64,000 nucleotides of DNA from Methanolobus zinderi (lineage in GTDB: Archaea > Halobacteriota > Methanosarcinia > Methanosarcinales > Methanosarcinaceae): the NCBI RefSeq assembly GCF_013388255.1, contig NZ_CP058215.1, positions 1,798,001 to 1,862,000 of the forward strand. Reading direction: 5' to 3'. This document shows, in pieces, positions 1-64,000 of the stretch. The position numbers and the translations under genes were made by a program. The notes below the pieces were generated by a model. The model worked only from the letters and a program-made list of their open reading frames with translations. It did not search any database and had not been told where the DNA came from. How positions within the stretch are numbered: the stretch's first letter is position 1; each line of letters begins with the position of its first letter.

Positions 1-1
1 C

Positions 2-139
2 TATACAGGTAACAATGAACGTTTCCTGAGCATACCAAAGATGCGCAGCACAAAGATCTCTCTCGATGTCAATGTTTTTGATATCACTGCTGCAGGTATC
101 AAGATAAAGGGCTCAAAGGGCAAACTTGTTGAGATCTGA
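2..139 (+). CDS. C-terminal end of an unrecognised protein (partial)
   Basis: Only the last 45 codons are present, reading in frame from base 2 to a TGA at 137-139. The fragment ends in a Gly/Lys-rich beta-type pattern (GIKIKGSKGKLVEI). It could be the end of a beta-propeller or OB-like domain, but I do not recognise the family and assign no function. The start lies outside the window. The 137 bases between this stop and the next gene contain T-rich runs and several TATA-like sequences, as expected for a terminator followed by a promoter. Confidence 0.55.
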   Translation, partial: YTGNNERFLSIPKMRSTKISLDVNVFDITAAGIKIKGSKGKLVEI

Positions 140-276
140 GAGATACAGGAATAACTTACCTCTACATTTTCACATTTTTTCATATACTGCTATGGATTAG
201 ACTACCCTGTATTCCGATAATTATAAGAGGGTTTAAAATTATATTTAATATAAAAATGATTAATATAAAATAACTA

Positions 277-1155
277 TTGGAATTCAAAGGAGTTGTTATT
301 ATTTCCAGCGAGCAGAAAGAAAAAGTTCTCATTGTTGATGATGAGGTAATGAATATAGAGTTGCTTCGGGCATACCTGGATGAAAAATATGAGGTGGTTT
401 CTGCCACCGATGGCCACGAAGCACTTGAAAAGGTCAAAAATGAGATGCCGGATATCATCCTGCTGGATGTGATGATGCCTGAGATGAACGGATACCAGGT
501 GTGTGAGCACCTGAAAAGTGATGAAGAGACACAATTCATTCCGGTCATAATGGTAACAGCTCTTTCCGGCAGAAACGACTGGATATCAGGTATAGAAGCC
601 GGAGCCGATGAATTTTTAACAAAACCCGTGAACAAGCTGGAACTTCTCACAAGAATCAATTCCCTGCTCAGGCTGAAGAACCTTCACTTTGATCTGCTTG
701 CTGAAAAGGATAAGCTTGAGCTCCAGAACCGCATACGTTCAATGCTCACCCAGATAATACCGACTCTTCTGAAAACACTACCTCCCGAACAGAAGAACAT
801 TGTCATCCACCAGATGATAGACATGGTCGTGGAGTCCATTTTTGAGAATGCGAACACAGAAAGTGATATCGTAGGATATGAATGTGTAGGAGATCTGTGC
901 TGCCAGATCATCAATCAGCTGGGTGCAGACTTTGAGGTAGAGAATACGGATTGTGACAACGGTTTCAAAATAAAAGGCAACACCTGCCCGTGGGGAAAAG
1001 AAGAAGCAAGATCAAATCCCATACTCTGCACGCTTTCCAGGGGGATCTTTGCAAGGATCATAAATATGAAAGATGAGGACATGGAAGTCGATGTCCTTGA
1101 AACCATGGGAAATGGCGACGAACACTGTCTGTTCGAACTCACAAAATTAGATTAA
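277..1155 (+). CDS. Response regulator: receiver domain plus cysteine-containing methanogen output domain
   Basis: Residues about 10-130 form a CheY-like receiver. Visible are the acidic pair in VLIVDDE, the phospho-acceptor Asp in [14 protein letters not shown] and the conserved Lys in FLTKPVN. A helical linker (about 135-165) leads to a C-terminal domain of about 120 residues with spaced cysteines and the pattern [15 protein letters not shown]. This resembles the methanogen-specific output domain called MetOD1, which would make it a sensor or effector rather than a DNA-binding regulator; that is my inference. The outer start given is TTG at 277, which lacks a ribosome site. A strong AAAGGAG at 286-292 points instead to ATT at 298, five bases downstream. 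No histidine kinase lies next to it. The 3' end overlaps convergent purE by a few bases. Confidence 0.85.
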
Positions 1156-1541
1156 GGAATCAGGTCAAGTATCCTGATCGCAAGGTAGGCTGCATTTGCA
1201 CCATTATCCACACCAACACTGGCAACCGGTACACCAGGAGGCATCTGTGCTGTTGAGAGCAGGGCATCCAGACCCATCATTTTTGCGCTTACAGGAACAC
1301 CGATCACAGGCATCTTTGTCTTGGAAGCGATAACTCCCGGCAGAGCAGCCGATAGACCTGCAATTGCGATATAGACCTTTGAATCGCTCTGTGATATATA
1401 TTCTTCAAGTTTGTCCGGATTTCTGTGTGCGGATATCACCTGCACATCGTAGGAATAGTCACTGTTATCCAGCACGCCTGTTACCCTGTTGGCAATAGCC
1501 CTGTCAGATTCCGAACCCATTATTACTGCAATATCAACCAT
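1152..1541 (-). CDS. purE: N5-carboxyaminoimidazole ribonucleotide mutase / AIR carboxylase PurE
   Basis: A 129-residue protein of the PurE family, which makes 4-carboxy-5-aminoimidazole ribonucleotide in purine synthesis. Visible signatures are MGSESD near the N terminus, [12 protein letters not shown] (nucleotide and CO2 handling loop), [12 protein letters not shown] and [18 protein letters not shown]. Length is at the short end for the family, but all core blocks are present. AGGAG lies nine bases before the ATG. It is the last gene of an aroK-aroQ-purE run on the minus strand, 11 bases after aroQ. Whether it works with PurK (class I) or alone (class II) cannot be settled here, as no purK is in the window. 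Confidence 0.93.
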
Positions 1542-1552
1542 TAAAAAAACTC

Positions 1553-1852
1553 CTATGGAAGGTTCCCTTCACCACTTAGCTCATGCTGGCGTTCTATATT
1601 CATACGTATGAGGATCTCAAATATCTCTTTTACCGATGAAGTATCAAGGTTTCTCTCTGTGGCAGAATCAACTGCACGGTCAAGGACAACATGATTCTGT
1701 CCTGTGTCGTTGATCTGCATACCTTCCTTCTGTTTTGATTCAAGAACTTTTTCTGCAAGACCGACCCTTCTATGGATCAACTCTATCATCTCACGGTCTA
1801 TCTCTTCTATTTCCGCACGTACTTCCTGTATAGTGGTCATGTATCTCGCCAT
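1553..1852 (-). CDS. aroQ: Chorismate mutase, AroQ type
   Basis: A 99-residue all-helical protein with the AroQ layout: an N-terminal helix ([20 protein letters not shown]), a middle segment with ERN, and a final helix ending in RQHE. It converts chorismate to prephenate on the way to Phe and Tyr. The start codon follows the aroK stop directly, so the two are almost certainly translated from one mRNA. A second ATG four codons downstream (MTTIQEV) is an equally good start. The pairing with shikimate kinase places two steps of the aromatic pathway together. Confidence 0.9.
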
Positions 1853-2755
1853 CTAAAGTTTACTTGCGCCCCTATTATTAATCTTCGTACATATCAGGGT
1901 TCCGCTTACACCACAGCCCTGCCATGCACTCTTAAGAGCATCTGCAGACCGCTTATCAACCAGAGCCACATAGGATGGGCCCGTACCGGATAAGCTGACA
2001 CCCTTTACACCCAGTTCAAGTGCCCGCATGAGGAATTCTGTATCGAACCCCAGTGCATTGCAGTAGAGAAAACCGTTCAGAGTCATTGCCCTCTCATATT
2101 CTTCTTCAAGGGAAAGCCCGTATGCGATGTCCACCCAGGGAGCGATAAGTTTCGAGCGTTCCACATTGGTAGAGGAGCTGAAAGACTTCTCATCGGGTGC
2201 AAAGATTAGCACCTGAGATCTTCCCTCTGTTCTTTTGACAAGTTCCAGCTCTTTGTTATCGGTGACAACGAATCCTCCGAAAAAGGAGGCACAGGCATCA
2301 TCAAAGGCACCGGTTATGGTAACACCTGCATCCTTTGCCGCCCTGACACCGAGCCTGACAGCCTCAACAGGTTCCATCTCCTCACCGATGGCATCCAGTG
2401 TGGCAAGAATAGTTGCATTTGCAGCCGCACTACTGCTTTTCAGGCCGCTTGCAAGCGGGACTTCACTTCTCGTAGTCACTGTGCCACCCATCTCAAGGTC
2501 GAAATGATCCAGTACGTACTGCACAGATCTCTCGATCAGAGTAGTATCCGCATCCGGCATAGCTTCAATGGTACCTCTGACTGATCTCTTATCTTTGGAA
2601 AGGGTCACGTCAGCATATGTTTTCAGATCGATCCCGAATGCTGCACCCTTCCATGTAGCTATTGCATTGATAACAGTGCCCGCACCAAGTGCATAGGCAC
2701 TCCCTTCCAGACTCATTACTGCCACACCATTTTTGAAAATTTGTTTATCCGGCAA
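1853..2755 (-). CDS. aroK: Archaeal shikimate kinase (GHMP kinase family)
   Basis: The protein belongs to the GHMP kinases rather than to bacterial AroK, as expected for archaea. It has the glycine/serine loop PLASGLKSSSAAANA (about residues 100-115), an N-terminal GAGTVINAIATWKG segment and a C-terminal SLSGTGPSYVALVD motif typical of archaeal shikimate kinases. It phosphorylates shikimate in aromatic amino acid synthesis. First gene of aroK-aroQ-purE. Start is uncertain. TTG at 2755 sits about 25-30 bases past a TATA-like ACATATAATATGG (near 2785-2797), which would give an almost leaderless mRNA. GTG at 2725 or ATG at 2716 would match the usual family N terminus better. Confidence 0.92.
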   Translation of the reverse strand: MPDKQIFKNGVAVMSLEGSAYALGAGTVINAIATWKGAAFGIDLKTYADVTLSKDKRSVRGTIEAMPDADTTLIERSVQYVLDHFDLEMGGTVTTRSEVPLASGLKSSSAAANATILATLDAIGEEMEPVEAVRLGVRAAKDAGVTITGAFDDACASFFGGFVVTDNKELELVKRTEGRSQVLIFAPDEKSFSSSTNVERSKLIAPWVDIAYGLSLEEEYERAMTLNGFLYCNALGFDTEFLMRALELGVKGVSLSGTGPSYVALVDKRSADALKSAWQGCGVSGTLICTKINNRGASKL

Positions 2756-2950
2756 ACTTTGTTGAGCTTGTCCGGTCTATATTGGCCATATTATATGTAG
2801 CAACATACATGGCGATATGCTATTTAAACATTAATAAGCACAGAGTTCAGGATGGAAGGAAATGAGATACCTTTATAAGACAATATGAGAAAGAATTCAT
2901 AGAACAGGAATAAGCTGTTCAAGAAACTAGAAACCGGGGGAGTAAGATTT

Positions 2951-3118
2951 ATGGTACCTGCTACAAATGCATGCAGTGTTTTAAAGAAAGGACAGCGCAT
3001 TAGTTGTGAAGAGTGCGGAATCACCTTTGAAGTCGTAAGCGAGTGCAGCGGATGTGGAGATGATTGTGAAATCACACTCAACTGTTGTGGAAAAGAGATG
3101 AAACTGACTGAAGGTTAA
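2951..3118 (+). CDS. Small desulforedoxin-like cysteine protein
   Basis: A 55-residue ORF below common length cut-offs. It starts with ATG 8 bases after a purine-rich GGGGGAG and ends with TAA. The pattern is CEECG, then a spacer with a CSGCGDDC insert, then LNCCGKEM. The CxxC ... CC arrangement with CCGKEM is the iron-binding signature of desulforedoxin and of the N-terminal domain of desulfoferrodoxin, where four cysteines hold one Fe. The extra three cysteines in the spacer are unusual for that family. It stands alone between aroK and a convergent DUF1638 gene, with its own upstream region. A redox role in oxidative stress is plausible but inferred. Confidence 0.75.
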   Translation: MVPATNACSVLKKGQRISCEECGITFEVVSECSGCGDDCEITLNCCGKEMKLTEG

Positions 3119-3165
3119 GCCTTTACTATCCTTTTTATTTTTTAAACTTAAAAAAAGTCCTTTTC

Positions 3166-3708
3166 TTATCTGACAAGCTTTTCTTTCAACCTGCCGTAGG
3201 AATTTACGTATATCTCAATAAGGTCCGGATCAGGAGTTTCTTTTCCTGAACGACCGGCTATGCACACATTCAGGTTTCCAGATCTTTTCGATGTTTTGCT
3301 TATACCGTTTTTCAGGGTCATAATATCAAAATGTGACCTTTCAAAATCAGAATAAACGTCTGCAAAGATATCGTTTTGAATATCATACAGCAGAAGCACT
3401 CCACTTGAAACATTTCCGTAGAACTTTACCTTTTCATATGTTTCTTTTTTTATCCTTGAGCTTTCCCCGTGTAATAAAAGGCTTTGCAGATCCACTATTA
3501 CACTGAACTCATCTTTTGTTTTAAGACCCGGGGGCAACATATCAGGTGCCAGTAATTCGTACCGTGTTCCGAGCTCATCCAGCTCCTTTACAATATCCGA
3601 CCTCTTTTCGTTTATGACAATAAGACGCTCTATATCACTGTCTTTTCCAAGCAACTGAGAGATTTCCTTTGCGAAAGCCTCACAGCCGATTATGCTCATT
3701 AGCGGCAT
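3166..3708 (-). CDS. Short DUF1638-like protein
   Basis: A 180-residue protein recognisably related to the 267-residue DUF1638 protein at 27996-28799. Both begin with an S-I-(I/L)-G-C segment, contain LxGKDSDIERLIVI-like and SGVLLLYDIQND-like blocks in the same order, and share a similar hydrophobic pattern. The C-terminal third of the longer protein, with its conserved aromatic and Tyr/Gly positions, is missing or highly diverged here. The stop is TAA, so this is not a TAG read as pyrrolysine. DUF1638 proteins are common in methylotrophic methanogens but have no firmly assigned function. AGGAGC precedes the ATG. Confidence 0.6.
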   Translation of the reverse strand: MPLMSIIGCEAFAKEISQLLGKDSDIERLIVINEKRSDIVKELDELGTRYELLAPDMLPPGLKTKDEFSVIVDLQSLLLHGESSRIKKETYEKVKFYGNVSSGVLLLYDIQNDIFADVYSDFERSHFDIMTLKNGISKTSKRSGNLNVCIAGRSGKETPDPDLIEIYVNSYGRLKEKLVR

Positions 3709-4275
3709 TTACATTGCTCCTGCAGCACTTATTAAGGAACCTGGCATGAACCCGAAAACAGCTCTCAGACAACTCCCGGATAATAGAAAGAGTATCAAAA
3801 GTACGAAAGCTTTCCATTTTACTATACATCTGCTACTTCCCCATAAGAAATGGGGTTTAAGGTAGTATATAAAATCACCGAATTTTTCCCGCTTCAAAAT
3901 GAAAGAACAATCATTCGGATAAGGTCAATCGAGAAAGTAACAGAACAGTAGCAGGTACAAACGATACTTTTATAACAAATACGCGTCACTATATTTACAA
4001 TTCTCTGAGACATGGAACTCAGGAGAAGCAAAATCAGTGACACGTTAATTTGGAATTGAATTTGCGGTGAACCTGATGGTTCTTGAATTAAACAAATCGG
4101 GTTCAGCTTAAAAAGGCGTATTCATGCCACAAAGAAAAAAAGTGCTCAATAATGGAACGTTCTACGGATAGTTTTTAAGTGGAGTTTTGCCTAAGTGCTT
4201 GCATAACGTATCCGTCATCAGCAACGACCTAAAAAGAAGCATTTGGAGTTACAGGCAGGATTACGGAGAGATCAG
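3709..4275. promoter_or_regulatory. Intergenic region with divergent promoters for DUF1638 gene and fwd operon
   Basis: No convincing gene in this 567-base stretch. On the minus strand, TTTTATATAC near 3862-3872 is a good TATA box for the DUF1638 gene, followed in the leader by a small hairpin (CCCCAT / ATGGGG, about 3838-3855). On the plus strand, CTTTTATAAC near 3967-3976 and TTTTTAAG near 4171-4178 are TATA candidates for the fwd operon. A hairpin GAACC-TGAT-GGTTC lies at 4069-4082. If the first TATA is used, the fwd mRNA has a leader of about 280 bases, long enough to be regulatory. Confidence 0.45.
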
Positions 4276-5295
4276 ATGAACGAAGTAGTGTTTGGAGTAA
4301 AAGACGACAAGCAACTGATATATCTTCCAGAGAAATGTATCGGTTGTGGAACGTGTACCATGGCATGTCCTAAGAGTTCTTTAGTTATCGGTTCAGTCGG
4401 AGCCGTAGCCAGGGGACTTATAGACAAGGACTTCCTCGAAAACCAGGAAGAACTCTGCATTTTATGCGGAATTTGTGCAAAGACATGCCCCACTGGCGCA
4501 CTTGAACTGAGACAGGCTGGAAAGTCTGTAAATGACAACAGCTACATCAGTGTTGCTCTTAAGGAAACAACTGTCAACGACAACTGTGTACACTGTGGTC
4601 TCTGTGAACAGATATGTCCGCAGGGATGCATCGAGGTCAAGCAGTGGCTTTCAGATGATGGAAGCGCAAGTGTTGATGGTGAGACAGTTATAAACAACGA
4701 TTGCTGTATCCACTGTGGGTGGTGTATGGAAGTCTGTCCTGTTGATGCGATTGCCGTGGAAAAGCCATTCCAGGGTACCTGGCACAGGGACGAGGACACC
4801 TGTACAGCATGCAGAACATGTGTGGACACCTGCCCATGTAATGCACTTTTCAATCCTGACTGGGAAGCAGGCCAGAGAGTGGACAAGGTCGCACAGCGTG
4901 CTGATGCATGTATATACTGTGGTGCCTGTGATGTGTGCTGCCCGGTAGATGCAATAACAGTTAACAAGACAGCTATCGTACCTGAAGTCGAAAAGAAAGG
5001 ACTCCTTGAGAAGAAACTTCTTAACAAAGATGTACCAAGGCCGACGCTTACATCCGTACTGGAGACCGACGAAGAGGCATGCCTTGGTTGCGGAAACTGT
5101 GTAATAGTATGTCCTGTGAATGCAACCGACGGAGAGGTCGGAGCCGGTTACCTCAACGAAGTTGACGGCAAGAAGCTCCTTGAGGTCAGAAACGGTACGG
5201 TCAAGGTAGTTGACCAGGAAATCTGTGGTTCTGACGGAGCTTGTGCCATGATATGCCCTGTAGATGCTATCAAACTCGTGAGGAGGGAGTTATAA
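4276..5295 (+). CDS. fwdF: Formylmethanofuran dehydrogenase polyferredoxin subunit F
   Basis: A 339-residue polyferredoxin that passes electrons to or from the tungsten/molybdenum formylmethanofuran dehydrogenase in the cytoplasm. Seven complete CxxCxxCxxxCP motifs are visible in order (CIGCGTCTMACP, CILCGICAKTCP, CVHCGLCEQICP, CIHCGWCMEVCP, CTACRTCVDTCP, CIYCGACDVCCP, CLGCGNCVIVCP). The eighth reads CGSDGACAMICP, with Asp320 where the second Cys is expected. The ATG at 4276 follows GGAGAG by five bases; an upstream TTG at 4243 has no such site. First gene of F-A-C-D-B, the order known for the Mo-type fmdEFACDB cluster of Methanosarcina, but without fmdE. Whether this isoform uses W or Mo cannot be read from the sequence. 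Confidence 0.93.
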   Translation: MNEVVFGVKDDKQLIYLPEKCIGCGTCTMACPKSSLVIGSVGAVARGLIDKDFLENQEELCILCGICAKTCPTGALELRQAGKSVNDNSYISVALKETTVNDNCVHCGLCEQICPQGCIEVKQWLSDDGSASVDGETVINNDCCIHCGWCMEVCPVDAIAVEKPFQGTWHRDEDTCTACRTCVDTCPCNALFNPDWEAGQRVDKVAQRADACIYCGACDVCCPVDAITVNKTAIVPEVEKKGLLEKKLLNKDVPRPTLTSVLETDEEACLGCGNCVIVCPVNATDGEVGAGYLNEVDGKKLLEVRNGTVKVVDQEICGSDGACAMICPVDAIKLVRREL

Positions 5296-5296
5296 A

Positions 5297-7051
5297 ATGG
5301 CTGGAACAATTGCAATTAAGAATGGTTATGTTTACGATCCCCTGAACGAAGTCAATGGGGAAAAAATGGACATCTTCATCAGGAACGGTAAAGTTGTTAC
5401 CGAACTTACCGCATCCGAGCTGAAAGATGCCAAGGAAATCGATGCATCCGGCAAGACCGTAATGCCGGGTGGTGTGGACTCACACTCACACGTCGCCGGA
5501 GCAAAGGTCAACGGCGGTAGGATGATGAGGCCTGAGGACCACTACAAATTCTACCAGAAGAAGACACCTATCGCACACTCAGGATGCGGATACAGTGTTC
5601 CTTCAGTATACCTCGGAGGATATGAATACTCCAAGATGGGATACACAACTGTCTTCGAGGCAGCTGTCCCGCCAATGGAAGCACGCCACACCCACGAGGA
5701 AATGCGCTCAACCCCAATGCTGGACATGGGCGGATACCTTGTACTGGGTAACAATTGGTTCCTTATGAGATACCTCAAGGAAGGAGACATCGAGAAGGCT
5801 GCAGCATACATTGCCTGGATGATGAAGACCCACAAGACCTACGGTATAAAATGTGTCAACCCTGCCGGTGTAGAGAACTGGGGATGGGGAGAGAACGTAG
5901 GAGCTCTTGATCAGGCAAACATCCACTTCGAGGTCACACCAGAGGAGATCATAAAAGGACTCACAGAGCTTAACGAGATGCTCGGATTCCCGATGCCAGT
6001 GCACCTGCACGCAAACAACCTCGGACACCCCGGATGCTGGGAGATCACAAGGGACTCACTCAAGATTCCAAAGCCTGTCAAGGCAAGGCCAAACACCAAT
6101 GTCGAGTGGGCAGAGACAAAGATGAAGCCACAGAGGCATGAGTCCGTATACCTTACACACTGTCAGTTCAACGCATTCGGCGGAACATCCTGGAGAGACT
6201 TCGAATCCGGAGTCAAGGGAATCACCGACTACGTGAACAGCCACGACCACGTTGTAATGGACAGCGGATGTGTACCATTCGGTGACGCAACGGTTATGAC
6301 CGGTGACGGTCCTGCGATCCACGACCTCTACGTACTTACCGGACACAAGTGGTCCAACACGGATGTAGAGTGTGAGTGTGGTTCAGGAGTACTTCCGTTC
6401 ACATACCTGAAGAGCAACCCTGTACACAGTGTACAGTGGGCAATGGGTCTTGAGACACTGCTCTACGTCAAGGACGCATGGAAGAGTATCATGACAACCG
6501 ACAGCCCCAACGGCGGACCATTCATCAAATACCCACAGGTAATTGCATGGCTGATGTCCAACAAGGCAAGACAGGACACCTTTGCAGAATGCCACAAGTG
6601 GGCACAGGACAGGTCTGGACTGGCTGCCGAGACAAGGGAGATGGACCTCAACGAGATTGCCATTGTCACCCGTGCAAATGCTGCAAGGACAATCGGTCTT
6701 GCACACAGCAAGGGAACACTCGCAGTTGGTGCTGACGGAGATGTCGCAATATATGACCTTGATCCAAAGGCACTCGAAGTAAGTGACTATGAGAGCATCA
6801 TAAGGGCCTTTGAGAACGCAGCATACACCGTCAAGGGCGGTGAGGTCGTATCCCAGAAGGGTGAGATCGTTGCGATCCCCGAGAAGAAGACCTACTACAG
6901 TGATATCGCAATCAGCGCTGAGGATGAGAAGAACATGCTCAACGACGTGAAGGACTGGTTCAAGTACTACACCATCGGATTCAACAACTATCCGACACCT
7001 GACAAGTACCTTGCAAACCCAACCCCGATCAAGATAGACGCAGAGGTGTGA
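5297..7051 (+). CDS. fwdA: Formylmethanofuran dehydrogenase subunit A (amidohydrolase)
   Basis: A 584-residue member of the metal-dependent amidohydrolases. In the known enzyme this subunit has a dinuclear zinc centre that joins formate to methanofuran, or hydrolyses formylmethanofuran in reverse. Visible ligands are the HxH in GVDSHSHVAG, a Lys in GIKCVNPAG that matches the carboxylated lysine, His in HLHANNLGHPG and LTHCQFNAFGG, and the catalytic Asp in TTDSPNGGPF. It starts one base after the fwdF stop, with GGAGG just upstream, so the two are translated together. Full length for the family, with strong base-composition match to the rest of the operon. Confidence 0.97.
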   Translation: MAGTIAIKNGYVYDPLNEVNGEKMDIFIRNGKVVTELTASELKDAKEIDASGKTVMPGGVDSHSHVAGAKVNGGRMMRPEDHYKFYQKKTPIAHSGCGYSVPSVYLGGYEYSKMGYTTVFEAAVPPMEARHTHEEMRSTPMLDMGGYLVLGNNWFLMRYLKEGDIEKAAAYIAWMMKTHKTYGIKCVNPAGVENWGWGENVGALDQANIHFEVTPEEIIKGLTELNEMLGFPMPVHLHANNLGHPGCWEITRDSLKIPKPVKARPNTNVEWAETKMKPQRHESVYLTHCQFNAFGGTSWRDFESGVKGITDYVNSHDHVVMDSGCVPFGDATVMTGDGPAIHDLYVLTGHKWSNTDVECECGSGVLPFTYLKSNPVHSVQWAMGLETLLYVKDAWKSIMTTDSPNGGPFIKYPQVIAWLMSNKARQDTFAECHKWAQDRSGLAAETREMDLNEIAIVTRANAARTIGLAHSKGTLAVGADGDVAIYDLDPKALEVSDYESIIRAFENAAYTVKGGEVVSQKGEIVAIPEKKTYYSDIAISAEDEKNMLNDVKDWFKYYTIGFNNYPTPDKYLANPTPIKIDAEV

Positions 7052-7055
7052 TTTC

Positions 7056-7865
7056 ATGGCAGAAGTAACTCTTAAACCAACAGGAAACTTTGACCTGACA
7101 GTTGAGGCTGAAACCATCACACCTGACAACTTTGCAGGTAAGACCGCAGAGGAGATCGGTAAAATACTCGTCTGGCAGGGACCGGAGGAATATCCTCTTG
7201 CCAATTATTTTGATGTCAAGGGCGATGGCGGGTCAAGTGCTGAGGATACCACCATTGTAGTTGACGGTGACGTACCAAGAATCAAGCGCATCGGTGAAGG
7301 CATGACAGCCGGAAAGATCCTCATCAAGGGCTCAACCGGCATGCATGTTGGTGCTGAGATGGCCGGCGGCGAGATCGTTGTGGAAGGAGACGCAGGTTCA
7401 TGGGCCGGTATGGAAATGAAAGGCGGTCTGCTTCACATTAAAGGAAACACACATGATCACCTCGGTTCCGCATACAGAGGTAGCTGGAACGGTATGACCG
7501 GCGGACGCATAGTCGTTGGCGGCGATGCCATAAACCAGGTAGGCGGCGGAATGAGCGGAGGAGAGATCATCATAGAAGGAAATGTAAAGCACTTCTGTGG
7601 AATCCGCATAAACGGCGGCCTTATCGTTGTAAAAGGAAACGCTCACAGAACAGTCGGAGCAGAGATGACCGGCGGCACCATCGTTATCGGAGGTAACATT
7701 GAAAGGTTCACCCCGGGATTCGAGCTGGAAGATGTCGAAGCTGATATCAAGTTCGAGGACATCGCGTGCACCGGCGAATACAAGAAGTTCACAGGTGACT
7801 ACGCCATCCCGCAGAAAGGAAAAGGCACATTGTACGTGTCCTGTGCAAACAACGAGTGTCTCTGA
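7056..7865 (+). CDS. fwdC: Formylmethanofuran dehydrogenase subunit C
   Basis: A 269-residue structural subunit with the repeated Gly-rich beta-helix seen in the C-terminal domain of glutamate synthase (GXGXG domain). Repeats such as GSTGMHVGAEMAGGEIVVEG, then GGRIVVGG, GGEIIIEG, GGLIVVKG and GGTIVIGG run from about residue 85 to 210. It has no catalytic site of its own and holds the A and B/D subunits together. It ends in a Cys-containing tail (YVSCANNECL). Starts four bases after the fwdA stop. Confidence 0.96.
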   Translation: MAEVTLKPTGNFDLTVEAETITPDNFAGKTAEEIGKILVWQGPEEYPLANYFDVKGDGGSSAEDTTIVVDGDVPRIKRIGEGMTAGKILIKGSTGMHVGAEMAGGEIVVEGDAGSWAGMEMKGGLLHIKGNTHDHLGSAYRGSWNGMTGGRIVVGGDAINQVGGGMSGGEIIIEGNVKHFCGIRINGGLIVVKGNAHRTVGAEMTGGTIVIGGNIERFTPGFELEDVEADIKFEDIACTGEYKKFTGDYAIPQKGKGTLYVSCANNECL

Positions 7866-7875
7866 GGTGATATTC

Positions 7876-8265
7876 ATGCAAGCATTACTCAATACAGGAA
7901 GTACTATCAACGAAGGAAGACTTGCCAAGGGCGGTAACAAGTACTCCGACGAATACACAAAGGAATGTGGTGTCTGCTGGATGTGTGCAGAGGACTATGC
8001 AGCCCTCGGATGCCCGGAAAAGGTGTCAGTTACATCCAGGGACGGAAAACATACAATTGCAGTTTACCCGAAGGTTACAGAGGCAATGAGACCGGGCCAG
8101 GTTTTCATACCAAGATCCATCTGGGCCAATGTAGTCGTCGAACCTGACACATTCTCCACGGGTTCACCACGTTACAAGGGAAGCCCCGTCACTGTTGAAC
8201 CTACAGATGAAGAGGTACTCAGCGCCGAGGAAGTTGTCCTGAAGCTGTACATGGGAGGTGAATAA
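7876..8265 (+). CDS. fwdD: Formylmethanofuran dehydrogenase subunit D
   Basis: A 129-residue subunit corresponding to the molybdopterin-dinucleotide binding fold at the C terminus of formate dehydrogenases and nitrate reductases, split off as a separate polypeptide. With FwdB it encloses the bis-pterin cofactor. Features seen are TKECGVCWMCAEDYAALGC, rich in Cys, and PGQVFIPRSIWANVVV. The ATG at 7876 follows GAGGTGAT; in-frame codons extend upstream into fwdC but give an out-of-family N terminus. Its 3' end lies within the ribosome-binding region of fwdB (one base gap). Confidence 0.93.
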   Translation: MQALLNTGSTINEGRLAKGGNKYSDEYTKECGVCWMCAEDYAALGCPEKVSVTSRDGKHTIAVYPKVTEAMRPGQVFIPRSIWANVVVEPDTFSTGSPRYKGSPVTVEPTDEEVLSAEEVVLKLYMGGE

Positions 8266-8266
8266 A

Positions 8267-9580
8267 ATGGTGTACAAGAACATCATCTGTCCGGTTTGCG
8301 GAGGTTCATGTGACGACGTTCAGGTAGATCTGGATGTCAAGAACCAGACAATCGACGTGCAGAATGCATGTAAGATGGGTAACGCCAAGTTCCAGGAAGT
8401 CGTAAGCCACCACAGGCTCTTAAAACCCACGATCAGGGAGAACGGAAAGGTAAAGGATGTCAGCTGGGAAGAGGCACTTGATAAGGCGGCAGAACTCCTG
8501 GCAAACTCAAAGCGTCCGCTCTTCTTCCTCGGAAGTGAGACATCCTGTGAAGCTCAGGAAGTAGGTATGCACATTGCCGAGTATCTTGGCGGTGCAGCAG
8601 ACTCCAATGCAACTATCTGCCACGGACCAACCGTTATGGGAATCCAGGAATCCGGCATGGTAGGAGCTACCGCAGGTCAGGCAAAGAACAGGGCCGACAT
8701 GATCGTTTACTGGGGTGTCAACGCTCTGGAATCAATGCCAAGGCACATGTCCAAGTATGGTGTATTCCCGAGAGGTTACTGGACAAAGAGAGGAAGGTTC
8801 GACAGGACACTGGTCACAGTGGACCCGAGAACAACTCCTACAGCAGTGGCATCCGATCTGCACATGCAGCTCAACCCGAACACCGACTACGAGCTTCTCA
8901 GCGCACTGTTCACTATCCTCAACGGAAAGGAACCACACCCATCTGTTGAAGAGATCACAGGAATTCCTATCTCTGTGATGAAGCAGACCGTTGAGATGAT
9001 GAAGGAATCAAACTTCGTGGCTATCTACGTAGGACTTGGTGTCTCATCATCATACGGTAAGCACAGGAACATCGAGATCGCACTGAACTTCGTCAAGGAG
9101 ATGAATAACTACACCAAGTGTAACATCGGTGCTCTCAGAGGTCACTGTAACGTAGCAGGATTCAACCAGCTTGCATCCTACCTTTACGGATACCCGTTCG
9201 GTGTAGACTTCATGAAGGGATACCCAAGGTACAACCCCGGAGAGACCACAACCGTGGACCTGCTCAGGGAGAAGGACGTTGACGCAGCATTTGTCATGTC
9301 TGCTGACCTTGTGAACCATATCCCTGCAGACTGTGCAAAGTATCTCGCTGATATCCCGATGGTCTGTATCGATATCGCACCATGTCCGACAGTAACCGCA
9401 TCAGATGTAGTACTGCCAGGTGTAATCGATGCCATGGAATGTGACGGTACCTTCTACAGGCTCGACAACGTGCCCGTACACTTCGAACCGTTCACAGACT
9501 CACCATTCTCAGAGACAAAGAGCAACGAGGAAACCCTCAAGATACTCTTTGAGAAGGTAAAGGCCATCAAAGAAGCATGA
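8267..9580 (+). CDS. fwdB: Formylmethanofuran dehydrogenase catalytic subunit B
   Basis: A 437-residue molybdopterin oxidoreductase that reduces CO2 to formate at a W/Mo bis-pterin centre. The N-terminal CPVCGGSCDD plus NACKMG binds one [4Fe-4S] cluster. NATICHGPTVMG carries the Cys expected to ligate the metal, so this is the cysteine and not the selenocysteine form. Later blocks (VTVDPRTTPTAVASD, VLPGVIDAMECDGTFYRLDN) match the family. ATG at 8267 is preceded by GGGAGGTG seven bases upstream; the GTG at 8258 is part of that ribosome site and is not a start. The stop overlaps the fdhD start (ATGA). Confidence 0.96.
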   Translation: MVYKNIICPVCGGSCDDVQVDLDVKNQTIDVQNACKMGNAKFQEVVSHHRLLKPTIRENGKVKDVSWEEALDKAAELLANSKRPLFFLGSETSCEAQEVGMHIAEYLGGAADSNATICHGPTVMGIQESGMVGATAGQAKNRADMIVYWGVNALESMPRHMSKYGVFPRGYWTKRGRFDRTLVTVDPRTTPTAVASDLHMQLNPNTDYELLSALFTILNGKEPHPSVEEITGIPISVMKQTVEMMKESNFVAIYVGLGVSSSYGKHRNIEIALNFVKEMNNYTKCNIGALRGHCNVAGFNQLASYLYGYPFGVDFMKGYPRYNPGETTTVDLLREKDVDAAFVMSADLVNHIPADCAKYLADIPMVCIDIAPCPTVTASDVVLPGVIDAMECDGTFYRLDNVPVHFEPFTDSPFSETKSNEETLKILFEKVKAIKEA

Positions 9581-10401
9581 GTGAAAAACGGCACTTAAAA
9601 GGAGACAGGAAGACCGAGGTCTTCCGGGAAGATGAGGAAAACAATTCCTCTCCCTTTTATGTCCCGCTGAAGTGCCTGGAAATCACAGAGAACAACAAAA
9701 AACATATCGATGTGGACGTTATCATCGAAGAAAGGTTAGACCTTTTCGTAAATAACGTTCATATAACCACTTTTTTTGCAAGTCCTAACGAACTCAGAGA
9801 GCTTGCTCTGGGATTTTTGGTCTGCGATGGATTCATAGAACCCGATACCAAAATCCATGAGATCGCAATCAAAGAGAACTCCATTTTCTGTGAAATTGAT
9901 ATCAATACTCAGGAACTGGAAGAACTGAAACATATCGTGAGATGCGGAAGCACATCATACCGCAGGGACGATTTCAGACAGATTAATTCTGATGCACAGT
10001 TTACTTCGGATTCCATCATCCATGCAGTGAACCAGCTAAAAGAGCTTGGAAGAATCTGGCACCTTACAGGCGGAGCACACACTTCCATGGTATGCGACGA
10101 ACTGGGAGAAGTACTCTTCTTCTGCGAGGACGTGGGAAGAGCATGCTCGGTTGACAAGGTTGTCGGAAAAGCTCTTATGAACGGCACCGATCTGTCAAAA
10201 TGCGCCCTGATAACCACAGGCAGGCTTGCCTCCACCATGGTTTCAAAGGCAGTGAACGCCGGATTTCCTCTTATTGCCAGCAAGGGTGCAACTGTGCGTG
10301 AGGCTGTGGAACTTGCAAGAGAGACAGGGATCACACTTGTGGCTTTTGTGAGGGGAAAGAACCTGTATGTGTATTCCGGAGAGAAACGGATAATACAGTA
10401 A
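9577..10401 (+). CDS. fdhD: FdhD-family sulfur carrier protein, variant active-site loop
   Basis: A 274-residue FdhD homologue. In bacteria FdhD carries sulfur from a desulfurase to the molybdenum cofactor of formate dehydrogenase. Family blocks are visible: LALGFLVCDGFI (about 76-87), LTGGAHTSMV, and EDVGRACSVDKVVGKAL, a variant of the usual EDVGRHNAVDK. The mobile CxxC loop of the family is here C123-G-S-T126, so only one of the two cysteines is present. The start overlaps the fwdB stop, making it the sixth gene of the fwd operon and suggesting that it serves FwdB cofactor maturation. That role is inferred from context. Confidence 0.85.
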   Translation: MSEKRHLKGDRKTEVFREDEENNSSPFYVPLKCLEITENNKKHIDVDVIIEERLDLFVNNVHITTFFASPNELRELALGFLVCDGFIEPDTKIHEIAIKENSIFCEIDINTQELEELKHIVRCGSTSYRRDDFRQINSDAQFTSDSIIHAVNQLKELGRIWHLTGGAHTSMVCDELGEVLFFCEDVGRACSVDKVVGKALMNGTDLSKCALITTGRLASTMVSKAVNAGFPLIASKGATVREAVELARETGITLVAFVRGKNLYVYSGEKRIIQ

Positions 10402-10428
10402 ATAACAGGAATGAAGGAAAAAGAAGCA

Positions 10429-12147
10429 TTACCTCCTTTTTCCGGTTATTGAATAGACAGCTATTATCCCTACTGATACTAGCACAAATCCGAGAGCCCA
10501 TTCTTTGCTGTAGGCCGGATTTTTTTCCGAAGATTCCTGCTCCTCAGAAGATTCAAATGAGCTTAATCCTGATTCAGAGTCCATGGTCCCGGCTTCAGAT
10601 GATATGACACTGTCTTTTGATTCCGTTTCCGGTTCAGCATCTTTGTACGTGAGATCTCCGCTTTCTCCGCCGGAGCTGGCAGTCCCCCCACCTGAGGATG
10701 AAATACCAGCTGAATTTTCACTACCTGAATTCTTTTCCGGGTCAATTGTTTGTGAATTAAATGCATCTGTACTTGTACTGTTAATATCATCATTGAAGAC
10801 GATCAGACCACTGATTCCATCACTCATTTCTTCTGATGCCGGGTTCTGTGTCAAGACAGTAATCGTGTACTCCAGCTCACTGATATTGGATATGTTTCCA
10901 GGCATCCATTCGTTTGCATAGATGCCATCACCTGTATTCCCGTCACTATGATTTCCGTCGTCGAAAAGGTAGACCGGAGTTTCACTGTTGTTGAAAGTTA
11001 CCTTTACTGAAGTTTCCGCTGGATCCTGTAACTGGCTTCCATCAATGTCGCTAATCTTTGCCTGTATCAATATGGACTCATTCGGATCCATCAAAAGACC
11101 AGCTTCCGGGCTCAGAATCTCTATCTGAATGGATTTTGCGGGTGTGGTCCCTTCCTTTTCCATCAGGAGGATCACAAGACCCCTACTATCAGTTACGTAA
11201 GCATAATCACCTGAAACTGCAACACTACATGCCGCACCTTCCGTATCATAATAGCCTGCAATGAAAGGTGATGATGGGTCACTGACATTGACTATACCAA
11301 AATGCTCGCTGCCTGCGTAGGCATAGTTATCCAGAACAACCACACCCACATTAGTCCCGGGAGTACTTGCTGCGGGGCTGCATTCCGTCGAATTCTTATA
11401 TGTGACCGGGGACGAGGGATCACCTATATCGTCAATAAAGAGACGGTTGTACGAATCAATTGAATAGGTGCGATTGTCTGAAACAGTGATAGCCTCATAC
11501 TGAAAATCCATCACATAAAAGCCCGGATTGTTTGTGCCTGTAAGAGCTGGCGATTCGGGGTTATTCACATCAAAAGTAAACAGACCGGAATCAGAAGCTA
11601 CATATGCATAATCATCTTCGACGGCAACATCAAATGCACGGAAACCGGGCTGACTGAAATTGCCGGCAATAATCGGGGATGTCGGATCGCTCACATCGAT
11701 CACAACAAGTCCGTTTGAGCCGTCTGCCACATAAGCATGGTTTTGCGATACTGCAAGGCCCCTTGCAGTACCACCAGTATCATAATTGCCAACGAGAACT
11801 GGTAGTGAGGGATGGCTGACGTCAATGATCCTGAGACCTTTATTTTCGTCTGTCACGTAGGCATAATCACCTTCGACTGCAACGTTGTCTGCAGAACCGT
11901 TGACATCAGATCTTCCTGCAAGAACCGGCGAGGATGGGTCGCTTACATCAACTATAACAAGGCCGTTTTCACTATCGGCTATATAAGCATAGTTGCTCTT
12001 CAGATCAATATCAGATGCCTGGCCATCTGTTTCAAAAGTGGATACCAGAGTTATGTTGATCTCATCTGCAGCTGCTACTGTAACTCCAAAGATAATGAAA
12101 AACAAAGTTAGCCCTGCAAAAATCATATTTTTAAAATCATTCTTCAT
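10429..12147 (-). CDS. Secreted LVIVD beta-propeller protein with C-terminal membrane anchor
   Basis: A 572-residue exported protein. Residues 1-28 form a signal peptide (Lys/Asn start, long hydrophobic run, AAADE). From about 35 to 330 there are repeated units of the form xxYAYVxD...GLVIVDVSDPSSP, the LVIVD repeat that builds a propeller. A further domain with LFDDGNHSDGNTGDGIYANEW follows (about 345-445), like the choice-of-anchor X domain of archaeal surface proteins. Then comes a Ser/Glu-rich stalk and a final hydrophobic helix ending in GKRR, an anchor. The protein therefore sits outside, tethered to the membrane. It is a paralogue of the gene at 12522-15422. Function is unknown; surface adhesion or envelope structure is a guess. 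Confidence 0.82.
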   Translation of the reverse strand: MKNDFKNMIFAGLTLFFIIFGVTVAAADEINITLVSTFETDGQASDIDLKSNYAYIADSENGLVIVDVSDPSSPVLAGRSDVNGSADNVAVEGDYAYVTDENKGLRIIDVSHPSLPVLVGNYDTGGTARGLAVSQNHAYVADGSNGLVVIDVSDPTSPIIAGNFSQPGFRAFDVAVEDDYAYVASDSGLFTFDVNNPESPALTGTNNPGFYVMDFQYEAITVSDNRTYSIDSYNRLFIDDIGDPSSPVTYKNSTECSPAASTPGTNVGVVVLDNYAYAGSEHFGIVNVSDPSSPFIAGYYDTEGAACSVAVSGDYAYVTDSRGLVILLMEKEGTTPAKSIQIEILSPEAGLLMDPNESILIQAKISDIDGSQLQDPAETSVKVTFNNSETPVYLFDDGNHSDGNTGDGIYANEWMPGNISNISELEYTITVLTQNPASEEMSDGISGLIVFNDDINSTSTDAFNSQTIDPEKNSGSENSAGISSSGGGTASSGGESGDLTYKDAEPETESKDSVISSEAGTMDSESGLSSFESSEEQESSEKNPAYSKEWALGFVLVSVGIIAVYSITGKRR

Positions 12148-12307
12148 TTTTAGTCCCCCTTAGAATCACAAAGTCAAAAATATCCGGATTATCCTTCAAT
12201 CCGCATATGATACCATAATTGAAAGCGCTCAATCGAACAAGAACTGAGTTAAACAATTTCACGAATATCCACCCCCTGATGAATCCAACCTAAAGAAATA
12301 GTGAATA

Positions 12308-12335
12308 CGATAGTATTTATTAAAATTGAACTTTA
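12308..12335 (-). promoter_or_regulatory. Promoter and long leader of the 572-residue LVIVD gene
   Basis: On the minus strand this box reads CTAAAGTTCAATTTTAATAA followed by ATACTATC. A nearly identical block lies at 15594-15621 before the paralogue. It contains a TATA-like TTTAATAAATA, and transcription would begin about 25 bases downstream, leaving a leader of about 130 bases before 12147. A second shared block inside both leaders (minus-strand TTTAACTCAGTTCTTGTTCG at 12232-12253; counterpart at 15514-15534) suggests a regulatory leader. The rest of 12148-12521 holds no gene that I can see. Confidence 0.5.
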
Positions 12336-12521
12336 GATACTGTGTATTACTTAGAATCAATCCTCCTGAATATTTCAAACTTATTCGGGTATGTAAGAAA
12401 ATCCAATTCCTGATTCTGCTCAATTGCAGGTAAAAAATGAAGACAAAGAACTTATCTTCGTCTACTGTTTATCGGATATTCAACGAATATTCCTCTCGAC
12501 AACGTTAACTACATAAAATTA

Positions 12522-15422
12522 TCACCCCACCTCTGCCACAACCCAGCAGAATCTCTCCCTTACAGCAGCCTGAGGCTTTACTTCAATGAATACAAGTTCC
12601 TTGTGCATACTTTCAGGAAGCTGGTAAAGGAGATACATCTGGTTGATCTTCCTCCATGCATCCTTATCAAGGAGACTGCTGGAATTTTCACTACTTTCGA
12701 AGAAGGATGATGCTGATTCAGCAGGAATACCAGCCTCGGTCATTATATTCGCAAGCCTCTGTACATTGTAGTCGGTGCCCTCAAGGCCTGCAGTACCGTT
12801 TGAGAATGCGTCGACCTCAGCAAGATATGCCAGACAGCGTGTTTGCCGTACTCCGTCAGTATAAATGACAAAAATATTCTTTACGGGTACAGGACCATTG
12901 TTCCTGATGCTGGCTACAGGACTGTCAGCCTTTGTGCTCACAGATATACCCAGAGGATTCGTGTACTCCACTGTAGCTTCAAAGAAGAGATGCTCATACT
13001 GCTCATCATCTACATATGTCATGGATTCCCGGGAGTGCACACCTTCCCAGGAAAAACTATCCTGGGAGCTTGAGGCATCGGGTTCCATTCTGATGACATT
13101 TGCGGAGGGTAAGATCACGGATACTTCCCTTCCCTTCTCAAAGCTGTTGAATATGTATGATCTGTAATCAAAAGAATTGCTAGCATTTGCCTGCTTCATG
13201 ATAGCAAGTTCCGTGATGCTTTCCTTCTTGAGCGAGACCAGGACACCGGGCAGAGAGTAAGCCATAAACCCGCCAATCAGCATCAGTAATATCAATCCTG
13301 GTCCCCACCATTTACTGAATCCGCTCTCCTGATCAGAAGATTCGGCAACTTCAGCATTTTCAATTTCGCTTTCTCCGGTTGATGTCCCGGTACTGGCAGC
13401 AGAGCCTGAGAGAATTAGTCCGTTGATACTGTCATGTGCATCTCCAAGCATAGAGTTGTGTGCAAAAGCCGTTATCGTACATTCAGTATCAGAGTCATCG
13501 GATCGTTTTTCCGGTGTCCACTCATTTGCATAAATACCATCGTCCGGATTTTCATCGTTGTGTTCACCATCATCGAATAACCTCACTGGATCGCCGCCGC
13601 TGGAGAAAGTTGCGGTCACAAGACTCGTACTTTTACCTGACATGGGGTTTCCAAGATTGTCAGTTACTTTTGCCCTGACCAGTCGGGGTTCGCCGGAGTT
13701 TATAGTAAAGCCATCCTGCAAAGACAATATCCCTATTTTCATCAGGCTTCTTCCATCATCCTTGAAACCCTCAACCCTGTAATTGTCGTCTTCACTCTCC
13801 TCACTCACACTTGATGTGGCATCAGCCACAACTTTGATAGTATCGGTTCTTCCTGCCGATTCATATGTATAACTGAACGATTCAATTCTGGATTCACCTG
13901 GTTCCAGAGATGCCACCTCGTCGGATGCAAGTTGCCTGTTCATATCATTTATATAAAGATATGAATCTGTGGAGCCCGATGCACCTGAGCCGGTATTCTT
14001 GATTTCATAATTTATGGTGGTGCCATCCACCATCACATCCGAGATAATGAGATTCGGAGGTTTATCTGGAGAAGGTTCAGGAGTCTCAGATATAACCACA
14101 CCACTTACTTTAGCATCTGCAGCCTTCAGGCTTGAATGCCGGGCGGATATTTTTATAGTGCACGGAGCTTCAGCACTGTCATCTGCAGTGACTTCAGGCA
14201 TCCATGTGTTAGCATATACACCATCATTTGAACTCCCATCCGCATGATTACCATCATCGAACAGGTTAATCGATTCGTCACCATTCGAGAAAGTTGCCCG
14301 GACAGACACTTCAGAGCCTTTCATCAGGTTTCCCAGATTGTCGGTCACTTTAGCTTCAAGCAATAGTGAATCACCCGGATTTACCGAGAAAGTACCATCA
14401 GGATTTGAGATCCCAACCTGAAGAGATTCGCTGGAAGAGTTTTCTTCTTCCATGTGGAGGACAACAAAACCATTATCATAACTGGCTACATAGGCATAGT
14501 CACCTTCAACATCCACATCGTATGAGTTAACACCTGTAGGATGACTCCCGACAATGGCTGGTGATGAGGGATTGCTGATGTCTGCGATCACAAGCCCTGA
14601 TCCGTTAGCCAGAAAGGCATAGTTATTCTTTATAACAATATCATATGCTGGTGCGGTATCCAGATTCCCCAGAAGCTCTGGTGATGAGGGATTATCCCTA
14701 TCAAATATCCAGACGCCTGTATCCGGATCTGAAATGCTGCTTCCTCCCACACAGACATAATCATCTGATACAGCAACACCAAGTGCATCACCAATACTGT
14801 ATGCCCCTTCAAAGGATGGTGACGAAAAACTGCTTATATCAATAATATCAAGACCGGAAGAGCCATGCATCCCACTGGTCAGATATGCATGATCACCTGA
14901 GACGGCAATATCATTAAGGTACGCACCATAAACATAATAATTGCCTGCGGATACCGGGGATGTGGGATCACTCACATCCAGGATCACAAGGCCATACCAG
15001 AAACCACTGACATAAGCATGACCATCTGAGAGGACGATATCGACAGAGTTATCCCCGGTCTCATAACTTCCTGCCAGGCCCGGTGACTCCGGATTACTAA
15101 CATCAATAACCTCGATACCACTATCAGTGCCCACATAGGCATAGTCGTCCTCTACAGCAACACAAAAGGTTTCATTTTCAATACTGTAATTTCCTGCAAG
15201 AGATGGAGAGGAAGGAGTGCTGATATCAATTATCAAAAGTCCGTGATCTTCAACAACATAGGCATATCCATCTTCCACCTCAACGTCGTTTGCCTGGCCA
15301 TCGGTGTCGAAAGCTGATACCAGATCCACTTCAATCTCACCTGAATCTGCCAGACCCGTTCCAGGAACAAGAAAAATCAAAAGCATTCCGACAAGGATCA
15401 TTGAATATCGGCCGAAGCTCAT
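12522..15422 (-). CDS. Large LVIVD propeller / CARDB surface protein with internal membrane span
   Basis: A 966-residue protein. It has a signal peptide (residues 1-25), about eight LVIVD units (30-330), a LFDDGNHADGSSNDGVYANTW domain (about 350-450), a CARDB-like segment (NLIISDVMVDGTTINYEIKN, about 460-560) and a second LFDDGEHNDENPDDGIYANEW domain. A strong membrane helix spans about 705-730, followed by Lys-rich SLKKES. Unlike its paralogue the chain continues for about 235 residues after the helix, so by the positive-inside rule that part would be cytoplasmic. I do not recognise this tail. The ATG follows GAGGGG. Possible sensor linking the envelope to the cell interior; this is inference. 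Confidence 0.8.
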   Translation of the reverse strand: MSFGRYSMILVGMLLIFLVPGTGLADSGEIEVDLVSAFDTDGQANDVEVEDGYAYVVEDHGLLIIDISTPSSPSLAGNYSIENETFCVAVEDDYAYVGTDSGIEVIDVSNPESPGLAGSYETGDNSVDIVLSDGHAYVSGFWYGLVILDVSDPTSPVSAGNYYVYGAYLNDIAVSGDHAYLTSGMHGSSGLDIIDISSFSSPSFEGAYSIGDALGVAVSDDYVCVGGSSISDPDTGVWIFDRDNPSSPELLGNLDTAPAYDIVIKNNYAFLANGSGLVIADISNPSSPAIVGSHPTGVNSYDVDVEGDYAYVASYDNGFVVLHMEEENSSSESLQVGISNPDGTFSVNPGDSLLLEAKVTDNLGNLMKGSEVSVRATFSNGDESINLFDDGNHADGSSNDGVYANTWMPEVTADDSAEAPCTIKISARHSSLKAADAKVSGVVISETPEPSPDKPPNLIISDVMVDGTTINYEIKNTGSGASGSTDSYLYINDMNRQLASDEVASLEPGESRIESFSYTYESAGRTDTIKVVADATSSVSEESEDDNYRVEGFKDDGRSLMKIGILSLQDGFTINSGEPRLVRAKVTDNLGNPMSGKSTSLVTATFSSGGDPVRLFDDGEHNDENPDDGIYANEWTPEKRSDDSDTECTITAFAHNSMLGDAHDSINGLILSGSAASTGTSTGESEIENAEVAESSDQESGFSKWWGPGLILLMLIGGFMAYSLPGVLVSLKKESITELAIMKQANASNSFDYRSYIFNSFEKGREVSVILPSANVIRMEPDASSSQDSFSWEGVHSRESMTYVDDEQYEHLFFEATVEYTNPLGISVSTKADSPVASIRNNGPVPVKNIFVIYTDGVRQTRCLAYLAEVDAFSNGTAGLEGTDYNVQRLANIMTEAGIPAESASSFFESSENSSSLLDKDAWRKINQMYLLYQLPESMHKELVFIEVKPQAAVRERFCWVVAEVG

Positions 15423-15593
15423 CGCAATTACCCCTCAGAATCATTGAAAAGAAAAGTATCTGAACTGGCCCGATTACTCCCGGCAAACATAATCAAGAAT
15501 AAAAAAGATATCGATCGAACAAGAACTAAGTTAAATGACTTCATAAACTAACCACCCCGAATGTCTAAAGCCTAATGCAGGATTTAGAAAAAT

Positions 15594-15621
15594 AATACTA
15601 TTTAATCAAATTGAATTTTAG
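15594..15621 (-). promoter_or_regulatory. Promoter and leader of the 966-residue LVIVD gene
   Basis: Minus-strand CTAAAATTCAATTTGATTAA followed by ATAGTATT matches the box at 12308-12335 almost base for base, with a TATA-like GATTAAATA. The leader to 15422 is about 150 bases and shares a second block (15514-15534) with the paralogue's leader. The remaining intergenic DNA to 15828 is AT-rich and carries the promoter of cfbA, with TATA candidates near 15740 (ACATTATATCAT). Confidence 0.5.
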
Positions 15622-15828
15622 CTACAGCATTAAATTTACAAATAATACTACATAAAAAAGCAAATGTATAAATCGTTATTTAACCACGGAAATAACTAAA
15701 AGCCATTTTCAATATTGATAAACTCCTGAAATCAAAAACATTATATCATATTGACCCCTAGTAGAGACGCGTTGAGTAACACAATTACAACTAAGAATCA
15801 TACCAGCATTTTAAAAGAAGGTTATATT

Positions 15829-16224
15829 ATGAGTGAAAAAATCGGAATTTTAGCTATTGGTCACGGCAGCAGATTACCTTACAACAACCAGGTTGTAACT
15901 GAGATCGCTAACATGATAGCAGAGAATAATCCTGAGTACATCGTAAAAGCAGGATTCATGGAGAATAGCGAACCTACCGTAGAAGAAGCACTCCAGTCAT
16001 TTGAGGGCACCGGTGTTACAAAGATCGCTGCTGCACCTGTATTCCTTGCATCAGGCATCCACATAACAAAAGACATTCCTGAGATCCTTAAACTTGATCC
16101 AGAGACAAACGAAGGCGAGCTCGAGATTGACGGACAGAAGGTCAAGATTGTATACGCAAAACCTCTTGGAAGCGACAAACTCATCGCAGATCTCATCTTC
16201 AAGAGAGCACAGGAAGTCCTTTAA
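15829..16224 (+). CDS. cfbA: Sirohydrochlorin nickel/cobalt chelatase CfbA (CbiX small form)
   Basis: A 131-residue short chelatase of the CbiX-S type. In methanogens this enzyme inserts Ni into sirohydrochlorin as the first step to coenzyme F430, and Co for cobamides. The metal-binding His residues are seen in [12 protein letters not shown] (residues 9-20) and [12 protein letters not shown] (about 75-86). ATG at 15829 follows GAAGG; in-frame codons reach back to 15751, but the family starts with [14 protein letters not shown]. It is followed at once by a terminator, so it is monocistronic. A decayed copy of this gene lies at 19008-19208, and two CobW GTPases separate the two. Confidence 0.93.
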
Positions 16225-16257
16225 GCTGTATCATTGATACAGTTTTCTTTTTTTTTC
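16225..16257 (+). terminator. Hairpin terminator of cfbA
   Basis: CTGTATC-ATT-GATACAG directly after the cfbA stop codon forms a perfect seven-pair stem and is followed by a long T run. It may also stop minus-strand transcription from the CobW gene ending at 16279. The same structure in decayed form follows the cfbA pseudogene at 19209-19238. Confidence 0.8.
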
Positions 16258-16278
16258 ATTTGGGTTTTTTATTTGAAT

Positions 16279-17337
16279 TCAGATAGCAATCCCCAGCTGA
16301 TCTGACCTTGCACTGACCGCATTCTCTATAATATCTGCAAGGTTATCACGTGCAATATCAGTCACAGCTGCAAATACAGTCATTTTACTATCTATAGAAT
16401 TTCTGGTTTTGACATATTCAATCTCCGGCCGGTCCTGGTAGGAGGTTATACTGACCTTAAAAGATACAGATTCTGTGTGGAGAAACATCTTCAGGTGTCC
16501 CAGGAACCGGGGATTTAACTCCAAAATACTTCTTTTAATCGATTCTATTAGTTCCAGAGCCATGCGAGTTACCTGATTCTGATCAGAAAAACCGTTTATG
16601 GAATAGGAATCAGCATAGCTGCTTACATTGAAGTGATTAAACTCATCCGTAGGAGTACACGACTCGGAGAGTGATATTTTGTTTGTTTTTGTAATTTCAT
16701 TATTCATTCCTGAAATTGGGGAACTATTTTTCAAGCTTCTGACAAGTGAATCTGCAAAGCTGATGAATGAATCACCATCATCACATTTCAAGGACAAAGA
16801 GTGAAGTGTAGCGTGAGGATTTATTTTCTTTATAGTTGTTGCAAATTCAGATAGCTGATCTGTGTTTAGCAGGTCTTTTTTGTTAAGCAGGACAATATCT
16901 GCATTTTCTATCTGCCTTGTAATCGCCTCCCCTGAGTGCTGCATCAGGTCATCGAATTTACTTCCATCTATCAACCCTACAATAGGCCCCATGCTAACTT
17001 CCGAACCGAAATCCATTTTCTCGATCTGCTCCTTGACCCTTAGAGGAAATGCAACACCCGTTGGTTCAATAAGAAGGACATCAGGATCGTATTGTGCCTG
17101 CACCAGTGCTATGTTTGCCTCCAGAGCATATTTAAGAGTACAGCAGATACAACCTCTTGGAATTTCCTTTGATTCAAGGCCATTCTCACTGATAACCTGG
17201 CCGTCGACACCCACATCACCAATATCATTGACAAGCACTGAAACGCTAAATCCTTTTTCCTGCAGGTGTTTCCCTATTCTGATAACAGAAGTTGTTTTTC
17301 CACTACCAAGAAAGCCACTTATTATGATAATTTGCAT
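16279..17337 (-). CDS. CobW/G3E-family GTPase metallochaperone
   Basis: A 352-residue G3E GTPase. It has Walker A (GFLGSGKTT, 8-16), the metal-binding GCICC loop (62-66), a switch EPTG and the guanine motif NKKD (about 152-155). Members hand zinc, cobalt or nickel to target enzymes in a GTP-dependent way. It is a paralogue of the neighbouring 444-residue protein, with the same C-terminal pattern (LNPRFLGHLKMFLHTE...SITSYQDRPE), but lacks that protein's His-rich stretches. GGAGAG precedes the ATG. The metal and target are not shown by sequence; the position next to cfbA suggests nickel or cobalt delivery for tetrapyrroles. Confidence 0.85.
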   Translation of the reverse strand: MQIIIISGFLGSGKTTSVIRIGKHLQEKGFSVSVLVNDIGDVGVDGQVISENGLESKEIPRGCICCTLKYALEANIALVQAQYDPDVLLIEPTGVAFPLRVKEQIEKMDFGSEVSMGPIVGLIDGSKFDDLMQHSGEAITRQIENADIVLLNKKDLLNTDQLSEFATTIKKINPHATLHSLSLKCDDGDSFISFADSLVRSLKNSSPISGMNNEITKTNKISLSESCTPTDEFNHFNVSSYADSYSINGFSDQNQVTRMALELIESIKRSILELNPRFLGHLKMFLHTESVSFKVSITSYQDRPEIEYVKTRNSIDSKMTVFAAVTDIARDNLADIIENAVSARSDQLGIAI

Positions 17338-17401
17338 GCAAACTCTCCAGTTTCGACATTACACAATTTTGAATACTTCAGAGAATTGAAAATAATAAAT
17401 T

Positions 17402-18736
17402 TTAAAGCTGGCAGTCATTACTTTCCGTGTCACAGCTTATAAAATCATGATCATAGATGTCATCCATCTCTTCATGAAGATGTTTATGTTTATTCCCATG
17501 TTCATGCTTATGATCATGATCGTCTTCATCATCGTCATGATTGTGGTGATGGTGGTGATGATCATGCGGGTCATGCAAACGCTGGGATATAAAATTTCGC
17601 TTACTAAAGACCTGTTCCACATTTGAGTCAACCAGATCGACAAGCTGGTCCTCGTTCAGTCCGGAGATTGCAGTGAGGATCTTAAACCTTGGACCAGAAT
17701 GTGCAGTCGTTTTTATGATATTCATTTCAGGGTTTTCGGAATAGGAAGTTATGCTTATTTTTACAGTTTCATCAGGAGTTTCCAGGAACATCTTTATGTG
17801 TCCCACGAATTCAGGACTTAGTTTGATAATTTCGGATTTGACACTCTCGGCAATCTCCATGGAGATTACTTTAGCAGTTTCGCTATCAATGTCCTCCTCC
17901 AGTATTTTGTAGTCATTTGCATAAGAAGCAAGTCCTGAACTTTCACTGTCATAGTGTGTGTGATGTTCGTGATTGTGATTATCATGACTGTGAGGACCAT
18001 GGCCATCGTGTGCCTCATGATGATGGTCTCCATGATGATGCTTGTGATCTTCATCATGGCGACTATGGTCGTGGCATTGTAAACCTACAGTATGATCTTT
18101 CACAGAAGTTACTGAAGCATGACTTTCTTCAGCTAAAGATGGAACGATCATATCCATGAGTTCACTGAAGCCAGAGTCTCCTGCACGTGATGACATAGTA
18201 ATAACCCTGGCACTGGAATTGAGCTGTTGTACAGAATCTACAAGAACAGACATTTTAATAGGCTCAACAAGATCCGCCTTATTTATCACAAGTATCTCTG
18301 CATCTTCTATCTGTCTTAATGCATAGACCTTAACTGATTTCATGATGTCCTTGAAACGGCTACCATCTATTAGTGTCACAAGAGGTGCCACTTTGATATT
18401 ATCCCCGAAGTTCATTAATTCGAGTTCTTTTTTGATCAGATTCGGGAAAGCAATTCCTGAAGGCTCTACCAGAATATAATCTGGATTATATGAGTGGTAA
18501 AGTTCAGTTAGTGTTGTTTTCATGTTGAGTTTCAAAGTGCAGCAGATACATCCGTTTGTTATTTCCTTGGTGTCAAGTCCGTATTTTGAGATCAGGTCAC
18601 CATCAATACCTACTTCTCCAACCTCGTTCACAATTATTGCTACTGTGTGGCCTCTTTCAGCCAGTTCTTTTCCTACATTGATCACTGTTGTTGTCTTTCC
18701 GCTACCTAAAAAACCACCAATGATAATTGCATCCAT
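17402..18736 (-). CDS. CobW/G3E-family GTPase with two histidine-rich metal-storage segments
   Basis: A 444-residue G3E GTPase. Walker A is at 8-16, GCICC at 62-66 and NKAD at 152-155. Two very His/Asp-rich stretches are present: about 206-261, in the linker between GTPase and C-terminal domain, and about 388-430, near the end, containing HDHHHHHHNH. Such tracts store or buffer Ni, Zn or Co ions, as in HypB and some CobW proteins. The gene lies 64 bases upstream of its shorter paralogue, and both could be on one mRNA. The start is preceded by GAGG. A role in supplying metal to the adjacent chelatase CfbA is attractive but inferred; zinc supply is the main alternative. Confidence 0.87.
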   Translation of the reverse strand: MDAIIIGGFLGSGKTTTVINVGKELAERGHTVAIIVNEVGEVGIDGDLISKYGLDTKEITNGCICCTLKLNMKTTLTELYHSYNPDYILVEPSGIAFPNLIKKELELMNFGDNIKVAPLVTLIDGSRFKDIMKSVKVYALRQIEDAEILVINKADLVEPIKMSVLVDSVQQLNSSARVITMSSRAGDSGFSELMDMIVPSLAEESHASVTSVKDHTVGLQCHDHSRHDEDHKHHHGDHHHEAHDGHGPHSHDNHNHEHHTHYDSESSGLASYANDYKILEEDIDSETAKVISMEIAESVKSEIIKLSPEFVGHIKMFLETPDETVKISITSYSENPEMNIIKTTAHSGPRFKILTAISGLNEDQLVDLVDSNVEQVFSKRNFISQRLHDPHDHHHHHHNHDDDEDDHDHKHEHGNKHKHLHEEMDDIYDHDFISCDTESNDCQL

Positions 18737-19007
18737 TTATTCTACCTCCTTAAATGCAGCTAAAAGTTAATACCAATTTATACTATAAAAATGTATTCAC
18801 AAAGTTGGAGACCACCCAAAAATTAATATTAAAATATAAAGCAGGGTGTAGCCACTTATTATAGAGCATAATTGTTATCAATAAGCATACAAAATGTACA
18901 CTTCAAAGAACATAGATTCAGATATGATTAATTAATTTTTAAGTAAAAACAATGTATAGAAAGGTTGTCAACTAAATATTAATAAATATTAGAAGTAACT
19001 GTTTTTG

Positions 19008-19208
19008 TAGTGATACCAAATCAGAATTTTATGGCTTAGCGGAAGTTTAAAGAGCAAACATATAACGAAATCTACAATCTAAACTCTGATACAAACAAAC
19101 GTGAGATTGAGTGTCGGGCATAATGTCAAGATCACCCGTATGAAGCATTCTAGAAGTTGCAAACACATTTCATATCACATATTCAAAAGAGCATATGAAG
19201 TTCTCTAA
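19008..19208 (+). pseudogene. Decayed, internally deleted copy of cfbA
   Basis: This stretch aligns to cfbA at both ends. Near 19018-19047, codons reading I-R-I-L-W-L..S-G-S-L match [12 protein letters not shown], with the start codon lost. From about 19055 the DNA matches cfbA from its ACATAACAAAAGA region, with small indels (shared ATAACRAAA, ACAAAC, GAGATTGA, GTCAAGAT). The last codons (19143-19208) read KHSRSCKHISYHIFKRAYEVL-stop against [21 protein letters not shown]-stop. About 60 codons in the middle are absent, and frameshifts are present. It is therefore a relic of a second cfbA. It fills most of what would otherwise be empty DNA between 18737 and 19359, where nothing else is evident except AT-rich promoter-like sequence. 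Confidence 0.75.
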
Positions 19209-19238
19209 GGCTGTATTACTGACACAGCACTTTTTTTG
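19209..19238 (+). terminator. Decayed terminator of the cfbA relic
   Basis: CTGTATTACTGACACAG followed by a T run matches the cfbA terminator at 16225-16257, but substitutions have weakened the stem. Its persistence supports a duplication that included the whole gene with its terminator. Confidence 0.6.
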
Positions 19239-19359
19239 TTATAATTCATTTGCGACTCCATTATTAGATATCGCATATCAAATACACACAATCCTTACGT
19301 GATCACCTATCAAATCATTTATTGCCAGTGAGCAGGTTTTGATAATTAAGAGGAAAATA

Positions 19360-19794
19360 ATGATCAAGGTGCTGGAGAGCTGCGAAATCGACTCTATAAT
19401 GCATATCTGGCTGAAGACAAATATTAGTTCACACTGTTTTATACCTGAAGAGTACTGGACCAGAAATTATAGTGTTGTCAAAGAGGAATACCTGCCCATC
19501 TCTGCGACCTTTGTCTATAAGGAAGATGAAGTGATCAAGGCTTTCATAAGTGTTATTGATGACTGTTTTATTGGTGCATTATTCGTTTTGGAACAATATC
19601 AGAGAAAAGGAATCGGTCAAGAACTGCTGGACCATTGTAAATCCCTATATTTAAACCTGGAATTGGCAGTGTATACAGAAAACAAGGCTGCTATTGATTT
19701 TTACATGAAGAATGGTTTCAGGGTAAAGAAAAAACAGAAAAATAATGATTCAGGCTTTATGGAATATGTTATGTCCTGGAAAAAAGAAAGATAG
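19360..19794 (+). CDS. GNAT-family N-acetyltransferase
   Basis: A 144-residue acetyl-CoA-dependent acetyltransferase. Acetyl-CoA binding motif A is seen as ALFVLEQYQRKGIGQELLDHC (Q/RxxGxG/A), with the motif B region AVYTENKAAIDFYMKNGF, typical of GNAT enzymes of the YjaB/YiaC sort. The substrate is not predictable. ATG at 19360 follows AAGAGG; the in-frame TTG at 19339 has no ribosome site. It sits alone after the cfbA relic and converges on the DUF169 gene. Confidence 0.85.
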   Translation: MIKVLESCEIDSIMHIWLKTNISSHCFIPEEYWTRNYSVVKEEYLPISATFVYKEDEVIKAFISVIDDCFIGALFVLEQYQRKGIGQELLDHCKSLYLNLELAVYTENKAAIDFYMKNGFRVKKKQKNNDSGFMEYVMSWKKER

Positions 19795-19833
19795 ATACTC
19801 AGCACTTAAAGCGCCGAATTAAAAATAATAGGA

Positions 19834-20532
19834 TTAACAGGCGTAAGTGCCAAACATAGATTCGGCAGATTCCACAAGATCAGCAAGCATATCGACAGGA
19901 ACGCTCATTATCATTTCCTCGTCCTGTATCTCTGTGTATTTCCGGCTTCCACTGCAACCGATGGTTACTCCGGCCTCACCGCTAAGGTATGGGTAGGCAA
20001 CACCATCTGCGCAGACACTCTGCTTACCTGCAAAACCTGAATTTATACGACCGCCGGATTTGTGGAGCAGTGCCTGTGAAAGTTCCATAACCTGTTTTGG
20101 TTTTGCAATGATAAGGATAACATCCGGTTTGAAAGTAGCCTTCTCAAGAGGAGAATAAACAACAGCCTTGATAGAACTTGCCGGAACCATAGGGACCCTT
20201 TCCATAGTTGTCTTTGCAGAATCAAGGGTTTTAAAGTGGTTCAGATTATAGTATACTTCACCGGACTTAAGCTTCGGATTCATTTCCATCAGACCCATTA
20301 CGGCAGCTCCTCCTTTACACTGATGGTCTTCAGGTAAGGCGTAGAACTGGGTACCCAGCCTTCTTACGTTATCCACCATCTGGCAGTGGCGGGTTTTATC
20401 ATCAATATGAGGAATTCCTTCAGGAATCTCTTCGTCGGCTTTTACAAGACGGACAGCAACCGGAGAAGTATCAATTTTAAGTATATCTTTGAGTTCCTTA
20501 CCTAATTTCTGAATATCTTCGTTGTTTATCAT
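19834..20532 (-). CDS. DUF169-family protein
   Basis: A 232-residue protein of the DUF169 family, common in anaerobes and methanogens and without assigned function. Characteristic blocks are DTSPVAVRLVKADEEIPEG near the N terminus, an ADGVAYPYLSGEAGVTIGCSGSRKY block with conserved Gly/Cys, and several isolated cysteines (CQMV, QCKGG, SVCADG, IGCSG), which could bind a metal or cluster. The start chosen is the ATG at 20532, preceded by AGGAGA at good spacing; an upstream in-frame ATG at 20607 lacks a site and would add 25 non-family residues. A palindrome lies 108-125 bases upstream. Confidence 0.8.
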   Translation of the reverse strand: MINNEDIQKLGKELKDILKIDTSPVAVRLVKADEEIPEGIPHIDDKTRHCQMVDNVRRLGTQFYALPEDHQCKGGAAVMGLMEMNPKLKSGEVYYNLNHFKTLDSAKTTMERVPMVPASSIKAVVYSPLEKATFKPDVILIIAKPKQVMELSQALLHKSGGRINSGFAGKQSVCADGVAYPYLSGEAGVTIGCSGSRKYTEIQDEEMIMSVPVDMLADLVESAESMFGTYAC

Positions 20533-20639
20533 GGTATCTCCTGCAAAAAACGTATGATCGGATGTGCATATAATATGCACAACTGCTATATCAATCTTAC
20601 TATCCATTATTCAGAAAAACACAATATAGCGACATATTT

Positions 20640-20657
20640 TGTTAACGCCTGTTAACA
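20640..20657. promoter_or_regulatory. Operator-like inverted repeat upstream of the DUF169 gene
   Basis: TGTTAAC-GCCT-GTTAACA is a perfect seven-base inverted repeat with a four-base spacer. It lies just upstream of AT-rich promoter sequence (TATATTGTG on the minus strand near 20612-20622) for the DUF169 gene and beyond the 3' end of trmB. Size and position fit a site for a dimeric winged-helix regulator. Confidence 0.45.
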
Positions 20658-20817
20658 TATGCTAAAAATCAACTTATAGAATTCTTAGTTAGCAATATAG
20701 TCTCATCTGTAACAGAAAATAAGTTCTTAACAAATTTGCTTTCAAACCCGATCAGCTATACCTGAAAGCAAATTATAAAGAGAAAATGCATGTTATGAAA
20801 TCTTCCTGAAAGAAAAA

Positions 20818-21618
20818 TCACACCAGATTATATTTTTCAGAAATTTTCCATTTGGCATTGAGAAGATGGGAAATGGTTGCCGAAAATTCCTTGCCATTTG
20901 TCCAGATAGCCTTCAAATCGGTCTCCCCCTGATCCTCATTTATAACATCCACCAGTATCTCGGAATTATCAATAACGATCACAAAACTCTTAAGTTCACA
21001 TGGAACGTCCTGATCCAGATTGATCCGTACAGATGCAAGTGGTATATTTTCGGATATCTTGCGGGCTTCTTCTTCTGTAGAACTGACAAAACGTACATTC
21101 ACACCCTCAGCAATCTTTTCGTTGAATAGAGCCATGATCGTCTCGTAATCCTTTATAAAAGAAGGATACCTCCTGGCGAGTGTATAAAACGGTGTGGATG
21201 AACTCAGTACCAGAATCTCTTCCTGTGCATTCCCGACAAGCTGGATGATCTTATCAGCCACATTCCTGACCCCGTTTATGGTCCATATGGCTTCCTCCAA
21301 ATTATCCTCCGCCGAGCTCCGGTATATGCTATCCAGTTCAAGCAGGATGCTGTCACATTTATCCTCAAAACTGCGTTTGAGTTTGTTGACAGCATCTTCG
21401 GGAGGAAGACATTTATAGCGCACAGGTCGGGTATTCTGGACCTCTATCAGACCTTTTTTCTCAAGTTTTTTCAAAGCTCCGTAAATCGCTGAGCTGGGAA
21501 CACCAGAATCAGCATTAAGGGTTGCCACTGTAGCAGTATCGTTTTTCACAAGCGCTGCAAACACCCTGGCTTCATAGGAGGTGAAGCCGATTTCCTGAAG
21601 GGAATCTGTAAGAAGCAT
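20818..21618 (-). CDS. TrmB-family transcriptional regulator, last gene of the exporter operon
   Basis: A 266-residue protein with an N-terminal winged helix of the TrmB family (residues 1-80: LQEIGFTSYEARVFAALVKND, SGVPSSAIYGALKKLEKKGLIEV). A coiled-coil follows (about 85-110), then a ligand-binding-like domain containing EEILVLSSSTPFY and VIVIDNSEILVDVI. TrmB proteins often sense sugars or envelope-related compounds. It lies 23 bases after the NEW3 gene on the same strand, so it is likely the final gene of the MMPL-NEW3-NEW3-trmB operon and an autoregulator. A paralogue is encoded at 27004-27864. AGGTGAAG precedes the ATG. Confidence 0.85.
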   Translation of the reverse strand: MLLTDSLQEIGFTSYEARVFAALVKNDTATVATLNADSGVPSSAIYGALKKLEKKGLIEVQNTRPVRYKCLPPEDAVNKLKRSFEDKCDSILLELDSIYRSSAEDNLEEAIWTINGVRNVADKIIQLVGNAQEEILVLSSSTPFYTLARRYPSFIKDYETIMALFNEKIAEGVNVRFVSSTEEEARKISENIPLASVRINLDQDVPCELKSFVIVIDNSEILVDVINEDQGETDLKAIWTNGKEFSATISHLLNAKWKISEKYNLV

Positions 21619-21641
21619 CGGAATTCACTTCACCTGCCCGT

Positions 21642-22742
21642 TCAGTCTTTTCTGCCACTCAGTAATTTCCTGCCGCCGACATATACCAGTCCGAGAACTA
21701 TTATGACCCCACCAACTACAGCAAGGCTTGCCATACCGGAGCCAGACAAACCTGCTGGCAGGATCTCTACCCGGATCTTGATGGTGTCGGATATCTGGCT
21801 GTGTCCGTCGCTGTCCTCGTACTTGATCTCACTGTTAATGGCGTATACCTTCGGAACGGCCGATTCGTCCACCTTCAGCTTGAATATGGCCTCAGAGGTC
21901 TCACCTGGTGCGATTGAGCCTATAAAGGACTGGTCATCGGTTGTACTGAAAGGATCATCGGCACTAATCCTGACCGTGGCATCCCTTACTTCTTCTTCAC
22001 CTACGTTCTTATAGGCAACACGCAGCAAGCCTTCTCCGCCTGCTTCAAGATTAGCTGTGACGTTTGCGACCTCAAAGTCTGCTTCCTTTTCAACAACAAC
22101 GGAAAGCGGCTGAACCTGCTGGCCGACAGCATACCACATGCCAACTTCCATATTGGTGATACCAAGATCCGTCTCATTGTCACCATTCACCTGTACGTTC
22201 TCCTGATAACCATAGACCATGGTGAGATTGAGTGGATATTCTCCGGCAGGAGCGTTCTTTGATATCTCTATATTGAATTTTACAGGACTGTCCAGTTGCT
22301 GACCGCTTGAAAGGGAGCCTGCCTCCTGAGGGCCGGACTTTACTCTGACATACGGGCTGTCGGATTCCAGTGCTGCAACTATTCCGATGGCAGTGGTACG
22401 CTGTGCCTCATAACCCATCTCTGCTTTCTGCAACTTCTGATCCAGATCAGATCCGAAATCAGGCTCGTCGTCGGACTCAAAGCCGGTGATCACGCCTTTG
22501 TTCATGAGATTGATGCTGAGGGTTACCTCATCGCCACGGGAGAACTCATTGTCACCCACCATTGTGGCACTAACATCAGGACCACCATAAACAGTGTAGT
22601 AGTTCTCATCAAAATTGAAGAATTCCGGGAGATCCAGGTCCATTGTAGTCATTTCCTGGGCATATGCCTGTGAAGGGAACAACGCCAGGAGGACCAGCAG
22701 GACAAACGGAACTGACCTTAACAAGTTTTTGATCTTAATCAT
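21642..22742 (-). CDS. COG1361/NEW3-type envelope protein with C-terminal anchor (first paralogue)
   Basis: A 366-residue exported protein. It has a signal peptide (MIKIKNLLRSVPFVLLVLLA...AYAQ), an N-terminal block with YYTVYGGPDVSATMVGD and FSRGDEVTLSINLMNKG, and one or two immunoglobulin-like NEW3/CARDB domains (VTANLEAGGEGLLRVAYKN). A C-terminal helix (ASLAVVGGVIIVLGLVYVGG) ends in basic residues. The chain is outside the cell, anchored by its C terminus. The ATG at 22742 overlaps the end of the upstream paralogue by eight bases and follows GAGG; an ATG at 22784 would lengthen the N terminus without a site. Such proteins are often coupled to MMPL exporters; the exact role is unknown. Confidence 0.82.
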   Translation of the reverse strand: MIKIKNLLRSVPFVLLVLLALFPSQAYAQEMTTMDLDLPEFFNFDENYYTVYGGPDVSATMVGDNEFSRGDEVTLSINLMNKGVITGFESDDEPDFGSDLDQKLQKAEMGYEAQRTTAIGIVAALESDSPYVRVKSGPQEAGSLSSGQQLDSPVKFNIEISKNAPAGEYPLNLTMVYGYQENVQVNGDNETDLGITNMEVGMWYAVGQQVQPLSVVVEKEADFEVANVTANLEAGGEGLLRVAYKNVGEEEVRDATVRISADDPFSTTDDQSFIGSIAPGETSEAIFKLKVDESAVPKVYAINSEIKYEDSDGHSQISDTIKIRVEILPAGLSGSGMASLAVVGGVIIVLGLVYVGGRKLLSGRKD

Positions 22743-23865
22743 ATTTATCCTCTTCATTGTTCTTGATTTTATTATTGCTTCCATTTTTCCTTATATTCTT
22801 GATAATCAATACCAGCCCCATAATAACAAGACCTGCCAGGGCAATGGCTGTAATATTGAATTGTCTGTCAGGCATCCGGACATTTATATCTACCTTCATG
22901 TTCTCCGAAAACGCCGTTTCTTCATCATCGTCAATGTATCTGATCTCACTATCCAGACCATAGATCTTTTCCACTGCACTGTCAGATGAGCCGATCTCAA
23001 AGGAGATAGTCCTGCTCTCCCCGGGCTGAAGGGTTCCCAGACTTTTTACCGTATTCTCCGAGCTGAGAGGTTTCATTACAATTACCCTTGCCACAGCATC
23101 CTTTGCAGGGAGCTCTCCTATATTGGTGTAAGTCACATTGATGACATTGCTCTGACCTACTTCCAGATCTCCGGATACCTCACTTACCTCGAATCTTGCT
23201 TCCGGTTCCACGATCACAGGAATCTGCATTGTGGTATTGGCATTTTTATAATAATTTGCATGGTCAGTTGACAGACCCAGTTGTGCAACCTCATCGGTGG
23301 TCATCCTGACATCACTCTGGTATTCGTATTCCACCGGCAACTCCAACATGTAAGTTCCGGCAGGAGCATTGTTCGAGACAGTTAATGTAAATGTTAGGGG
23401 ATCGGGCAACTGGCCCGGTACTACCTCTTCCAGCGTCTGGCTGCTCGTTGCAGGGTCGACTTCGATGAACTCCGTGTTTGAAATGAGGGTAGTTTTTACT
23501 CCCTGTGCCGTGGTTCTCTTAGTCTCATATTCCAGTTCCGTAAGAGAAAGCTGGTGAAGCACTTCGGAGCTGCCTACATCCTTGTCTGCTTTCACACCTT
23601 TGAAGATACCGCGATTTGCAAGGACTATATTAATCTGAGCGGTCTCACCTCTGCTGAGTTCCGTATCACCGACAACCGATGAGTAAAGTGCCGGTTCGCC
23701 ATAAGTGTTGTAATAGTTCTCCGTATATTCATAAGGCAGAGGGATGTAATCCTTCGCACCTGCCGGCTGCATACACAGGACAAGCAGAGTTGCAAGAAGG
23801 ATACAGATAAACAGAGAACCTGAAATGATTCTTTTTTTGTTCATTGCTTTACTGAAATTATTCAT
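22735..23865 (-). CDS. COG1361/NEW3-type envelope protein with C-terminal anchor (second paralogue)
   Basis: A 376-residue paralogue of the preceding protein, with the same order: signal peptide (RIISGSLFICILLATLLVLCMQPAGA), the YYNTYGEPALYSSVVGD and LSRGETAQINIVLANRG block, NEW3-like beta domains (VSGDLEVGQSNVINVTYTN; GTLQPGESRTISFEI), and a C-terminal helix (ITAIALAGLVIMGLVLIIKN) followed by a Lys/Asn-rich cytoplasmic tail. It overlaps the exporter gene on one side (ATGA) and its paralogue on the other, so all three are translationally coupled. It probably forms an external accessory to the exporter, like a periplasmic adaptor; this is inferred. Confidence 0.82.
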   Translation of the reverse strand: MNNFSKAMNKKRIISGSLFICILLATLLVLCMQPAGAKDYIPLPYEYTENYYNTYGEPALYSSVVGDTELSRGETAQINIVLANRGIFKGVKADKDVGSSEVLHQLSLTELEYETKRTTAQGVKTTLISNTEFIEVDPATSSQTLEEVVPGQLPDPLTFTLTVSNNAPAGTYMLELPVEYEYQSDVRMTTDEVAQLGLSTDHANYYKNANTTMQIPVIVEPEARFEVSEVSGDLEVGQSNVINVTYTNIGELPAKDAVARVIVMKPLSSENTVKSLGTLQPGESRTISFEIGSSDSAVEKIYGLDSEIRYIDDDEETAFSENMKVDINVRMPDRQFNITAIALAGLVIMGLVLIIKNIRKNGSNNKIKNNEEDKYD

Positions 23866-26231
23866 GTAAGGTCTACCTCCGGAGTGTTCTTAGCCGGACC
23901 TGTGGCAGGAGTTAGTGTTACATCCTTCAATTGATTTTTCTTTTTCCCGTTCTCACGGTGAGTATCCAGGAACACTATCACAGCAGGGAATATGACAAAG
24001 GTTGCCAGCAATGCAAGCACAACATCGATAACGGTTATCATACCGAAACTGCTTGTGATTACAAAAGGTGAGGCTATCAGTGCCGAGAAACCGAAAACCG
24101 TGGTCAGGCCTGAAGTAAATATTGCCTTTCCGATCTTTACACTGGCTTCTTCCATAGCTTCTTCGGGACTTGCACCCCTTTCTTTTTCTTCGAAATACCG
24201 CTCCATCATGAGTACCGCATACTCAGAACCCACACCAAGGATCAGTGCACCCAGTGTCGCTGTCATAGGGTTGTACTCCATTCCGGAGTAGTACATGATA
24301 CCACCCGACCAGCCAACTACCATTGCCATTGTTATGACAGGTGTCAGTGCCTTGAGATAGTCACGGTAGATTACCAGCAGACCGAAGAATACCAGTACCA
24401 GACCAAGCAGTGTCATGAGTGTCCTTCCTGATGTAAGTGCGGCTATAACCTCAACAAAGACCATTGATCTGCCTGTGATGGTGGCACTTGTTCCGGGAGG
24501 GAGAGACATCCATGCTATATCCTCTTCAATCACTTCCCCGAGAGCTTCGATCCCTTCCAGCCCGAGCTCTCCCATGGCATTACCGATATTGAGGTTGAGC
24601 ATGGTCATCGTGTTGCCGTGCATATACCTTTCTCTGGTAGTCTCCGGCATCTGCTCATAAAGTGCAACTACCTCTGCCCTGTCATCAGGAATAGTTCCTC
24701 CGTTCATGCTTTTGACAACATCCACGATACTGCTGGAACCATATACATGGCTCCTGCCGTCCACTTCATGTTGACCGAACTCGTCCATCCATTTGAGCAG
24801 TTCGGGGTCTGCGTTATCAGAGGTTTTTATAATGATATTCAGTTCATCGCTGCCACCAAGGATATCACTCATATGCTGCAGGTCTATCAGTCCCGGCATA
24901 TCCTGTGGAACAAAGGTTTCGGTGTCCGTACTTATGGGAACTTTTGTATCAACATAGATACCACCAACACAGAGCAGGCCTGCAACTGCCAGTATGATTA
25001 GTGGATGGCGCATTGAGATCGCGGCAGTCTTTCCGATTACACGATCCAGGAAATCAGGACCTTCATCCTGCGTTTTAATTTCTTTTTTCTTTGAAGCTGA
25101 ATTTGGTTTGAGTTTTCTGATGATCGGGTTATCTCCCAGCCTGTCAAGACCGTAGATTACCGTAACACCTACAAAGAGAGATGAGAGGAAACACATCAGT
25201 ATACCTATCATCAGAAGTTTTCCGAAATCCTGTATCATAGGGACCGATGATGTGAACAGCGAGAAGAATCCAAGGGCTGTGATTATCAATGCTATTAGTA
25301 CTGCCGGCCCTGTATGCTTGACCGTATCGATCACAGCTTCTTCGGGGGATTCACCCTTTGCAAGTTCTTCTTCTATACGATTGTGGAACTGGATCGCATA
25401 ATCTATTCCCAGACCAATGAGTACCGGGAAGGCAGCCATGGAAACCATGGTCATCGGGATACTGAGATACCCCATGGCACCGAATGTGAAGATAATACCA
25501 AGCAATACGATGGGCAGAGGCAGAAGTCTCCAGCGTACATGCCTGAATACAAGATAGAGTACGATAACCATCAGAACAACGGAGAGCATGAGCAAAAGAC
25601 TCATACTGCTCATCATTTCCTCGTTCATGGCTATGTTGAACGCCGGGTCCCCTGTTACAATAATATTATAGTCAGCCGGGAAAAGCGCCATCTCGACCGA
25701 TCTTTCGGTCTCACGCAGAATATCCTCCTGCATGGCCTCTGAAGCGGAACCTGAGAAGACAACAGAAACAACTGCATGGGTCTGATCAGGTACCAGTGCT
25801 TCCGGAACATCCGATTCAATGATCTCATCGATCACCGCTTCATCCTCAGGAATCTCACTCCGGCCCGTGTTCTGATACGTCACGTCCTTAATAACAGATG
25901 AGGCAGAGGTGACCTCCAGTACATTGGGTATATTCTGTGTGGACTGCTGGAGGCGATCCATTGCCTTTAGCACCTCAGGCTGGGTGACATCGCTTCCTTC
26001 CACCATCACAACAATGGATTCCGTACTGAAGAGATTCATGTACAGATGGTCGAAGTCCTGATAGAGCTTTGAATCTTTATCGACAAAGGTATCGGTACCC
26101 GATGCCATCTCGATCATAGAGGCACCCTGGAAGGAGATGACCATCAATAATAATGCAATGATCAGAATGGGTATGGAATTATCCTCAATGAATACCCCGA
26201 GTTTTTCAAAATTGGCCTTTATGATCGACAC
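23862..26231 (-). CDS. RND-superfamily (MMPL-type) exporter
   Basis: A 789-residue membrane protein with the RND two-fold repeat. One helix at the N terminus (ILIIALLLMVISFQG) is followed by a large external loop and a five-helix bundle containing GLGIDYAIQFHNRIEEE. A second cycle follows, with helix, external loop and bundle containing GVGSEYAVLMMERYFEE. The paired GxGxD/E-Y-A motifs are typical of archaeal and MmpL-like exporters of lipids or other hydrophobic compounds, driven by ion gradients. It is the first gene of an operon with two NEW3 proteins and TrmB. The coordinate start is GTG at 26231, but this codon overlaps the Shine-Dalgarno AAGGAG; ATC at 26225 is the codon at normal spacing. 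Confidence 0.9.
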   Translation of the reverse strand: MSIIKANFEKLGVFIEDNSIPILIIALLLMVISFQGASMIEMASGTDTFVDKDSKLYQDFDHLYMNLFSTESIVVMVEGSDVTQPEVLKAMDRLQQSTQNIPNVLEVTSASSVIKDVTYQNTGRSEIPEDEAVIDEIIESDVPEALVPDQTHAVVSVVFSGSASEAMQEDILRETERSVEMALFPADYNIIVTGDPAFNIAMNEEMMSSMSLLLMLSVVLMVIVLYLVFRHVRWRLLPLPIVLLGIIFTFGAMGYLSIPMTMVSMAAFPVLIGLGIDYAIQFHNRIEEELAKGESPEEAVIDTVKHTGPAVLIALIITALGFFSLFTSSVPMIQDFGKLLMIGILMCFLSSLFVGVTVIYGLDRLGDNPIIRKLKPNSASKKKEIKTQDEGPDFLDRVIGKTAAISMRHPLIILAVAGLLCVGGIYVDTKVPISTDTETFVPQDMPGLIDLQHMSDILGGSDELNIIIKTSDNADPELLKWMDEFGQHEVDGRSHVYGSSSIVDVVKSMNGGTIPDDRAEVVALYEQMPETTRERYMHGNTMTMLNLNIGNAMGELGLEGIEALGEVIEEDIAWMSLPPGTSATITGRSMVFVEVIAALTSGRTLMTLLGLVLVFFGLLVIYRDYLKALTPVITMAMVVGWSGGIMYYSGMEYNPMTATLGALILGVGSEYAVLMMERYFEEKERGASPEEAMEEASVKIGKAIFTSGLTTVFGFSALIASPFVITSSFGMITVIDVVLALLATFVIFPAVIVFLDTHRENGKKKNQLKDVTLTPATGPAKNTPEVDLT

Positions 26232-26267
26232 TCCTTAGTATTTATTCGAATAATAAAACTCCTTTTT

Positions 26268-26319
26268 GGTTGTTTTAACTGCAATATTGCTATATAAGGG
26301 TTTTACCCTTAAAACAACC
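26268..26319 (-). promoter_or_regulatory. Compound palindromic operator around the TATA box of the exporter operon
   Basis: Three nested palindromes lie 37-94 bases before the exporter gene. The outer arms are GGTTGTTTTAA (26268-26278) and its exact reverse complement TTAAAACAACC (26309-26319). Inside are GCAATATTGC (26281-26290) and TAAGGGT-TTT-ACCCTTA (26295-26311). TATATAA at 26291-26297 serves as TATA for minus-strand transcription, placing the start near 26266. A repressor binding here would block the TATA box. Since the operon encodes a TrmB protein and the half-site GTTGTTTTAA recurs at 26944-26953 before a second trmB gene, TrmB is the natural candidate. Confidence 0.6.
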
Positions 26320-26595
26320 TGCAAAAAGTGAAAAGTAAAGTATGGCGACAACTTGCTTTTTATGCTGCAGAACAGGTCTTCTTCAATCCCAAAAAGCTGA
26401 AGCTGACAAAGTCTGCTTTTTCCGAAACTATAAATAGGTTTAACAGTTTCCTGAATTTTTGCGCAATTAAGACAAACCTGACTATTTATCGTCATTTAAA
26501 GCATATAATAAGAAATCTGCTATATAACATTTCCTATTTCTGAAGAAGTTCTCTATTCAAATCTGAATTAAAGAAATCAAAATTAAGGAAAAAGG

Positions 26596-26624
26596 AGAGA
26601 CACCTACTGGAGGTGTCTCTTTTT
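26596..26624 (+). terminator. Strong orphan hairpin terminator, possible end of a small RNA
   Basis: AGAGACACCT-ACTGG-AGGTGTCTCT-TTTT is a perfect ten-pair stem with T tail on the plus strand. No plus-strand gene ends nearby. Upstream at 26428-26436 there is CTATAAATAG, a textbook archaeal TATA box, which would give a transcript of about 160 bases ending at this hairpin. This may be a small non-coding RNA between the divergent exporter operon and trmB2. No convincing ORF lies in the interval. Confidence 0.55.
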
Positions 26625-27003
26625 GGGGTGGTTGGATTGGTGGTACTGAATTCACGACAAGTTTTGCCGTGGGTACACGGTATGAGATTGGATTATTAAT
26701 ACATAAACCTTTCTATATATCGAAGTGTTTGAAATTATAAACTCGAGAGTGACTGGATATACTAGAACTAAACTCTCATACGGTGTGTAACGAGAGAGGA
26801 AACACCCTTGCCAATACAAAGAGAAAAAGTAAACTTAAAGATTTCACTCTGGAAAAAACTGGTAAAGAGTTGAACCACATGCATTAATAAATATTTTAAT
26901 CCATACAAAAAGCTACAAAACTTTTATTAAAAACCTCTGCTTAGTTGTTTTAAATTTGAAGACACAATAATGATAATAATACAATAATCAAGAGGGCAGA
27001 CAG
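26625..27003. promoter_or_regulatory. Intergenic region upstream of the second TrmB gene
   Basis: AT-rich DNA without a gene. It contains an inverted repeat with arms about 100 bases apart (ACACGGTATGAG at 26675-26686; CTCATACGGTGT at 26775-26786, one mismatch) and a small CCGTG-GGTA-CACGG hairpin at 26667-26680. At 26944-26953 GTTGTTTTAA repeats the operator half-site of the exporter operon. TATA candidates near 26885-26900 and ribosome site GAGGG at 26991-26995 belong to the next gene. Confidence 0.4.
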
Positions 27004-27864
27004 ATGGATAACGAGAGATTGCTCAGAGATCTTGGACTTACTAAATACGAGTCATCCGCTTACTCCACACTCATAAAAGAAGGAGTTACAGGTGCACAGG
27101 AGCTCTCACGCATATCAGGCATACCCGTGGGGAAGATATACGAGGTACTTTCAAACCTGAACAATATGGGACTTGTAGTGTTCCAGAGATCAAGACCCAG
27201 GAAATACAGAGCAATAAAACCGGAAGTTGCACTTGACAACCTCTACACCAGGAAAGAAGAGAATACGAAAAGCGAACTTGAAAGTTTCAAACTGAAGATA
27301 TCGGAGCTCAAGGACAGCTTTTCAGACAGCAATTATCCGGACCACACCGAGATCAAGTTCTGGTCAACACTTATCGGCGAGGAAGACATAGTCAAGAGTA
27401 TAAAGAACACGCTGGATGAAACCGAAAATGAGATCCTGCATGTCAAGTCCATGAAGACAAAAGAAGCTCTGCAGAACAAGACCAGACGCCACAAGGATCT
27501 GAATCCAAACATACTTCTTCCCCTTGTGACAGACGAGTTCATCCGGGCTGCAAAATCCGGGATTAAAATAAAGATGCTATTGCCTGCGGATTTTTTCATA
27601 ACCCACCTGAAGGAGAAATACACCCATATTGAGGATTCAAATGTGAGGAAAACAATTAAAGAGAATCTGGAAGTAAGAATCCTAGAATGTGACTATGATT
27701 TCGTGGTAATCGATGACAACGTGGTATACATACCTATCCCCGACCCGCTGAACCCGGACGGACTGCTCGGGGAAATGAAGATGTTTGACAAGGAATACGC
27801 TGAAAAACTTCGAAAGAAGTATGATGAGCTGTGGGCGAGGGGGAAGAGGACTGTACTGGAGTGA
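27004..27864 (+). CDS. TrmB-family transcriptional regulator (second copy)
   Basis: A 286-residue TrmB protein with an N-terminal winged helix (LLRDLGLTKYESSAYSTLIKEG; SGIPVGKIYEVLSNLNNMGLVVFQRSRPRKY). A long coiled-coil (about 80-110) follows, then an effector domain with NEILHVKSMKTKE, IKIKMLLPADFFI and VVIDDNVVYIPIPDPLNP. It is a paralogue of the regulator at 20818-21618. It is divergent from the exporter operon and shares an operator half-site with it, so the two TrmB proteins may regulate each other. The ligand is unknown. Confidence 0.85.
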   Translation: MDNERLLRDLGLTKYESSAYSTLIKEGVTGAQELSRISGIPVGKIYEVLSNLNNMGLVVFQRSRPRKYRAIKPEVALDNLYTRKEENTKSELESFKLKISELKDSFSDSNYPDHTEIKFWSTLIGEEDIVKSIKNTLDETENEILHVKSMKTKEALQNKTRRHKDLNPNILLPLVTDEFIRAAKSGIKIKMLLPADFFITHLKEKYTHIEDSNVRKTIKENLEVRILECDYDFVVIDDNVVYIPIPDPLNPDGLLGEMKMFDKEYAEKLRKKYDELWARGKRTVLE

Positions 27865-27995
27865 TTACAGCAGTCTCATGTGAGGAGGGGGCATGATTAT
27901 CCCGACTTTGCTCCGCCAGGATTTTTTGGGAGACGATGTATTATAAAATATATATGTTTGTGCTGTACGCAATAGAAAAAACAATAATTTAAAAA

Positions 27996-28799
27996 TCATA
28001 TGATGCCTAATTCATTTTTTATTGATTGATAACAGTTCTCAAATATCTCCTGATTACCGCTGATCTCAAATATACTGTATCCGAACAGCTTTGCATATTC
28101 TTCTACTTTTTCATCAAAGTCTTCTACGTAAGTAAGACCGGTGTTGACCTTTGCCACTCTTGAATATCCAGCAATGTCATTAACCATTTTCCACAGTCTT
28201 AAGGCTTCCTCTGGATTTGAATCAAAATCATAACCTGTCAGAGGGAATTCCTTCCATGAAGTAGCAAACATGGGTGTCAAAAAGAAAGCAGGCTCTTTAG
28301 TGCTTTCTGTTATTAATTTAAAGTAGTTTGCATAACCACCTACAGTTGCCGCAATGCAGTCATCGACGACTCTGCCAGTATTATCCTTGAGTATCCGTAT
28401 TACACAGCCATCACTTTCCATAGAGAAGTCTTTTTCTACGTCACCCAAAACATTGCCACAAAGACCATAGAAAAGAAGGATGCCGCTGGAAAATGTTATC
28501 ATTTCTCTCATATTTTGATAGACTTCAGATTTCAGTTTATCTAGCAGCATATGGAGTGCAACTTCCAGGAAGTTAACAACAATAGTCACTTTATTTTCAT
28601 CAGTATCTTCAAGTTTATTTGATATTTTATCAAGTGGCAAAATCTCATAATGAATATGCTGTTCATCAAGTTTTTCTGTAAACTCATAAATATTTTCATT
28701 TTCTACGATTAAAATGTTGTCAATATCAGAATCATTGCTTAAAAGCCAAACAAGTTCATCCTGAAGTATTTTACAACCCAGTATACTTAATACAGTCAT
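27996..28799 (-). CDS. DUF1638 protein, full length
   Basis: A 267-residue DUF1638 protein. It begins TVLSILGCKILQDE and contains SSGILLFYGLCGN, a central DDCIAATVGGYANYFK segment, PMFATSWKEFP and a C-terminal SIFEISGNQ region. The family is found mainly in methylotrophic methanogens, often near corrinoid methyltransferase systems, and is biochemically uncharacterised. ATG at 28799 follows GGAGGG; the GTG four codons upstream is part of that site. A shorter relative is at 3166-3708. It stands alone between a convergent TrmB gene and a divergent gene. Confidence 0.75.
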   Translation of the reverse strand: MTVLSILGCKILQDELVWLLSNDSDIDNILIVENENIYEFTEKLDEQHIHYEILPLDKISNKLEDTDENKVTIVVNFLEVALHMLLDKLKSEVYQNMREMITFSSGILLFYGLCGNVLGDVEKDFSMESDGCVIRILKDNTGRVVDDCIAATVGGYANYFKLITESTKEPAFFLTPMFATSWKEFPLTGYDFDSNPEEALRLWKMVNDIAGYSRVAKVNTGLTYVEDFDEKVEEYAKLFGYSIFEISGNQEIFENCYQSIKNELGII

Positions 28800-29167
28800 T
28801 TTTCCCTCCACTTAAAAGTATATGGATACAGAATATAAAAGTATAGGTTAGGTAAATGTGCATAATACATTCTTATAACCAAAAAACAAATCCAATCTTT
28901 ATTGATATGAAATTTTTATTGCTAACACAGATATCTATTCCGTGTAACATCAAGAAGCTCCCTCAAATCGCTTCTCACATCTCAAACCTTTCCCTAAAAT
29001 GAGAATTCAAGCTTAAAGGTTCATCAGAGTCAATGTTCAACTTCATGTAATGTAGAGAAAACTTAAAAATCCTATTTACTCCCAGCCAGAATAAAACATA
29101 CATAGAATATTTTGCCTAATGTGACATTTAGAAACATTAATATACAGAAATCCATTGACCTTTTATT
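28800..29167. other. Intergenic region without a recognisable gene
   Basis: A 368-base AT-rich gap between divergent genes. It should hold both promoters: TATA-like ATATAAAAGT near 28831-28840 for the DUF1638 gene (minus strand reading) and ACATTAATATACAG near 29134-29147 for the plus-strand gene. I see no ORF, strong hairpin or repeat. Confidence 0.5.
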
Positions 29168-29719
29168 ATGTATGGGGAAAGAGGGTTGAGTGACTTACCT
29201 GTTTTTGAAACTGTTCAGGAGATACTTTCGCACTATTCATGCCCGTCCACGTGTCCTGCGACCTGCTGTAAAATAGCAGATATCAATCTGGATGAAAAAG
29301 ATCTGGAAATATTAAGGCAGGCATCAAAATATAAGGCCGATAGGATCGAATCCTGGAATGAAGACGGCGAAGATCATTACAAAATCTCTCCCCCCTGTCC
29401 ATTTCTGGAATCAGACAAATGCAGCATATATGATCGCAGGCCAACCATGTGCCGCATGTTTCCGTTTAACTTCAGTAACATGCCGGATGTGTTACTTCTG
29501 TTTCCATGCGATATGGGAGCGAATATATTCGAAGACTATGTCGAGTATTCGAAAAATATACTAAACAGACCCCTTCCCGCAAAAACAATTGAAGCCTTTG
29601 AACAATCGCATTGTTCTTTTGGCATCAAGCTGAATAAGGGTTTATCCGTTCCTATGTTAGTTTTCAAAGTTTATGATTTAATGGCTTTTAAAGAATATCT
29701 CAGATCAGGATTGAAATAG
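29168..29719 (+). CDS. YkgJ-family cysteine-cluster protein
   Basis: A 183-residue member of the Zn/Fe-chelating cysteine cluster family (YkgJ/CxxCxxCC). Cysteines occur as CPSTCPATCCKI near the N terminus, then CPFLESDKCSIYDRRPTMCRMFPF in the middle, the hallmark block with C...YxxRPxxCRxFPF. A later CDMG and HCSFG add two more. The family binds a metal or Fe-S cluster, and its role is mostly unknown. ATG at 29168 lies about 25-30 bases past a TATA-like sequence, so the mRNA may be almost leaderless; a TTG at 29186 is the alternative. Confidence 0.8.
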   Translation: MYGERGLSDLPVFETVQEILSHYSCPSTCPATCCKIADINLDEKDLEILRQASKYKADRIESWNEDGEDHYKISPPCPFLESDKCSIYDRRPTMCRMFPFNFSNMPDVLLLFPCDMGANIFEDYVEYSKNILNRPLPAKTIEAFEQSHCSFGIKLNKGLSVPMLVFKVYDLMAFKEYLRSGLK

Positions 29720-29820
29720 AATCAACTAATAGAAAATATTATTCTTATCTGATAGCCCTTATCAGAATGGTACTTGGATTCTGAAACTCTACATAATTCT
29801 AAGAAAAAAAGAGAAACATG

Positions 29821-29850
29821 AAAAAATAGATGGCCTATCTACCGGCCATC
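29821..29850 (-). terminator. Terminator of clpB
   Basis: Read on the minus strand, GATGGCC-GGTAGATA-GGCCATC forms a seven-pair stem followed by TATTTTTT, 50 bases after the clpB stop codon. Confidence 0.7.
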
Positions 29851-29898
29851 CAATGTTCAGAGACTATTCTTACCGGTTTTGATCACTTTTTTTTGAGA

Positions 29899-32550
29899 TC
29901 ACTGTTCTTCTTCCGAGACGTCAACAAGGATATCCTTGCCGTTTGAGTCCACGGTCACAGTTGAACCCTCGGGGACCTCACCTGCAACTATGAGTTTGGC
30001 AATTCTTGTCTCGACCTCGTGCTGGATGACCCTGTTCAGAGGTCTGGCACCGAAGGTCTCACTGTATCCTGCCCTGCCCAAGTACTGCTTTGCAGCATCT
30101 GTGATCTCAAGGCGGATGCGCTTCTCCTTTAGCCTTGCTTCAAGATCCCTTACCTTAAGCTCGACGATCTGTGCAAGCTCCTCGGGCTTGAGGGCGTGGA
30201 AGAGAACAACCTCATCGATACGGTTGAGGAACTCAGGTCTGAAGTACTTACCAAGCTCCTCCATTGCCCTGATCTGGAGCTCCTGGTAGCTCATTTCTTT
30301 ACTCTCAGGCTCTGCGTATCCCTGCTCAGGACTGTATTCTTCCTCCTTTGTGAGCAGCTCTGTCAGATCACCTGCAAAGATGTTGGAGGTCATGATTATC
30401 AGGGTGTTCCTAAAGTCAACAGTACGTCCCTTGGAGTCTGTCAGCCTTCCGTCATCCAGTATCTGCAGCATGATGTTGAACACATCGGGATGGGCCTTTT
30501 CGATCTCATCGAAGAGTACCACTGAGTACGGCCTTCGGCGCACAGCTTCTGTGAGCTGGCCTCCTTCCTCATGACCGATATAACCCGGAGGTGCTCCTAT
30601 CATACGGGCAACGGTGTGCTTCTCCATATACTCGGACATGTCAATACGCACCATGTTGTCCGGGTCATCGAACAGTTCTGATGCAAGTGCTTTTACAAGC
30701 TCGGTCTTACCCACACCTGTGGGACCCAGGAAGATGAAACTGCCAATGGGTTTGCGTGGGTCCTTTATACCTGCATAGTTACGTATGACCGCATCCGCAA
30801 CTGATTCTACTGCCTCGTTCTGGCCGATGATATGCTCGTGCAGCTTCTCTGCAAAGTGTACCAGCTTCTCACGCTGGCCCTCCATAAGCCTTGTAACCGG
30901 GATGTGGGTCCATTCACTCACGACCTCTGCGACATCCTCCTCGCCTACCTCTTCGTTGAGAAGCATATCTGCCTGCACATCCTTGAGCCTCTCTTCCTCC
31001 TCCGCATATTCACGCTGGAGAGGAATTAGAGTTCCGTACTTGAGCCTTGATGCAAGCTCCAGGTTGTTGTCGTTCTCAGCAAGCTCGAGTTGCACCTTGG
31101 TCTCCTCGATCTGCTGTTTGAGCGAACCAAGTTTTGAGATTGTTTCCTTCTCGGTGCTCCACCTGGCCCTGAGTGCATCGGATTCCGCACGGATGTCCGC
31201 AAGTTCCTTTTCCAGGTTCTCGAGCCTTTCCTTGGAAGCTTCGTCCTTCTCCTTTTTCAGGGCTTCACGCTCAATCTCAAGCTGCATGATCTTACGGTCG
31301 GCCTCGTCGAGCTCGGCGGGCTTGCTGTCAATTGCAGTCCTCTTCTTTGCGGCAGCCTCGTCCACAAGGTCGATCGCCTTGTCAGGAAGGAACCTGTCAC
31401 TTATATAGCGGTCACTCATAACAGCAGCCGCAACAAGTGCCGAGTCCTTAAGGCGTACACCATGATGGACCTCATATTTCTCCTTCAATCCACGCAGTAT
31501 GGATATTGTATCCTCCACACCGGGCTCTTCAACGAAGACCGGCAGGAAACGGCGTTCAAGGGCTGCATCCTTCTCGATGTACTTGCGGTACTCGTCAACA
31601 GTTGTGGCACCGATACAGTGCAGCTCACCACGGGCTAGCATTGGTTTGAGCAGGTTTCCTGCATCCATTGCACCCTCGGTTGCACCTGCACCGACTATGG
31701 TGTGTATCTCGTCTATGAAGAGAATGATCTGACCTTCCGAATCGGCAACTTCCTTGAGTACGGCCTTAAGCCTTTCCTCAAACTCACCACGGAACTTGGC
31801 ACCTGCTACCAGTGCACCCATGTCCAGAGCAATGATCCTCTTATCCTTCATGGCCTCGGGAACGTCACGCTTTGCCACACGCTGAGCAAGCCCTTCCACA
31901 ATAGCAGTCTTACCCACACCTGCCTCACCTATGAGCACAGGATTGTTCTTTCTGCGTCGTGACAGGATCTCTATGGAGTGCCTGATCTCCTGGTCCCTGC
32001 CAATAACTGGATCAAGCTTACCCTGAGATGCCAGTTCTGTGAAATCTATACCGTATTTCTTGAGTGGTTCCATTGTTGCCTCCGGGTTTTCCGAGGTGAC
32101 TCTCCTGTTACCTCTTACCTGCTTCACAACATCTTCTAGCCTGTCCTTTGTTACGCCTTCGCCGGCAAGTATCCTGCTTCCTTCACAGCCTTTCTCACCG
32201 ACGATTGCAAGCAGGAGATGCTCTACGCTCACGTATTCGTCCTGCATCTTACCTGCTTCACGTGAAGCCGTATCCAGTACCCTGCGCATTGTCTGACTCA
32301 TGTAGACCTGCTCGCCACCGGGTCCTGACACCTGTGGAAGTCCTTCAAGATATGTTTCTACCTTCTGGGCCACCTTTTCCACAGGTACATCCATGTTCCG
32401 GAGCAGTGTCGGCACAAGTCCTCCGGTCTGCTCGAGCAATGCAAGGAGCAGATGTTCACAGTCGATCTGCTGGTTCATATACCTTGCAGCAATAGTTGTT
32501 GAGCCCTGTATTGCTTCCTGGGCTTTTTGTGTAAAACGATTAAGATCCAT
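29899..32550 (-). CDS. clpB: ATP-dependent disaggregase ClpB
   Basis: An 883-residue Hsp100 protein that pulls apart aggregated proteins together with Hsp70 or small heat shock proteins. In order: the N-terminal double Clp-N repeat ([10 protein letters not shown]...), AAA-1 with Walker [14 protein letters not shown] and Walker [11 protein letters not shown], the long coiled-coil M domain (about 410-540) that distinguishes ClpB from ClpA/C, and AAA-2 with [14 protein letters not shown] and [14 protein letters not shown]. The C-terminal D2-small domain ends in an acidic tail. It is a bacterial-type protein, rare in archaea but known in Methanosarcinales. It lies downstream of hsp20 on the same strand, separated by a terminator. 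Confidence 0.97.
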
Positions 32551-32744
32551 ATTCTAACCTACCATTATATAACGAAATTTTCCCCTCTATATTTTTAGTC
32601 TGTAAATGTTAAAGCCTTTTTGTTAATCCCAAATTGATGAAGTAGTTAAGTATGAAATGATGAAATTGAATTGTTAAGCATCTCAAATACTGATGTCTGT
32701 AAACCCCACCTCACGAGTGATAGATAAATAATCTATAAATCAAA

Positions 32745-32778
32745 GGACAGGCAGGCCTTCAAACCGACTGACCTGTCC
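32745..32778 (-). terminator. Hairpin terminator of hsp20
   Basis: Minus-strand GGACAGG-TCAGTCGG...CCTG-CCTGTCC forms a seven-pair outer stem, extendable by three pairs after a bulge, and is followed by TTTGATTTAT. It lies 41 bases past the hsp20 stop, so hsp20 and clpB are probably separate transcripts. The interval 32551-32744 should contain the clpB promoter; nothing else is evident there. Confidence 0.6.
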
Positions 32779-32819
32779 CTTATTTGCAATCGAATACCTT
32801 TCCCAAGAGCAAACGGGTA

Positions 32820-33281
32820 TTATTCGATCATTATCTTTTTCTTCTCTTCTATCTGAAGCTTCGGAAGTGTAATTTTCAGGACACCGTCTTCAAGCCGGGC
32901 TTTTGCTCCGTCGGATGTTACCCTTTCCGGAAGTGTGAGTGTTCTGGAGAACATGCTGTAGGTCCTTTCCCTGCGGGTATAACCTTCATCGCAATCCCCG
33001 GATTCCCTTTCGCATTTTGCGGATATGGTGATTATGTTATCCCTGACATCGATATCAACATCTTCCTTGTTGGCGCCCGGAAGATCGGTTGTCACCGATA
33101 TATTGTCGCCTTCATCCTTCACATCCACTAGTGGTGCCAGAACTCCACTTTCGGACCATTTGTCCCCGAAACTTATCTCTTTGAACATATCGTTTATCTG
33201 ATCTTGCATTTGCCTCATTTCGTCCAGAGGGTCCCATCTTGCTGCCCTCGCTGGCTGCCATCTTGTCAGTCCAAATCTCAT
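32820..33281 (-). CDS. Small heat shock protein, Hsp20 family
   Basis: A 153-residue alpha-crystallin protein that holds unfolded proteins until refolding. The N-terminal arm has WDPLDEMRQMQDQINDMF. The crystallin domain (about 45-140) includes LVDVKDEGDNISVTTDLPGA and a long acidic loop with Cys (SAKCERESGDCDEGY). The domain ends with the conserved LEDGVLKITLPK, and a terminal IMI gives the IxI anchor. GGGAGTGAT precedes the ATG. Part of a stress-gene group with clpB and groEL-groES. The two cysteines in the loop are uncommon in Hsp20 proteins and could be redox-responsive; this is a guess. Confidence 0.93.
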   Translation of the reverse strand: MRFGLTRWQPARAARWDPLDEMRQMQDQINDMFKEISFGDKWSESGVLAPLVDVKDEGDNISVTTDLPGANKEDVDIDVRDNIITISAKCERESGDCDEGYTRRERTYSMFSRTLTLPERVTSDGAKARLEDGVLKITLPKLQIEEKKKIMIE

Positions 33282-33423
33282 ATGATCACTCCCATTTTTT
33301 AATGGATTTTACAGGATGTCTGTTTTATTCGTCTGCGATACTGAGGGTCGGTATTGTTTGAATTCCGGATATGACTTCTGACAACACCTCCCTTTTTAGT
33401 AAATAAATGAAAAGGAAATGCGA

Positions 33424-35043
<1,620 letters not shown>

Positions 35044-35065
35044 TTATTGCAATTACCTGCTTATC

Positions 35066-35341
35066 TTACTCTTCCACCACAGCTAATACGTCCTTGAAAT
35101 CGATGAACAGGTGTTTTTCTCCTTCAACATCGACCTCATCGCTCCTGTAACCACCATATATTATGTGATCTCCGGCTTTAAGTGGAAGCGTTTTGCCATC
35201 TTCGAAGGTACCTACTCCTACTACGATACCTTCCTTCTTCTCTTCCTGGGCGGAGTCAGGGATAAATATACCACTTTCCGTGACCTCTGCCTTCTTGACA
35301 GCTTTTATTAACACTCTTTCTCCGATTGGCCTTATAATCAT
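35066..35341 (-). CDS. groS: Co-chaperonin GroES
   Basis: A 91-residue lid protein for GroEL. IRPIGERVLIKAVKKAE at the N terminus, then GIFIPDSAQEEKKEGIVVGVG with the mobile loop region, and GDHIIYGGYRSDEVDVEGEKHLFIDFKDVLAVVE match the family. The mobile loop is present but slightly shorter than in Escherichia coli. The start chosen is the second ATG (35341), nine bases after GAGG; the first ATG at 35350 abuts that site. First gene of groES-groEL, divergent from a winged-helix regulator. Confidence 0.94.
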   Translation of the reverse strand: MIIRPIGERVLIKAVKKAEVTESGIFIPDSAQEEKKEGIVVGVGTFEDGKTLPLKAGDHIIYGGYRSDEVDVEGEKHLFIDFKDVLAVVEE

Positions 35342-35404
35342 ACAAATCATCCTCTAGATATTTTCCGGCAAATCACCGGATCACAGACATCTATATCGTT
35401 AACC

Positions 35405-35511
35405 CAGTATATAAAACTTTTGCATAAAATACATAATTACTACTTTTTGTAGATATGATTTCGATAAAATGCAGAAACATTTATATGCTATATTGTAGAT
35501 AGAATAATAGC
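35405..35511. promoter_or_regulatory. Divergent promoter region between groES and the regulator gene
   Basis: For groES, minus-strand AGTTTTATATACT (35406-35418) is the TATA box. For the regulator, ATTTATATG (35479-35487) is the TATA box, and transcription should begin within a few bases of its ATG. A nine-base direct repeat TTGTAGATA occurs at 35447-35455 and 35493-35501, the second copy between the TATA and start codon of the regulator. CTAC-TTTTT-GTAG (35440-35452) is a small inverted repeat overlapping the first copy. These are candidate operators for the divergent regulator. Confidence 0.5.
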
Positions 35512-35922
35512 ATGGCACGGCAGATACTACTTATCAAACTGGAAAAGCCACGGGAGAAAAAACTCGAACAGGATATCCACTGGCTGTGCAACAGCTTTGG
35601 ATTATCATCAGGCAGAGATACGGAAAACCTTGCAACCAGGATCGTTATCGACCTGCTACAGCAGATTTCAGAGGATGAGGAAAGAGTTTCATCTGATAAG
35701 ATAGCAGACAGCCTCGAAATAACACCATCAAGGGTCAATCACCATGTACGCAATCTTATCAACGCAGGACTGCTATACAGGGAAAGAAGAAGACTCCACC
35801 TGCGAGGAGGAAGTCTCAAGGCTGCGGTCCAGGAAATGAGAAAGGATTCCGAGCGCATATTCGATGAGCTCGAAGAGATTGCCGAGGAGATCGACAACCA
35901 GGTGGGATTAAAGAACCGATAG
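35512..35922 (+). CDS. Winged-helix regulator divergent from groES, likely stress regulator
   Basis: A 136-residue DNA-binding protein. Residues about 45-105 form a winged helix (ATRIVIDLLQQISEDEERVSSDKIADSLEITPSRVNHHVRNLINAGLLYRERRRLHLRGG) similar to ArsR/MarR-like archaeal regulators. A C-terminal acidic helix (SERIFDELEEIAEEIDNQV) probably forms the dimer interface. The mRNA is likely leaderless (TATA at 35479-35487). Divergent placement from groES-groEL with shared repeats suggests control of the chaperonin operon and of itself, comparable to the heat-shock repressor Phr of Pyrococcus in role, though not identified as that protein. This role is inferred. Confidence 0.75.
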   Translation: MARQILLIKLEKPREKKLEQDIHWLCNSFGLSSGRDTENLATRIVIDLLQQISEDEERVSSDKIADSLEITPSRVNHHVRNLINAGLLYRERRRLHLRGGSLKAAVQEMRKDSERIFDELEEIAEEIDNQVGLKNR

Positions 35923-35951
35923 GCTCTGAAAATCAAAAGCTGATCAGAGTT

Positions 35952-36788
35952 TCATTCTTCTGTTTTGTCGTGAACCCAGAAATCACCGTCTATCGTGAAT
36001 TCTTTTTTCCATATGGGTACTTCTTCCTTCAATCGTTCAAGTGAATCAATAAGAGCGATGAATAGTTCTTTTCTGTGACCTGCTGCAACTACAATATAGA
36101 CGATATCCTCGCCGACTTTGATAAGACCGGTGCGGTGATGCATTACAACATCGATGATGCCCTCTCTCTGTTTCATTTCAGTACAGATCTTATCCATTGC
36201 CTTTTCGGCAACATCGGCATATTTCTCAAATTCAAGAGCCGTGGTTTGAGTTTCACCTGTAACCTGGCGGACGATGCCGGTGAAAGTGGCAATGCCTCCT
36301 GAGAATTTGATATCAGGATTGCTCTTGACCTTACGGATAAGCGATTCCAGGGTTACCCAATCATCCTGCTGCAGGACAAGATCAACAAGTTCCCCGATGT
36401 CCGGGTCAGATTTTTCGGGAAGCCGGGCAACAACATTGCTCATATCCTCCTTTTCTGCAGCCTCGCCAAGGACTATCTTTGGCAGAGAACTACTTTTTGC
36501 ACCTTCCACTATGGCAAAGTCCATACCCATGTCTGCAAGGGAGTCAAGGGCATCATCAAGGGTTGGATCTCTTTTGATAGTGACAAGTTCATCCTCTGTT
36601 ATGGCAACAACGCCCTGTGCACCTGCATCGAAGTGTTTCCCCGTATCGGTGTTCCCGGGATTGAAACGATGATGGAACATCAGTTTGACCGTACCCACTG
36701 ACCCTTTTTCAGAAAGAGCTTCAACAAGACGGGTGACAAGTGTTGTCTTGCCGGTCTTCTTATAGCCTGCAACACAGATTACTTTCAT
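35952..36788 (-). CDS. MobB-MoaE fusion protein of molybdopterin cofactor synthesis
   Basis: A 278-residue two-domain protein. Residues 1 to about 140 are MobB, with Walker A GYKKTGKTTLV, GTVKLMFHH and IVEGAKSS; MobB helps guanylate the molybdopterin cofactor. Residues about 150-278 are MoaE, the large subunit of molybdopterin synthase, with TGIVRQVTG, the core HHRTGLIKVGEDIVYIVVAAGHR and a catalytic Lys in PIWKKEF. MoaD is not in the window. Fused forms of these two are known in methanogens. The product would feed the pterin-guanine cofactor of FwdB. Weak ribosome site; the 3' end converges on the regulator gene. Confidence 0.93.
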   Translation of the reverse strand: MKVICVAGYKKTGKTTLVTRLVEALSEKGSVGTVKLMFHHRFNPGNTDTGKHFDAGAQGVVAITEDELVTIKRDPTLDDALDSLADMGMDFAIVEGAKSSSLPKIVLGEAAEKEDMSNVVARLPEKSDPDIGELVDLVLQQDDWVTLESLIRKVKSNPDIKFSGGIATFTGIVRQVTGETQTTALEFEKYADVAEKAMDKICTEMKQREGIIDVVMHHRTGLIKVGEDIVYIVVAAGHRKELFIALIDSLERLKEEVPIWKKEFTIDGDFWVHDKTEE

Positions 36789-36920
36789 AAAAATGAGTTA
36801 AGATTATTCATTCTATAAGTATACGACGAAGCTGACAATTTGAATAAATATAAGATATTCGTTAAATTATAATAGCATAATTTAGAATAATTTATAAATA
36901 GTAACATTGTTCAGATTTTC

Positions 36921-37610
36921 ATGAATGAGTATAAAATATGCATTCGTGAGATGCCCGAAGATGAGCGTCCCAGGGAGAGACTGCTCAAATACGGACCTGA
37001 AGCATTATCAAATGCGGAACTGCTGGCCATTATTCTAAGAACGGGGTCCAGGAAGGAAAATGTAGTCAATATGTGCAGCCGCATATTTTCGGAATACAGC
37101 CTCAAAAGACTGAGCCAGGCAAATATCAAACAGCTCATGCAGATACACGGCATTGGTGCCGCAAAGGCTGCACAGATAGCAGCAGTATTCGAACTTGCCC
37201 GCAAACTGGAAGGATTTACGGATGATCCAAAACGCAAGATCAGATCCCCTGCAGATGTATATTCACTGCTTTATCCAAAAATGCGCGAGCATAAAAGGGA
37301 AAGACTTGTGGCCCTGCTTCTGGATACAAAGAACCAGGTACTGCGTGAGGAACTAATCTCCATCGGCAGCCTGAATGCAAATATCGTTCACCCAAGAGAG
37401 GTATTCAAAGCAGCACTTATGGAATCATGTGCTTCCGTAATTCTCTCACACAACCACCCTTCAGGTGATCCCACACCAAGCAGGGAGGACATTGCAGTAA
37501 CAGAGAAGCTTGTGGAAGGTGGGAAACTACTGGGAATTGATGTGCTGGACCATGTTGTCATCGGGGATGGGAGGTATGTGAGTCTTAAGGATGAGGGATA
37601 TGTGAGATAG
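36921..37610 (+). CDS. radC: RadC/UPF0758 family JAB-domain protein
   Basis: A 229-residue protein with an N-terminal helix-hairpin-helix part (ERPRERLLKYGPEALSNAELLAIILRTG; QIHGIGAAKAAQIAAVFELAR) and a C-terminal JAB/MPN metallo-domain with the zinc signature LSHNHPSGDPTPSRED. RadC was once linked to repair, but its true function is unsettled; homologues are frequent in bacteria and on mobile elements. CCTGAAG... codon use does not differ visibly from neighbours. TATA-like TTTATAAATA at 36890-36900 lies about 25 bases before the ATG, so the mRNA is probably leaderless. Confidence 0.92.
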   Translation: MNEYKICIREMPEDERPRERLLKYGPEALSNAELLAIILRTGSRKENVVNMCSRIFSEYSLKRLSQANIKQLMQIHGIGAAKAAQIAAVFELARKLEGFTDDPKRKIRSPADVYSLLYPKMREHKRERLVALLLDTKNQVLREELISIGSLNANIVHPREVFKAALMESCASVILSHNHPSGDPTPSREDIAVTEKLVEGGKLLGIDVLDHVVIGDGRYVSLKDEGYVR

Positions 37611-37660
37611 GCCTGCCCTAACAAAACATTTAAAGTGCACCCCGGCAATTAAGCAGTCAG

Positions 37661-38572
37661 ATGAAAGAGATTGAACTTGAGGATCCATACACGATTCCTT
37701 ATAAAGGGATCTATGTTGTATGCGATAAAAACAACGAATACGCGGAGATCATCGAACATACGAACTGTTATGGTGGTGCCGCATGGTCTAAGTTCCATTA
37801 TTCGCACTCACCTCTTATCCTGAATACAAGGTCTATAGGGAATATGATACGCTACCTTGTAAGGACAGGATCATCCACTCTTGATCTGAAACCCTCCAGA
37901 TCGGCAGCGGGCATCGAATCCGTAATCGTCAGTGGTGATGAGATCCACATAAGCTATTCCGGGCTTGGAGGTGGCGGGGTAGGTGCGACTAAGTGCAGGG
38001 CACTTGCCGAAGGAGTATTGCGCTACGAGTGTACAGAATCTGGCGGCGGGCGTGCTGCAAAAGGTACGATTGTTGTTCCCAGAAGGGAAAGGGTACTCAT
38101 TGGCATCGACGACACGGACACAAAGGAAACCGGAGCTACGTGGACACTTACCCACAACATAGCAAAGGAACTCGATTGCCCCGAATCTGTTTACCTGTCA
38201 CATACCCTGGTACAGCTCTATCCGGTTGAAGCCAGGACACAGAATTGTGTTTCCACTGTGCTTGAATTTGGCTGCACGGGCGATCTGGCAAAGAGAGAGT
38301 TGCTGGAAAATACGAAGGCAGCACTTAAAAAATACAGCGCCTCTGACCAGACAGGAATGGTCGTACTATCGGACTTTGATCCAAAAGAAGTGTACGAGTA
38401 TAGCAAACAGTGTCGTTCCGGCGAACTGACAAAGGACTATGCAATGCAGTATGCCAGTGAGCATGGAGTTGATGTATGGATGGACGGAAACGGTGTCATA
38501 GGTGCGCTTGCATCACTTGCATGGTTTGCCCGTCCCGATGAATCAATCCGCCTTGAAGCTGAGATCGAATAG
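37661..38572 (+). CDS. Methanogenesis marker protein 11
   Basis: A 303-residue protein matching the methanogenesis marker 11 family, found in essentially all methanogens and of unknown role. A central GIDDTDTKETGATWTL motif (about 150-165) is related to the DDT motif of TiaS-like nucleotide-modifying enzymes. A Gly-rich GLGGGGVGATKCRA lies before it, and DVWMDGNGVIGALASLAWF near the end. Promoter-like ACATTTAAAG about 35 bases upstream suggests a near-leaderless mRNA. Its stop is eight bases before the TPP-enzyme gene, so both share an operon, which may be a clue to function. Confidence 0.85.
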   Translation: MKEIELEDPYTIPYKGIYVVCDKNNEYAEIIEHTNCYGGAAWSKFHYSHSPLILNTRSIGNMIRYLVRTGSSTLDLKPSRSAAGIESVIVSGDEIHISYSGLGGGGVGATKCRALAEGVLRYECTESGGGRAAKGTIVVPRRERVLIGIDDTDTKETGATWTLTHNIAKELDCPESVYLSHTLVQLYPVEARTQNCVSTVLEFGCTGDLAKRELLENTKAALKKYSASDQTGMVVLSDFDPKEVYEYSKQCRSGELTKDYAMQYASEHGVDVWMDGNGVIGALASLAWFARPDESIRLEAEIE

Positions 38573-38580
38573 ATGAGACG

Positions 38581-40122
38581 ATGAAGAGTAATCCCGATAC
38601 TACCGGACTTGATGCATTATATCTTGCAGCCATTGACTCGGATGTGGAGTTCATCACCACGGTTGCAGGATTCCCTATTACTGCAGTTGCCGGGAAATTC
38701 ATGCAGGAAAAAGATGCACATAACTACGATATCCACTGGATCACAAACGAGAAATCCGCGCTTGAGACAGCACTGGGAGCATCCGTCACAGGCCGCAGGT
38801 CCATGGTAATGGTCAAGCATGTGGGTATGAATGTACTCTCAGATCCCCTCATGACGGCAGTGCTGCACACTATCGGAGCAGGCCTTGTTATTCTTGCAGG
38901 GGACGACCCCGCAGCAGCCGCATCACAGAACGAGCAGGACTCCCGATGGTACGGTAAAATTTCCGAACTCTTGGTTCTTGACCCTGCAACACCTGAGGAT
39001 GCGTATAAATGTCTAAGAAGAGCCTTTGAATTGTCCGAAGAGTCAAAGGTACCTGTGATTATCAGAATCACCGACAGGCTTGAAAAGAGTAAAGGTGACC
39101 TTGAAAGAGAGATTGAAAGAGACGGTCCTGTTATCAGGAACAAATTTGACGGATCTATCTGGAAACTCACCATGCACGGGAAGCACCAGCGCTTCCATCA
39201 GGAATCCTATCCCCTCCTGATCAAAGAGTCCGAAACCAGCCCACTGAACAGAATAACAGAGAATGATGGAGAAATCGGTATAATCTCATCGGGATATCCG
39301 GCAGCAATAGTTAATGAGCTCATATCTTCGAACACAGAATACTCAGACTTATCGCATCTGATACTCAATGTGGTATCACCATTCCCCTTCGACCTGGTAA
39401 GCAGATTTGTCAGGAAACACAGGCACATACTGGTAATTGAAGAAAGTGAGGACTTCATCGAATCCCATCTGAATGTGCTGGGCAATATCAGAGGCAAAAC
39501 CAGCGGACATGTACCTGTCGGACTCGTTAGTAAAGAACACATCGAATTTGCTCTTAAGAACATCGATAAATACAGTATCAAAAGATATACCGGAATCCAG
39601 ACCATAGAGTCAAGGGGTTCCCGGCCCATATGTGAGACATGTCCCTACATGCCCCTCTATCATGTTCTGAAAGAGGTGGATGTGATGGTTGCCGGTGACA
39701 TGGGATGTTCCATCCGTACGGCTCCTGAACCGTTTTGTGCAGTGAATACCGGATTCTCACTTGGGGGAGCCATTTCCACAGCATGTGGTTTTAAAGAAAA
39801 GGGAATTGCAGTAATCGGGGATTTCGGACTTGTACATTCCGGGATAGTGGGACTGGTAAATGCAGTGAACTCCGGGTTTGAGCTTCTTGTGATAATCCTT
39901 GACAACAGGGTGGCAGCCATGACCGGAGGCCAGGATACGCCCGATATTAAGGAAACCGTACGCTCACTTGTTCCTGACATGACAGTTCTTGATGTCGATG
40001 AAATGATAAATGTCGGTGGGATTCATCATACCCGGGAAGAACTTGAAGATATAATCAGGAAAAAACTCAGCTCACAGGGTATATCAGTGCTTTACCTGCA
40101 GGGCAGGTGTATCCTTTACTGA
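38581..40122 (+). CDS. IorA-like thiamine pyrophosphate enzyme lacking the ferredoxin domain
   Basis: A 513-residue relative of indolepyruvate:ferredoxin oxidoreductase alpha subunit. The pyrimidine-binding half has VMVKHVGMNVLSDPL, AGDDPAAAASQNEQDSRWYG and a middle domain with NVVSPFPFDLVSRFVRKHRHILVIEES. The TPP half has ICETCPYMPLYHVLKE, GDMGCSIRTAPEPF, GFSLGGAISTACGF and GDFGLVHSGIVGL...LDNRVAAMTGGQDTP. Typical IorA is about 100 residues longer and ends in two [4Fe-4S] motifs; these are absent, and no iorB is adjacent. It may therefore act on another 2-oxoacid, or with other partners. It shares an operon with methanogenesis marker 11. Substrate not predictable. Confidence 0.82.
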   Translation: MKSNPDTTGLDALYLAAIDSDVEFITTVAGFPITAVAGKFMQEKDAHNYDIHWITNEKSALETALGASVTGRRSMVMVKHVGMNVLSDPLMTAVLHTIGAGLVILAGDDPAAAASQNEQDSRWYGKISELLVLDPATPEDAYKCLRRAFELSEESKVPVIIRITDRLEKSKGDLEREIERDGPVIRNKFDGSIWKLTMHGKHQRFHQESYPLLIKESETSPLNRITENDGEIGIISSGYPAAIVNELISSNTEYSDLSHLILNVVSPFPFDLVSRFVRKHRHILVIEESEDFIESHLNVLGNIRGKTSGHVPVGLVSKEHIEFALKNIDKYSIKRYTGIQTIESRGSRPICETCPYMPLYHVLKEVDVMVAGDMGCSIRTAPEPFCAVNTGFSLGGAISTACGFKEKGIAVIGDFGLVHSGIVGLVNAVNSGFELLVIILDNRVAAMTGGQDTPDIKETVRSLVPDMTVLDVDEMINVGGIHHTREELEDIIRKKLSSQGISVLYLQGRCILY

Positions 40123-40187
40123 CAAAGAAATACAATAGTCCCAATCTATATCAAGCTGAAGGACAATTCTTTTTTTGGGGTTTTGAT

Positions 40188-40577
40188 ATGGACAGAGTAA
40201 CACACTTTCATATTCCTGCGGAAAATATGCGCCGGGCCAAGATATTTTACAGGGAGATGTTCGGCTGGGAATTCATGGAAACCGGCATGGACCAGGATTA
40301 TACAATGGCAACGACTGTTAAGACCGATGAGGAACAGATGCCTCTTGAGCCAGGAGCCATAAACGGAGCACTATTTCTCAGAAGAAGACCTGAAGAAAGC
40401 CCTTCTGTTGTCCTCAGCGTGGAGGATATCCAGGGTTACGTTGAAAGAGTAGAGAAGGCAGGTGGACAGATAGTCAGCCCCGTTGCCCAGGTTGAAGATT
40501 TCGGACTGTTTGCGGAGATCCGGGATACAGAAGGTAATTTACTTGGATTGTGGCAGGATTTGACTGAATCCGATTGA
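40188..40577 (+). CDS. VOC-family (glyoxalase/dioxygenase fold) protein
   Basis: A 129-residue protein with the paired beta-alpha-beta-beta-beta units of the vicinal oxygen chelate fold. FHIPAENMRRAKIFYREMFGW at the N terminus and VEDIQGYVERVEKAGGQIV then IRDTEGNLLGLWQ at the C terminus are the family blocks. Potential metal ligands are the His in THFHIP and a late Glu. The ATG at 40188 follows an otherwise AT- and T-rich stretch; codons before it read in frame from 40107 but overlap the preceding gene and do not match the family. Substrate unknown. Confidence 0.85.
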   Translation: MDRVTHFHIPAENMRRAKIFYREMFGWEFMETGMDQDYTMATTVKTDEEQMPLEPGAINGALFLRRRPEESPSVVLSVEDIQGYVERVEKAGGQIVSPVAQVEDFGLFAEIRDTEGNLLGLWQDLTESD

Positions 40578-40669
40578 TATTTGAAGTTTCAAGTTTCAAA
40601 CAACCAAATAATAGTTTCAGGAATTAATCCTGATATTTTTAAACCAAAATCACGCTTAAAGCTGATATA

Positions 40670-41644
40670 TCAGAGATTAACGGGAATCCCCAGAATTTCT
40701 CTGCTACCATTAGCTATGTCACGTGCGATTTCCGCACAGCCGACGGCAGCACTCCATCTGTCAAGCACATGGCAATCCGTTCCAAGGTGTTTTTTGATCT
40801 TTTCAGCCACATAAGGAAGCTCAACAACAGATCCTTCGAGAACCACTTCACCTTCGAAGGCATAATCTTTGAGCAATATCTGCATACCGGATATTTCCAT
40901 TGCCGCAAAAAGTGCGATTGTATCCAGTGCAAGCAAAGCAGCAGGATCGTTATCTTCTGCAGCTCTGAACAGTTCATCCCTGTCTGAGAACGGGGTATGT
41001 TTCAGAACGCCTGCATTGATGAATGCCTCGTTGGCACTGAGCTCATCCGCATCAATGTCCCTTAGAGCCTGGACATCGAGCGGACCATGGTTTATACCCG
41101 GAGCAAAGATGCAGGCATCAATGGCACCTATAAGCTTACCGTCAGCAATTCCCAGGGTCACGGTATTGGAACTTATGTCTGAAAGGACAAAATTTTCAAA
41201 ACCCATACATAAAGCATGATATGCAATACCTATCTTCTCCGGACTTGTTGAATGGGAGAAAACATTCAGACGAGGATCGGTCTGGCTTCTGTCATGGATA
41301 CCGGGAATCACAACAGCAGGAATGCCCGAGTTCCTGATGGCATCAAAAACACGGCTACCACCTCCGGTCTTTTTGCCCGCACCCTCTATGCTCCTGACAC
41401 CCCTGTTTTTCACGTCACCGATACTCCCAACCGATGTAATGTCATCACCCATGGAGTAAGTGACCGCTATCATCCCGATATCATTTTTACTGATATTGAA
41501 CTTGTCCTCAATGAGAGTGATGACATCGGATTCACTCATAGGAGCTACATCCTGTCTTGGGATTTCCAGTTTACTGATCTCAGACCTCTCATCAAGAAAT
41601 GCAAAGCGCATTGCCGTTGTACCGTGATCGATTCCGATGAACAT
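40670..41644 (-). CDS. Methanogenesis marker protein 12 (UPF0285 type)
   Basis: A 324-residue protein with an ASKHA (sugar kinase/Hsp70-like) fold. FIGIDHGTTAMRFAFLDE at the N terminus is the phosphate-1 loop, GIADGKLIGAIDAC and GPLDVQALRDID are internal blocks, and VVLEGSVVE is the adenosine loop. It belongs to the methanogenesis marker 12 family, restricted to methanogens and without known function. The start chosen is the ATG at 41644; an ATG four codons upstream is possible. It is first in line before, but on the same strand as and downstream of, the DUF2103 gene. Confidence 0.85.
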   Translation of the reverse strand: MFIGIDHGTTAMRFAFLDERSEISKLEIPRQDVAPMSESDVITLIEDKFNISKNDIGMIAVTYSMGDDITSVGSIGDVKNRGVRSIEGAGKKTGGGSRVFDAIRNSGIPAVVIPGIHDRSQTDPRLNVFSHSTSPEKIGIAYHALCMGFENFVLSDISSNTVTLGIADGKLIGAIDACIFAPGINHGPLDVQALRDIDADELSANEAFINAGVLKHTPFSDRDELFRAAEDNDPAALLALDTIALFAAMEISGMQILLKDYAFEGEVVLEGSVVELPYVAEKIKKHLGTDCHVLDRWSAAVGCAEIARDIANGSREILGIPVNL

Positions 41645-41663
41645 AATAAGCACCATTTTTCAG

Positions 41664-42017
41664 CTATTCAAGTGTGAGCATCGAATTGAGCTCTTCCATA
41701 ACACGCTCGCCTTCGTCGGCAGTACCTACGGTCGTGACTATCCTGAGTTCCTGTGAAGAAGTACCGTGTGATATAAGCATTCTAAGGTTCCCGCGATCAT
41801 CCGGCCTGAGTATCTTGGCGGCTATTACTCCACCTGAATTACCTTTACCCTTGACGTTAATTACCGAAGGGATGATCTTCTTGACCTCAGGATGCTGGCT
41901 TATGAGAGCCACAAGCTTTTTTCCATGACGGTTGCCAATAATAGTTGTATGTGAGCCACCAAGCTTGGTCTTTGCTTTGCTTACTCCGCTTCCTTTTTGA
42001 GGGTGACCGGCATTCAT
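41664..42017 (-). CDS. DUF2103-like predicted metal-binding protein
   Basis: A 117-residue archaeal protein with GSHTTIIGNRHGKKLVALISQHPEV, IIPSVINVKGKGNSGGVIAAKILRPDDRGNLRMLISHG and a C-terminal LRIVTTVGTADEGERVMEELN. The His pattern resembles the family DUF2103 (predicted metal-binding). No function is known. A TATA-like TATTTTATATTTCG on the minus strand (about 42031-42044) lies 20-25 bases before the ATG, and there is no ribosome site, so the message is probably leaderless. It ends 19 bases before marker 12. Confidence 0.6.
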   Translation of the reverse strand: MNAGHPQKGSGVSKAKTKLGGSHTTIIGNRHGKKLVALISQHPEVKKIIPSVINVKGKGNSGGVIAAKILRPDDRGNLRMLISHGTSSQELRIVTTVGTADEGERVMEELNSMLTLE

Positions 42018-42089
42018 TGGAGAAAATTACAATACGAAATATAAAATATTGGTGGTTGGCAGATTTGAAAAAGAAAAGGTCAGGAAAGA

Positions 42090-42527
42090 TCAGATCTGTT
42101 GAATATCCGCCATATCAATGAGCTTTATACCGGAATCGAGCAATACTTTGATAGCGGTTTCGATATCATTAACCCTGAGGATGAGCAATGCCTGTTCCGT
42201 CTTTGTGACAAAGGCATAGGCATAATCTATATTGATATTCTTCTCACCAAGGACATCCGCTATCTTTCCAAGACCTCCGGGCACATCCTCCATCTCAATA
42301 CCAAGTACATTGGTTTCAGATACAGTGAAACCTGCATCATGCAAAACCTCGTGTGCCACATCAGGCCTGTCCACAACCATTCTGATAATACCAAAATCAC
42401 CGGCCTCGGCTATGGTGAATGCCCTGATATTGATACCTGCCTTACGGAAATTGCTGGCGATCTTAGCAAGCCTTCCGGGCTTGTTCTCAGCGAAAAGGGA
42501 AATCTGCTTGATAATTTTGTCTTCCAT
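42090..42527 (-). CDS. Tandem ACT-domain protein
   Basis: A 145-residue protein made of two ACT domains. The first (residues 5-70) has QISLFAENKPGRLAKIASNFRKAGINIRAF, the second (72-140) EMEDVPGGLGKIADVLGEKNINIDYAYAF. ACT pairs bind amino acids and regulate partner enzymes. It lies 37 bases downstream of the PaaK-type ligase gene, an arrangement common in archaea and bacteria, so it likely senses aromatic amino acids for that pathway. AGGTGG precedes the ATG. Confidence 0.9.
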   Translation of the reverse strand: MEDKIIKQISLFAENKPGRLAKIASNFRKAGINIRAFTIAEAGDFGIIRMVVDRPDVAHEVLHDAGFTVSETNVLGIEMEDVPGGLGKIADVLGEKNINIDYAYAFVTKTEQALLILRVNDIETAIKVLLDSGIKLIDMADIQQI

Positions 42528-42564
42528 GAAACCACCTGTTAATAAAATTATGTTTAATGCGATA

Positions 42565-43869
42565 TTATAAGTTCCTGTTGTCTGTTACTCTCTTGGCCTT
42601 ACCCATGGAACGCGGAATCGTTCCGCTCTCTACCAGCTCGACCTTTACAGCGATGTTCAGAACACTTTTAAGAGCCGAAGCGACCTTCTTTTCCAGGTCA
42701 ATGATATCGTTTACCTTATCACTGAAGGCCTGGTCTGTCATCTCGATCTGTACCTTCATGACGTCAAGCTCGTTCACCCTGTCCACAACTATCATGAAGT
42801 GCTCGCCGACCTCGGGAATAGTCATGAGTACGGACTCTATCTGACCCGGGAAGACATTGATGCCACGTACGATAAGCATATCGTCGGCACGTCCGAGTAC
42901 ACGCATAATACGCGGGTGTGTCCTGCCACACTTGCATGGCTCTTTGTTTATAACAGTTATATCGCCGATCCTATACCTGATCAACGGAAGTGCTTCCTTG
43001 AACAGTGTGGTGATAACGAGTTCTCCTCTCTCACCTTCCTTGAGCTGCTCCCCGGTCTTAGGATCGATTACCTCTATGAGGAACTGGTCAGCCCATATGT
43101 GGATTCCGTCCTGGTACTGGCATTCTGTGAAAAGAGGACCGCTGAGTTCTGAAGTTCCGTAGATATCATAGGCCTTGATGCCTGTTGCCTGCTCGATCCT
43201 TGCACGCATTTCCTCGGACCAGGGTTCTGCACCGAATATACCCACACGCAGGTTAGTGTCCTTATCTATACTGACATTTGCCTTTTCAGCAACCTCGTTC
43301 ATGAAAAGGAAATATGAAGGAGTACAGGCAATGACACTTGAATTCAGGTCCTGTATCAGCTCGATCTGCCTTTCTGTGTTACCAGAGCTTGTAGGGAGTA
43401 CGGTCGCACCGATCTCCTCGGCACCGTAATGGGCACCAAGACCACCTGTGAACAGTCCGTATCCGTAGCCTATCTGTATGATATCGCCCCGTCCGACACC
43501 GATGGAAGTCATGGCTCTTGCAAGGGAAGTGGTCCATCCGTCGATATCGTTCTTGGTATAACCCACAACAGTTGGCTTTCCTGTTGTTCCGGACGAGACA
43601 TGGAATCTTACGAGCTGTTCATTGGGAACACAGAACATTCCTGTGGGATAGGTGTCCCTGAGATCGCTTTTATAGGTGAAGGGAAGTTTTTTCAGATCAT
43701 CAAGTGTCTGAATGTCTTCCGGCCTGACACCTGCTTCGTCAAATCTCTTTTTGTAAAAATCCGAATGCTGGTAAACATAATTCACCAGGTGTTTTAACTT
43801 CTTCTCCTGCATTTTTTCCAGTTCGTCAACCGGCATGCGTTCAATCAGTGGATTCCAGTACTCTAACAT
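42565..43869 (-). CDS. paaK: Phenylacetate-CoA ligase family (PaaK)
   Basis: A 434-residue AMP-forming acyl-CoA ligase that activates arylacetates. The adenylation motif is HVSSGTTGKPTVVGYT (about 90-105), followed by YDIYGTSELSGPLF, LRYRIGDI-like PLIRYRIGDITVI and a Cys pair (EPCKCGRTHPRI) that may bind zinc. In methanogens the enzyme with indolepyruvate oxidoreductase permits use of aryl acids for aromatic amino acids. It is coupled to the ACT protein downstream and starts 19 bases after the DHH gene. GGTGAT precedes the ATG. Confidence 0.93.
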   Translation of the reverse strand: MLEYWNPLIERMPVDELEKMQEKKLKHLVNYVYQHSDFYKKRFDEAGVRPEDIQTLDDLKKLPFTYKSDLRDTYPTGMFCVPNEQLVRFHVSSGTTGKPTVVGYTKNDIDGWTTSLARAMTSIGVGRGDIIQIGYGYGLFTGGLGAHYGAEEIGATVLPTSSGNTERQIELIQDLNSSVIACTPSYFLFMNEVAEKANVSIDKDTNLRVGIFGAEPWSEEMRARIEQATGIKAYDIYGTSELSGPLFTECQYQDGIHIWADQFLIEVIDPKTGEQLKEGERGELVITTLFKEALPLIRYRIGDITVINKEPCKCGRTHPRIMRVLGRADDMLIVRGINVFPGQIESVLMTIPEVGEHFMIVVDRVNELDVMKVQIEMTDQAFSDKVNDIIDLEKKVASALKSVLNIAVKVELVESGTIPRSMGKAKRVTDNRNL

Positions 43870-43887
43870 TTTATCACCCGTTTTGGC

Positions 43888-44877
43888 TTATTCCGAATCT
43901 TCCTTTATGGCCTCGCAGATAGACGGATTCGGTTTTCCCTGAAGAATGGTACGAATCCTTTTCCTGCATTCCTGTATTATGACATCCATATCCGCTACAA
44001 CATCAATTCCTGCAGCACCTGCATGTCCTCCTCCGGTACCCTTGTAATTGGAACTTATATCTTCCATTATTTTACCAAGGTTCACACCGGAACTTACGGC
44101 ATCGCGTTTTGCCCTTCCACTGACCCTTACGTTCCTGTCACGTGAAGTTCCGATCAGAGCGACATCGGCACCGATGTTCAGGAACATAGAGGATGCAGCA
44201 CCACCAAAGGAATTCACATGGGAGTCAACGACCAGCCAGTCGTCAACACGTTCGATATTGGCTCTTGTAGCACATTTTAGCATAGCAATACGCATGGATA
44301 TGTCCTGGGGTGTCGAGGCCATCATCTCAAGCACCTCCGCATATTCCACTCCGCTTGTCTCTATGATCTCCGATACGGTCCTGAATGTATCGGATGATGC
44401 ATGCTTGAAATGACCGGTATCCGTGATGATACCTGTAAGAAGACCAAGTGCTGTCCTGCGCATGATAGGGGCACCCATGATGCGTAGTATATCGAATACT
44501 ATCTCTGCGGTAGAAGTTGCATGCCGATGCAGATAGAATTCAGCATTATCGATAAGTGCTGTAGTAGCATGATGGTCGATAACGCAATATTTACCAAGTT
44601 TTATGTCGTTCAATTGTGAACTGGTAGATGTGTCCACTACCAGTGTGATATCGTATTGTGATGGGTCGGGATTCTCCACCACATCTATATTAAGCTTATC
44701 AATAAGAAGCGAGGCAACACGGTTACAACCATCCACAAGACCGACTGTTCCTCCAACGGCCTCGGATAGTGCAAATGCGCTGCTCACAGCATCTGGATCG
44801 GCATTACGATGACACAAGTAAAGAATATTTGAATAATCCAGAAGTCTATTGTAAAACTCCAGTTCTTCAACCTGCAT
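43888..44877 (-). CDS. DHH-family phosphoesterase (archaeal RecJ/NrnA-like)
   Basis: A 329-residue Mn-dependent phosphoesterase. Metal motifs are LCHRNADPDAVSSAFAL (I), VDTSTSSQL (II), CVIDHHATTALI (III, the DHH) and TGIITDTGHFKHAS (IV). The C-terminal DHHA1 domain shows GTGGGHAGAAGIDV. Such archaeal proteins degrade short RNA or DNA, or cyclic dinucleotide products. It lies just downstream of the information-processing superoperon (61 bases after prefoldin) and could be its last member. Confidence 0.9.
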   Translation of the reverse strand: MQVEELEFYNRLLDYSNILYLCHRNADPDAVSSAFALSEAVGGTVGLVDGCNRVASLLIDKLNIDVVENPDPSQYDITLVVDTSTSSQLNDIKLGKYCVIDHHATTALIDNAEFYLHRHATSTAEIVFDILRIMGAPIMRRTALGLLTGIITDTGHFKHASSDTFRTVSEIIETSGVEYAEVLEMMASTPQDISMRIAMLKCATRANIERVDDWLVVDSHVNSFGGAASSMFLNIGADVALIGTSRDRNVRVSGRAKRDAVSSGVNLGKIMEDISSNYKGTGGGHAGAAGIDVVADMDVIIQECRKRIRTILQGKPNPSICEAIKEDSE

Positions 44878-44938
44878 AGAAACCTCTGATTATCACTATG
44901 ATCGATAATCCGAGAAAGTCAGCAGTGAGGAAAAGGCT

Positions 44939-45292
44939 TTATTCTGCCTGATTCCCCATGGCCTGCTCGATTTGTTCCTGAAGTTGAGTAAAACGCTTGG
45001 AGATACGCTCTTCCTGCCTTGAGATGGACTGAAGCCTCAGGGTAAGTGTCTCGACTTTTTCCTGCATCTTGGAGACAGTCTCTTCCTTGTTGGCCTTGAT
45101 CTGCAGCTCGCCTACGGTCCTGTATATAACCGCATCATCAGGAAGCTTTTCCAGCTCTTCCAGTGCACGCTCGGACTCCTTCTGCAGGGACTCCATCTGT
45201 GCTTTCTGCATCGCAAGCGATTGTGCCTGCTGCTGGACTTGCTGCAACTGTGCCAGTTGGTTCTGTATCTGTGGGGGTATTTGTGTACTCAT
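44939..45292 (-). CDS. pfdB: Prefoldin beta subunit
   Basis: A 117-residue two-helix coiled-coil protein that forms the hexameric prefoldin with the alpha subunit and delivers unfolded proteins to chaperonins. The N helix (PPQIQNQLAQLQQVQQQAQSLA) and C helix (ETLTLRLQSISRQEERISKRF) flank the beta hairpin DAVIYRTVGELQIKA. AGGTGA precedes the ATG. Belongs to the conserved superoperon; separated from pcc1 by the CAAAA repeat. Confidence 0.95.
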   Translation of the reverse strand: MSTQIPPQIQNQLAQLQQVQQQAQSLAMQKAQMESLQKESERALEELEKLPDDAVIYRTVGELQIKANKEETVSKMQEKVETLTLRLQSISRQEERISKRFTQLQEQIEQAMGNQAE

Positions 45293-45385
45293 TTGGTTTC
45301 ACCTGGAATACCAATAAACCTGAAGTGATTTTAATGTTTCCATAAGAGACGCGGTGATAAACGCAAACCCGGAGTCAGCTTATGG

Positions 45386-45445
45386 CAAAACAAAACAAAA
45401 CAAAACAAAACAAAACAAAACAAAACAAAACAAAACAAAACAAAA
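45386..45445. repeat. Pentanucleotide tandem repeat, 12 copies of CAAAA
   Basis: Twelve uninterrupted CAAAA units (60 bases) lie between pcc1 (ends 45453) and prefoldin beta (begins 45292). In the transcribed minus strand this is a TTTTG tract. It may act as a weak terminator or variable spacer in the superoperon mRNA. Perfect repeats of this length are prone to slippage. Confidence 0.95.
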
Positions 45446-45452
45446 AAGAAGT

Positions 45453-45695
45453 CTAGCTGTTGTCTGCAAGAGCTGACACTTCAAGGGCTACCTGTATAAG
45501 TCTCAGCCATGTGTTCAGGGTTGACCTCATGGAAACAAGATCATCGGCTTCGACAGTGAGGTAAAGATAAGAGCCCTCGGGCCTGAGATCGATACTTGAC
45601 CTGTCGGTGACCTGAGACTCGATCTCAGGAAGCAACGACCTGTATACAGATAATGCGGCATCGGTCTCAAAAACAGATTCGGTGACAAGCTTCAA
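45453..45695 (-). CDS. pcc1: KEOPS complex subunit Pcc1
   Basis: An 80-residue dimerisation subunit of the KEOPS complex, which makes t6A37 in tRNAs. The fold is beta-rich, and the typical DLRPEGSYLYLTVEADDLVSMRSTLNTWLRLI block covers most of the protein. It starts at TTG overlapping the stop of the Brix gene (AGTTGA), with GGTGAT five bases before it, so it is translationally coupled to the gene upstream. Confidence 0.88.
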   Translation of the reverse strand: MKLVTESVFETDAALSVYRSLLPEIESQVTDRSSIDLRPEGSYLYLTVEADDLVSMRSTLNTWLRLIQVALEVSALADNS

Positions 45696-46153
45696 CTGTC
45701 ATCACCATGGAATATCCTGTGCGATCTGATCTTCAGGGAGAAAAGTACTCTTTCGCCTTCTAAAAAATCTATCTGTTTATCTGATATGATAATCTTCTGA
45801 ACAGCTGAAGAATCTTCATCCATCTGAAGCAACTCAGATAATACCGGAGCAAGTTCACCCTCCCCTTCCAGAGAAGTCTCTGCGGACCCGGGACTACAGT
45901 AGGGTTCATCGGATGTCCATACTGACATGTAAATTGAGAGAACGCAGAAACCATCCGGGTCATATACACTGATACTTCCGGGATTTCCGTGATACTCGCC
46001 AATCACCATGAGAGGGCTGGTGTCTGCATGTTCCAGAACCTCGCCCATTCCCATTTTACCGCGATTGAAATAAGCGCAGTTGAAAAAAGATGCCAGTAAC
46101 TTACACAGGGTACGTGTACTGGCTGAAGGTTTGCGAGAAGAAGTAATTAACAT
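45692..46153 (-). CDS. Brix-domain ribosome biogenesis protein (archaeal Imp4-like)
   Basis: A 153-residue protein whose N terminus MLITSSRKPSASTRTLCKLLASFF and NRGKMGMGEVLEHA match archaeal Brix proteins, which bind rRNA during large or small subunit assembly. The central part has GSISVYDPDGFCVLSIYMSVW, diverged from the consensus. Position between rpoP and pcc1 is the standard one for this gene in archaea and strengthens the call. GAAGTAA precedes the ATG. Confidence 0.8.
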   Translation of the reverse strand: MLITSSRKPSASTRTLCKLLASFFNCAYFNRGKMGMGEVLEHADTSPLMVIGEYHGNPGSISVYDPDGFCVLSIYMSVWTSDEPYCSPGSAETSLEGEGELAPVLSELLQMDEDSSAVQKIIISDKQIDFLEGERVLFSLKIRSHRIFHGDDS

Positions 46154-46159
46154 TTACTT

Positions 46160-46297
46160 CTACTGAGCCTTGACGCGTTTGATTGATGTCGGACGCTCTT
46201 TGACAAGTATCCTGTGTCCGCAGTACGGACAGCGAATACCTGTGTACTCATAGTCGATCTCAACATTTCGTTTGCATCTGGTGCATTTGTAATCCAT
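46160..46297 (-). CDS. rpoP: DNA-directed RNA polymerase subunit P (Rpo12)
   Basis: A 45-residue zinc-ribbon subunit of archaeal RNA polymerase, too short for usual ORF cut-offs. It reads [20 protein letters not shown] and then [15 protein letters not shown], with the two CxxC pairs binding zinc, and ends in KRVKAQ. It lies between rpl37ae (seven bases away) and the Brix gene (six bases away), as in other archaea. Confidence 0.95.
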
Positions 46298-46304
46298 GCT
46301 CACC

Positions 46305-46619
46305 TTACTCTACTTTCTCTGCCTTTTCTGCTTTCTCTGCCTTTTCGGTGGCTTTCCTTACAAAACGTGCAACAGTCTTACCTACACTGGTCTGTGGAAG
46401 ATAGGTACCGCCTGCAAATGTGTAATCACACTTGCTGCATTTCCAGATACCTGTACCTACTCTGCCGACAGTCGGACGTGCACATCTTGCACACACATGT
46501 GGCATGCGCATCTTATATTCAAGATCCGCTACAAGTTTACGGTCCTTTCTACCGTAGCGTACACCAAACCTTCCTGCTGATCTGGATACACGTCCTTTTC
46601 TCGTATATTTTTTTGCCAT
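46305..46619 (-). CDS. rpl37ae: 50S ribosomal protein L37Ae (eL43)
   Basis: A 104-residue ribosomal protein with a C2-C2 zinc ribbon ([22 protein letters not shown]) and a basic N terminus ([21 protein letters not shown]). The C terminus carries a repeated [10 protein letters not shown] tail. AAGGAGA precedes the ATG. Member of the superoperon. Confidence 0.97.
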
Positions 46620-46660
46620 GAATCTAATCTCCTTGAATCAAATGAATTATATTAATACTA

Positions 46661-47434
46661 TCAGTTCTGGAGGTCCGAGAGATGAGCCTCACGTAGCTCG
46701 GCTGCCTTCTCACATGCCATTTCCACAGCCTTCAAAAGCTGTTCCTCCGTCAATGCACCGTCACCGCTCTTCTGCATTCCAGAGATCGAACCGTCCTTAT
46801 TTGAGACCACAGTGATCTTGGTATCACATACCGTCTCTTCATCAAGTTCAGGATCTACCATCAGTGAGCCGCCAATGTTTATCACGGTAACTCCCAGAGG
46901 CATGTCCTTGACGGGCATAGCAATGTCTTCGCCCTTTCCTGCACTTTCCGCAGGTATGGTGGTTGTTAACAAAGCTGCTATGGCACCCATGGAGGAAGCA
47001 TCCTGTATGTTTCCGCCATTATTGAGCACATGGATGTCGATAAAGACCATCCATACTTCTTCTCCCTCCGTAATACACAACTTACTTAAATCAATTGCGC
47101 CTGATTCACGGACACCACGATCGGTCACCCTGGCCATCTCAATGGCATTCTCCCTTGGAGGACCTGCCTCAAAATCAGGAGAAGCGATCGGATTGAGTTC
47201 GAGACTCGTTATAATGACACCTTCACCGGCTGAATCCGGGAACGGAGTTCCGACCTGCATTTTTACTCCGACGAGTACTTCAGTATCGCCATACTTGACC
47301 CATGCGGAGCCCTCGGCTTTATCGATAACATTTGTCTTAACTTCAATATCCCTTACTTCATCAAAAGCACGACCATCGGTACGTTTTCCCTTGAGCATAA
47401 GGTTGTAAATATAATCCCTTTTCAACACAGACAT
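46661..47434 (-). CDS. rrp42: Exosome complex subunit Rrp42
   Basis: A 257-residue RNase PH-fold subunit, the inactive partner that forms the hexameric exosome ring with Rrp41. It reads LKGKRTDGRAFDEVRDIEVK, AEGSAWVKYGDTEVLVGVKMQ and then GGPPREN-like blocks without the phosphorolytic residues of Rrp41. The start chosen is the ATG at 47434, which gives the family N terminus (MSVLKRDYIYNL). GTG at 47449 follows GGTGAGG and is the alternative; both start within or near the rrp41 end, so coupling is likely. Confidence 0.93.
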   Translation of the reverse strand: MSVLKRDYIYNLMLKGKRTDGRAFDEVRDIEVKTNVIDKAEGSAWVKYGDTEVLVGVKMQVGTPFPDSAGEGVIITSLELNPIASPDFEAGPPRENAIEMARVTDRGVRESGAIDLSKLCITEGEEVWMVFIDIHVLNNGGNIQDASSMGAIAALLTTTIPAESAGKGEDIAMPVKDMPLGVTVINIGGSLMVDPELDEETVCDTKITVVSNKDGSISGMQKSGDGALTEEQLLKAVEMACEKAAELREAHLSDLQN

Positions 47435-47438
47435 TACT

Positions 47439-48395
47439 TCATTGCTCACGGACCTCACCTCCCTCGGTAGTATCCTCTTCATCGTCTGTCTTCTCTTCAA
47501 CAGTATCGACGAAATCCTCTTCTACATCCTCCGGCTCTTCTTCGTCATCCACGTCCTCGGATCCTTCATCCTCTTCCGATTCATCGGAAACGTCTTCTTC
47601 CCCGGAATCCTCTGTATCACATTTTTCCAATGCTTCAACATCTACATCTTCGTCGATGTCATCGGGTATGTCTATATCAGCATCATCTGAGAACTTGGTC
47701 TTTAAAGCCTCTTTCTGCATCTCAAGGATCTGGTAGCAACCTTCCTTACACAGCTTGATAGCTTCCTTGAACTCTTCCTGTGTCAGGTCGCCGTCCATCT
47801 GCAAAAGTGTGATCTCCCCGTCCTGGGTAATTGCTATGGGCAGGTCTGCCTCACCATAGTTATCTTCGGGCTTGTTAAGATCGAGGACAAGTTTTCCGTC
47901 AACCTTCCCTACCGCACAGGCAGCTACAAGACCTTTCATGGGGATTCCGGCATCTGCCAGGGCAATTGAAGCTGCGTTGATAGCAGCGGTCCTTGTACCG
48001 GCATCTGCCTGCAGAACCTCTGCAAAGACATCGATAACAGCACTTGGATAAAGATGTGTCATCACAACAGGTTCGAAGGCTTCACGACTTACCTTTGATA
48101 TCTCGATACTTCTCCTGCTCGGACCAGGTCTTGCACGGTCCTCTACTGAGAAAGCCGCCATGTTATATCTGTATCTGATCAGTGCAGAATCGGCTTTCTG
48201 CAGTCTTCTGGGATGAAGTTCCCTGGGGCCGTAAACTGCTGCAAGTATCTTATTGTTGCCCCATTCCAGATAACAGGAACCGTCAGCACGTGACAGCACT
48301 CCTATCTTGATCGTCATCGGTCTTATTTCATCAATTTGCCTGCCGTCCAGGCGTAAACCATTCTCATCAATGAACTTTTCAGGTTTATCATTCAT
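47439..48395 (-). CDS. rrp41: Exosome complex catalytic subunit Rrp41 with long acidic tail
   Basis: A 318-residue RNase PH-fold exonuclease that degrades RNA 3' to 5' with phosphate. The core (1 to about 234) shows [48 protein letters not shown] and [17 protein letters not shown] with catalytic residues. An extra tail of about 84 residues is mostly Asp/Glu ([20 protein letters not shown]). ATG at 48395 follows GGAGA. Position between rrp4 and rrp42 is standard. Confidence 0.95.
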
Positions 48396-48455
48396 ACTAA
48401 TTCTCCAACTTTCACGCAATCGGCCGCTAACTTTTGCAAAAAGGGTATATCCGGA

Positions 48456-49220
48456 TCAATCGTCCGTTTCATCCAGAAGTGCGTCTACCTTTCTGTAGGT
48501 ATCTTCAGGAATTTCGCTTTCATCTTCTACTTCTTCGGCCTCAGCAAGGTCTTCCTCAGCATCAACATCTCCCTCATCTCTCAGGAACTGACAGACCCTG
48601 TCCGTCAGTCCGCTTGTATGGGACTGCTTCATGATCATGTCTATAGCTTCGGTAAGACGATCCATATCATTTTCTTTTCCGTTGATCCAGATCCTTCCGT
48701 TCTGGCCCACGAAGATCTCGCTGTCTGCTTCTTTTTTAAGCATCGAGACCATCGAGCCGCCGTGTCCTATGACCCGGGGGACCTTTGCAGGTACAACTTC
48801 GATTATCCTGCCCACTTTAAGAGGCTTCAAGCCCCTCTCACGCATGGAAAGTTCCACCTTCATGGAAGGATTCACATCTTTAACACGTAACAGTGCTGAA
48901 TCACCAACATCCATTATACCTGGCATTTTGTCGGAGTCAACTCTTTTAGGATACTCGGAGACATGCAGCAGACCATCATAGGGAGAACCGATGTCAAATA
49001 TCCAGTTTGAAGGAGTTACCTCAATAACAGTACCAATTACAAAATCCTTACTTGAAGGAATGTATTTTCCAGAGAACGGGATCACGGATATCTTGTTTCT
49101 TGTATTCTTGACCCCGTATAAAAGAGAATAGACCTTTCCGTCTTTCACATAAGTACCGGAGCCCGAGTCTGCCTTGTTCTCAGACAGGAGCTGGCCCGGA
49201 AACACTATTTCTCGTTCCAT
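48456..49220 (-). CDS. rrp4: Exosome RNA-binding subunit Rrp4
   Basis: A 254-residue cap protein of the exosome with an N-terminal domain (VFPGQLLSENKADSGSGTYV), an S1 domain (GTVIEVTPSNWIFDIGSPYDGLLHVSEY) and a KH domain (PRVIGHGGSMVSMLKKEADSE). The C terminus is acidic (EDLAEAEEVEDESE). It binds substrate RNA above the ring. GAGGATGGAT precedes the ATG. Follows sdo1 by nine bases. Confidence 0.96.
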   Translation of the reverse strand: MEREIVFPGQLLSENKADSGSGTYVKDGKVYSLLYGVKNTRNKISVIPFSGKYIPSSKDFVIGTVIEVTPSNWIFDIGSPYDGLLHVSEYPKRVDSDKMPGIMDVGDSALLRVKDVNPSMKVELSMRERGLKPLKVGRIIEVVPAKVPRVIGHGGSMVSMLKKEADSEIFVGQNGRIWINGKENDMDRLTEAIDMIMKQSHTSGLTDRVCQFLRDEGDVDAEEDLAEAEEVEDESEIPEDTYRKVDALLDETDD

Positions 49221-49229
49221 TATCCATCC

Positions 49230-49922
49230 TCATAAAAGTTTAGTTTCAACATCCCCTTTGGTCAGGTGGTTCACCAGTCCGTAGAAGTCATTCTGCAGAC
49301 CCGCAGGCATTCTTACAACCGCAACCCAGGATCCGTCATTCTGCCACTCGTTCTTCACAAGGTTTCCAAACTTGGAGACATCTCCATAGGATTTGGCAGC
49401 ATATTCCGCAGGTATCTTCACAGCTATATCGACCTCTTCGAACCTGATGGGGATGATAGGACGGATGGCCTTCATAACAATATTGACCTGCTCATCCACG
49501 CCCTTGAAAAGATCTATATGGACCTTTGCCTCTTCCATGGCAGCCTCGATCCTTGCCCGTGGATGCGGGGTCTTTGTCTGGGGGTTGATCGCATTCTGTA
49601 CAATGACGGTTACAACCTGCTTGGTCTTTTCCTCAAGCAGGAACTTTCTCTGCTCGGTTGTAAGCTGGAGTTCACCGTGTTCCAGTATCTGACGGGCGGC
49701 CTCAATTACATCGGTAGTATCAAAGGTGTTCTCGATGTCGGATTCGGCTGCATGGTCTCCTTGATGAGCGTCGGTGAAAATAGATTCGACTGCGAGTATA
49801 TCTTCAATCTTAACATCTTCGCCCCTGTTCAGTGCAAACGCTCCATCGGGATCTACCAATACCTCGAACTGATGTTTACCTTTCTTGAGCCTTGCAATTA
49901 CTGCCTCATCAAGTGATACCAT
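49230..49922 (-). CDS. sdo1: Ribosome maturation protein SBDS/Sdo1
   Basis: A 230-residue SBDS orthologue, which helps release the anti-association factor aIF6 from 50S subunits. The N-terminal FYSH domain reads VIARLKKGKHQFEVLVDPDGAFALN, a helical middle domain has LTTEQRKFLLEEKTKQVV and HPRARIEAAMEE, and the C-terminal ferredoxin-like domain ends in YGLVNHLTKGDVETKLL. GGGGTGAAAG precedes the ATG. Standard neighbour of rrp4 and psmA. Confidence 0.96.
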   Translation of the reverse strand: MVSLDEAVIARLKKGKHQFEVLVDPDGAFALNRGEDVKIEDILAVESIFTDAHQGDHAAESDIENTFDTTDVIEAARQILEHGELQLTTEQRKFLLEEKTKQVVTVIVQNAINPQTKTPHPRARIEAAMEEAKVHIDLFKGVDEQVNIVMKAIRPIIPIRFEEVDIAVKIPAEYAAKSYGDVSKFGNLVKNEWQNDGSWVAVVRMPAGLQNDFYGLVNHLTKGDVETKLL

Positions 49923-49955
49923 TTTCTTTCACCCCTTATTCCTGTAATTTATCAC

Positions 49956-50756
49956 TTATTCGTCGGGTCCTTCTTCAGGATTCTCGGAACTCTCTTCCTC
50001 TTCTTCCTCTCCTTCTGCGAACTCGTCCTTGAGTTCTTCCTGGATACGGTCTACGTACTTTTCGACCTCTTCCTCGGAGAGCTTTATAAACTGTCTCTGT
50101 TCGAGTGTTACAAGTCCTACCTCCAGGGTAGCTGCATTGAGCTTGCCTTCTGTGGACCTGTAAAGTGCCTTCATGCCGAGCATGATCGCATCTTCCATAT
50201 CCATGTCGTCCTTGTAGTCAGATTCGAAGATCTCCATGAATGAATTTCTGCCTGCACCGATTGCGGTTGCCTTGTACTCAAGCAGTGCACCGCTCGGATC
50301 GGTTTCGAAAAGGCGTGGTCTTGAGTCGTCAACACCTGCTATCAGCAGAGCGGTACCATAGGGACGGGCACCACCGTACTGGGTGTAGCTCTGTTTGTGG
50401 TCGCATATTTTCTTTGCAAGTACCTCTACGCCTACCTGCTCGTCATAAGAGACCTTATTGATCTGGGCTTCCACCCTTGCCCTGTCAACCAGTGCACGGG
50501 CGTCGGCCACAAGACCTGATGTGGCTGCACCTATGTGATCGTCGATCTGGAATATCTTTTCAATGGATTCTGCTTCGATGAGTCTGCTTGTGATCCTTTT
50601 ATCTACAAGAAGAACTACTCCGTCCTTTGCTTTTACACCCGCTGCAGTTGTACCCCTCTTAACTGCCTCCCTGGCATACTCTACCTGAAAAAGACGCCCA
50701 TCGGGACTGAAAACAGTAATTGCACGATCATAACCCATTTGTGGTGTCATTTGCAT
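49956..50756 (-). CDS. psmA: Proteasome alpha subunit
   Basis: A 266-residue 20S proteasome alpha subunit that forms the outer rings and gate. [31 protein letters not shown] is the alpha signature with the gating N terminus. [21 protein letters not shown] and a late [15 protein letters not shown] complete the fold. The C terminus has an acidic extension ([16 protein letters not shown]) longer than in many archaea. GGAGAT lies before the ATG. Confidence 0.97.
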
Positions 50757-50824
50757 CTTAACTTCATCTCCTGTATTAAAATAGTGAATAGTAATCTGTA
50801 GTCTTACTAGCTGAAATATGCATT

Positions 50825-51199
50825 CTACTCATTTATATGTGACTGTTCTACCGGGTTAAATACATCCACACCCGCTAAATACTTTTTTGTTGCAGCCCGA
50901 ACGGTGCCCGATATTCCCAGGACATGGAAGAGAACTCTGGTACCCCTGACATCCCTGATGGTTGCAAGAACTGCACGGGTATTGCTCGTCCTTTCAGGTG
51001 AGCAGCGAACCACTCCCTTCATGTCTTCAAAGGCGAGCAACCTGATAGCACATTCACTTGCACCCACATCGCCAAGAAGTGAACCGGCGGCCGAGAATAT
51101 CTCCCTTATCAGGTCATCTCTTTTCACAGGTCCTTCAGCAATGAGCTCGAAAGCCAGATATCTCCTGCCATCACGCAACGTCGGAGGTAATATCTTCAT
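50825..51199 (-). CDS. rnp2: Ribonuclease P protein component 2 (Pop5)
   Basis: A 124-residue Pop5 homologue, an RNase P protein that with Rpp30 activates the RNA subunit to cut tRNA 5' leaders. [20 protein letters not shown] opens the protein, and [40 protein letters not shown] is the conserved core. Its ATG overlaps the stop of rnp3 (ATGA), giving translational coupling of the two interacting subunits. Confidence 0.94.
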
Positions 51200-51936
51200 A
51201 CGATATCATCTCCCCGGGAGCATTCATCCTCGATGTCCGTTCCGATTATCTCGACACCTTCACAGAGATATCCCTCTGGAGGGCGGTTCCCGGAAATGAT
51301 CGCTTCAGGAATTGTGCTCAGGCCCCGTATCGCTTCCTCACGGGACATCCCGAACAATGCAGCAAGGGCGATGAGTTCCCTGGGTGCACGCATATCATAG
51401 ACCGATTGAGGACTGCTGGTCAGCAGATAAGGGACATCGTATTTTCGTACAAGTTGCAGATTCTTTCTGAAATTGCTTAACGCATGTACCCTGTTACCTC
51501 CCCTCAGCCTGATAAGACTCCCAAGGTCAAAGGCAACAGCTACATTATTATCACTGGCTGCCTTTGCAAGCACGTGATTAAAACCACTTTCCCGGCCCAT
51601 ATTCATATCCGTAAGAATGTCAACCCTTGGATTCTCGATGGCAGCCCGGTTAATACTTTCAATTCCACCACATACCGTAATAAGGTCAACTCTGTCCCGG
51701 TACCTGTCAACAATACTGTGGATCTTCGAGGCATTTTTAGGCCTGATCGCCACAGCTGAGAAGATCTCTATATCCTCAGAGTCAAGATCACCTACGGATA
51801 TCTTAGAATTGGCAGGATAGTTTATGGCAATGCCACTGTATCCCAGATGACCTGCAGTTGCAGCTAGCTCTTCGACCCGGTTGCTGCTCTCTGGAACAAA
51901 ACTAACATTGAGGTCGTAGTATCCGGATTCAACCAA
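51196..51936 (-). CDS. rnp3: Ribonuclease P protein component 3 (Rpp30)
   Basis: A 246-residue TIM-barrel-like Rpp30 homologue. YYDLNVSFVPESSN at the N terminus, AIRPKNASKIHSIVDRYRDRVDLITVCGG, DILTDMNMGRESGFNHVLAKAASDNNVAVAFDLGSLI and LTSSPQSVYDMRAPREL in the second half are the conserved strands. The likely start is TTG at 51936, six bases after GGAGG and overlapping the end of the COG1325 gene; the longer ATG frame from 51969 would run entirely through the upstream gene's ribosome site. Confidence 0.92.
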   Translation of the reverse strand: MVESGYYDLNVSFVPESSNRVEELAATAGHLGYSGIAINYPANSKISVGDLDSEDIEIFSAVAIRPKNASKIHSIVDRYRDRVDLITVCGGIESINRAAIENPRVDILTDMNMGRESGFNHVLAKAASDNNVAVAFDLGSLIRLRGGNRVHALSNFRKNLQLVRKYDVPYLLTSSPQSVYDMRAPRELIALAALFGMSREEAIRGLSTIPEAIISGNRPPEGYLCEGVEIIGTDIEDECSRGDDIV

Positions 51937-52384
51937 ACAATTCCTCCACAATCCTTCCGGCCTTCTCACGGTTTTTGGGATATGTGGCTATCTTTACACG
52001 GATCGCTATGGCATCCGAGGAGGACGTCATCTCAACCTGCCCCTCAAAGGCAGCCTGCTTGTCAAACCTCATGTGAAATACCTGCGCATCATCAAGACGA
52101 TCCGGCATCTCAGACCTGAGGAGCTCTACATCCTCATCTGACATATTCTGCCTGATAAATCGGGCAAGAGCTTTAGATTCCTGTTTGCGTGAAACCTGTG
52201 CACTGAAGATCTTGATGGAATTGCCATAGTGGCCTTCAGCATCAATAATTTCCACGGATTCAGAAAGCTTATCGTCGTCAGCTCTGTCAGTGGAATTCAG
52301 TAAAAATAAGTCCAGGGCCTTTCTGACCCTGGCGGGATCTTCAGTCGAATGCGCGATCACACGCAAGCCGATATAATGGATCAC
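51929..52384 (-). CDS. COG1325-type RNA-binding protein of the exosome cluster
   Basis: A 151-residue archaeal protein predicted to bind RNA and always linked with the exosome and RNase P genes. [27 protein letters not shown] opens the protein; [32 protein letters not shown] follows, then [18 protein letters not shown]. Its start overlaps the L15e stop (ATGA), and its end overlaps the rnp3 start. The exact function is unknown. Confidence 0.85.
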
Positions 52385-52971
52385 TTTCCTTTGTTTTCGT
52401 TTGACCTGATACTTGGTCTGGTCTTCTCAGTACCGGTACCGCGTCCCATCATACCTCTGCCCTTGCGGCCTGCACTGGTCTTACCGCGCTGGGCACGGCC
52501 TTTGTGAGTACTGTTGCAGATCCAGTTGAGATTCCTGTCGCTCTTGATAACAGGATGGTTTGGGTCTACGAGGATAACTTCGTACCACTTGAGCTTACCG
52601 TCCTCTCCTACCCAGTAAGAGTTCAGTACTTCCAGGTTGGGGAACTTTCTTCCTGCACGCTCTTCTGCAATCCTCTGGATGCTCTTGCCTGCAGTTATCT
52701 TGTTCTTACCCATGTTGTGTGTACGTCTTCCACGCATGTACCTGGGTCTTCTAAGACCTCCCCTGCGTACCTTTACGCGGGCAACTACTATTCCCTGTTT
52801 TGCCTTGTATCCGAGTGAGCGAGCACGGTCAATTCTTGTAGGACGCCTGACCTTTGTGACAGAGCCTTCCTTTCTCCATTCCTGGAGCCTTTCCCATCTG
52901 AGCTCGCTGACGTAATTCTCGTCAGGATTCTTCCATGCATCCTTTATGTATGCGTAAAATGATCTGGACAA
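52381..52971 (-). CDS. rpl15e: 50S ribosomal protein L15e
   Basis: A 196-residue ribosomal protein, first gene of the superoperon run. [20 protein letters not shown] at the N terminus, [36 protein letters not shown] in the middle and [13 protein letters not shown] at the end are characteristic. The start chosen is TTG at 52971, which gives the family N terminus and stands six bases from AGGTG. A GTG at 52980 overlaps that site. The upstream region 52990-53100 should contain its promoter. Confidence 0.96.
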
Positions 52972-53144
52972 TATATTCACCTTGTTTCATCTTCTTGTTT
53001 CACGGTTCAGCTTATATCAAAGCTACATTCCCACGGGACAGATCCCGACAATGAAACAGGACTAGTACCAACCTGATATGATTTAAAGTTTTTTGCCAAT
53101 TTGAAAACAAAATCATTTTATAAGTAAGACACAATCAGACTGCA

Positions 53145-53447
53145 ATGAATAGAACAAAGGCAAATTATTATGTCGATCTAATCCTCACACTGCTGTTCAT
53201 TATGGTCCTCATCACAGGCCTTGTTATGTATCTTCTCATACCCGGTGGAGTAAGACATGGCAGATATCAGGAGTATCTTGGACTGACCAAGGCAAGCTGG
53301 ACACTTACCCATAACCGCTCAGCAATCCTTATGACAGCAATGGTCGGATTACACCTGGCCCTGCACAAAAAATGGATAGTCTGTGCGACACGCAATATCT
53401 TAACCAGGAATAATAACAAAAAATGTGAATTAGCAGACCAGGAATGA
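53145..53447 (+). CDS. Small membrane protein, DUF4405-like (cytochrome b-type helices)
   Basis: A 100-residue protein with two predicted membrane helices (VDLILTLLFIMVLITGLVMYLLI and RSAILMTAMVGLHLALHKKW) joined by a loop containing WTLTHNRSA. The HxxxA/HLALHKKW pattern, with histidines in and near the helices, is as in DUF4405 proteins related to b-type cytochromes, so heme binding is possible. Only two helices are present, so it could be a fragment of a larger family or a partner subunit. TATA-like TTTATAAGTA lies 25-30 bases before the ATG; leaderless mRNA likely. Confidence 0.65.
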   Translation: MNRTKANYYVDLILTLLFIMVLITGLVMYLLIPGGVRHGRYQEYLGLTKASWTLTHNRSAILMTAMVGLHLALHKKWIVCATRNILTRNNNKKCELADQE

Positions 53448-53481
53448 ACCAGGTTTATAAATGCAGTTCAGTTCAGCCAGA

Positions 53482-54243
53482 TCATTCCAGCATACTCAGA
53501 TCTTCACCTGAACACATCATTCCCGTTACATTACCTTCATCGTCGGTGAGCAGGGAATCATACCAGCGAATCAAAACTTCACTGCCATCCTTGCATTCTG
53601 CCTTTACTTCGGAAAAATCCGGAAGGTCAGAGTTACCTCCAACAGCTTTCTTAAGAGAAGCTCTTACTTCAGCCCTCATATCCTCCTGAATAAGCGTATC
53701 CACAAAATCCTGACCTATCAGTTCAAACTCCTCATATCCGAAGGTTTCATTACCCTTTTTGTTGATCTGGTTTATCTTCAGGTCAGGATCGATGACAACA
53801 GCAATGAATCCCGCTTCTTCAAAATAGCTCATGGCGTCGTTCCTTTCAGCCAGTATCTTGTCCTGAAGATGTTTTATGCGCAGCAGTGACTTCACCCTGG
53901 TTACAAGCTCCAGTCTGTTCACGGGCTTACCAAGGAATTCGTCAGCACCGACCTCAATCCCTTTTATACGGTCATCCTTGCCTGATAATGCAGTCACCAT
54001 GATCACGGGCAGGAACTGGGTCTCAACAGAGGTTTTCAGGATCCTGCAGACCTCATAGCCATTCATGTCAGGCATCATTACATCGAGAAGGACTATATCA
54101 GGTTTGTCAGTTTTTACTCTTTCCAGTGCTTCTCTGCCATTATATGCATTGATGACCTCATAATCCGATTTCAGATAGAGTCCCATCAATTCCACGATGG
54201 CCTGTTCATCATCAACTATGAGTACTTTGTCCCTTTTCTGCAT
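53482..54243 (-). CDS. Response regulator with receiver and PAS domains
   Basis: A 253-residue protein. The receiver (1-125) has VLIVDDEQAIVELM, phospho-acceptor Asp in DIVLLDVMMPDMNG and Lys in FLGKPVN. After a linker (ILAERNDAMSYFEEAG) comes a PAS domain (about 140-253) with AVVIDPDLKINQINKKGNETFGYEEFELIGQDFVDTLI and VRWYDSLLTDDEGNVTGMMCSGEDLS. It has no DNA-binding or kinase domain and probably relays a signal by protein contact. The receiver closely resembles that of the gene at 277-1155. The ATG at 54243 is preferred over the adjacent GTG. Confidence 0.9.
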   Translation of the reverse strand: MQKRDKVLIVDDEQAIVELMGLYLKSDYEVINAYNGREALERVKTDKPDIVLLDVMMPDMNGYEVCRILKTSVETQFLPVIMVTALSGKDDRIKGIEVGADEFLGKPVNRLELVTRVKSLLRIKHLQDKILAERNDAMSYFEEAGFIAVVIDPDLKINQINKKGNETFGYEEFELIGQDFVDTLIQEDMRAEVRASLKKAVGGNSDLPDFSEVKAECKDGSEVLIRWYDSLLTDDEGNVTGMMCSGEDLSMLE

Positions 54244-54433
54244 CACCGATACTCCATTTTACTGCACATCTCAGATTATTAAATGCGTCTCAATATAAAT
54301 ATGATGGTTATTTAATCTTTCCTGCATTTAATTTGCTGACAAAAACCGTGCTTAATCCATAGATATTGAACTGTCAGCATATAAAATTTTAGGCGAAAGA
54401 GATACAATAAGTCAGAAAGAGAAGAAAATTAGA

Positions 54434-54628
54434 TGGGGCTGGTGAGATTTGAACTCACGATCGACGGGTCTCTCCGAACTGCTGCAAAACACAGCATCAT
54501 TTTAAGAGCCTTTATCAGTGCTCCAACGGTTCCTCACAGGCCGACCCCGTCGGGCAAGCCTCAGTAGACCCGTTGTTCATCATTTATCCGCTGGAGCCCG
54601 TCGCCATGCCGGACTAGGCCACAGCCCC
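54434..54628 (-). tRNA. tRNA-Trp (CCA anticodon) with 121-base intron
   Basis: On the minus strand GGGGCTG at the 5' end (54622-54628) pairs with CAGCCCC (54435-54441), with discriminator A at 54434 and no encoded CCA tail. The T arm is GTGAG-TTCAAAT-CTCAC. The anticodon stem ACGGG/CCCGT encloses loop C-U-C-C-A-G-A, so the anticodon is CCA (Trp). An intron at 54470-54590 is inserted between positions 37 and 38, the canonical site cut by the archaeal splicing endonuclease. Exons are 54591-54628 and 54434-54469. Confidence 0.95.
54470..54590 (-). ncRNA. tRNA-Trp intron carrying a box C/D guide RNA
   Basis: The intron has a perfect C box ATGATGA (54577-54583), D' box CTGA (54561-54564), a degenerate C' box TGTGAGG (54532-54538) and D box CTGA (54515-54518), in correct order. 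The sequence before D' (AACGGGTCTA) pairs with AGACCCGT across the 3' splice site; its fifth base pairs with tRNA position 39 (C). The sequence before D (CCGTTGGAGCA) pairs with exon 1 GCUCCAG plus intron CGG; its fifth base pairs with C34. By the N+5 rule it should direct 2'-O-methylation of C34 and C39 of its own pre-tRNA. The same arrangement is documented for tRNA-Trp of Haloferax volcanii (Cm34, Um39). Confidence 0.88.
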
Positions 54629-54720
54629 TTAAATTCAGGCAGTATCCCCTGAATAAATCTTATCTATGATATATTTGGCGGTACCAGACCGCTTATGTGA
54701 ATGATATCCGATCCCCAGGA

Positions 54721-55797
54721 TCAGCTTTCCTCACACATCACACCTTCAAGATTGCCTAGTTTGCACAGCTCATTACAGAGCCCTTCGATCTCCCGGCGGA
54801 TGTCCTCCCTGGTCTTACCATGCATGAGCGCGAGGCATATCGCACCTCCGGCACCAACGCCTTCTTTGACAAAACCGAGCTCATACTGCCTCAAACCCTC
54901 TGAACAGGAATCACCAAAGCACGGATCCACACCATAGCAACTTGCACCAAGCTCTCTGGATATATCAGCAAAACTGGCGGACTCGTCACCTGCAACATAA
55001 CTTGTCGTGACGATGCTTATGCTGTCAGTGGGGTATCCCAGGTGTTTGATCACCGCATATATGGATTCCATCTGAGTGCCACCTGCAAGAATCACGCGCG
55101 TATCACCAAGACCTGCGGCAATGCCCGCAACCGCCACCATCATGGGATCACCCACACAGCTTATGGCTTTGAACGGATCATCACGGAGAGAACCGAATGT
55201 AATGCCCGAGGACTTAAGTGCGGCTTCAACTACCTCTCTTTTGAGCTGCAGAGGATTTGAGGATGAGCTGCTGCTTACATTACCGTCATAACCCAGAGAC
55301 TGCAACACCGCATTGGCCGTTGTTGTACCCGCGGGTATACTCTCACCGATCATTACAAAATCATGCTTCTCAGCAAGCTCCTGACCCAGTTTGAATGCAT
55401 TATTAAAGGCCTTTTCAACATCCATGACCGCAACAGGCCCCCTTATATCCAGACCCGGCTGACCCCCTATATCCACAAGCGGAACCTCCTTTGCAGGCAT
55501 TACCCTCAGGCCTGCGTTCACAAGTAAGTGAGGCACACCTGTAAGCTGCAGTGCAGCCCTTGTTATGAGTGCGGGAGTGGGAGTGTCATAGGGAGGTGTC
55601 ATTGGCAGGATGGGAATATCAATTATAGTCCCCTTGTACAATACTTCCGCATCTCCTGCCGGAGTGTAGTCTGTAAGCTTTGCAGTTTTTCCTGCCGCCG
55701 AAAGACCCTCTATATAGGCTGTTTCGGTGTTGGCAAGAACACATACGAAAAGTGGGTTCTCAGGTAACCTTGCATTCTCGGGTGATAGGGAGTCCAT
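54721..55797 (-). CDS. cobT: CobT-like nicotinate-nucleotide phosphoribosyltransferase (archaeal form)
   Basis: A 358-residue protein of the archaeal CobT family, thought to activate the lower base of cobamides (alpha-ribazole-type precursor synthesis). FVCVLANTETAYIEGLSAAGK, AALQLTGVPHLLVNAGLRVMP, MIGESIPAGTTTANAVLQSLGYDG and AGIAAGLGDTRVILAGGTQM are visible family blocks. Methylotrophic methanogens need corrinoids for methyltransferases, which fits. ATG at 55797 stands five bases from AGGTGAT; the GTG at 55806 is inside that site. The substrate base of the archaeal enzyme is not certain. Confidence 0.85.
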   Translation of the reverse strand: MDSLSPENARLPENPLFVCVLANTETAYIEGLSAAGKTAKLTDYTPAGDAEVLYKGTIIDIPILPMTPPYDTPTPALITRAALQLTGVPHLLVNAGLRVMPAKEVPLVDIGGQPGLDIRGPVAVMDVEKAFNNAFKLGQELAEKHDFVMIGESIPAGTTTANAVLQSLGYDGNVSSSSSSNPLQLKREVVEAALKSSGITFGSLRDDPFKAISCVGDPMMVAVAGIAAGLGDTRVILAGGTQMESIYAVIKHLGYPTDSISIVTTSYVAGDESASFADISRELGASCYGVDPCFGDSCSEGLRQYELGFVKEGVGAGGAICLALMHGKTREDIRREIEGLCNELCKLGNLEGVMCEES

Positions 55798-55858
55798 GTT
55801 TATCACCTAACCTATTTTAGAGGGTATATATGATATTTTCCAGACAAGTATGCGAGGC

Positions 55859-57292
55859 TCAGTAGGTCCTCGCAACATAGACCATGGTGTCAGCATCGCC
55901 ATCACATACGACACATTTACCCTGACATTTATCCTCTGAAGAAGGAATTCCAAGGATTCCCGCACCGACCTCATCCTCGAGCTTGAGTCCGCATTCCTTG
56001 TCACCACACCAGAACACCTTTGCAATACCACTGGCAAGGTTCTTCTTGATCTCAGGTACGCTCTCGCATTTGATAATACGCTTCTCAAGTCCCTGTTCAG
56101 CAGTTTTATAGAGATTATCCTGGATGGCAGAGAACAGCGAAAGGACCTCCTCTTTTATATTGTCCAAAGGCACCTGCTGTTTTTCTCCGGTATCACGGCG
56201 AACAAGCATTGCCGCATTCTTCTTAAGGTCCCTTGGTCCGAGCTCAAGCCTTACGGGCACACCTTTCATTTCCCATTTGTAATACTTGGCACCCGGACGG
56301 TTGTCACTTGCATCCAGCTTAACACGTATGCCTGCAGCTTCAAGTTCCTCCTTTACCTTTTCACAGGCCTGGAGGACATCCTCAGCTTTCTTGAAGATGA
56401 TAGGAATGATCGCAACCTGCACCGGAGCTACCTCAGGAGGCATCATAAGACCCTTGTCATCACCGTGTATGGATATCAGTGCTGCTACGGAACGCTCGGA
56501 AATGCCATAACATGTCTGATGAGCATAGACCTGCTCACCTTCGGCATCCTCGTACTGGATATCGAAGGTCTTCGCAAAATTATCGCCCAGGTGATGGGCT
56601 GTGCCTACCTGGAGAGTCCTGCCATCGGGCATGAGCGCATCCGTGGCTATGGTATAATCCGCACCCGGGAACTTATCCCAGTCAGGCCTTTTGGAAGCAA
56701 GAACAGGAATCGCAAGCTTGCGATAGAACTCAGTATACAGCCTGATAGCTTCATCAACCTGTGCCGCAGCATCGTCCCATGTGGCATGGACCGTGTGAGC
56801 TTCCTTGAAGGATGTGATCTCACGCAGCCTGATAAGAGGACGTGTGTGCTTTGTCTCATATCTGAAGGTATTGACAATCTGGTATAGCCTGAGAGGGAGG
56901 TCGGCATGGGAGCGGACCCACAGCTTGTACATCGGATAAATGGCAGTCTCACTGGTCGGACGCAGTGCGAGTTTTACATCTAGCGGGGACATACCCCCGT
57001 GGGTAACCCAGTAGACCTCGTCCTCAAAACCCTTGATGTGTTCCGCCTCTTTCATGAATTCGTTTTCCGGGATCAGAAGAGGGAACATTGTTTCCTGGTG
57101 ATTCTCATCCAGGAGTTGCCTGATCAGATCATAGACGTTTCTTCTGAGGTTGAAACCAAAAGGATACCAAACGTATAATCCCTTTACAGGATAGCGGACA
57201 TCCATGATCTCTCCTTTCTGCAGGATGTCGTTATACCATTCGCTGAAATTTTCTTTTGAAGGCAGTGCAGCCTCTTTCTCTTGTTCTGCCAT
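55859..57292 (-). CDS. proS: Prolyl-tRNA synthetase, archaeal/eukaryotic type
   Basis: A 477-residue class II synthetase that charges tRNA-Pro. Motif 1 region [22 protein letters not shown], motif 2 [27 protein letters not shown] and motif 3 are present, followed by the anticodon-binding domain ([16 protein letters not shown]) and the C-terminal zinc domain with four cysteines (WCGDKECG ... CQGKCVVC) and a final Tyr, as in the archaeal type. No editing insert. The start is ATG at 57292; the GTG three codons before is in the ribosome site. Confidence 0.96.
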
Positions 57293-57410
57293 ATAAGTCA
57301 CCTGATATGAACTTGATTTTGGCTACATAAACAAGTACATTGCTTATAGCCGTTTCCTTCGGAACTTAAGACAGAGAAAAGTCTGCGAGTAAAATCATCG
57401 AAAAAAGAAT

Positions 57411-58166
57411 TCATTCCTGTTCATCTTCTTTCAGACACAGGAACCAAGGATTGCATTTTTTGTCTTCTTTTGCCTGTTGTTGCCTTTCTTTTGCCCCTAC
57501 CCATGTAGGTGGATTCGGAACTATCACGTCCTCACCGGGATGCCAGTTCTCGGGAGTATATACGTGCTCACTATCGGACTTTTGCATGGCCTGAAGTAAT
57601 CTCTTTATCTCGTCCATATTCCTTCCGTTGGAGAACGGGTAATAGAACATTGCACGTATCTTGGCCTGCGGATCGATAAGAAAAGTTGCACGCACGGTCT
57701 CAGTGCTGAACTGCTGGAAATCCAGTTTTCCGCCTGATCTCTCGAACTTCTCAAGCAGTTCGTCCGGGGTATAATTAGAGTGAGGATGGATCATCCCATA
57801 TTTTTTAGAGACTTCCAGGCTAAGATCCTCGATAACAGGGAACATAACATCAACGTTCTTAAGTCCCTTGTATACCACCTTTTCCCGGATAGCCTCAAGC
57901 CATGCGATATGAGACTGATTGCTGTCAACCGAGAGTCCGAGCAACTCTGCATTGAGTTCCTTAAATTCCTGCTGCATGCTGGCAAATCTTACGAATTCGG
58001 TGGTACAGACCGGAGTAAAATCTCCGGGATGGCTGAAGAAGATCACCCATTTTCCCCTGTAGTCATCCGGGAAATCCACCATCCCCAGGGTTGTCCTGGC
58101 TCTGAAAGAGGGAGCATCATCCCCGATCAATGGCATCTGTACCGACTGACATTCGTCCTCTGGCAA
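57411..58166 (-). CDS. Peroxiredoxin (Prx6-type, archaeal long form)
   Basis: A 251-residue thiol peroxidase. The peroxidatic Cys is in FFSHPGDFTPVCTTEFVRFA. VDSNQSHIAWLEAI and ATFLIDPQAKIRAMFYYPFSNGRN are family blocks. A Cys pair near the C terminus (CNPWFLC) is found in archaeal Prx6 forms and may resolve the disulfide. The likely start is TTG at 58166, after GGGAG; an ATG at 58136 is the alternative. Monocistronic, with a role against peroxide. Confidence 0.93.
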   Translation of the reverse strand: MPEDECQSVQMPLIGDDAPSFRARTTLGMVDFPDDYRGKWVIFFSHPGDFTPVCTTEFVRFASMQQEFKELNAELLGLSVDSNQSHIAWLEAIREKVVYKGLKNVDVMFPVIEDLSLEVSKKYGMIHPHSNYTPDELLEKFERSGGKLDFQQFSTETVRATFLIDPQAKIRAMFYYPFSNGRNMDEIKRLLQAMQKSDSEHVYTPENWHPGEDVIVPNPPTWVGAKERQQQAKEDKKCNPWFLCLKEDEQE

Positions 58167-58313
58167 ATCTGACTTCTCCCACAGTTAATTAAAATTACTA
58201 ATTGTCAGGTATCGGGCAGCAATATAATTTAAGGTTTCGGCCTTCATCAAAAAATAGATTGATAAGTATGGATATCAAAACAAAAGTATCAAAAAAGAAG
58301 AATAAAAGGAACT

Positions 58314-58958
58314 TTAATCGGTGATAGAATGATCGGGGGCGCAGGCATCCATTTCCATCTCGGATGAGGATGTGTCAAAGACTATCATCCCGGTCTTGAG
58401 CTCCGCAGCTTCCTCCGGATCCAGGGTCCTTGATACCGCCCTGTCCGAGATAATAGCGCTGTTACCCATGGGATCCTCGATGACAACGGTCAGTTCCTGT
58501 TTTCCGTCCATCGCATCCCTGAGCATCTGCTGGATCTCAAGACCCTTGGCAGTTCTGTCCTCGTCTCCATCTTCCTTAGCCCACTTGGTTGCGGTGATAA
58601 CCACATCCAGTATCCTGTCCATTATACCTTCTATATTGGTCACATATGACTCGGATACCGAACCGGGTTCCACATCAATGCCCAGCTCAGGTATGCGGAT
58701 TGTCCCTGAAGTGGATCGAACAACCCTGCTGCTGAGATCTCCTAGCCCTTCCACCTTTAGCTCATAATGTACCGGGTCGCGCTGTGTCAGGATCATTGTA
58801 TCGGCAAACCTGAAACTACAGTCACACCTTGCGGTAATGTACATTATCTCACCAAAATAAGGAATATCATCACCCTGCCAGTTGATGATCAGCTCCTCAT
58901 GACAAAGCGGACAGGAAATGGTGGTTACAAAATTGCGGCAGGAACTCTCTTCACTCAA
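58314..58958 (-). CDS. ZPR1-related zinc-finger protein
   Basis: A 214-residue archaeal ZPR1 protein. One zinc finger is formed by CPLCHEE ... CDC (residues 16-52), followed by the beta-rich ZPR1 domain with SGTIRIPELGIDVEPGSVSESYVTNIEGIMDRI and DPMGNSAII. ZPR1 in eukaryotes binds translation factor eEF1A; the archaeal role is unknown. It starts at TTG overlapping the sepF stop (TTGA) with GGTGGA upstream, so the two genes are translationally coupled, an unexpected pairing of cell division and ZPR1. Confidence 0.88.
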   Translation of the reverse strand: MSEESSCRNFVTTISCPLCHEELIINWQGDDIPYFGEIMYITARCDCSFRFADTMILTQRDPVHYELKVEGLGDLSSRVVRSTSGTIRIPELGIDVEPGSVSESYVTNIEGIMDRILDVVITATKWAKEDGDEDRTAKGLEIQQMLRDAMDGKQELTVVIEDPMGNSAIISDRAVSRTLDPEEAAELKTGMIVFDTSSSEMEMDACAPDHSITD

Positions 58959-59335
58959 TATCTTCCACCAAGAATCTTTGATCTATCGATCTTGATGCCT
59001 GTTGGCGTTACAAGAACCTGGTCATCCTTAATTCCTGCAATATCGCCGTGAACGTCAGTGACTACTTCCTTGAGGTCCTTTAATGCACGGTCAAGCAGAA
59101 GTTTATCAGCTTTTATGTTTGAGATATCTATCATCACGATGTTACCGTCATATATCTCTCTTTTAAGTGATGTCAGCTCATTCAGGTTTGTCAGCTCTGC
59201 TACCCTGATATAGGTTTCTGCAGGTTCTTCATCAAGCACTTCTTCATACTTGGTGAGATCCAGTTCCGTGTATTCATCCTCAACGGTTGTGGGTTTAGCA
59301 CTGCCGCCAAATATTTTATTCATGATCTTTGCCAT
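58955..59335 (-). CDS. sepF: SepF-like cell division protein
   Basis: A 126-residue protein with an N-terminal amphipathic start (MAKIMNKIFGG), a flexible acidic stretch and a C-terminal SepF fold (YIRVAELTNLNELTSLKREIYDGNIVMIDISN...DLKEVVTDVHGDIAGIKDDQVLVTP). In archaea SepF anchors FtsZ at the membrane. No ftsZ is in the window. Followed directly by the ZPR1 gene. GAGGG precedes the ATG. Confidence 0.9.
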   Translation of the reverse strand: MAKIMNKIFGGSAKPTTVEDEYTELDLTKYEEVLDEEPAETYIRVAELTNLNELTSLKREIYDGNIVMIDISNIKADKLLLDRALKDLKEVVTDVHGDIAGIKDDQVLVTPTGIKIDRSKILGGRY

Positions 59336-59465
59336 AATGCGCCCTCATGTATTCAAAAACATTGATGCTTATAATAATATCGATACTACTTAAATTGTTA
59401 CCGGACAGGTGCTTCAGACTCTTGCTTTAATTATATTCCCTGTCATTGTATATTAATTATTTCTT

Positions 59466-59948
59466 TCAGATGTCAAGGTTCCACAACTTGTCACCCACAT
59501 AGTGAACAGATTTTACAGCCTTACCGGAACTTGCATTCATCTGATCTCCCGGCATCAGGGCGGTACCGATCGCAAGTGGCTTCTTGTGGGTTTCTTCTAT
59601 TATTATCACAGGATCGTCGGGCTCTATGTCATCATCCGCAGAAACGATTCCCGGACACATGACATCGGCACCATTGACAACAAAGCGTACGGCTCCGGCA
59701 TCCACAGTAACAAGGTTGCTCCTGAGACCGAGCTGGAGTACTCCCTTAACAGTCGGGAAATAATTATCTCCTATTTTAAAGAGAACCACTTCCCCTTCTA
59801 TCATAACAATAGGTATATCGTCAGCTGTAGCCGTTTCAAACCTCTTGTCAGCAAACGTATCTACCGCATCACCGAAAGTGGATCTCAATTCCTTTAACAA
59901 TTTGTTCTTTTCTGATTTCCTTATTTGCACCCTGGATTTTACTTTCAA
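59466..59948 (-). CDS. PUA-domain RNA-binding protein (MCT-1-like)
   Basis: A 160-residue protein with an N-terminal domain (SRVQIRKSEKNKLLKELRSTFG) and a C-terminal PUA domain (AVRFVVNGADVMCPGIVSADDDIEPDDPVIIIEETHKKPLAIGTALMPGDQM). It corresponds to archaeal relatives of MCT-1/Tma20, which act with Sui1-like proteins in translation. TTG at 59948 follows AGGTGAT. It lies upstream of sepF and downstream of valS, with gaps of about 110-130 bases. Confidence 0.88.
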   Translation of the reverse strand: MKVKSRVQIRKSEKNKLLKELRSTFGDAVDTFADKRFETATADDIPIVMIEGEVVLFKIGDNYFPTVKGVLQLGLRSNLVTVDAGAVRFVVNGADVMCPGIVSADDDIEPDDPVIIIEETHKKPLAIGTALMPGDQMNASSGKAVKSVHYVGDKLWNLDI

Positions 59949-60061
59949 CTAATCACCTGGAAGCAGGATATTGTAACTGAAATTGACTATGATCGCGTGA
60001 GTTTTAAAGTTTGCGCGGAAGAGACACGGATCAATTCCGTGACCTTCCATATTCAAAAATA

Positions 60062-62653
60062 TTATCTTACGATCACTACAGGGACACCGCTGACATCAAG
60101 CACATCAACGGATCTTCCCGCGGAGACAACTTCCTTCTCGATCTCTACATGATCCGGTTCAAGCTCGACGAGCTCACCGTCAACATTCACAGTGATCTTA
60201 CCCTTTGCAACCTCATCGGCGATCTTCCTCGGATTCTCATCTGCCAGAGCATCGATGATGGCCTTGGCCTTTCCTCTGAAAAGAGGACCGATCTTGCCCA
60301 TGTTGGGTTTAACATTGACCGGTACGTGCTCGAAGTCAGGCTCTCCCTCGATCATCTCTATCGGGGAATTAGTCACACCTGTAAGATCGCTTGTGTCCAT
60401 ACTGACACCGTAGATCTCTATCTTCTCAAGGGCTGTGTTCAATGCCATACCTTTCTCGGACTTGTATCTTCTGACATTGCTTGCAACGTCTTTTATGAAA
60501 TCACCGGAAAGCTCGATGTCCTTATCAATAAGCTCCTCCCGGACCTTAGGCCATGACTGGACATGTACGCTTCCTTCACCCAGTCTTGAGAACATCTCTT
60601 CGGAGAAGAACGGAGCAAAGGGCGCCAGCATCTTTGCAAGGGAATCCATGGTCACAAAGAGAGTGTACTTTGCAGCCTTCTTTGCCTCTTCATCATCCCC
60701 GTACAAACGAGCCTTGATAAGTTCGATATAGTTGTCCGCAAGGATATCCCATGTGAATCCACGTATTGCCTTGAAGGCCTCATCGAACTGGTAATCATCC
60801 ATGCTGTCGGTTACAGATCTGATAAGCCTGTTGAGATTGCTCAGGAGCCATCTGTCAACGACTTTCAGTTCATTGATATCCATTTCAGAGTGTTTATAAT
60901 CCTCAAGATGACTCATTGCGAACCTGTAGATACTCCAGGTCTTGGTAAAGTATCTTGATGCTGAAACCACATCCTTCCAGCGGAACATGACATCGGATCC
61001 GGGAGAACCGCCTATTGCAGCCCACTGCCTGAATGAATCGGCACTGTAATCCTTGATGACCTCTTCAGGAGAGATGACATTGCCAAGAGATTTGCTCATC
61101 TTATGACCATCCTCACCCAGAACCATACCATTGATGAGGATCGAGTCCCACGGCCTCTTGCCTGTAAGTGCCATGGAACGCAATAGTGAATAGAATGCCC
61201 ATGTACGTATGATATCGTGGCCCTGCGGACGCAGCTGTGTGGGCAGTCTCATTCCGTGATCAGAGAGCCATCCGGATACGTGCAGTGCGGTGATCGAAGA
61301 ATCCATCCAGGTATCCAGTACGTCTTCCTCGGCTTCGAAATCCTTACATCCACAACTACATGCTACCGGAGGCTGTTGCTGGGTCGGGTCGATAGGCATC
61401 CATTCTTCCTTTGCAACAACGGTCTCGCCACATTCCTTACAGTACCATACGGGTATCGGTGTTGCAAAAAGTCTCTGGCGTGAGATACACCAGTCCCATT
61501 CCATGGTCCCGATCCAGTTCTCAAGTCTTACCTTCATGTATTCCGGAAGCCACTTGACCTCATCCGCAGCCTCTGCCACTGCATCGGTATCGATCTTGAC
61601 AAACCACTGTCTTTCGGAAAGTATCTCGATAGGAGTATCACAGCGCCAGCACATACCAACATTCTGGTCAAGTGTCTTCTGCTCGAAGAGATAGCCTTCT
61701 GCCTCGAGATCCCGGATAATCGCATCCTTACACTCGGGAATGGTCATTCCCTCGTACTTTCCGGCTATGGAGGTCATCAGACCGTTCTTATCAATAGCCT
61801 TACGAAGCGGGAGTTCGTGTTCCATCCACCAGCGAACATCCTGCTTGTCACCGAAAGTACAGATCATGACAACACCGGTACCAAAGGCAGGATCGACTTC
61901 CTTATCACCGATTACAGGAACCTCATGGCCAAAGATCGGCACTTTGACATTGCTACCCACATGTCCGCTGTAGCGCTCATCCTCAGGGTTGATTGCGACC
62001 GCCACACATGCAGCAAGCAGTTCCGGTCTTGTTGTTGCTATTTTGACTTTATCGAAATTCAGGAAATTCAGTTTAGTATCCCTTGCTTCATACTCGACCT
62101 CTGCAAAGGCGATTGCCGTTTCACATCTGGGACACCAGTTGACAGGATGCTCCGCCTGATACACACGACCCATATCATACATCTTCCTGAAAGACCTCTG
62201 GGTCTTGGAATAGTACTCAGGCTCCATTGTGACAAACTCGTTGCTCCAGTCGGTGGAGAAGCCGAGATTCAGCATGGTCTCACGCATCTTCTCTATGTTT
62301 CCTCTGGTAAGTTCCCGGCACATACGCCTGAACTCTTCCCTTGGAACTGCATTTTTGGTTATGCCATGAATCTCCTCAACCTTTACCTCAGTGGGAAGAC
62401 CATGGCAGTCCCAGCCCTGGGGGAACATAACATTGTAGCCGCACATTCTTTTATAGCGTGCAACAAAATCGATATAGCACCAGTTCAGGGAGTTTCCGAT
62501 ATGGAAATTACCGGTCGGGTATGGAGGAGGTGTATCTATAATGTACTGGGGTCTTGTACTGTCATTCCAGTCGAAATGGTACATAGACATATCCCATGCC
62601 TTTTTCCATTTTGGCTCGATCTCATGGGGAATATATTCTTTGGGAACCGTCAT
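60062..62653 (-). CDS. valS: Valyl-tRNA synthetase
   Basis: An 863-residue class I synthetase. The nucleotide-binding motifs are [17 protein letters not shown] (HIGH) and [10 protein letters not shown] (KMSKS). An editing domain inserted between them has [24 protein letters not shown]. Cysteines in CWRCD and CSCGC indicate zinc sites as in archaeal ValRS. The C-terminal anticodon domain has [29 protein letters not shown]. It ends with a beta segment [20 protein letters not shown] precedes the ATG. Monocistronic. Confidence 0.98.
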
Positions 62654-62733
62654 TAGAACTCTCCGATAAATATTATATTGTGATAGTGTTTTTTATCCTA
62701 CAGTGGTCTAAGATTATTTAAACATATAGTTAA

Positions 62734-63058
62734 ATGTTTGCAGCTATTTTGCTAGCAGGATACCAAACTGGTAGTCCTTTTACACAGGACTGCACAGCTC
62801 ATCATATCCTGTATAGAACATATATATTTCAGTTAAACGGCTCAGGGCAGCCACCATTAAAAAGTCCCAGCTACGGGCTACAGAGAACACATGCCTGTAC
62901 GAAAGATTGTGGCCAGGAACTACAGCTTTTGTACCTTTTCCAGGAGCTTTGCCCCGGTGGAGTCAATAGCAAGCAATTGGTGTACGAATGAAGCATGCTG
63001 AATTGGATGGCAAACAGATACTGACATTTAACTACTGTAATCCTGACACAGGCAGGCA
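62734..63058 (-). pseudogene. Possible relic of a transposase or other decayed gene
   Basis: No intact gene lies between valS and ferritin (62654-63419). On the minus strand one frame reads QLLAIDSTGAKLLEKVQKL-stop (about 62925-62985), and another reads HRGKAPGKGTKAVVPGHNLS nearby. AIDSTG resembles the first catalytic Asp block of IS4/IS5-type DDE transposases. The frames are broken by several stops, and no inverted terminal repeats were found. This is a weak call. An alternative is chance similarity in non-coding DNA. Confidence 0.25.
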
Positions 63059-63419
63059 TGTGCCTATTTGTGGGTCATACGCCATGCTATATTAATTTTG
63101 CGAATCTTACTTTAATTAACAGGGAAACTGCAAGAAAAGAAGACTAAAAGAAGACTTCTACAATAAAGTCAGACACCGAAAACACTTTATGTAAATCTAT
63201 CTAATTGAAGACAGGGGCGTTCTGGATTTTAAGTCCACAGGTGACGGATTGTTGAATATACGACAGTGGCATTGGATAGACACGGATACTGAACCTCTTA
63301 TTATGTATAGTGTCCGGAAGATTATGCCATAAGAATATTACAGCTTCTATCATGGAACAATCCGCCAGACGATCTACAAACGACCTATTATTGTAAAACA
63401 GTTTCAAAGGAGGAGTGAA
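63059..63419. other. Intergenic region upstream of ferritin
   Basis: A 361-base gap without a supported gene. One plus-strand frame (63253-63390) reads a plausible peptide interrupted by two stops, possibly continuing the relic to its left. TATA candidates for ferritin are near 63299-63310 (TTATTATGTATAG) and 63384-63394 (CCTATTATTG). AAAGGAGGAG at 63406-63415 is its ribosome site. Confidence 0.4.
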
Positions 63420-63932
63420 ATGATAAGTGAAAAAATGACCAGTGCTTTGAATGAACAGATCAATAAAGAAATGTATTCGGCATATCTGTACATGTCCATG
63501 TCCGCACACTGTAGCAATGTCGGACTTGACGGATTTGCAAACTGGTTCATGGTGCAATACCAGGAAGAGATGACACATGCAATGAAGATATACGATTATC
63601 TTAACGAACAGGGAGAAAAGGTAATACTCGAAGCTATCGAGAAACCGCCATCCGAGTTTGGAACTGTGCTGGAGATGTTCGAAGCTACCCTTAAGCATGA
63701 GCAGTTCATCACCAGGTCCATACACGAACTCGTAGACCTTGCAAATGAGGAAAAGGATTATGCTACACAGATCTTCCTTCAGTGGTTCGTAACAGAACAG
63801 ATAGAAGAAGAAGGAAACGATAATGAGATCATAGCCAAGTTGAAACTTGTAGGAAACGAAGGCAACGGGCTTTTCATGCTTGACAGGGAAATGGCAGCAA
63901 GAACATTCAACGAACCAACATCAGAAGAATAA
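63420..63932 (+). CDS. Ferritin
   Basis: A 170-residue four-helix ferritin of the bacterial FtnA type that oxidises and stores iron. Ferroxidase ligands are seen as NEQINKEMYSAYLYMSMSAHC (Glu17 region) and QYQEEMTHAMKIYDYL (EExxH), with EHEQF-like LKHEQFITRSIHEL and FLQWFVTEQIEEE on the later helices. A very strong ribosome site, AAAGGAGGAG, precedes the ATG. The next gene starts 18 bases downstream and may be co-transcribed. Confidence 0.95.
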   Translation: MISEKMTSALNEQINKEMYSAYLYMSMSAHCSNVGLDGFANWFMVQYQEEMTHAMKIYDYLNEQGEKVILEAIEKPPSEFGTVLEMFEATLKHEQFITRSIHELVDLANEEKDYATQIFLQWFVTEQIEEEGNDNEIIAKLKLVGNEGNGLFMLDREMAARTFNEPTSEE

Positions 63933-63950
63933 ACACATAGAGGTAAAACA

Positions 63951-64000
63951 ATGAATTTCGGAGAAATACTCAAAGGAAAGGAAGAAGAAGGTAAAGAGAA
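63951..64000 (+). CDS. N-terminal start of an unknown protein, cut by the window end
   Basis: ATG at 63951 follows GAGG by seven bases and opens MNFGEILKGKEEEGKE before the window ends. The start resembles that of superoxide reductases (neelaredoxin type, which continue with EKHVPVIE), and co-transcription with ferritin would fit. Sixteen residues are too few to decide, so this is only a suggestion. Confidence 0.4.
   Translation, partial: MNFGEILKGKEEEGKE

Follow-up and report, generated by a model that had tools for sequence, protein, structure and literature searches.

RND pumps exist in archaea without an outer membrane, so the role of their partner proteins is the question at stake, and it is raised by a locus of Methanolobus zinderi in which an exporter gene overlaps the first of two genes for anchored surface proteins. 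The locus lies within a 64,000-nucleotide stretch of contig NZ_CP058215.1 (the window, from whose first nucleotide all positions are counted). Our overall best explanation, to which we assign a probability of about 60%, is that a HAE3 pump operates with paired NEW3 partners, under TrmB control and from a weak isoleucine-codon start. Pumps with such a heteromeric surface pair occur among genetically tractable methanogens, which makes the explanation testable.

Organization of the exporter module

The module is encoded on the minus strand and begins with a HAE3-family RND exporter (MMPL; 23862 to 26222), recognized by TIGR00921 and a predicted RND fold, whose upstream end is set by a likely ATA start at 26222-26220. 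The pump gene overlaps by 4 bases (ATGA) the gene for the first NEW3/COG1361 protein (22735 to 23865), which has a signal helix, Ig-like domains and a C-terminal transmembrane (TM) segment. The first ATG of the second NEW3/COG1361 gene (21642 to 22742) is at 22784, and a second candidate ATG, at 22742, has GAGG ahead of it; the latter is the likelier start, giving an overlap of about 8 bases with the first NEW3 gene. A gap of 23 bases then precedes a TrmB-family regulator gene (20818 to 21618; PF01978, E 1.1e-21). The earlier note had described an exporter and two paralogous NEW3 genes overlapping by a few bases, with a TrmB gene 23 bases beyond, and this arrangement is borne out; the four genes lie where it placed them, except that GTG 26231 had been used as the pump start, in place of which the ATA is the probable start.

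The exporter

The pump scores 748.5 bits against TIGR00921 (HAE3; cut-off 351.9) and covers model positions 7-732 of 733, a full-length match far above the cut-off to a family that we take to be TC 2.A.6.7, from which it differs in no tested feature. Its AlphaFold model (pLDDT 90.9) has the 12-TM RND fold, and the solved structures nearest to it, by sequence profile and in the top Foldseek matches, are MmpL4 and MmpL5. In an alignment of relatives (A2, omitting loci L087, L091 and L105, which have no pump listed), all 66 pumps have an acidic residue in TM4 with Tyr directly after it and another in TM10 with Tyr or Phe directly after it; both acidic residues are of the proton-relay type. The TM10 residue is Glu in most of the aligned sequences whereas MmpL3 has Asp at the corresponding position, a difference that we count against our best explanation.

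Conservation of the pump-NEW3 linkage

Linkage was counted for pumps from 60 of the 100 genomes in the HAE3 search, all 60 being Methanosarcinaceae, and for NEW3 genes within 2.5 kb of a pump, the NEW3 side consisting of the 150 matches listed. Matches longer than 1.9 kb were taken as full-length pumps (74 of 84, with ten fragments set aside), and among the NEW3 matches listed, 59 of the 74 have two NEW3 neighbors, seven have one and eight have none; chance adjacency was rejected on the frequency of two neighbors in this count. Seen from the other side, 132 of the 150 NEW3 matches listed adjoin a HAE3 pump, and frequent separation in related genomes, the observation that the earlier note had named as telling against a functional module, is not what the neighborhood survey found. 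The two-NEW3 module is the rule in Methanosarcinaceae. Across 80 loci, a NEW3 gene lies downstream of 71 pumps, with a 4-base overlap in 47 and a 1-base overlap in seven. Modules L064, L066, L068 and L070 have one NEW3 gene in one listing, from which long overlapping open reading frames had been dropped, and both in a separate listing; the locus sets L034-L113 and L134-L213 have genomes in common and are not independent.

Looser pump-NEW3 modules with altered gene order are found across the phylum. NEW3 is downstream of the pump in Methanosarcinia, upstream of it in the Archaeoglobus-like family (f9) and other families, and on both sides at L102 and L103; at the distant-family loci L109-L111, NEW3-profile matches lie immediately upstream of HAE3. 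The linkage outlasts these changes in gene order, and the three membrane genes are supported as a unit conserved over a long time. Because the eight family pumps noted above and many pumps of other families (for example L094-L100) have no adjoining NEW3 gene, NEW3 is not a general requirement for HAE3 pumps to function.

The NEW3 proteins

The two NEW3 proteins are paralogous, being 32% identical across 346 aligned columns (E 3e-58), and each has a hydrophobic segment at either end. PF10633 scores 31.0 bits in the second protein, where the Pfam scan gives no other domain, and 23.5 bits in the first, slightly below the Pfam cut-off of 24.4. In a tree, the first and second copies form two clades, to which the two proteins described here belong respectively, and their order is constant in all of the Methanosarcinaceae two-NEW3 modules included; the two clades are ancient. 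Two L079 rows of this tree, labeled first and second, belong to a different family, in which pump and NEW3 genes form a tandem pump-NEW3-pump-NEW3 array.

The model of the second protein (pLDDT 87.2) consists of two beta sandwiches and a C-terminal TM helix, with helices confined to residues 2-35, 113-130 and 351-376. Fold searching returns the common Ig-like sandwich, resembling TRAP, transglutaminase and integrin domains, and because this sandwich is generic the fold by itself suggests no function. Neither AcrB-type adaptors nor MmpS chains are among the fold-search matches listed, which still leaves room for a relation. Membership of the HlyD/MFP periplasmic adaptors was rejected, since the model has no lipoyl or barrel domains and no helical hairpin.

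NEW3 genes of the same family also occur away from RND pumps. Most of those in loci L114-L125 and L133 adjoin genes for an ABC ATPase and an ABC-2-like permease (confirmed by Pfam at L114, L118, L124 and L133 only), and on this evidence the idea that NEW3 genes apart from RND pumps are mere orphans was discarded; the NEW3 genes of L126-L132 have no such neighbors, and seven sampled from a Methanomicrobiales-like group adjoin a GPI-type cupin gene, with no exporter beside them. The occurrence of one partner family beside ABC-2 exporters as well points to general exporter-partner behavior and to a possible general principle of adaptors in archaea. We tentatively suggest, at somewhat less than even odds, that C-terminally anchored NEW3/COG1361 proteins are an adaptor class of archaeal RND and ABC-2 exporters, a parallel to the bacterial adaptors with an unrelated fold, and that in Methanosarcinaceae they would form an obligate heteromeric pair, the pump gene being throttled by a near-cognate start kept by selection.

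Relation to known systems

The earlier note was aware of no characterized archaeal system of this kind, a claim of novelty that is not supported in that form, because a 2024 Haloferax paper (PMC11349517, excerpted text) describes haloarchaeal RND permeases coupled to glycoproteins that have Ig folds and a C-terminal anchor. In the excerpted text, HVO_A0467 and HVO_A0466 of Haloferax volcanii, an RND permease and its secreted glycoprotein, resemble the present genes in pairing an RND/MMPL permease with an Ig-fold partner that has a C-terminal TM anchor, in an overlapping operon and in an association that is widespread, as it is here; deletion of the haloarchaeal pump left growth unaffected (PMC11349517). 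Compared by architecture, the NEW3 proteins have the HVO_A0466-like combination of Ig folds, C-terminal TM segment and operon with an RND permease. The Haloferax system as excerpted has one partner, upstream of the pump and with four predicted Ig folds, whereas here two shorter paralogous partners lie downstream, together with TrmB. Beyond this coupling we found no earlier description of a paired-NEW3 pump system in the open-access literature, and the conserved heteromeric pair, the sharing of NEW3 with ABC-2 exporters and the isoleucine-codon pump start look new.

By analogy, the closest mechanistic precedent would be MmpL5-MmpS5, in which, according to the available part of PMC12346298, MmpS5, a single-pass beta-rich adaptor, locks MmpL5 into a trimer; the likeness, which extends to MmpL4-MmpS4, lies in the pumps being the nearest solved relatives and in a partner of this type encoded by an overlapping gene. 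MmpS proteins have an N-terminal TM segment and one beta domain, whereas the archaeal partners are two, larger and C-terminally anchored, with two beta domains in the model, and membership of the MmpS family was rejected on these grounds; MmpL5 also has a long helical hairpin, which the HAE3 model lacks. Adaptors of the AcrA/MacA type serve Gram-negative RND and ABC exporters in the periplasm, and the present proteins are like them in being a single partner family for both exporter types. With Gram-negative adaptors as background, the earlier note suggested that the NEW3 pair may form an external collar or may bring cargo to the S-layer, and the comparison with those adaptors holds only in part, since the NEW3 model lacks the adaptor alpha-hairpin, the proteins carry a C-terminal membrane helix and there is no outer membrane to reach. 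A collar-like role nonetheless appears plausible from the models and by analogy, because the pump model is without a long extracellular extension, its nearest relatives are MmpL4 and MmpL5, and MmpS5 locks the MmpL5 trimer.

Proposed mechanism and alternatives

We propose that the HAE3 exporter, driven by protons, would act with two distinct, permanently paired, membrane-anchored Ig-like NEW3 proteins, most likely as a hetero-oligomer: the ectodomains of the NEW3 proteins, together with their single C-terminal helices, would lie against the outer face of the pump and would stabilize or extend the exit path of its substrate, much as MmpS5 does on MmpL5. TrmB regulators, with MarR as well in some relatives, would control the operon according to a small-molecule signal, which is what one expects of a pump for efflux or export. 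Initiation at a near-cognate isoleucine codon (AUA, AUU or AUC) would keep pump synthesis low, and the first NEW3 gene, by its overlapping start, would have its translation coupled to that of the pump; overlapping gene pairs of Haloferax and E. coli were coupled in 13 of 14 tests (PMC6728339, in the portion available).

The pair could instead capture or deliver a substrate outside the cell, as a lipid or siderophore chaperone would, without forming a structural collar. A siderophore exporter has been proposed for the haloarchaeal counterpart (available text of PMC11349517), two divergent copies could take different ligands, and the motif PF-S-DD-A-LG is retained in the second NEW3 copy only, having been lost from the first. 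We think this unlikely, as the second protein is modeled as ordinary Ig-like sandwiches, and no biosynthetic genes were recognized among the scanned neighbors.

Similarly improbable is that the NEW3 proteins are S-layer or envelope proteins, or pump cargo, co-transcribed with the pump in a common envelope program. COG1361 proteins are widely termed S-layer domain proteins (PMC10694973, in part), there is one weak NCBIfam match with a putative S-layer protein, and the Ig-like fold is generic, but both proteins retain a C-terminal membrane anchor, the pair accompanies the pump in a fixed order, and the same family adjoins the unrelated ABC-2 exporters.

The pump start codon

The first conventional start of the pump, GTG 26231, overlaps a Shine-Dalgarno (SD) motif, AAGGAG (26231 to 26236, minus strand), which stands 8 bases ahead of the ATA at 26222-26220; judging from the sequence, this ATA is probably the true start. 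In 91 loci (98 distinct anchor-bearing loci minus seven with one NEW3) the position is an isoleucine codon (ATA, ATT or ATC) in 83, and 56 of the 91 have this codon without any ATG, GTG or TTG back to the in-frame stop. Residue conservation begins abruptly at the position, 8 is the commonest SD spacing among relatives, and two relatives have an ATG at precisely this point. Inferred codon changes number 14, one of them to AUG; the codon conservation profile was built from rows starting with AT only, so its first two bases are invariant by selection.

Homology extends at least 12 residues upstream of the first ATG, GTG or TTG in 52 of 100 pumps, compared with 0 of 158 NEW3, 3 of 71 TrmB and 2 of 144 other genes; the near-cognate start is particular to the pump, and neighboring genes are without such starts. 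Gene callers restricted to ATG, GTG and TTG would cut roughly half of the pumps short. That the isoleucine codon is a misreading, the real start being an upstream GTG where present or an internal conventional start, is very unlikely: Methanolobus-like genomes do have a GTG three codons upstream, but it sits inside the SD motif, TM1 is lost with many internal starts, and the spacing, the 56 loci, the two ATG relatives and the onset of conservation all argue against it.

The near-cognate start may limit the amount of pump. E. coli infC has an AUU start codon, likewise a near-cognate start retained in evolution, whereas the gene here is an archaeal exporter in which ATA, ATT and ATC interchange; we found no earlier description of an isoleucine-codon pump start in the open-access literature. 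If conserved family-wide, it would provide a natural test case for archaeal start-codon selection. A conserved leader reading frame overlapping the ATT start in Methanosarcina, seen by eye, was discarded, as several relatives lack it. The start count covers anchor-bearing loci and so excludes anchor-less ones, among them Methanothrix-like loci, some of which also resemble isoleucine-codon starts.

Regulators and the upstream region

The TrmB gene of the module is one of six in the genome above the Pfam cut-off, and its product scores 21.6 bits against the PF11495 sugar-binding domain (cut-off 22.2). TrmB genes are enriched beside the pump-NEW3 module in relatives. A second, divergent TrmB-family gene with DUF7436 lies upstream of the pump on the plus strand (27004 to 27864; PF01978, E 4.5e-21; DUF7436, E 2e-15). 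The region gives no match to known RNA families in Rfam at E 0.1, and between the divergent TrmB gene and the pump there is a candidate small RNA with a terminator-like hairpin (26590 to 26715, minus strand), which is conserved in 13 aligned loci. Closer to the pump, a candidate operator (26268 to 26319) consists of a perfect 11-base inverted repeat, GGTTGTTTTAA/TTAAAACAACC, whose arms are 30 bases apart and flank a TATA-like stretch; such a repeat arose in 0 of 100 shuffles, and one of its arms is retained in most Methanolobus-like upstream regions.

Organization of the exporter module

The module occupies the minus strand in the order RND/MMPL exporter (23862-26222), first NEW3 gene (22735-23865), second NEW3 gene (21642-22742) and TrmB regulator (20818-21618). 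The pump and the first NEW3 gene overlap by 4 bases and the two NEW3 genes by about 8, and TrmB follows after 23 bases; the exporter, paired NEW3 and TrmB arrangement described in the earlier note is thus recovered with the same genes and spacing. The exporter matches TIGR00921 (HAE3) at 748.5 bits and is, judged by this sequence match, clearly a member of the HAE3 family. A genome-wide search identifies it as the single HAE3 exporter of the 2.70 Mb genome; the other two matches are weak, and we infer that they fit SecD/SecF. A second TrmB gene (27004-27864) lies upstream of the pump in the divergent orientation, and the module is flanked by the two strongest of the six genes in the genome that score above Pfam's cut-off for PF01978.

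Conservation of the pump-NEW3 linkage

HAE3 exporters are present in 96 of the 100 Methanosarcinaceae genomes sampled. A survey of MMPL-COG1361 neighbourhoods, which the earlier note had put forward as a check on the coupling, supports it: across 60 genomes of the family, 132 of 150 NEW3 genes among the matches listed adjoin a pump, and of 74 full-length pumps, 59 have two NEW3 genes among the matches listed within 2.5 kb, seven have one and eight have none. NEW3 lies downstream of the pump at 71 of 80 named loci, with two copies in 51 of these, and several of the remaining nine are at contig ends. The pump and first NEW3 gene overlap by 4 bases in 47 of the 71 and by 1 base in seven.

Outside the family the coupling is kept in other layouts. 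Methanothrix-type genomes have one NEW3 downstream of the pump, the Archaeoglobus-like family (f9) and others have one long NEW3 upstream of it, and three NEW3 genes surround the pump at two further loci (L102 and L103); family labels for many of the comparison genomes, Archaeoglobus-like among them, are inferred. A NEW3 partner is not a fixed requirement of the pump family, since many pumps in Methanomicrobiales-like genomes (loci L094-L100) lack it, as do the eight within the family. A Methanothrix harundinacea-type genome carries a tandem pump-NEW3-pump-NEW3 array (L079, and also L198), and at an Archaeoglobus-like locus (L083) the NEW3 gene immediately upstream of the pump (6992-9244) is divided between two overlapping reading frames, representing either a broken gene or a sequence error.

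Two ancient NEW3 paralogues

A maximum-likelihood tree was built from 73 NEW3 rows. In it, the first copies and the second copies from two-NEW3 modules form two separate groups of 30 rows each (support 100/100 and 100/99), and single-NEW3 forms are placed outside both; two rows from the tandem array of a Methanothrix-type genome are an exception to the split. The duplication therefore predates the family, and since then one copy of each type has been retained, in unchanged order. The motif PF-S-DD-A-LG is kept in the second copy and lost from the first; it also occurs in single, distant and cupin-linked NEW3 proteins, and partly in ABC-linked ones.

NEW3 proteins beside other exporters

At most of the non-pump loci L114-L125 and L133, a NEW3 gene of the same family adjoins genes for an ABC ATPase and an ABC-2-like permease, as checked with Pfam at L114, L118, L124 and L133 and seen from gene neighbourhoods at the rest. 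The NEW3 proteins beside ABC-2 exporters at L118-L123 lack a C-terminal anchor, unlike those linked to pumps. The strongest hint that NEW3 proteins are adaptors, not cargo, is that a single partner family occurs with both RND and ABC exporters.

At seven Methanomicrobiales-like loci (L126-L132) NEW3 abuts or overlaps a short gene, which encodes a GPI-type cupin (glucose-6-phosphate isomerase) in the two checked, and several have a divergent TrmB. It is odd to find a surface protein paired with a sugar enzyme.

Predicted structures and a proposed mechanism

The pump is predicted to be a 12-TM RND protein (pLDDT 90.9). Foldseek places MmpL4/MmpL5 on top, with VIA-align the leading matches are AcrB-type pumps and Patched (Z about 40, rmsd about 6), and the nearest solved chains by sequence profile are MmpL5 and MmpL4. 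In all 66 aligned pumps, TM4 and TM10 each contain an acidic residue with an aromatic one after it, a pattern fitting proton-driven transport. In the model of the second NEW3 protein (pLDDT 87.2), two beta sandwiches, of which one carries a short helical insert, are followed by a C-terminal membrane helix. Its fold is of a common type, with transglutaminase and archaeal Fsx1 domains among the best matches, and the second domain together with the anchor can be superposed on a TRAP subunit (Z 9.5, rmsd 4.4, 146 residues).

We propose that a proton-driven pump would export a compound that is probably hydrophobic or amphiphilic, and that the NEW3 pair may pack on its outer face, with contact and stoichiometry both putative. 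Such packing would be comparable to that of MmpS5 on MmpL5, which PMC12346298 describes as a 3:3:3 complex with AcpM, encoded by overlapping genes. The earlier note was aware of no characterised archaeal system of this kind, a claim that is not supported as it stands, because PMC11349517 reports a haloarchaeal RND version with one partner, an AlphaFold Ig-fold fibre and wide association, which makes this a known kind of system. Searches of one open-access library found no report of the module with two partners, of the link to ABC-2 exporters or of the probable isoleucine start codon described below.

A probable isoleucine start codon

Conservation in the pump frame sets in precisely at a single codon, and the residues after it are K-N-x-F-E-K-L-G. 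Among the 91 distinct loci that have either two NEW3 genes or none, the codon reads ATA in 42, ATT in 30, ATC in 11, TTA in three, ATG in two, GTT in two and CTG in one. At 56 of the 83 loci with an isoleucine codon the reading frame contains no ATG, GTG or TTG back to the preceding stop, which is often just four codons away, and all 56 have a Shine-Dalgarno-like motif within 20 bases before the codon, most commonly at a spacing of 8 bases. In 52 of 100 pumps the homology reaches back at least 12 residues past the first conventional start, compared with 0/158 NEW3, 3/71 TrmB and 2/144 other genes taken as controls from the same loci. The third base of the codon has undergone at least 14 changes on the tree, one of them to G; a nearby fourfold site has undergone 32, several to G. 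On these comparisons the start of the pump gene appears to be a near-cognate isoleucine codon (ATA/ATT/ATC), conserved among relatives and preceded by a Shine-Dalgarno motif.

From the position of the codon in relatives, the start in the window would then be the ATA at 26222-26220; the GTG at 26231 falls inside the Shine-Dalgarno motif, and codon and motif together span 26220-26236 on the minus strand. The isoleucine start is common, not universal, given the TTA, GTT and CTG loci and the conventional starts in Methanimicrococcus and single-NEW3 modules. Archaeal aIF1 is reported in PMC8211752 to discriminate against non-canonical starts, so initiation at a weak codon would hold down pump synthesis. 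Gene callers using conventional starts would shorten many of these pump proteins.

Regulation and the upstream region

In a first family set, restricted to loci where the sequence covers 4.5 kb to either side of the pump, a full-length TrmB in the expected orientation lies near 22 of 30 NEW3-bearing pumps versus none of nine without NEW3; the counts are 21/44 versus 0/4 in the named set and 8/25 versus 8/17 in a wider set. TrmB is not unique to pumps, as eight TrmB reading frames occur in 308 kb at twenty non-pump NEW3 loci. Some relatives (two checked) have an upstream gene for MarR, a class of regulator frequently associated with efflux.

The TATA-like stretch of the pump lies between the arms of a perfect inverted repeat of 11 bases (26268-26319), which is a candidate operator on sequence grounds. 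A candidate small RNA (26590-26715, minus strand) lies in the region separating the pump from the divergent TrmB. It is conserved in 13 Methanolobus-like loci and has a TATA-like box of its own, a single-stranded C-rich stretch and a hairpin resembling a terminator. Elsewhere in the window, a CobW-family GTPase (17402-18736), likely a metal chaperone, contains extreme histidine-rich stretches.

Follow-up and report, generated by a model that had tools for sequence, protein, structure and literature searches.

The gap between an MMPL exporter operon and a divergently transcribed trmB gene of Methanolobus contains what comparison of related genomes suggests are three copies of one 24-bp putative operator, with the consensus AAAACnYCn5AGTTGTTTTAA. 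An initial annotation of this DNA had described the same region as a compound palindrome at the exporter promoter together with a half-site at the second trmB gene. Two of the copies (OM1 and OM2) flank the exporter TATA box, and the other (OT) lies in the trmB promoter. The TrmB-family protein encoded by the divergent gene, P0003, very probably binds all three sites and represses both the MMPL operon and itself, and it may activate from OM1. By domain content and gene layout P0003 is an ordinary local regulator of the TrmB family within a standard control circuit; what is new lies in the putative operator sequence, in its presence on both sides of a single TATA box, and in DUF7436 as the sensor. 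The locus offers a precise putative operator, a small regulon, a probable target gene, and natural losses of the regulator (genomes G055 and G052), making it a compact case for the joint change of archaeal regulators and their sites, with apparent regulator turnover at a conserved exporter operon.

The window, which is the whole 64-kb stretch of DNA that was analyzed, comes from a genome consisting of a single 2.70-Mb contig. The genomes nearest to it in the GTDB set belong to Methanolobus, the nearest named one being M. halotolerans, whose P0003 is 90% identical. All of the motifs named in the initial annotation, the trmB gene at the end of the operon, and the divergent trmB gene were found where they had been placed. 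The genes of the locus are as follows.

20818 to 21618, minus strand: P0002, operon-end TrmB-family regulator (Pfam TrmB, 1.1e-21)
21642 to 22784, minus strand: exported accessory protein 2 (weak NEW3-like match)
22735 to 23865, minus strand: exported accessory protein 1 (weak NEW3-like match)
23862 to 26231, minus strand: MMPL/HAE3-family RND exporter, first gene of the operon (Pfam MMPL, 1.6e-62)
27004 to 27864, plus strand: P0003, divergent TrmB-family regulator (winged helix and PLD-like C-terminal domain, DUF7436)

The exporter scores 748.5 bits against TIGR00921 (cutoff, 351.9), placing it among the HAE3/MMPL RND transporters, and it is separated from the divergent P0003 gene by 772 bp. 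Residues 7 to 74 of P0003 form an N-terminal winged helix-turn-helix of the TrmB family (PF01978; E value of 4.5e-21; score of 74.9 bits, with the cutoff at 25.6). The conserved recognition-helix tyrosine of the family is present as Y46, which is invariant in 12 orthologs and, judged from its position, is probably equivalent to Y50 of TrmB. The C terminus matches DUF7436 (Pfam, 2e-15) and not the sugar-binding domain PF11495, and P0003 falls below the NCBIfam equivalog cutoffs for the sugar-sensing proteins TrmBL1 (72 versus 650 bits) and TrmB (49 versus 600 bits). It also scores below the TrmBL2 equivalog cutoff (54.6 versus 530 bits), though the fold is similar: TrmBL2 was the best match to an AlphaFold model of moderate quality (pLDDT of 81, pTM of 0.53).

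The exporter was used to search 112 genomes of the family, and the promoters of approximately 60 orthologs were read. In the window, the promoter elements within the gap are as follows.

26255 to 26278, plus strand: OM2, putative operator downstream of the exporter TATA box, AAAACTCCTTTTTGGTTGTTTTAA
26291 to 26308, minus strand: exporter core promoter, BRE region and TATA box, GGGTAAAACCC-TTATATA
26309 to 26332, minus strand: OM1, inverted third copy of the putative operator, upstream of the BRE/TATA, TTCACTTTTTGCAGGTTGTTTTAA
26930 to 26953, plus strand: OT, putative operator in the divergent trmB promoter, AAAACCTCTGCTTAGTTGTTTTAA

The half-site GTTGTTTTAA, which had been reported before the divergent trmB gene at positions 26944 to 26953, is real but forms part of a longer shared element, 24 bp that are 79% identical between the two promoters (26255 to 26278 versus 26930 to 26953). 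OM2 and OT are conserved islands amid otherwise variable sequence. Conservation across the gap is high over the exporter promoter (26223 to 26332), drops to background, rises in an island at about 26583 to 26737, and is high again over OT. OM2 is kept in all 18 Methanolobus genomes that carry the divergent trmB, in the form AAAACTCYn5AGTTGTTTTAA between the TATA box and the exporter start, and in Methanohalobium, and it is degenerate in Methanosalsum. OT was detected in 16 of the same 18 Methanolobus genomes, being undetected in G049 and of nonstandard form in G053; its conserved form is AAAACATCTTTATAGTTGTTTTAAC, with the half-site 52 to 75 nt ahead of the P0003 start codon. A position weight matrix built from OT alone recovered OM2 as the top match in 17 of 18 Methanolobus promoters examined and as the second match in the remaining one (L078).

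OM1 fits the consensus less well than do OM2 and OT. With a strict matrix and small pseudocounts, single genomes gave P values for OM1 of 0.005 to 0.69, and it was the pooling of aligned genomes that resolved the site. When a matrix from OT and OM2 was run over 19 aligned promoters, the mean score peaked at 5.45 at the OM1 offset, in inverted orientation, compared with -1.66 for the next best position, and none of 400 column permutations reached as high a peak. The top match to this matrix in Methanosalsum was at the identical offset, with a score of 15.0. The distance from OM1 to the BRE/TATA is constant across the aligned promoters, whereas the TATA box and OM2 are 12 nt apart in the window's group and 24 to 26 nt apart in most others. 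OM1 and OM2 face each other, and it is this arrangement that had been read as a palindrome.

The prediction of a TrmB-type operator at the exporter promoter is borne out to the extent that the site is conserved before orthologous operons; what is conserved there is the individual sites and not the whole compound palindrome. Exact matches to the pattern AAAACNNYN5RGTTGTTTTA number 32 across the 112 genomes, and 28 of them, by manual count, are at the exporter/trmB locus. In the genome that contains the window, no sequence other than OM2 and OT is within one mismatch of the search consensus; a third genomic site with two mismatches (C1:2556125), which adjoins an integrase-like fragment, was rejected as probably a chance match. 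Orthologs of P0003 beside the exporter were found in 18 Methanolobus, 2 Methanohalobium, and 1 Methanosalsum genomes, which are related and not independent samples, and all of these have operator-like sites. Methanohalobium has one clear site in a short gap shared by the exporter and P0003, and Methanosalsum, in which P0003 is downstream of the exporter and codirectional, has a strong OM1. Lineages without the P0003 gene at the locus, including Methanolobus genomes G040, G044, G047, G050, G056, and G057 and a genus coded g11, are also without the sites, with the exception of G052. That genome has a near-intact OM2 with one mismatch to the pattern and a decayed P0003 (L185, 701 to 945), of which the DNA-binding domain is gone and only the C-terminal part, interrupted by a stop codon, is left. 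This is the main awkward fact; it would fit a recent loss of trmB, and it would also fit another factor using the site. G055 is nested within the P0003-bearing clade of the exporter tree as the sister of G045 (support of 96/93) and has no P0003 ortholog, its best match being a paralog elsewhere with 36% identity; there OM2 is destroyed while the TATA region is intact.

The initial annotation had proposed that one or both TrmB proteins repress the exporter, and the comparison favors the divergent protein, since the sites follow its gene, over the operon-end protein, which is dispensable for them. It is unlikely that P0002, or the two proteins jointly, binds OM1, OM2, and OT. P0002 is encoded inside the operon to be controlled and is present in most Methanolobus genomes, and where P0003 is missing the exporter promoter has a different GTTGTT palindrome, next to a gene of the P0002 type. 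However, P0002 is absent from the locus in G049, G055, Methanosalsum, and Methanohalobium, of which all but G055 retain operator-like sites; in Methanosalsum and Methanohalobium the divergent-type TrmB is the only one at the locus. Conversely, the sites are missing from P0002-bearing genomes that lack P0003. G055 has lost P0002 as well, so the decay of OM2 there cannot alone separate the two proteins. The further suggestion that the two TrmB proteins regulate each other found no backing, with no sign of the operon-end protein acting on the divergent one, and autoregulation by P0003 is the simpler reading.

All three sites are imperfect dyads placed near the BRE/TATA or the likely start, as expected of TrmB-family operators. 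In characterized TrmB proteins, operators downstream of the BRE/TATA mediate repression and those upstream mediate activation (PMC4158304). OM2 and OT are downstream of likely TATA boxes, so that repression of both the exporter and P0003 would be expected, whereas the fixed upstream position of OM1 would allow either cooperative repression or activation. P0003 is thus envisaged as a local, self-limiting regulator of the exporter operon, a dimer of which would recognize an imperfect dyad of approximately 22 to 24 bp with the ideal form AAAACAACT-N4-AGTTGTTTT. Bound at OM2, over or just past the predicted start of exporter transcription, it would block RNA polymerase, and at OT, downstream of its own TATA box, it would do the same and repress its own gene. 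At OM1, which lies upstream of the BRE/TATA at a constant spacing, it might strengthen repression or activate. P0003 would leave the DNA when its C-terminal domain senses a ligand, perhaps the compound that is exported. A more elaborate and rather doubtful variant is a two-position switch, in which the rigidly placed OM1 activates, the loosely placed OM2 represses, and OT limits the supply of P0003, such that the exporter is on only within a window of regulator activity; in that variant a small-RNA-like element located between the genes may also be part of the circuit.

This element (26589 to 26693, minus strand) lies between the exporter and P0003 promoters and has a TATA-like box, a conserved GTGTACCATCAAC...GTTAGTACCACCCTATCCAACCCCC, and a terminator-like hairpin with a T-run. 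A covariance model found it in approximately 20 Methanolobus genomes, nearly always at the locus, with a strong copy elsewhere in G050. Covariation was weak, with one double change, and the element has no entry in Rfam.

It is very unlikely that the conserved elements are merely the core promoter and leader of two genes. One of them does belong to a core promoter, namely, GGGTAAAAYCCTTATATA, which is conserved across the genus and whose exact match is unique in the genome, and OM2 is within the probable 5' leader. The block up to and including the exporter TATA box reads ACTnTTnAnnAGTTTATTAnAGGGTAAAAYCCTTATATA in Methanolobus with P0003. Yet the 24-bp element is shared by two promoters, its orientation with respect to transcription is reversed from one to the other, a third copy (OM1) is upstream of the TATA box, the distance from the TATA box to OM2 varies from 12 nt to 24 to 26 nt, and in G055 OM2 has decayed while the TATA region remains. 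The opposite orientations and the position of OM1 upstream of the TATA box also led us to reject a cis-acting RNA at both operators, and Rfam gave nothing above threshold.

The comparison did not support the compound palindrome as a unit. In the single sequence its arms, GGTTGTTTTAA (26268 to 26278) and TTAAAACAACC (26309 to 26319), are complementary at 11 of 11 positions with 30 nt between them, and they enclose GCAATATTGC (26281 to 26290), TATATAA (26291 to 26297), and TAAGGGT-TTT-ACCCTTA (at about 26295 to 26311). Only in the window's species are the 11-bp arms perfect, most relatives having AGTTTATTAA as the upstream arm. As an operator GCAATATTGC was rejected, being present only in the nearest relatives, and with 57 perfect 10-bp palindromes in the window it is unremarkable. 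A palindromic operator at TAAGGGTTTTACCCTTA was rejected too: the conservation of GGGTAAAAYCC is that of promoter sequence, and the variant with T is no longer symmetrical. Within the 2.7-Mb genome there is a single exact copy of the long palindrome. Dinucleotide shuffling of the 772-bp gap produced an 11-bp inverted repeat with a loop of up to 60 nt in 2.8% of cases, the figure for the 120-bp promoter was 0.6%, and the 64-kb window contains six such repeats, so the repeat taken alone is weak, suggestive evidence, and it is the comparative data that are convincing. A chance origin of the long palindrome, as a repeat in AT-rich DNA, is scarcely credible, since conservation excludes chance for OM2 and OT, although the imperfect upstream arm of the relatives means that the perfect match of the arms in the window's species may be partly accidental.

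Among known systems, TrmB of Pyrococcus furiosus and Thermococcus litoralis is likewise encoded beside the transporter operon that it controls (trehalose-maltose), and it represses by binding an inverted repeat at the BRE/TATA region (PMC4158304). The site described here is a longer dyad than the TACT-N3-AGTA of that protein, which has a sugar-binding domain where P0003 has DUF7436, an MMPL exporter as its predicted target, and three sites. TrmBL1/Tgr of the Thermococcales follows a like position rule, repressing from downstream of the TATA box and activating from upstream, and autoregulation has been proposed for Tgr (PMC4158304); Tgr acts on more than 30 genes through TATCAC-N5-GTGATA, whereas here there is one locus with sites flanking one TATA box. 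The closest solved structure to P0003 is TrmBL2 (PDB accession no. 5BPD and 5BOX), with a winged helix, a PLD-like C-terminal domain, and approximately 23 to 24% full-length identity, but TrmBL2 is an archaeal chromatin protein, whereas the predicted target of P0003 is specific and near-unique. MreA of Methanosarcina acetivorans, a TrmB-type regulator from the same order of methanogens, is global and lacks a C-terminal regulator domain (PMC4158304), in contrast to the local P0003 with its DUF7436 domain. A 2014 review of the family, in which MreA is the sole methanogen TrmB-type regulator covered, reports that MreA yielded no identifiable binding motif (PMC4158304). The open literature searched yielded no published binding motif for a methanogen TrmB and nothing relevant on TrmB with MMPL or HAE3 in methanogens.

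Other sites were seen at related promoters. Ten genomes without the divergent trmB have the palindrome GTTGTTATN4ATAACAAC once each, which points to the apparent turnover of regulators at this operon; the remaining 102 genomes do not have it. In every contig that could be checked it is at the exporter promoter, upstream of the TATA box, and in these genomes it is a candidate site of the operon-end TrmB. It was seen upstream of the MMPL gene at L080, L084, L087, L088, L090, L091, L024, L028, and L029. A conserved TGTTAGTA-N6-TACTAACA lies directly past the TATA box of a second MMPL paralog operon (L134 to L145), which also carries a P0002-type TrmB. In genus g14 (L043, L047, L049, and L052) a different inverted repeat, TGACTATGGTCA..TGACCGCAGTCA, is present at the MMPL promoter.
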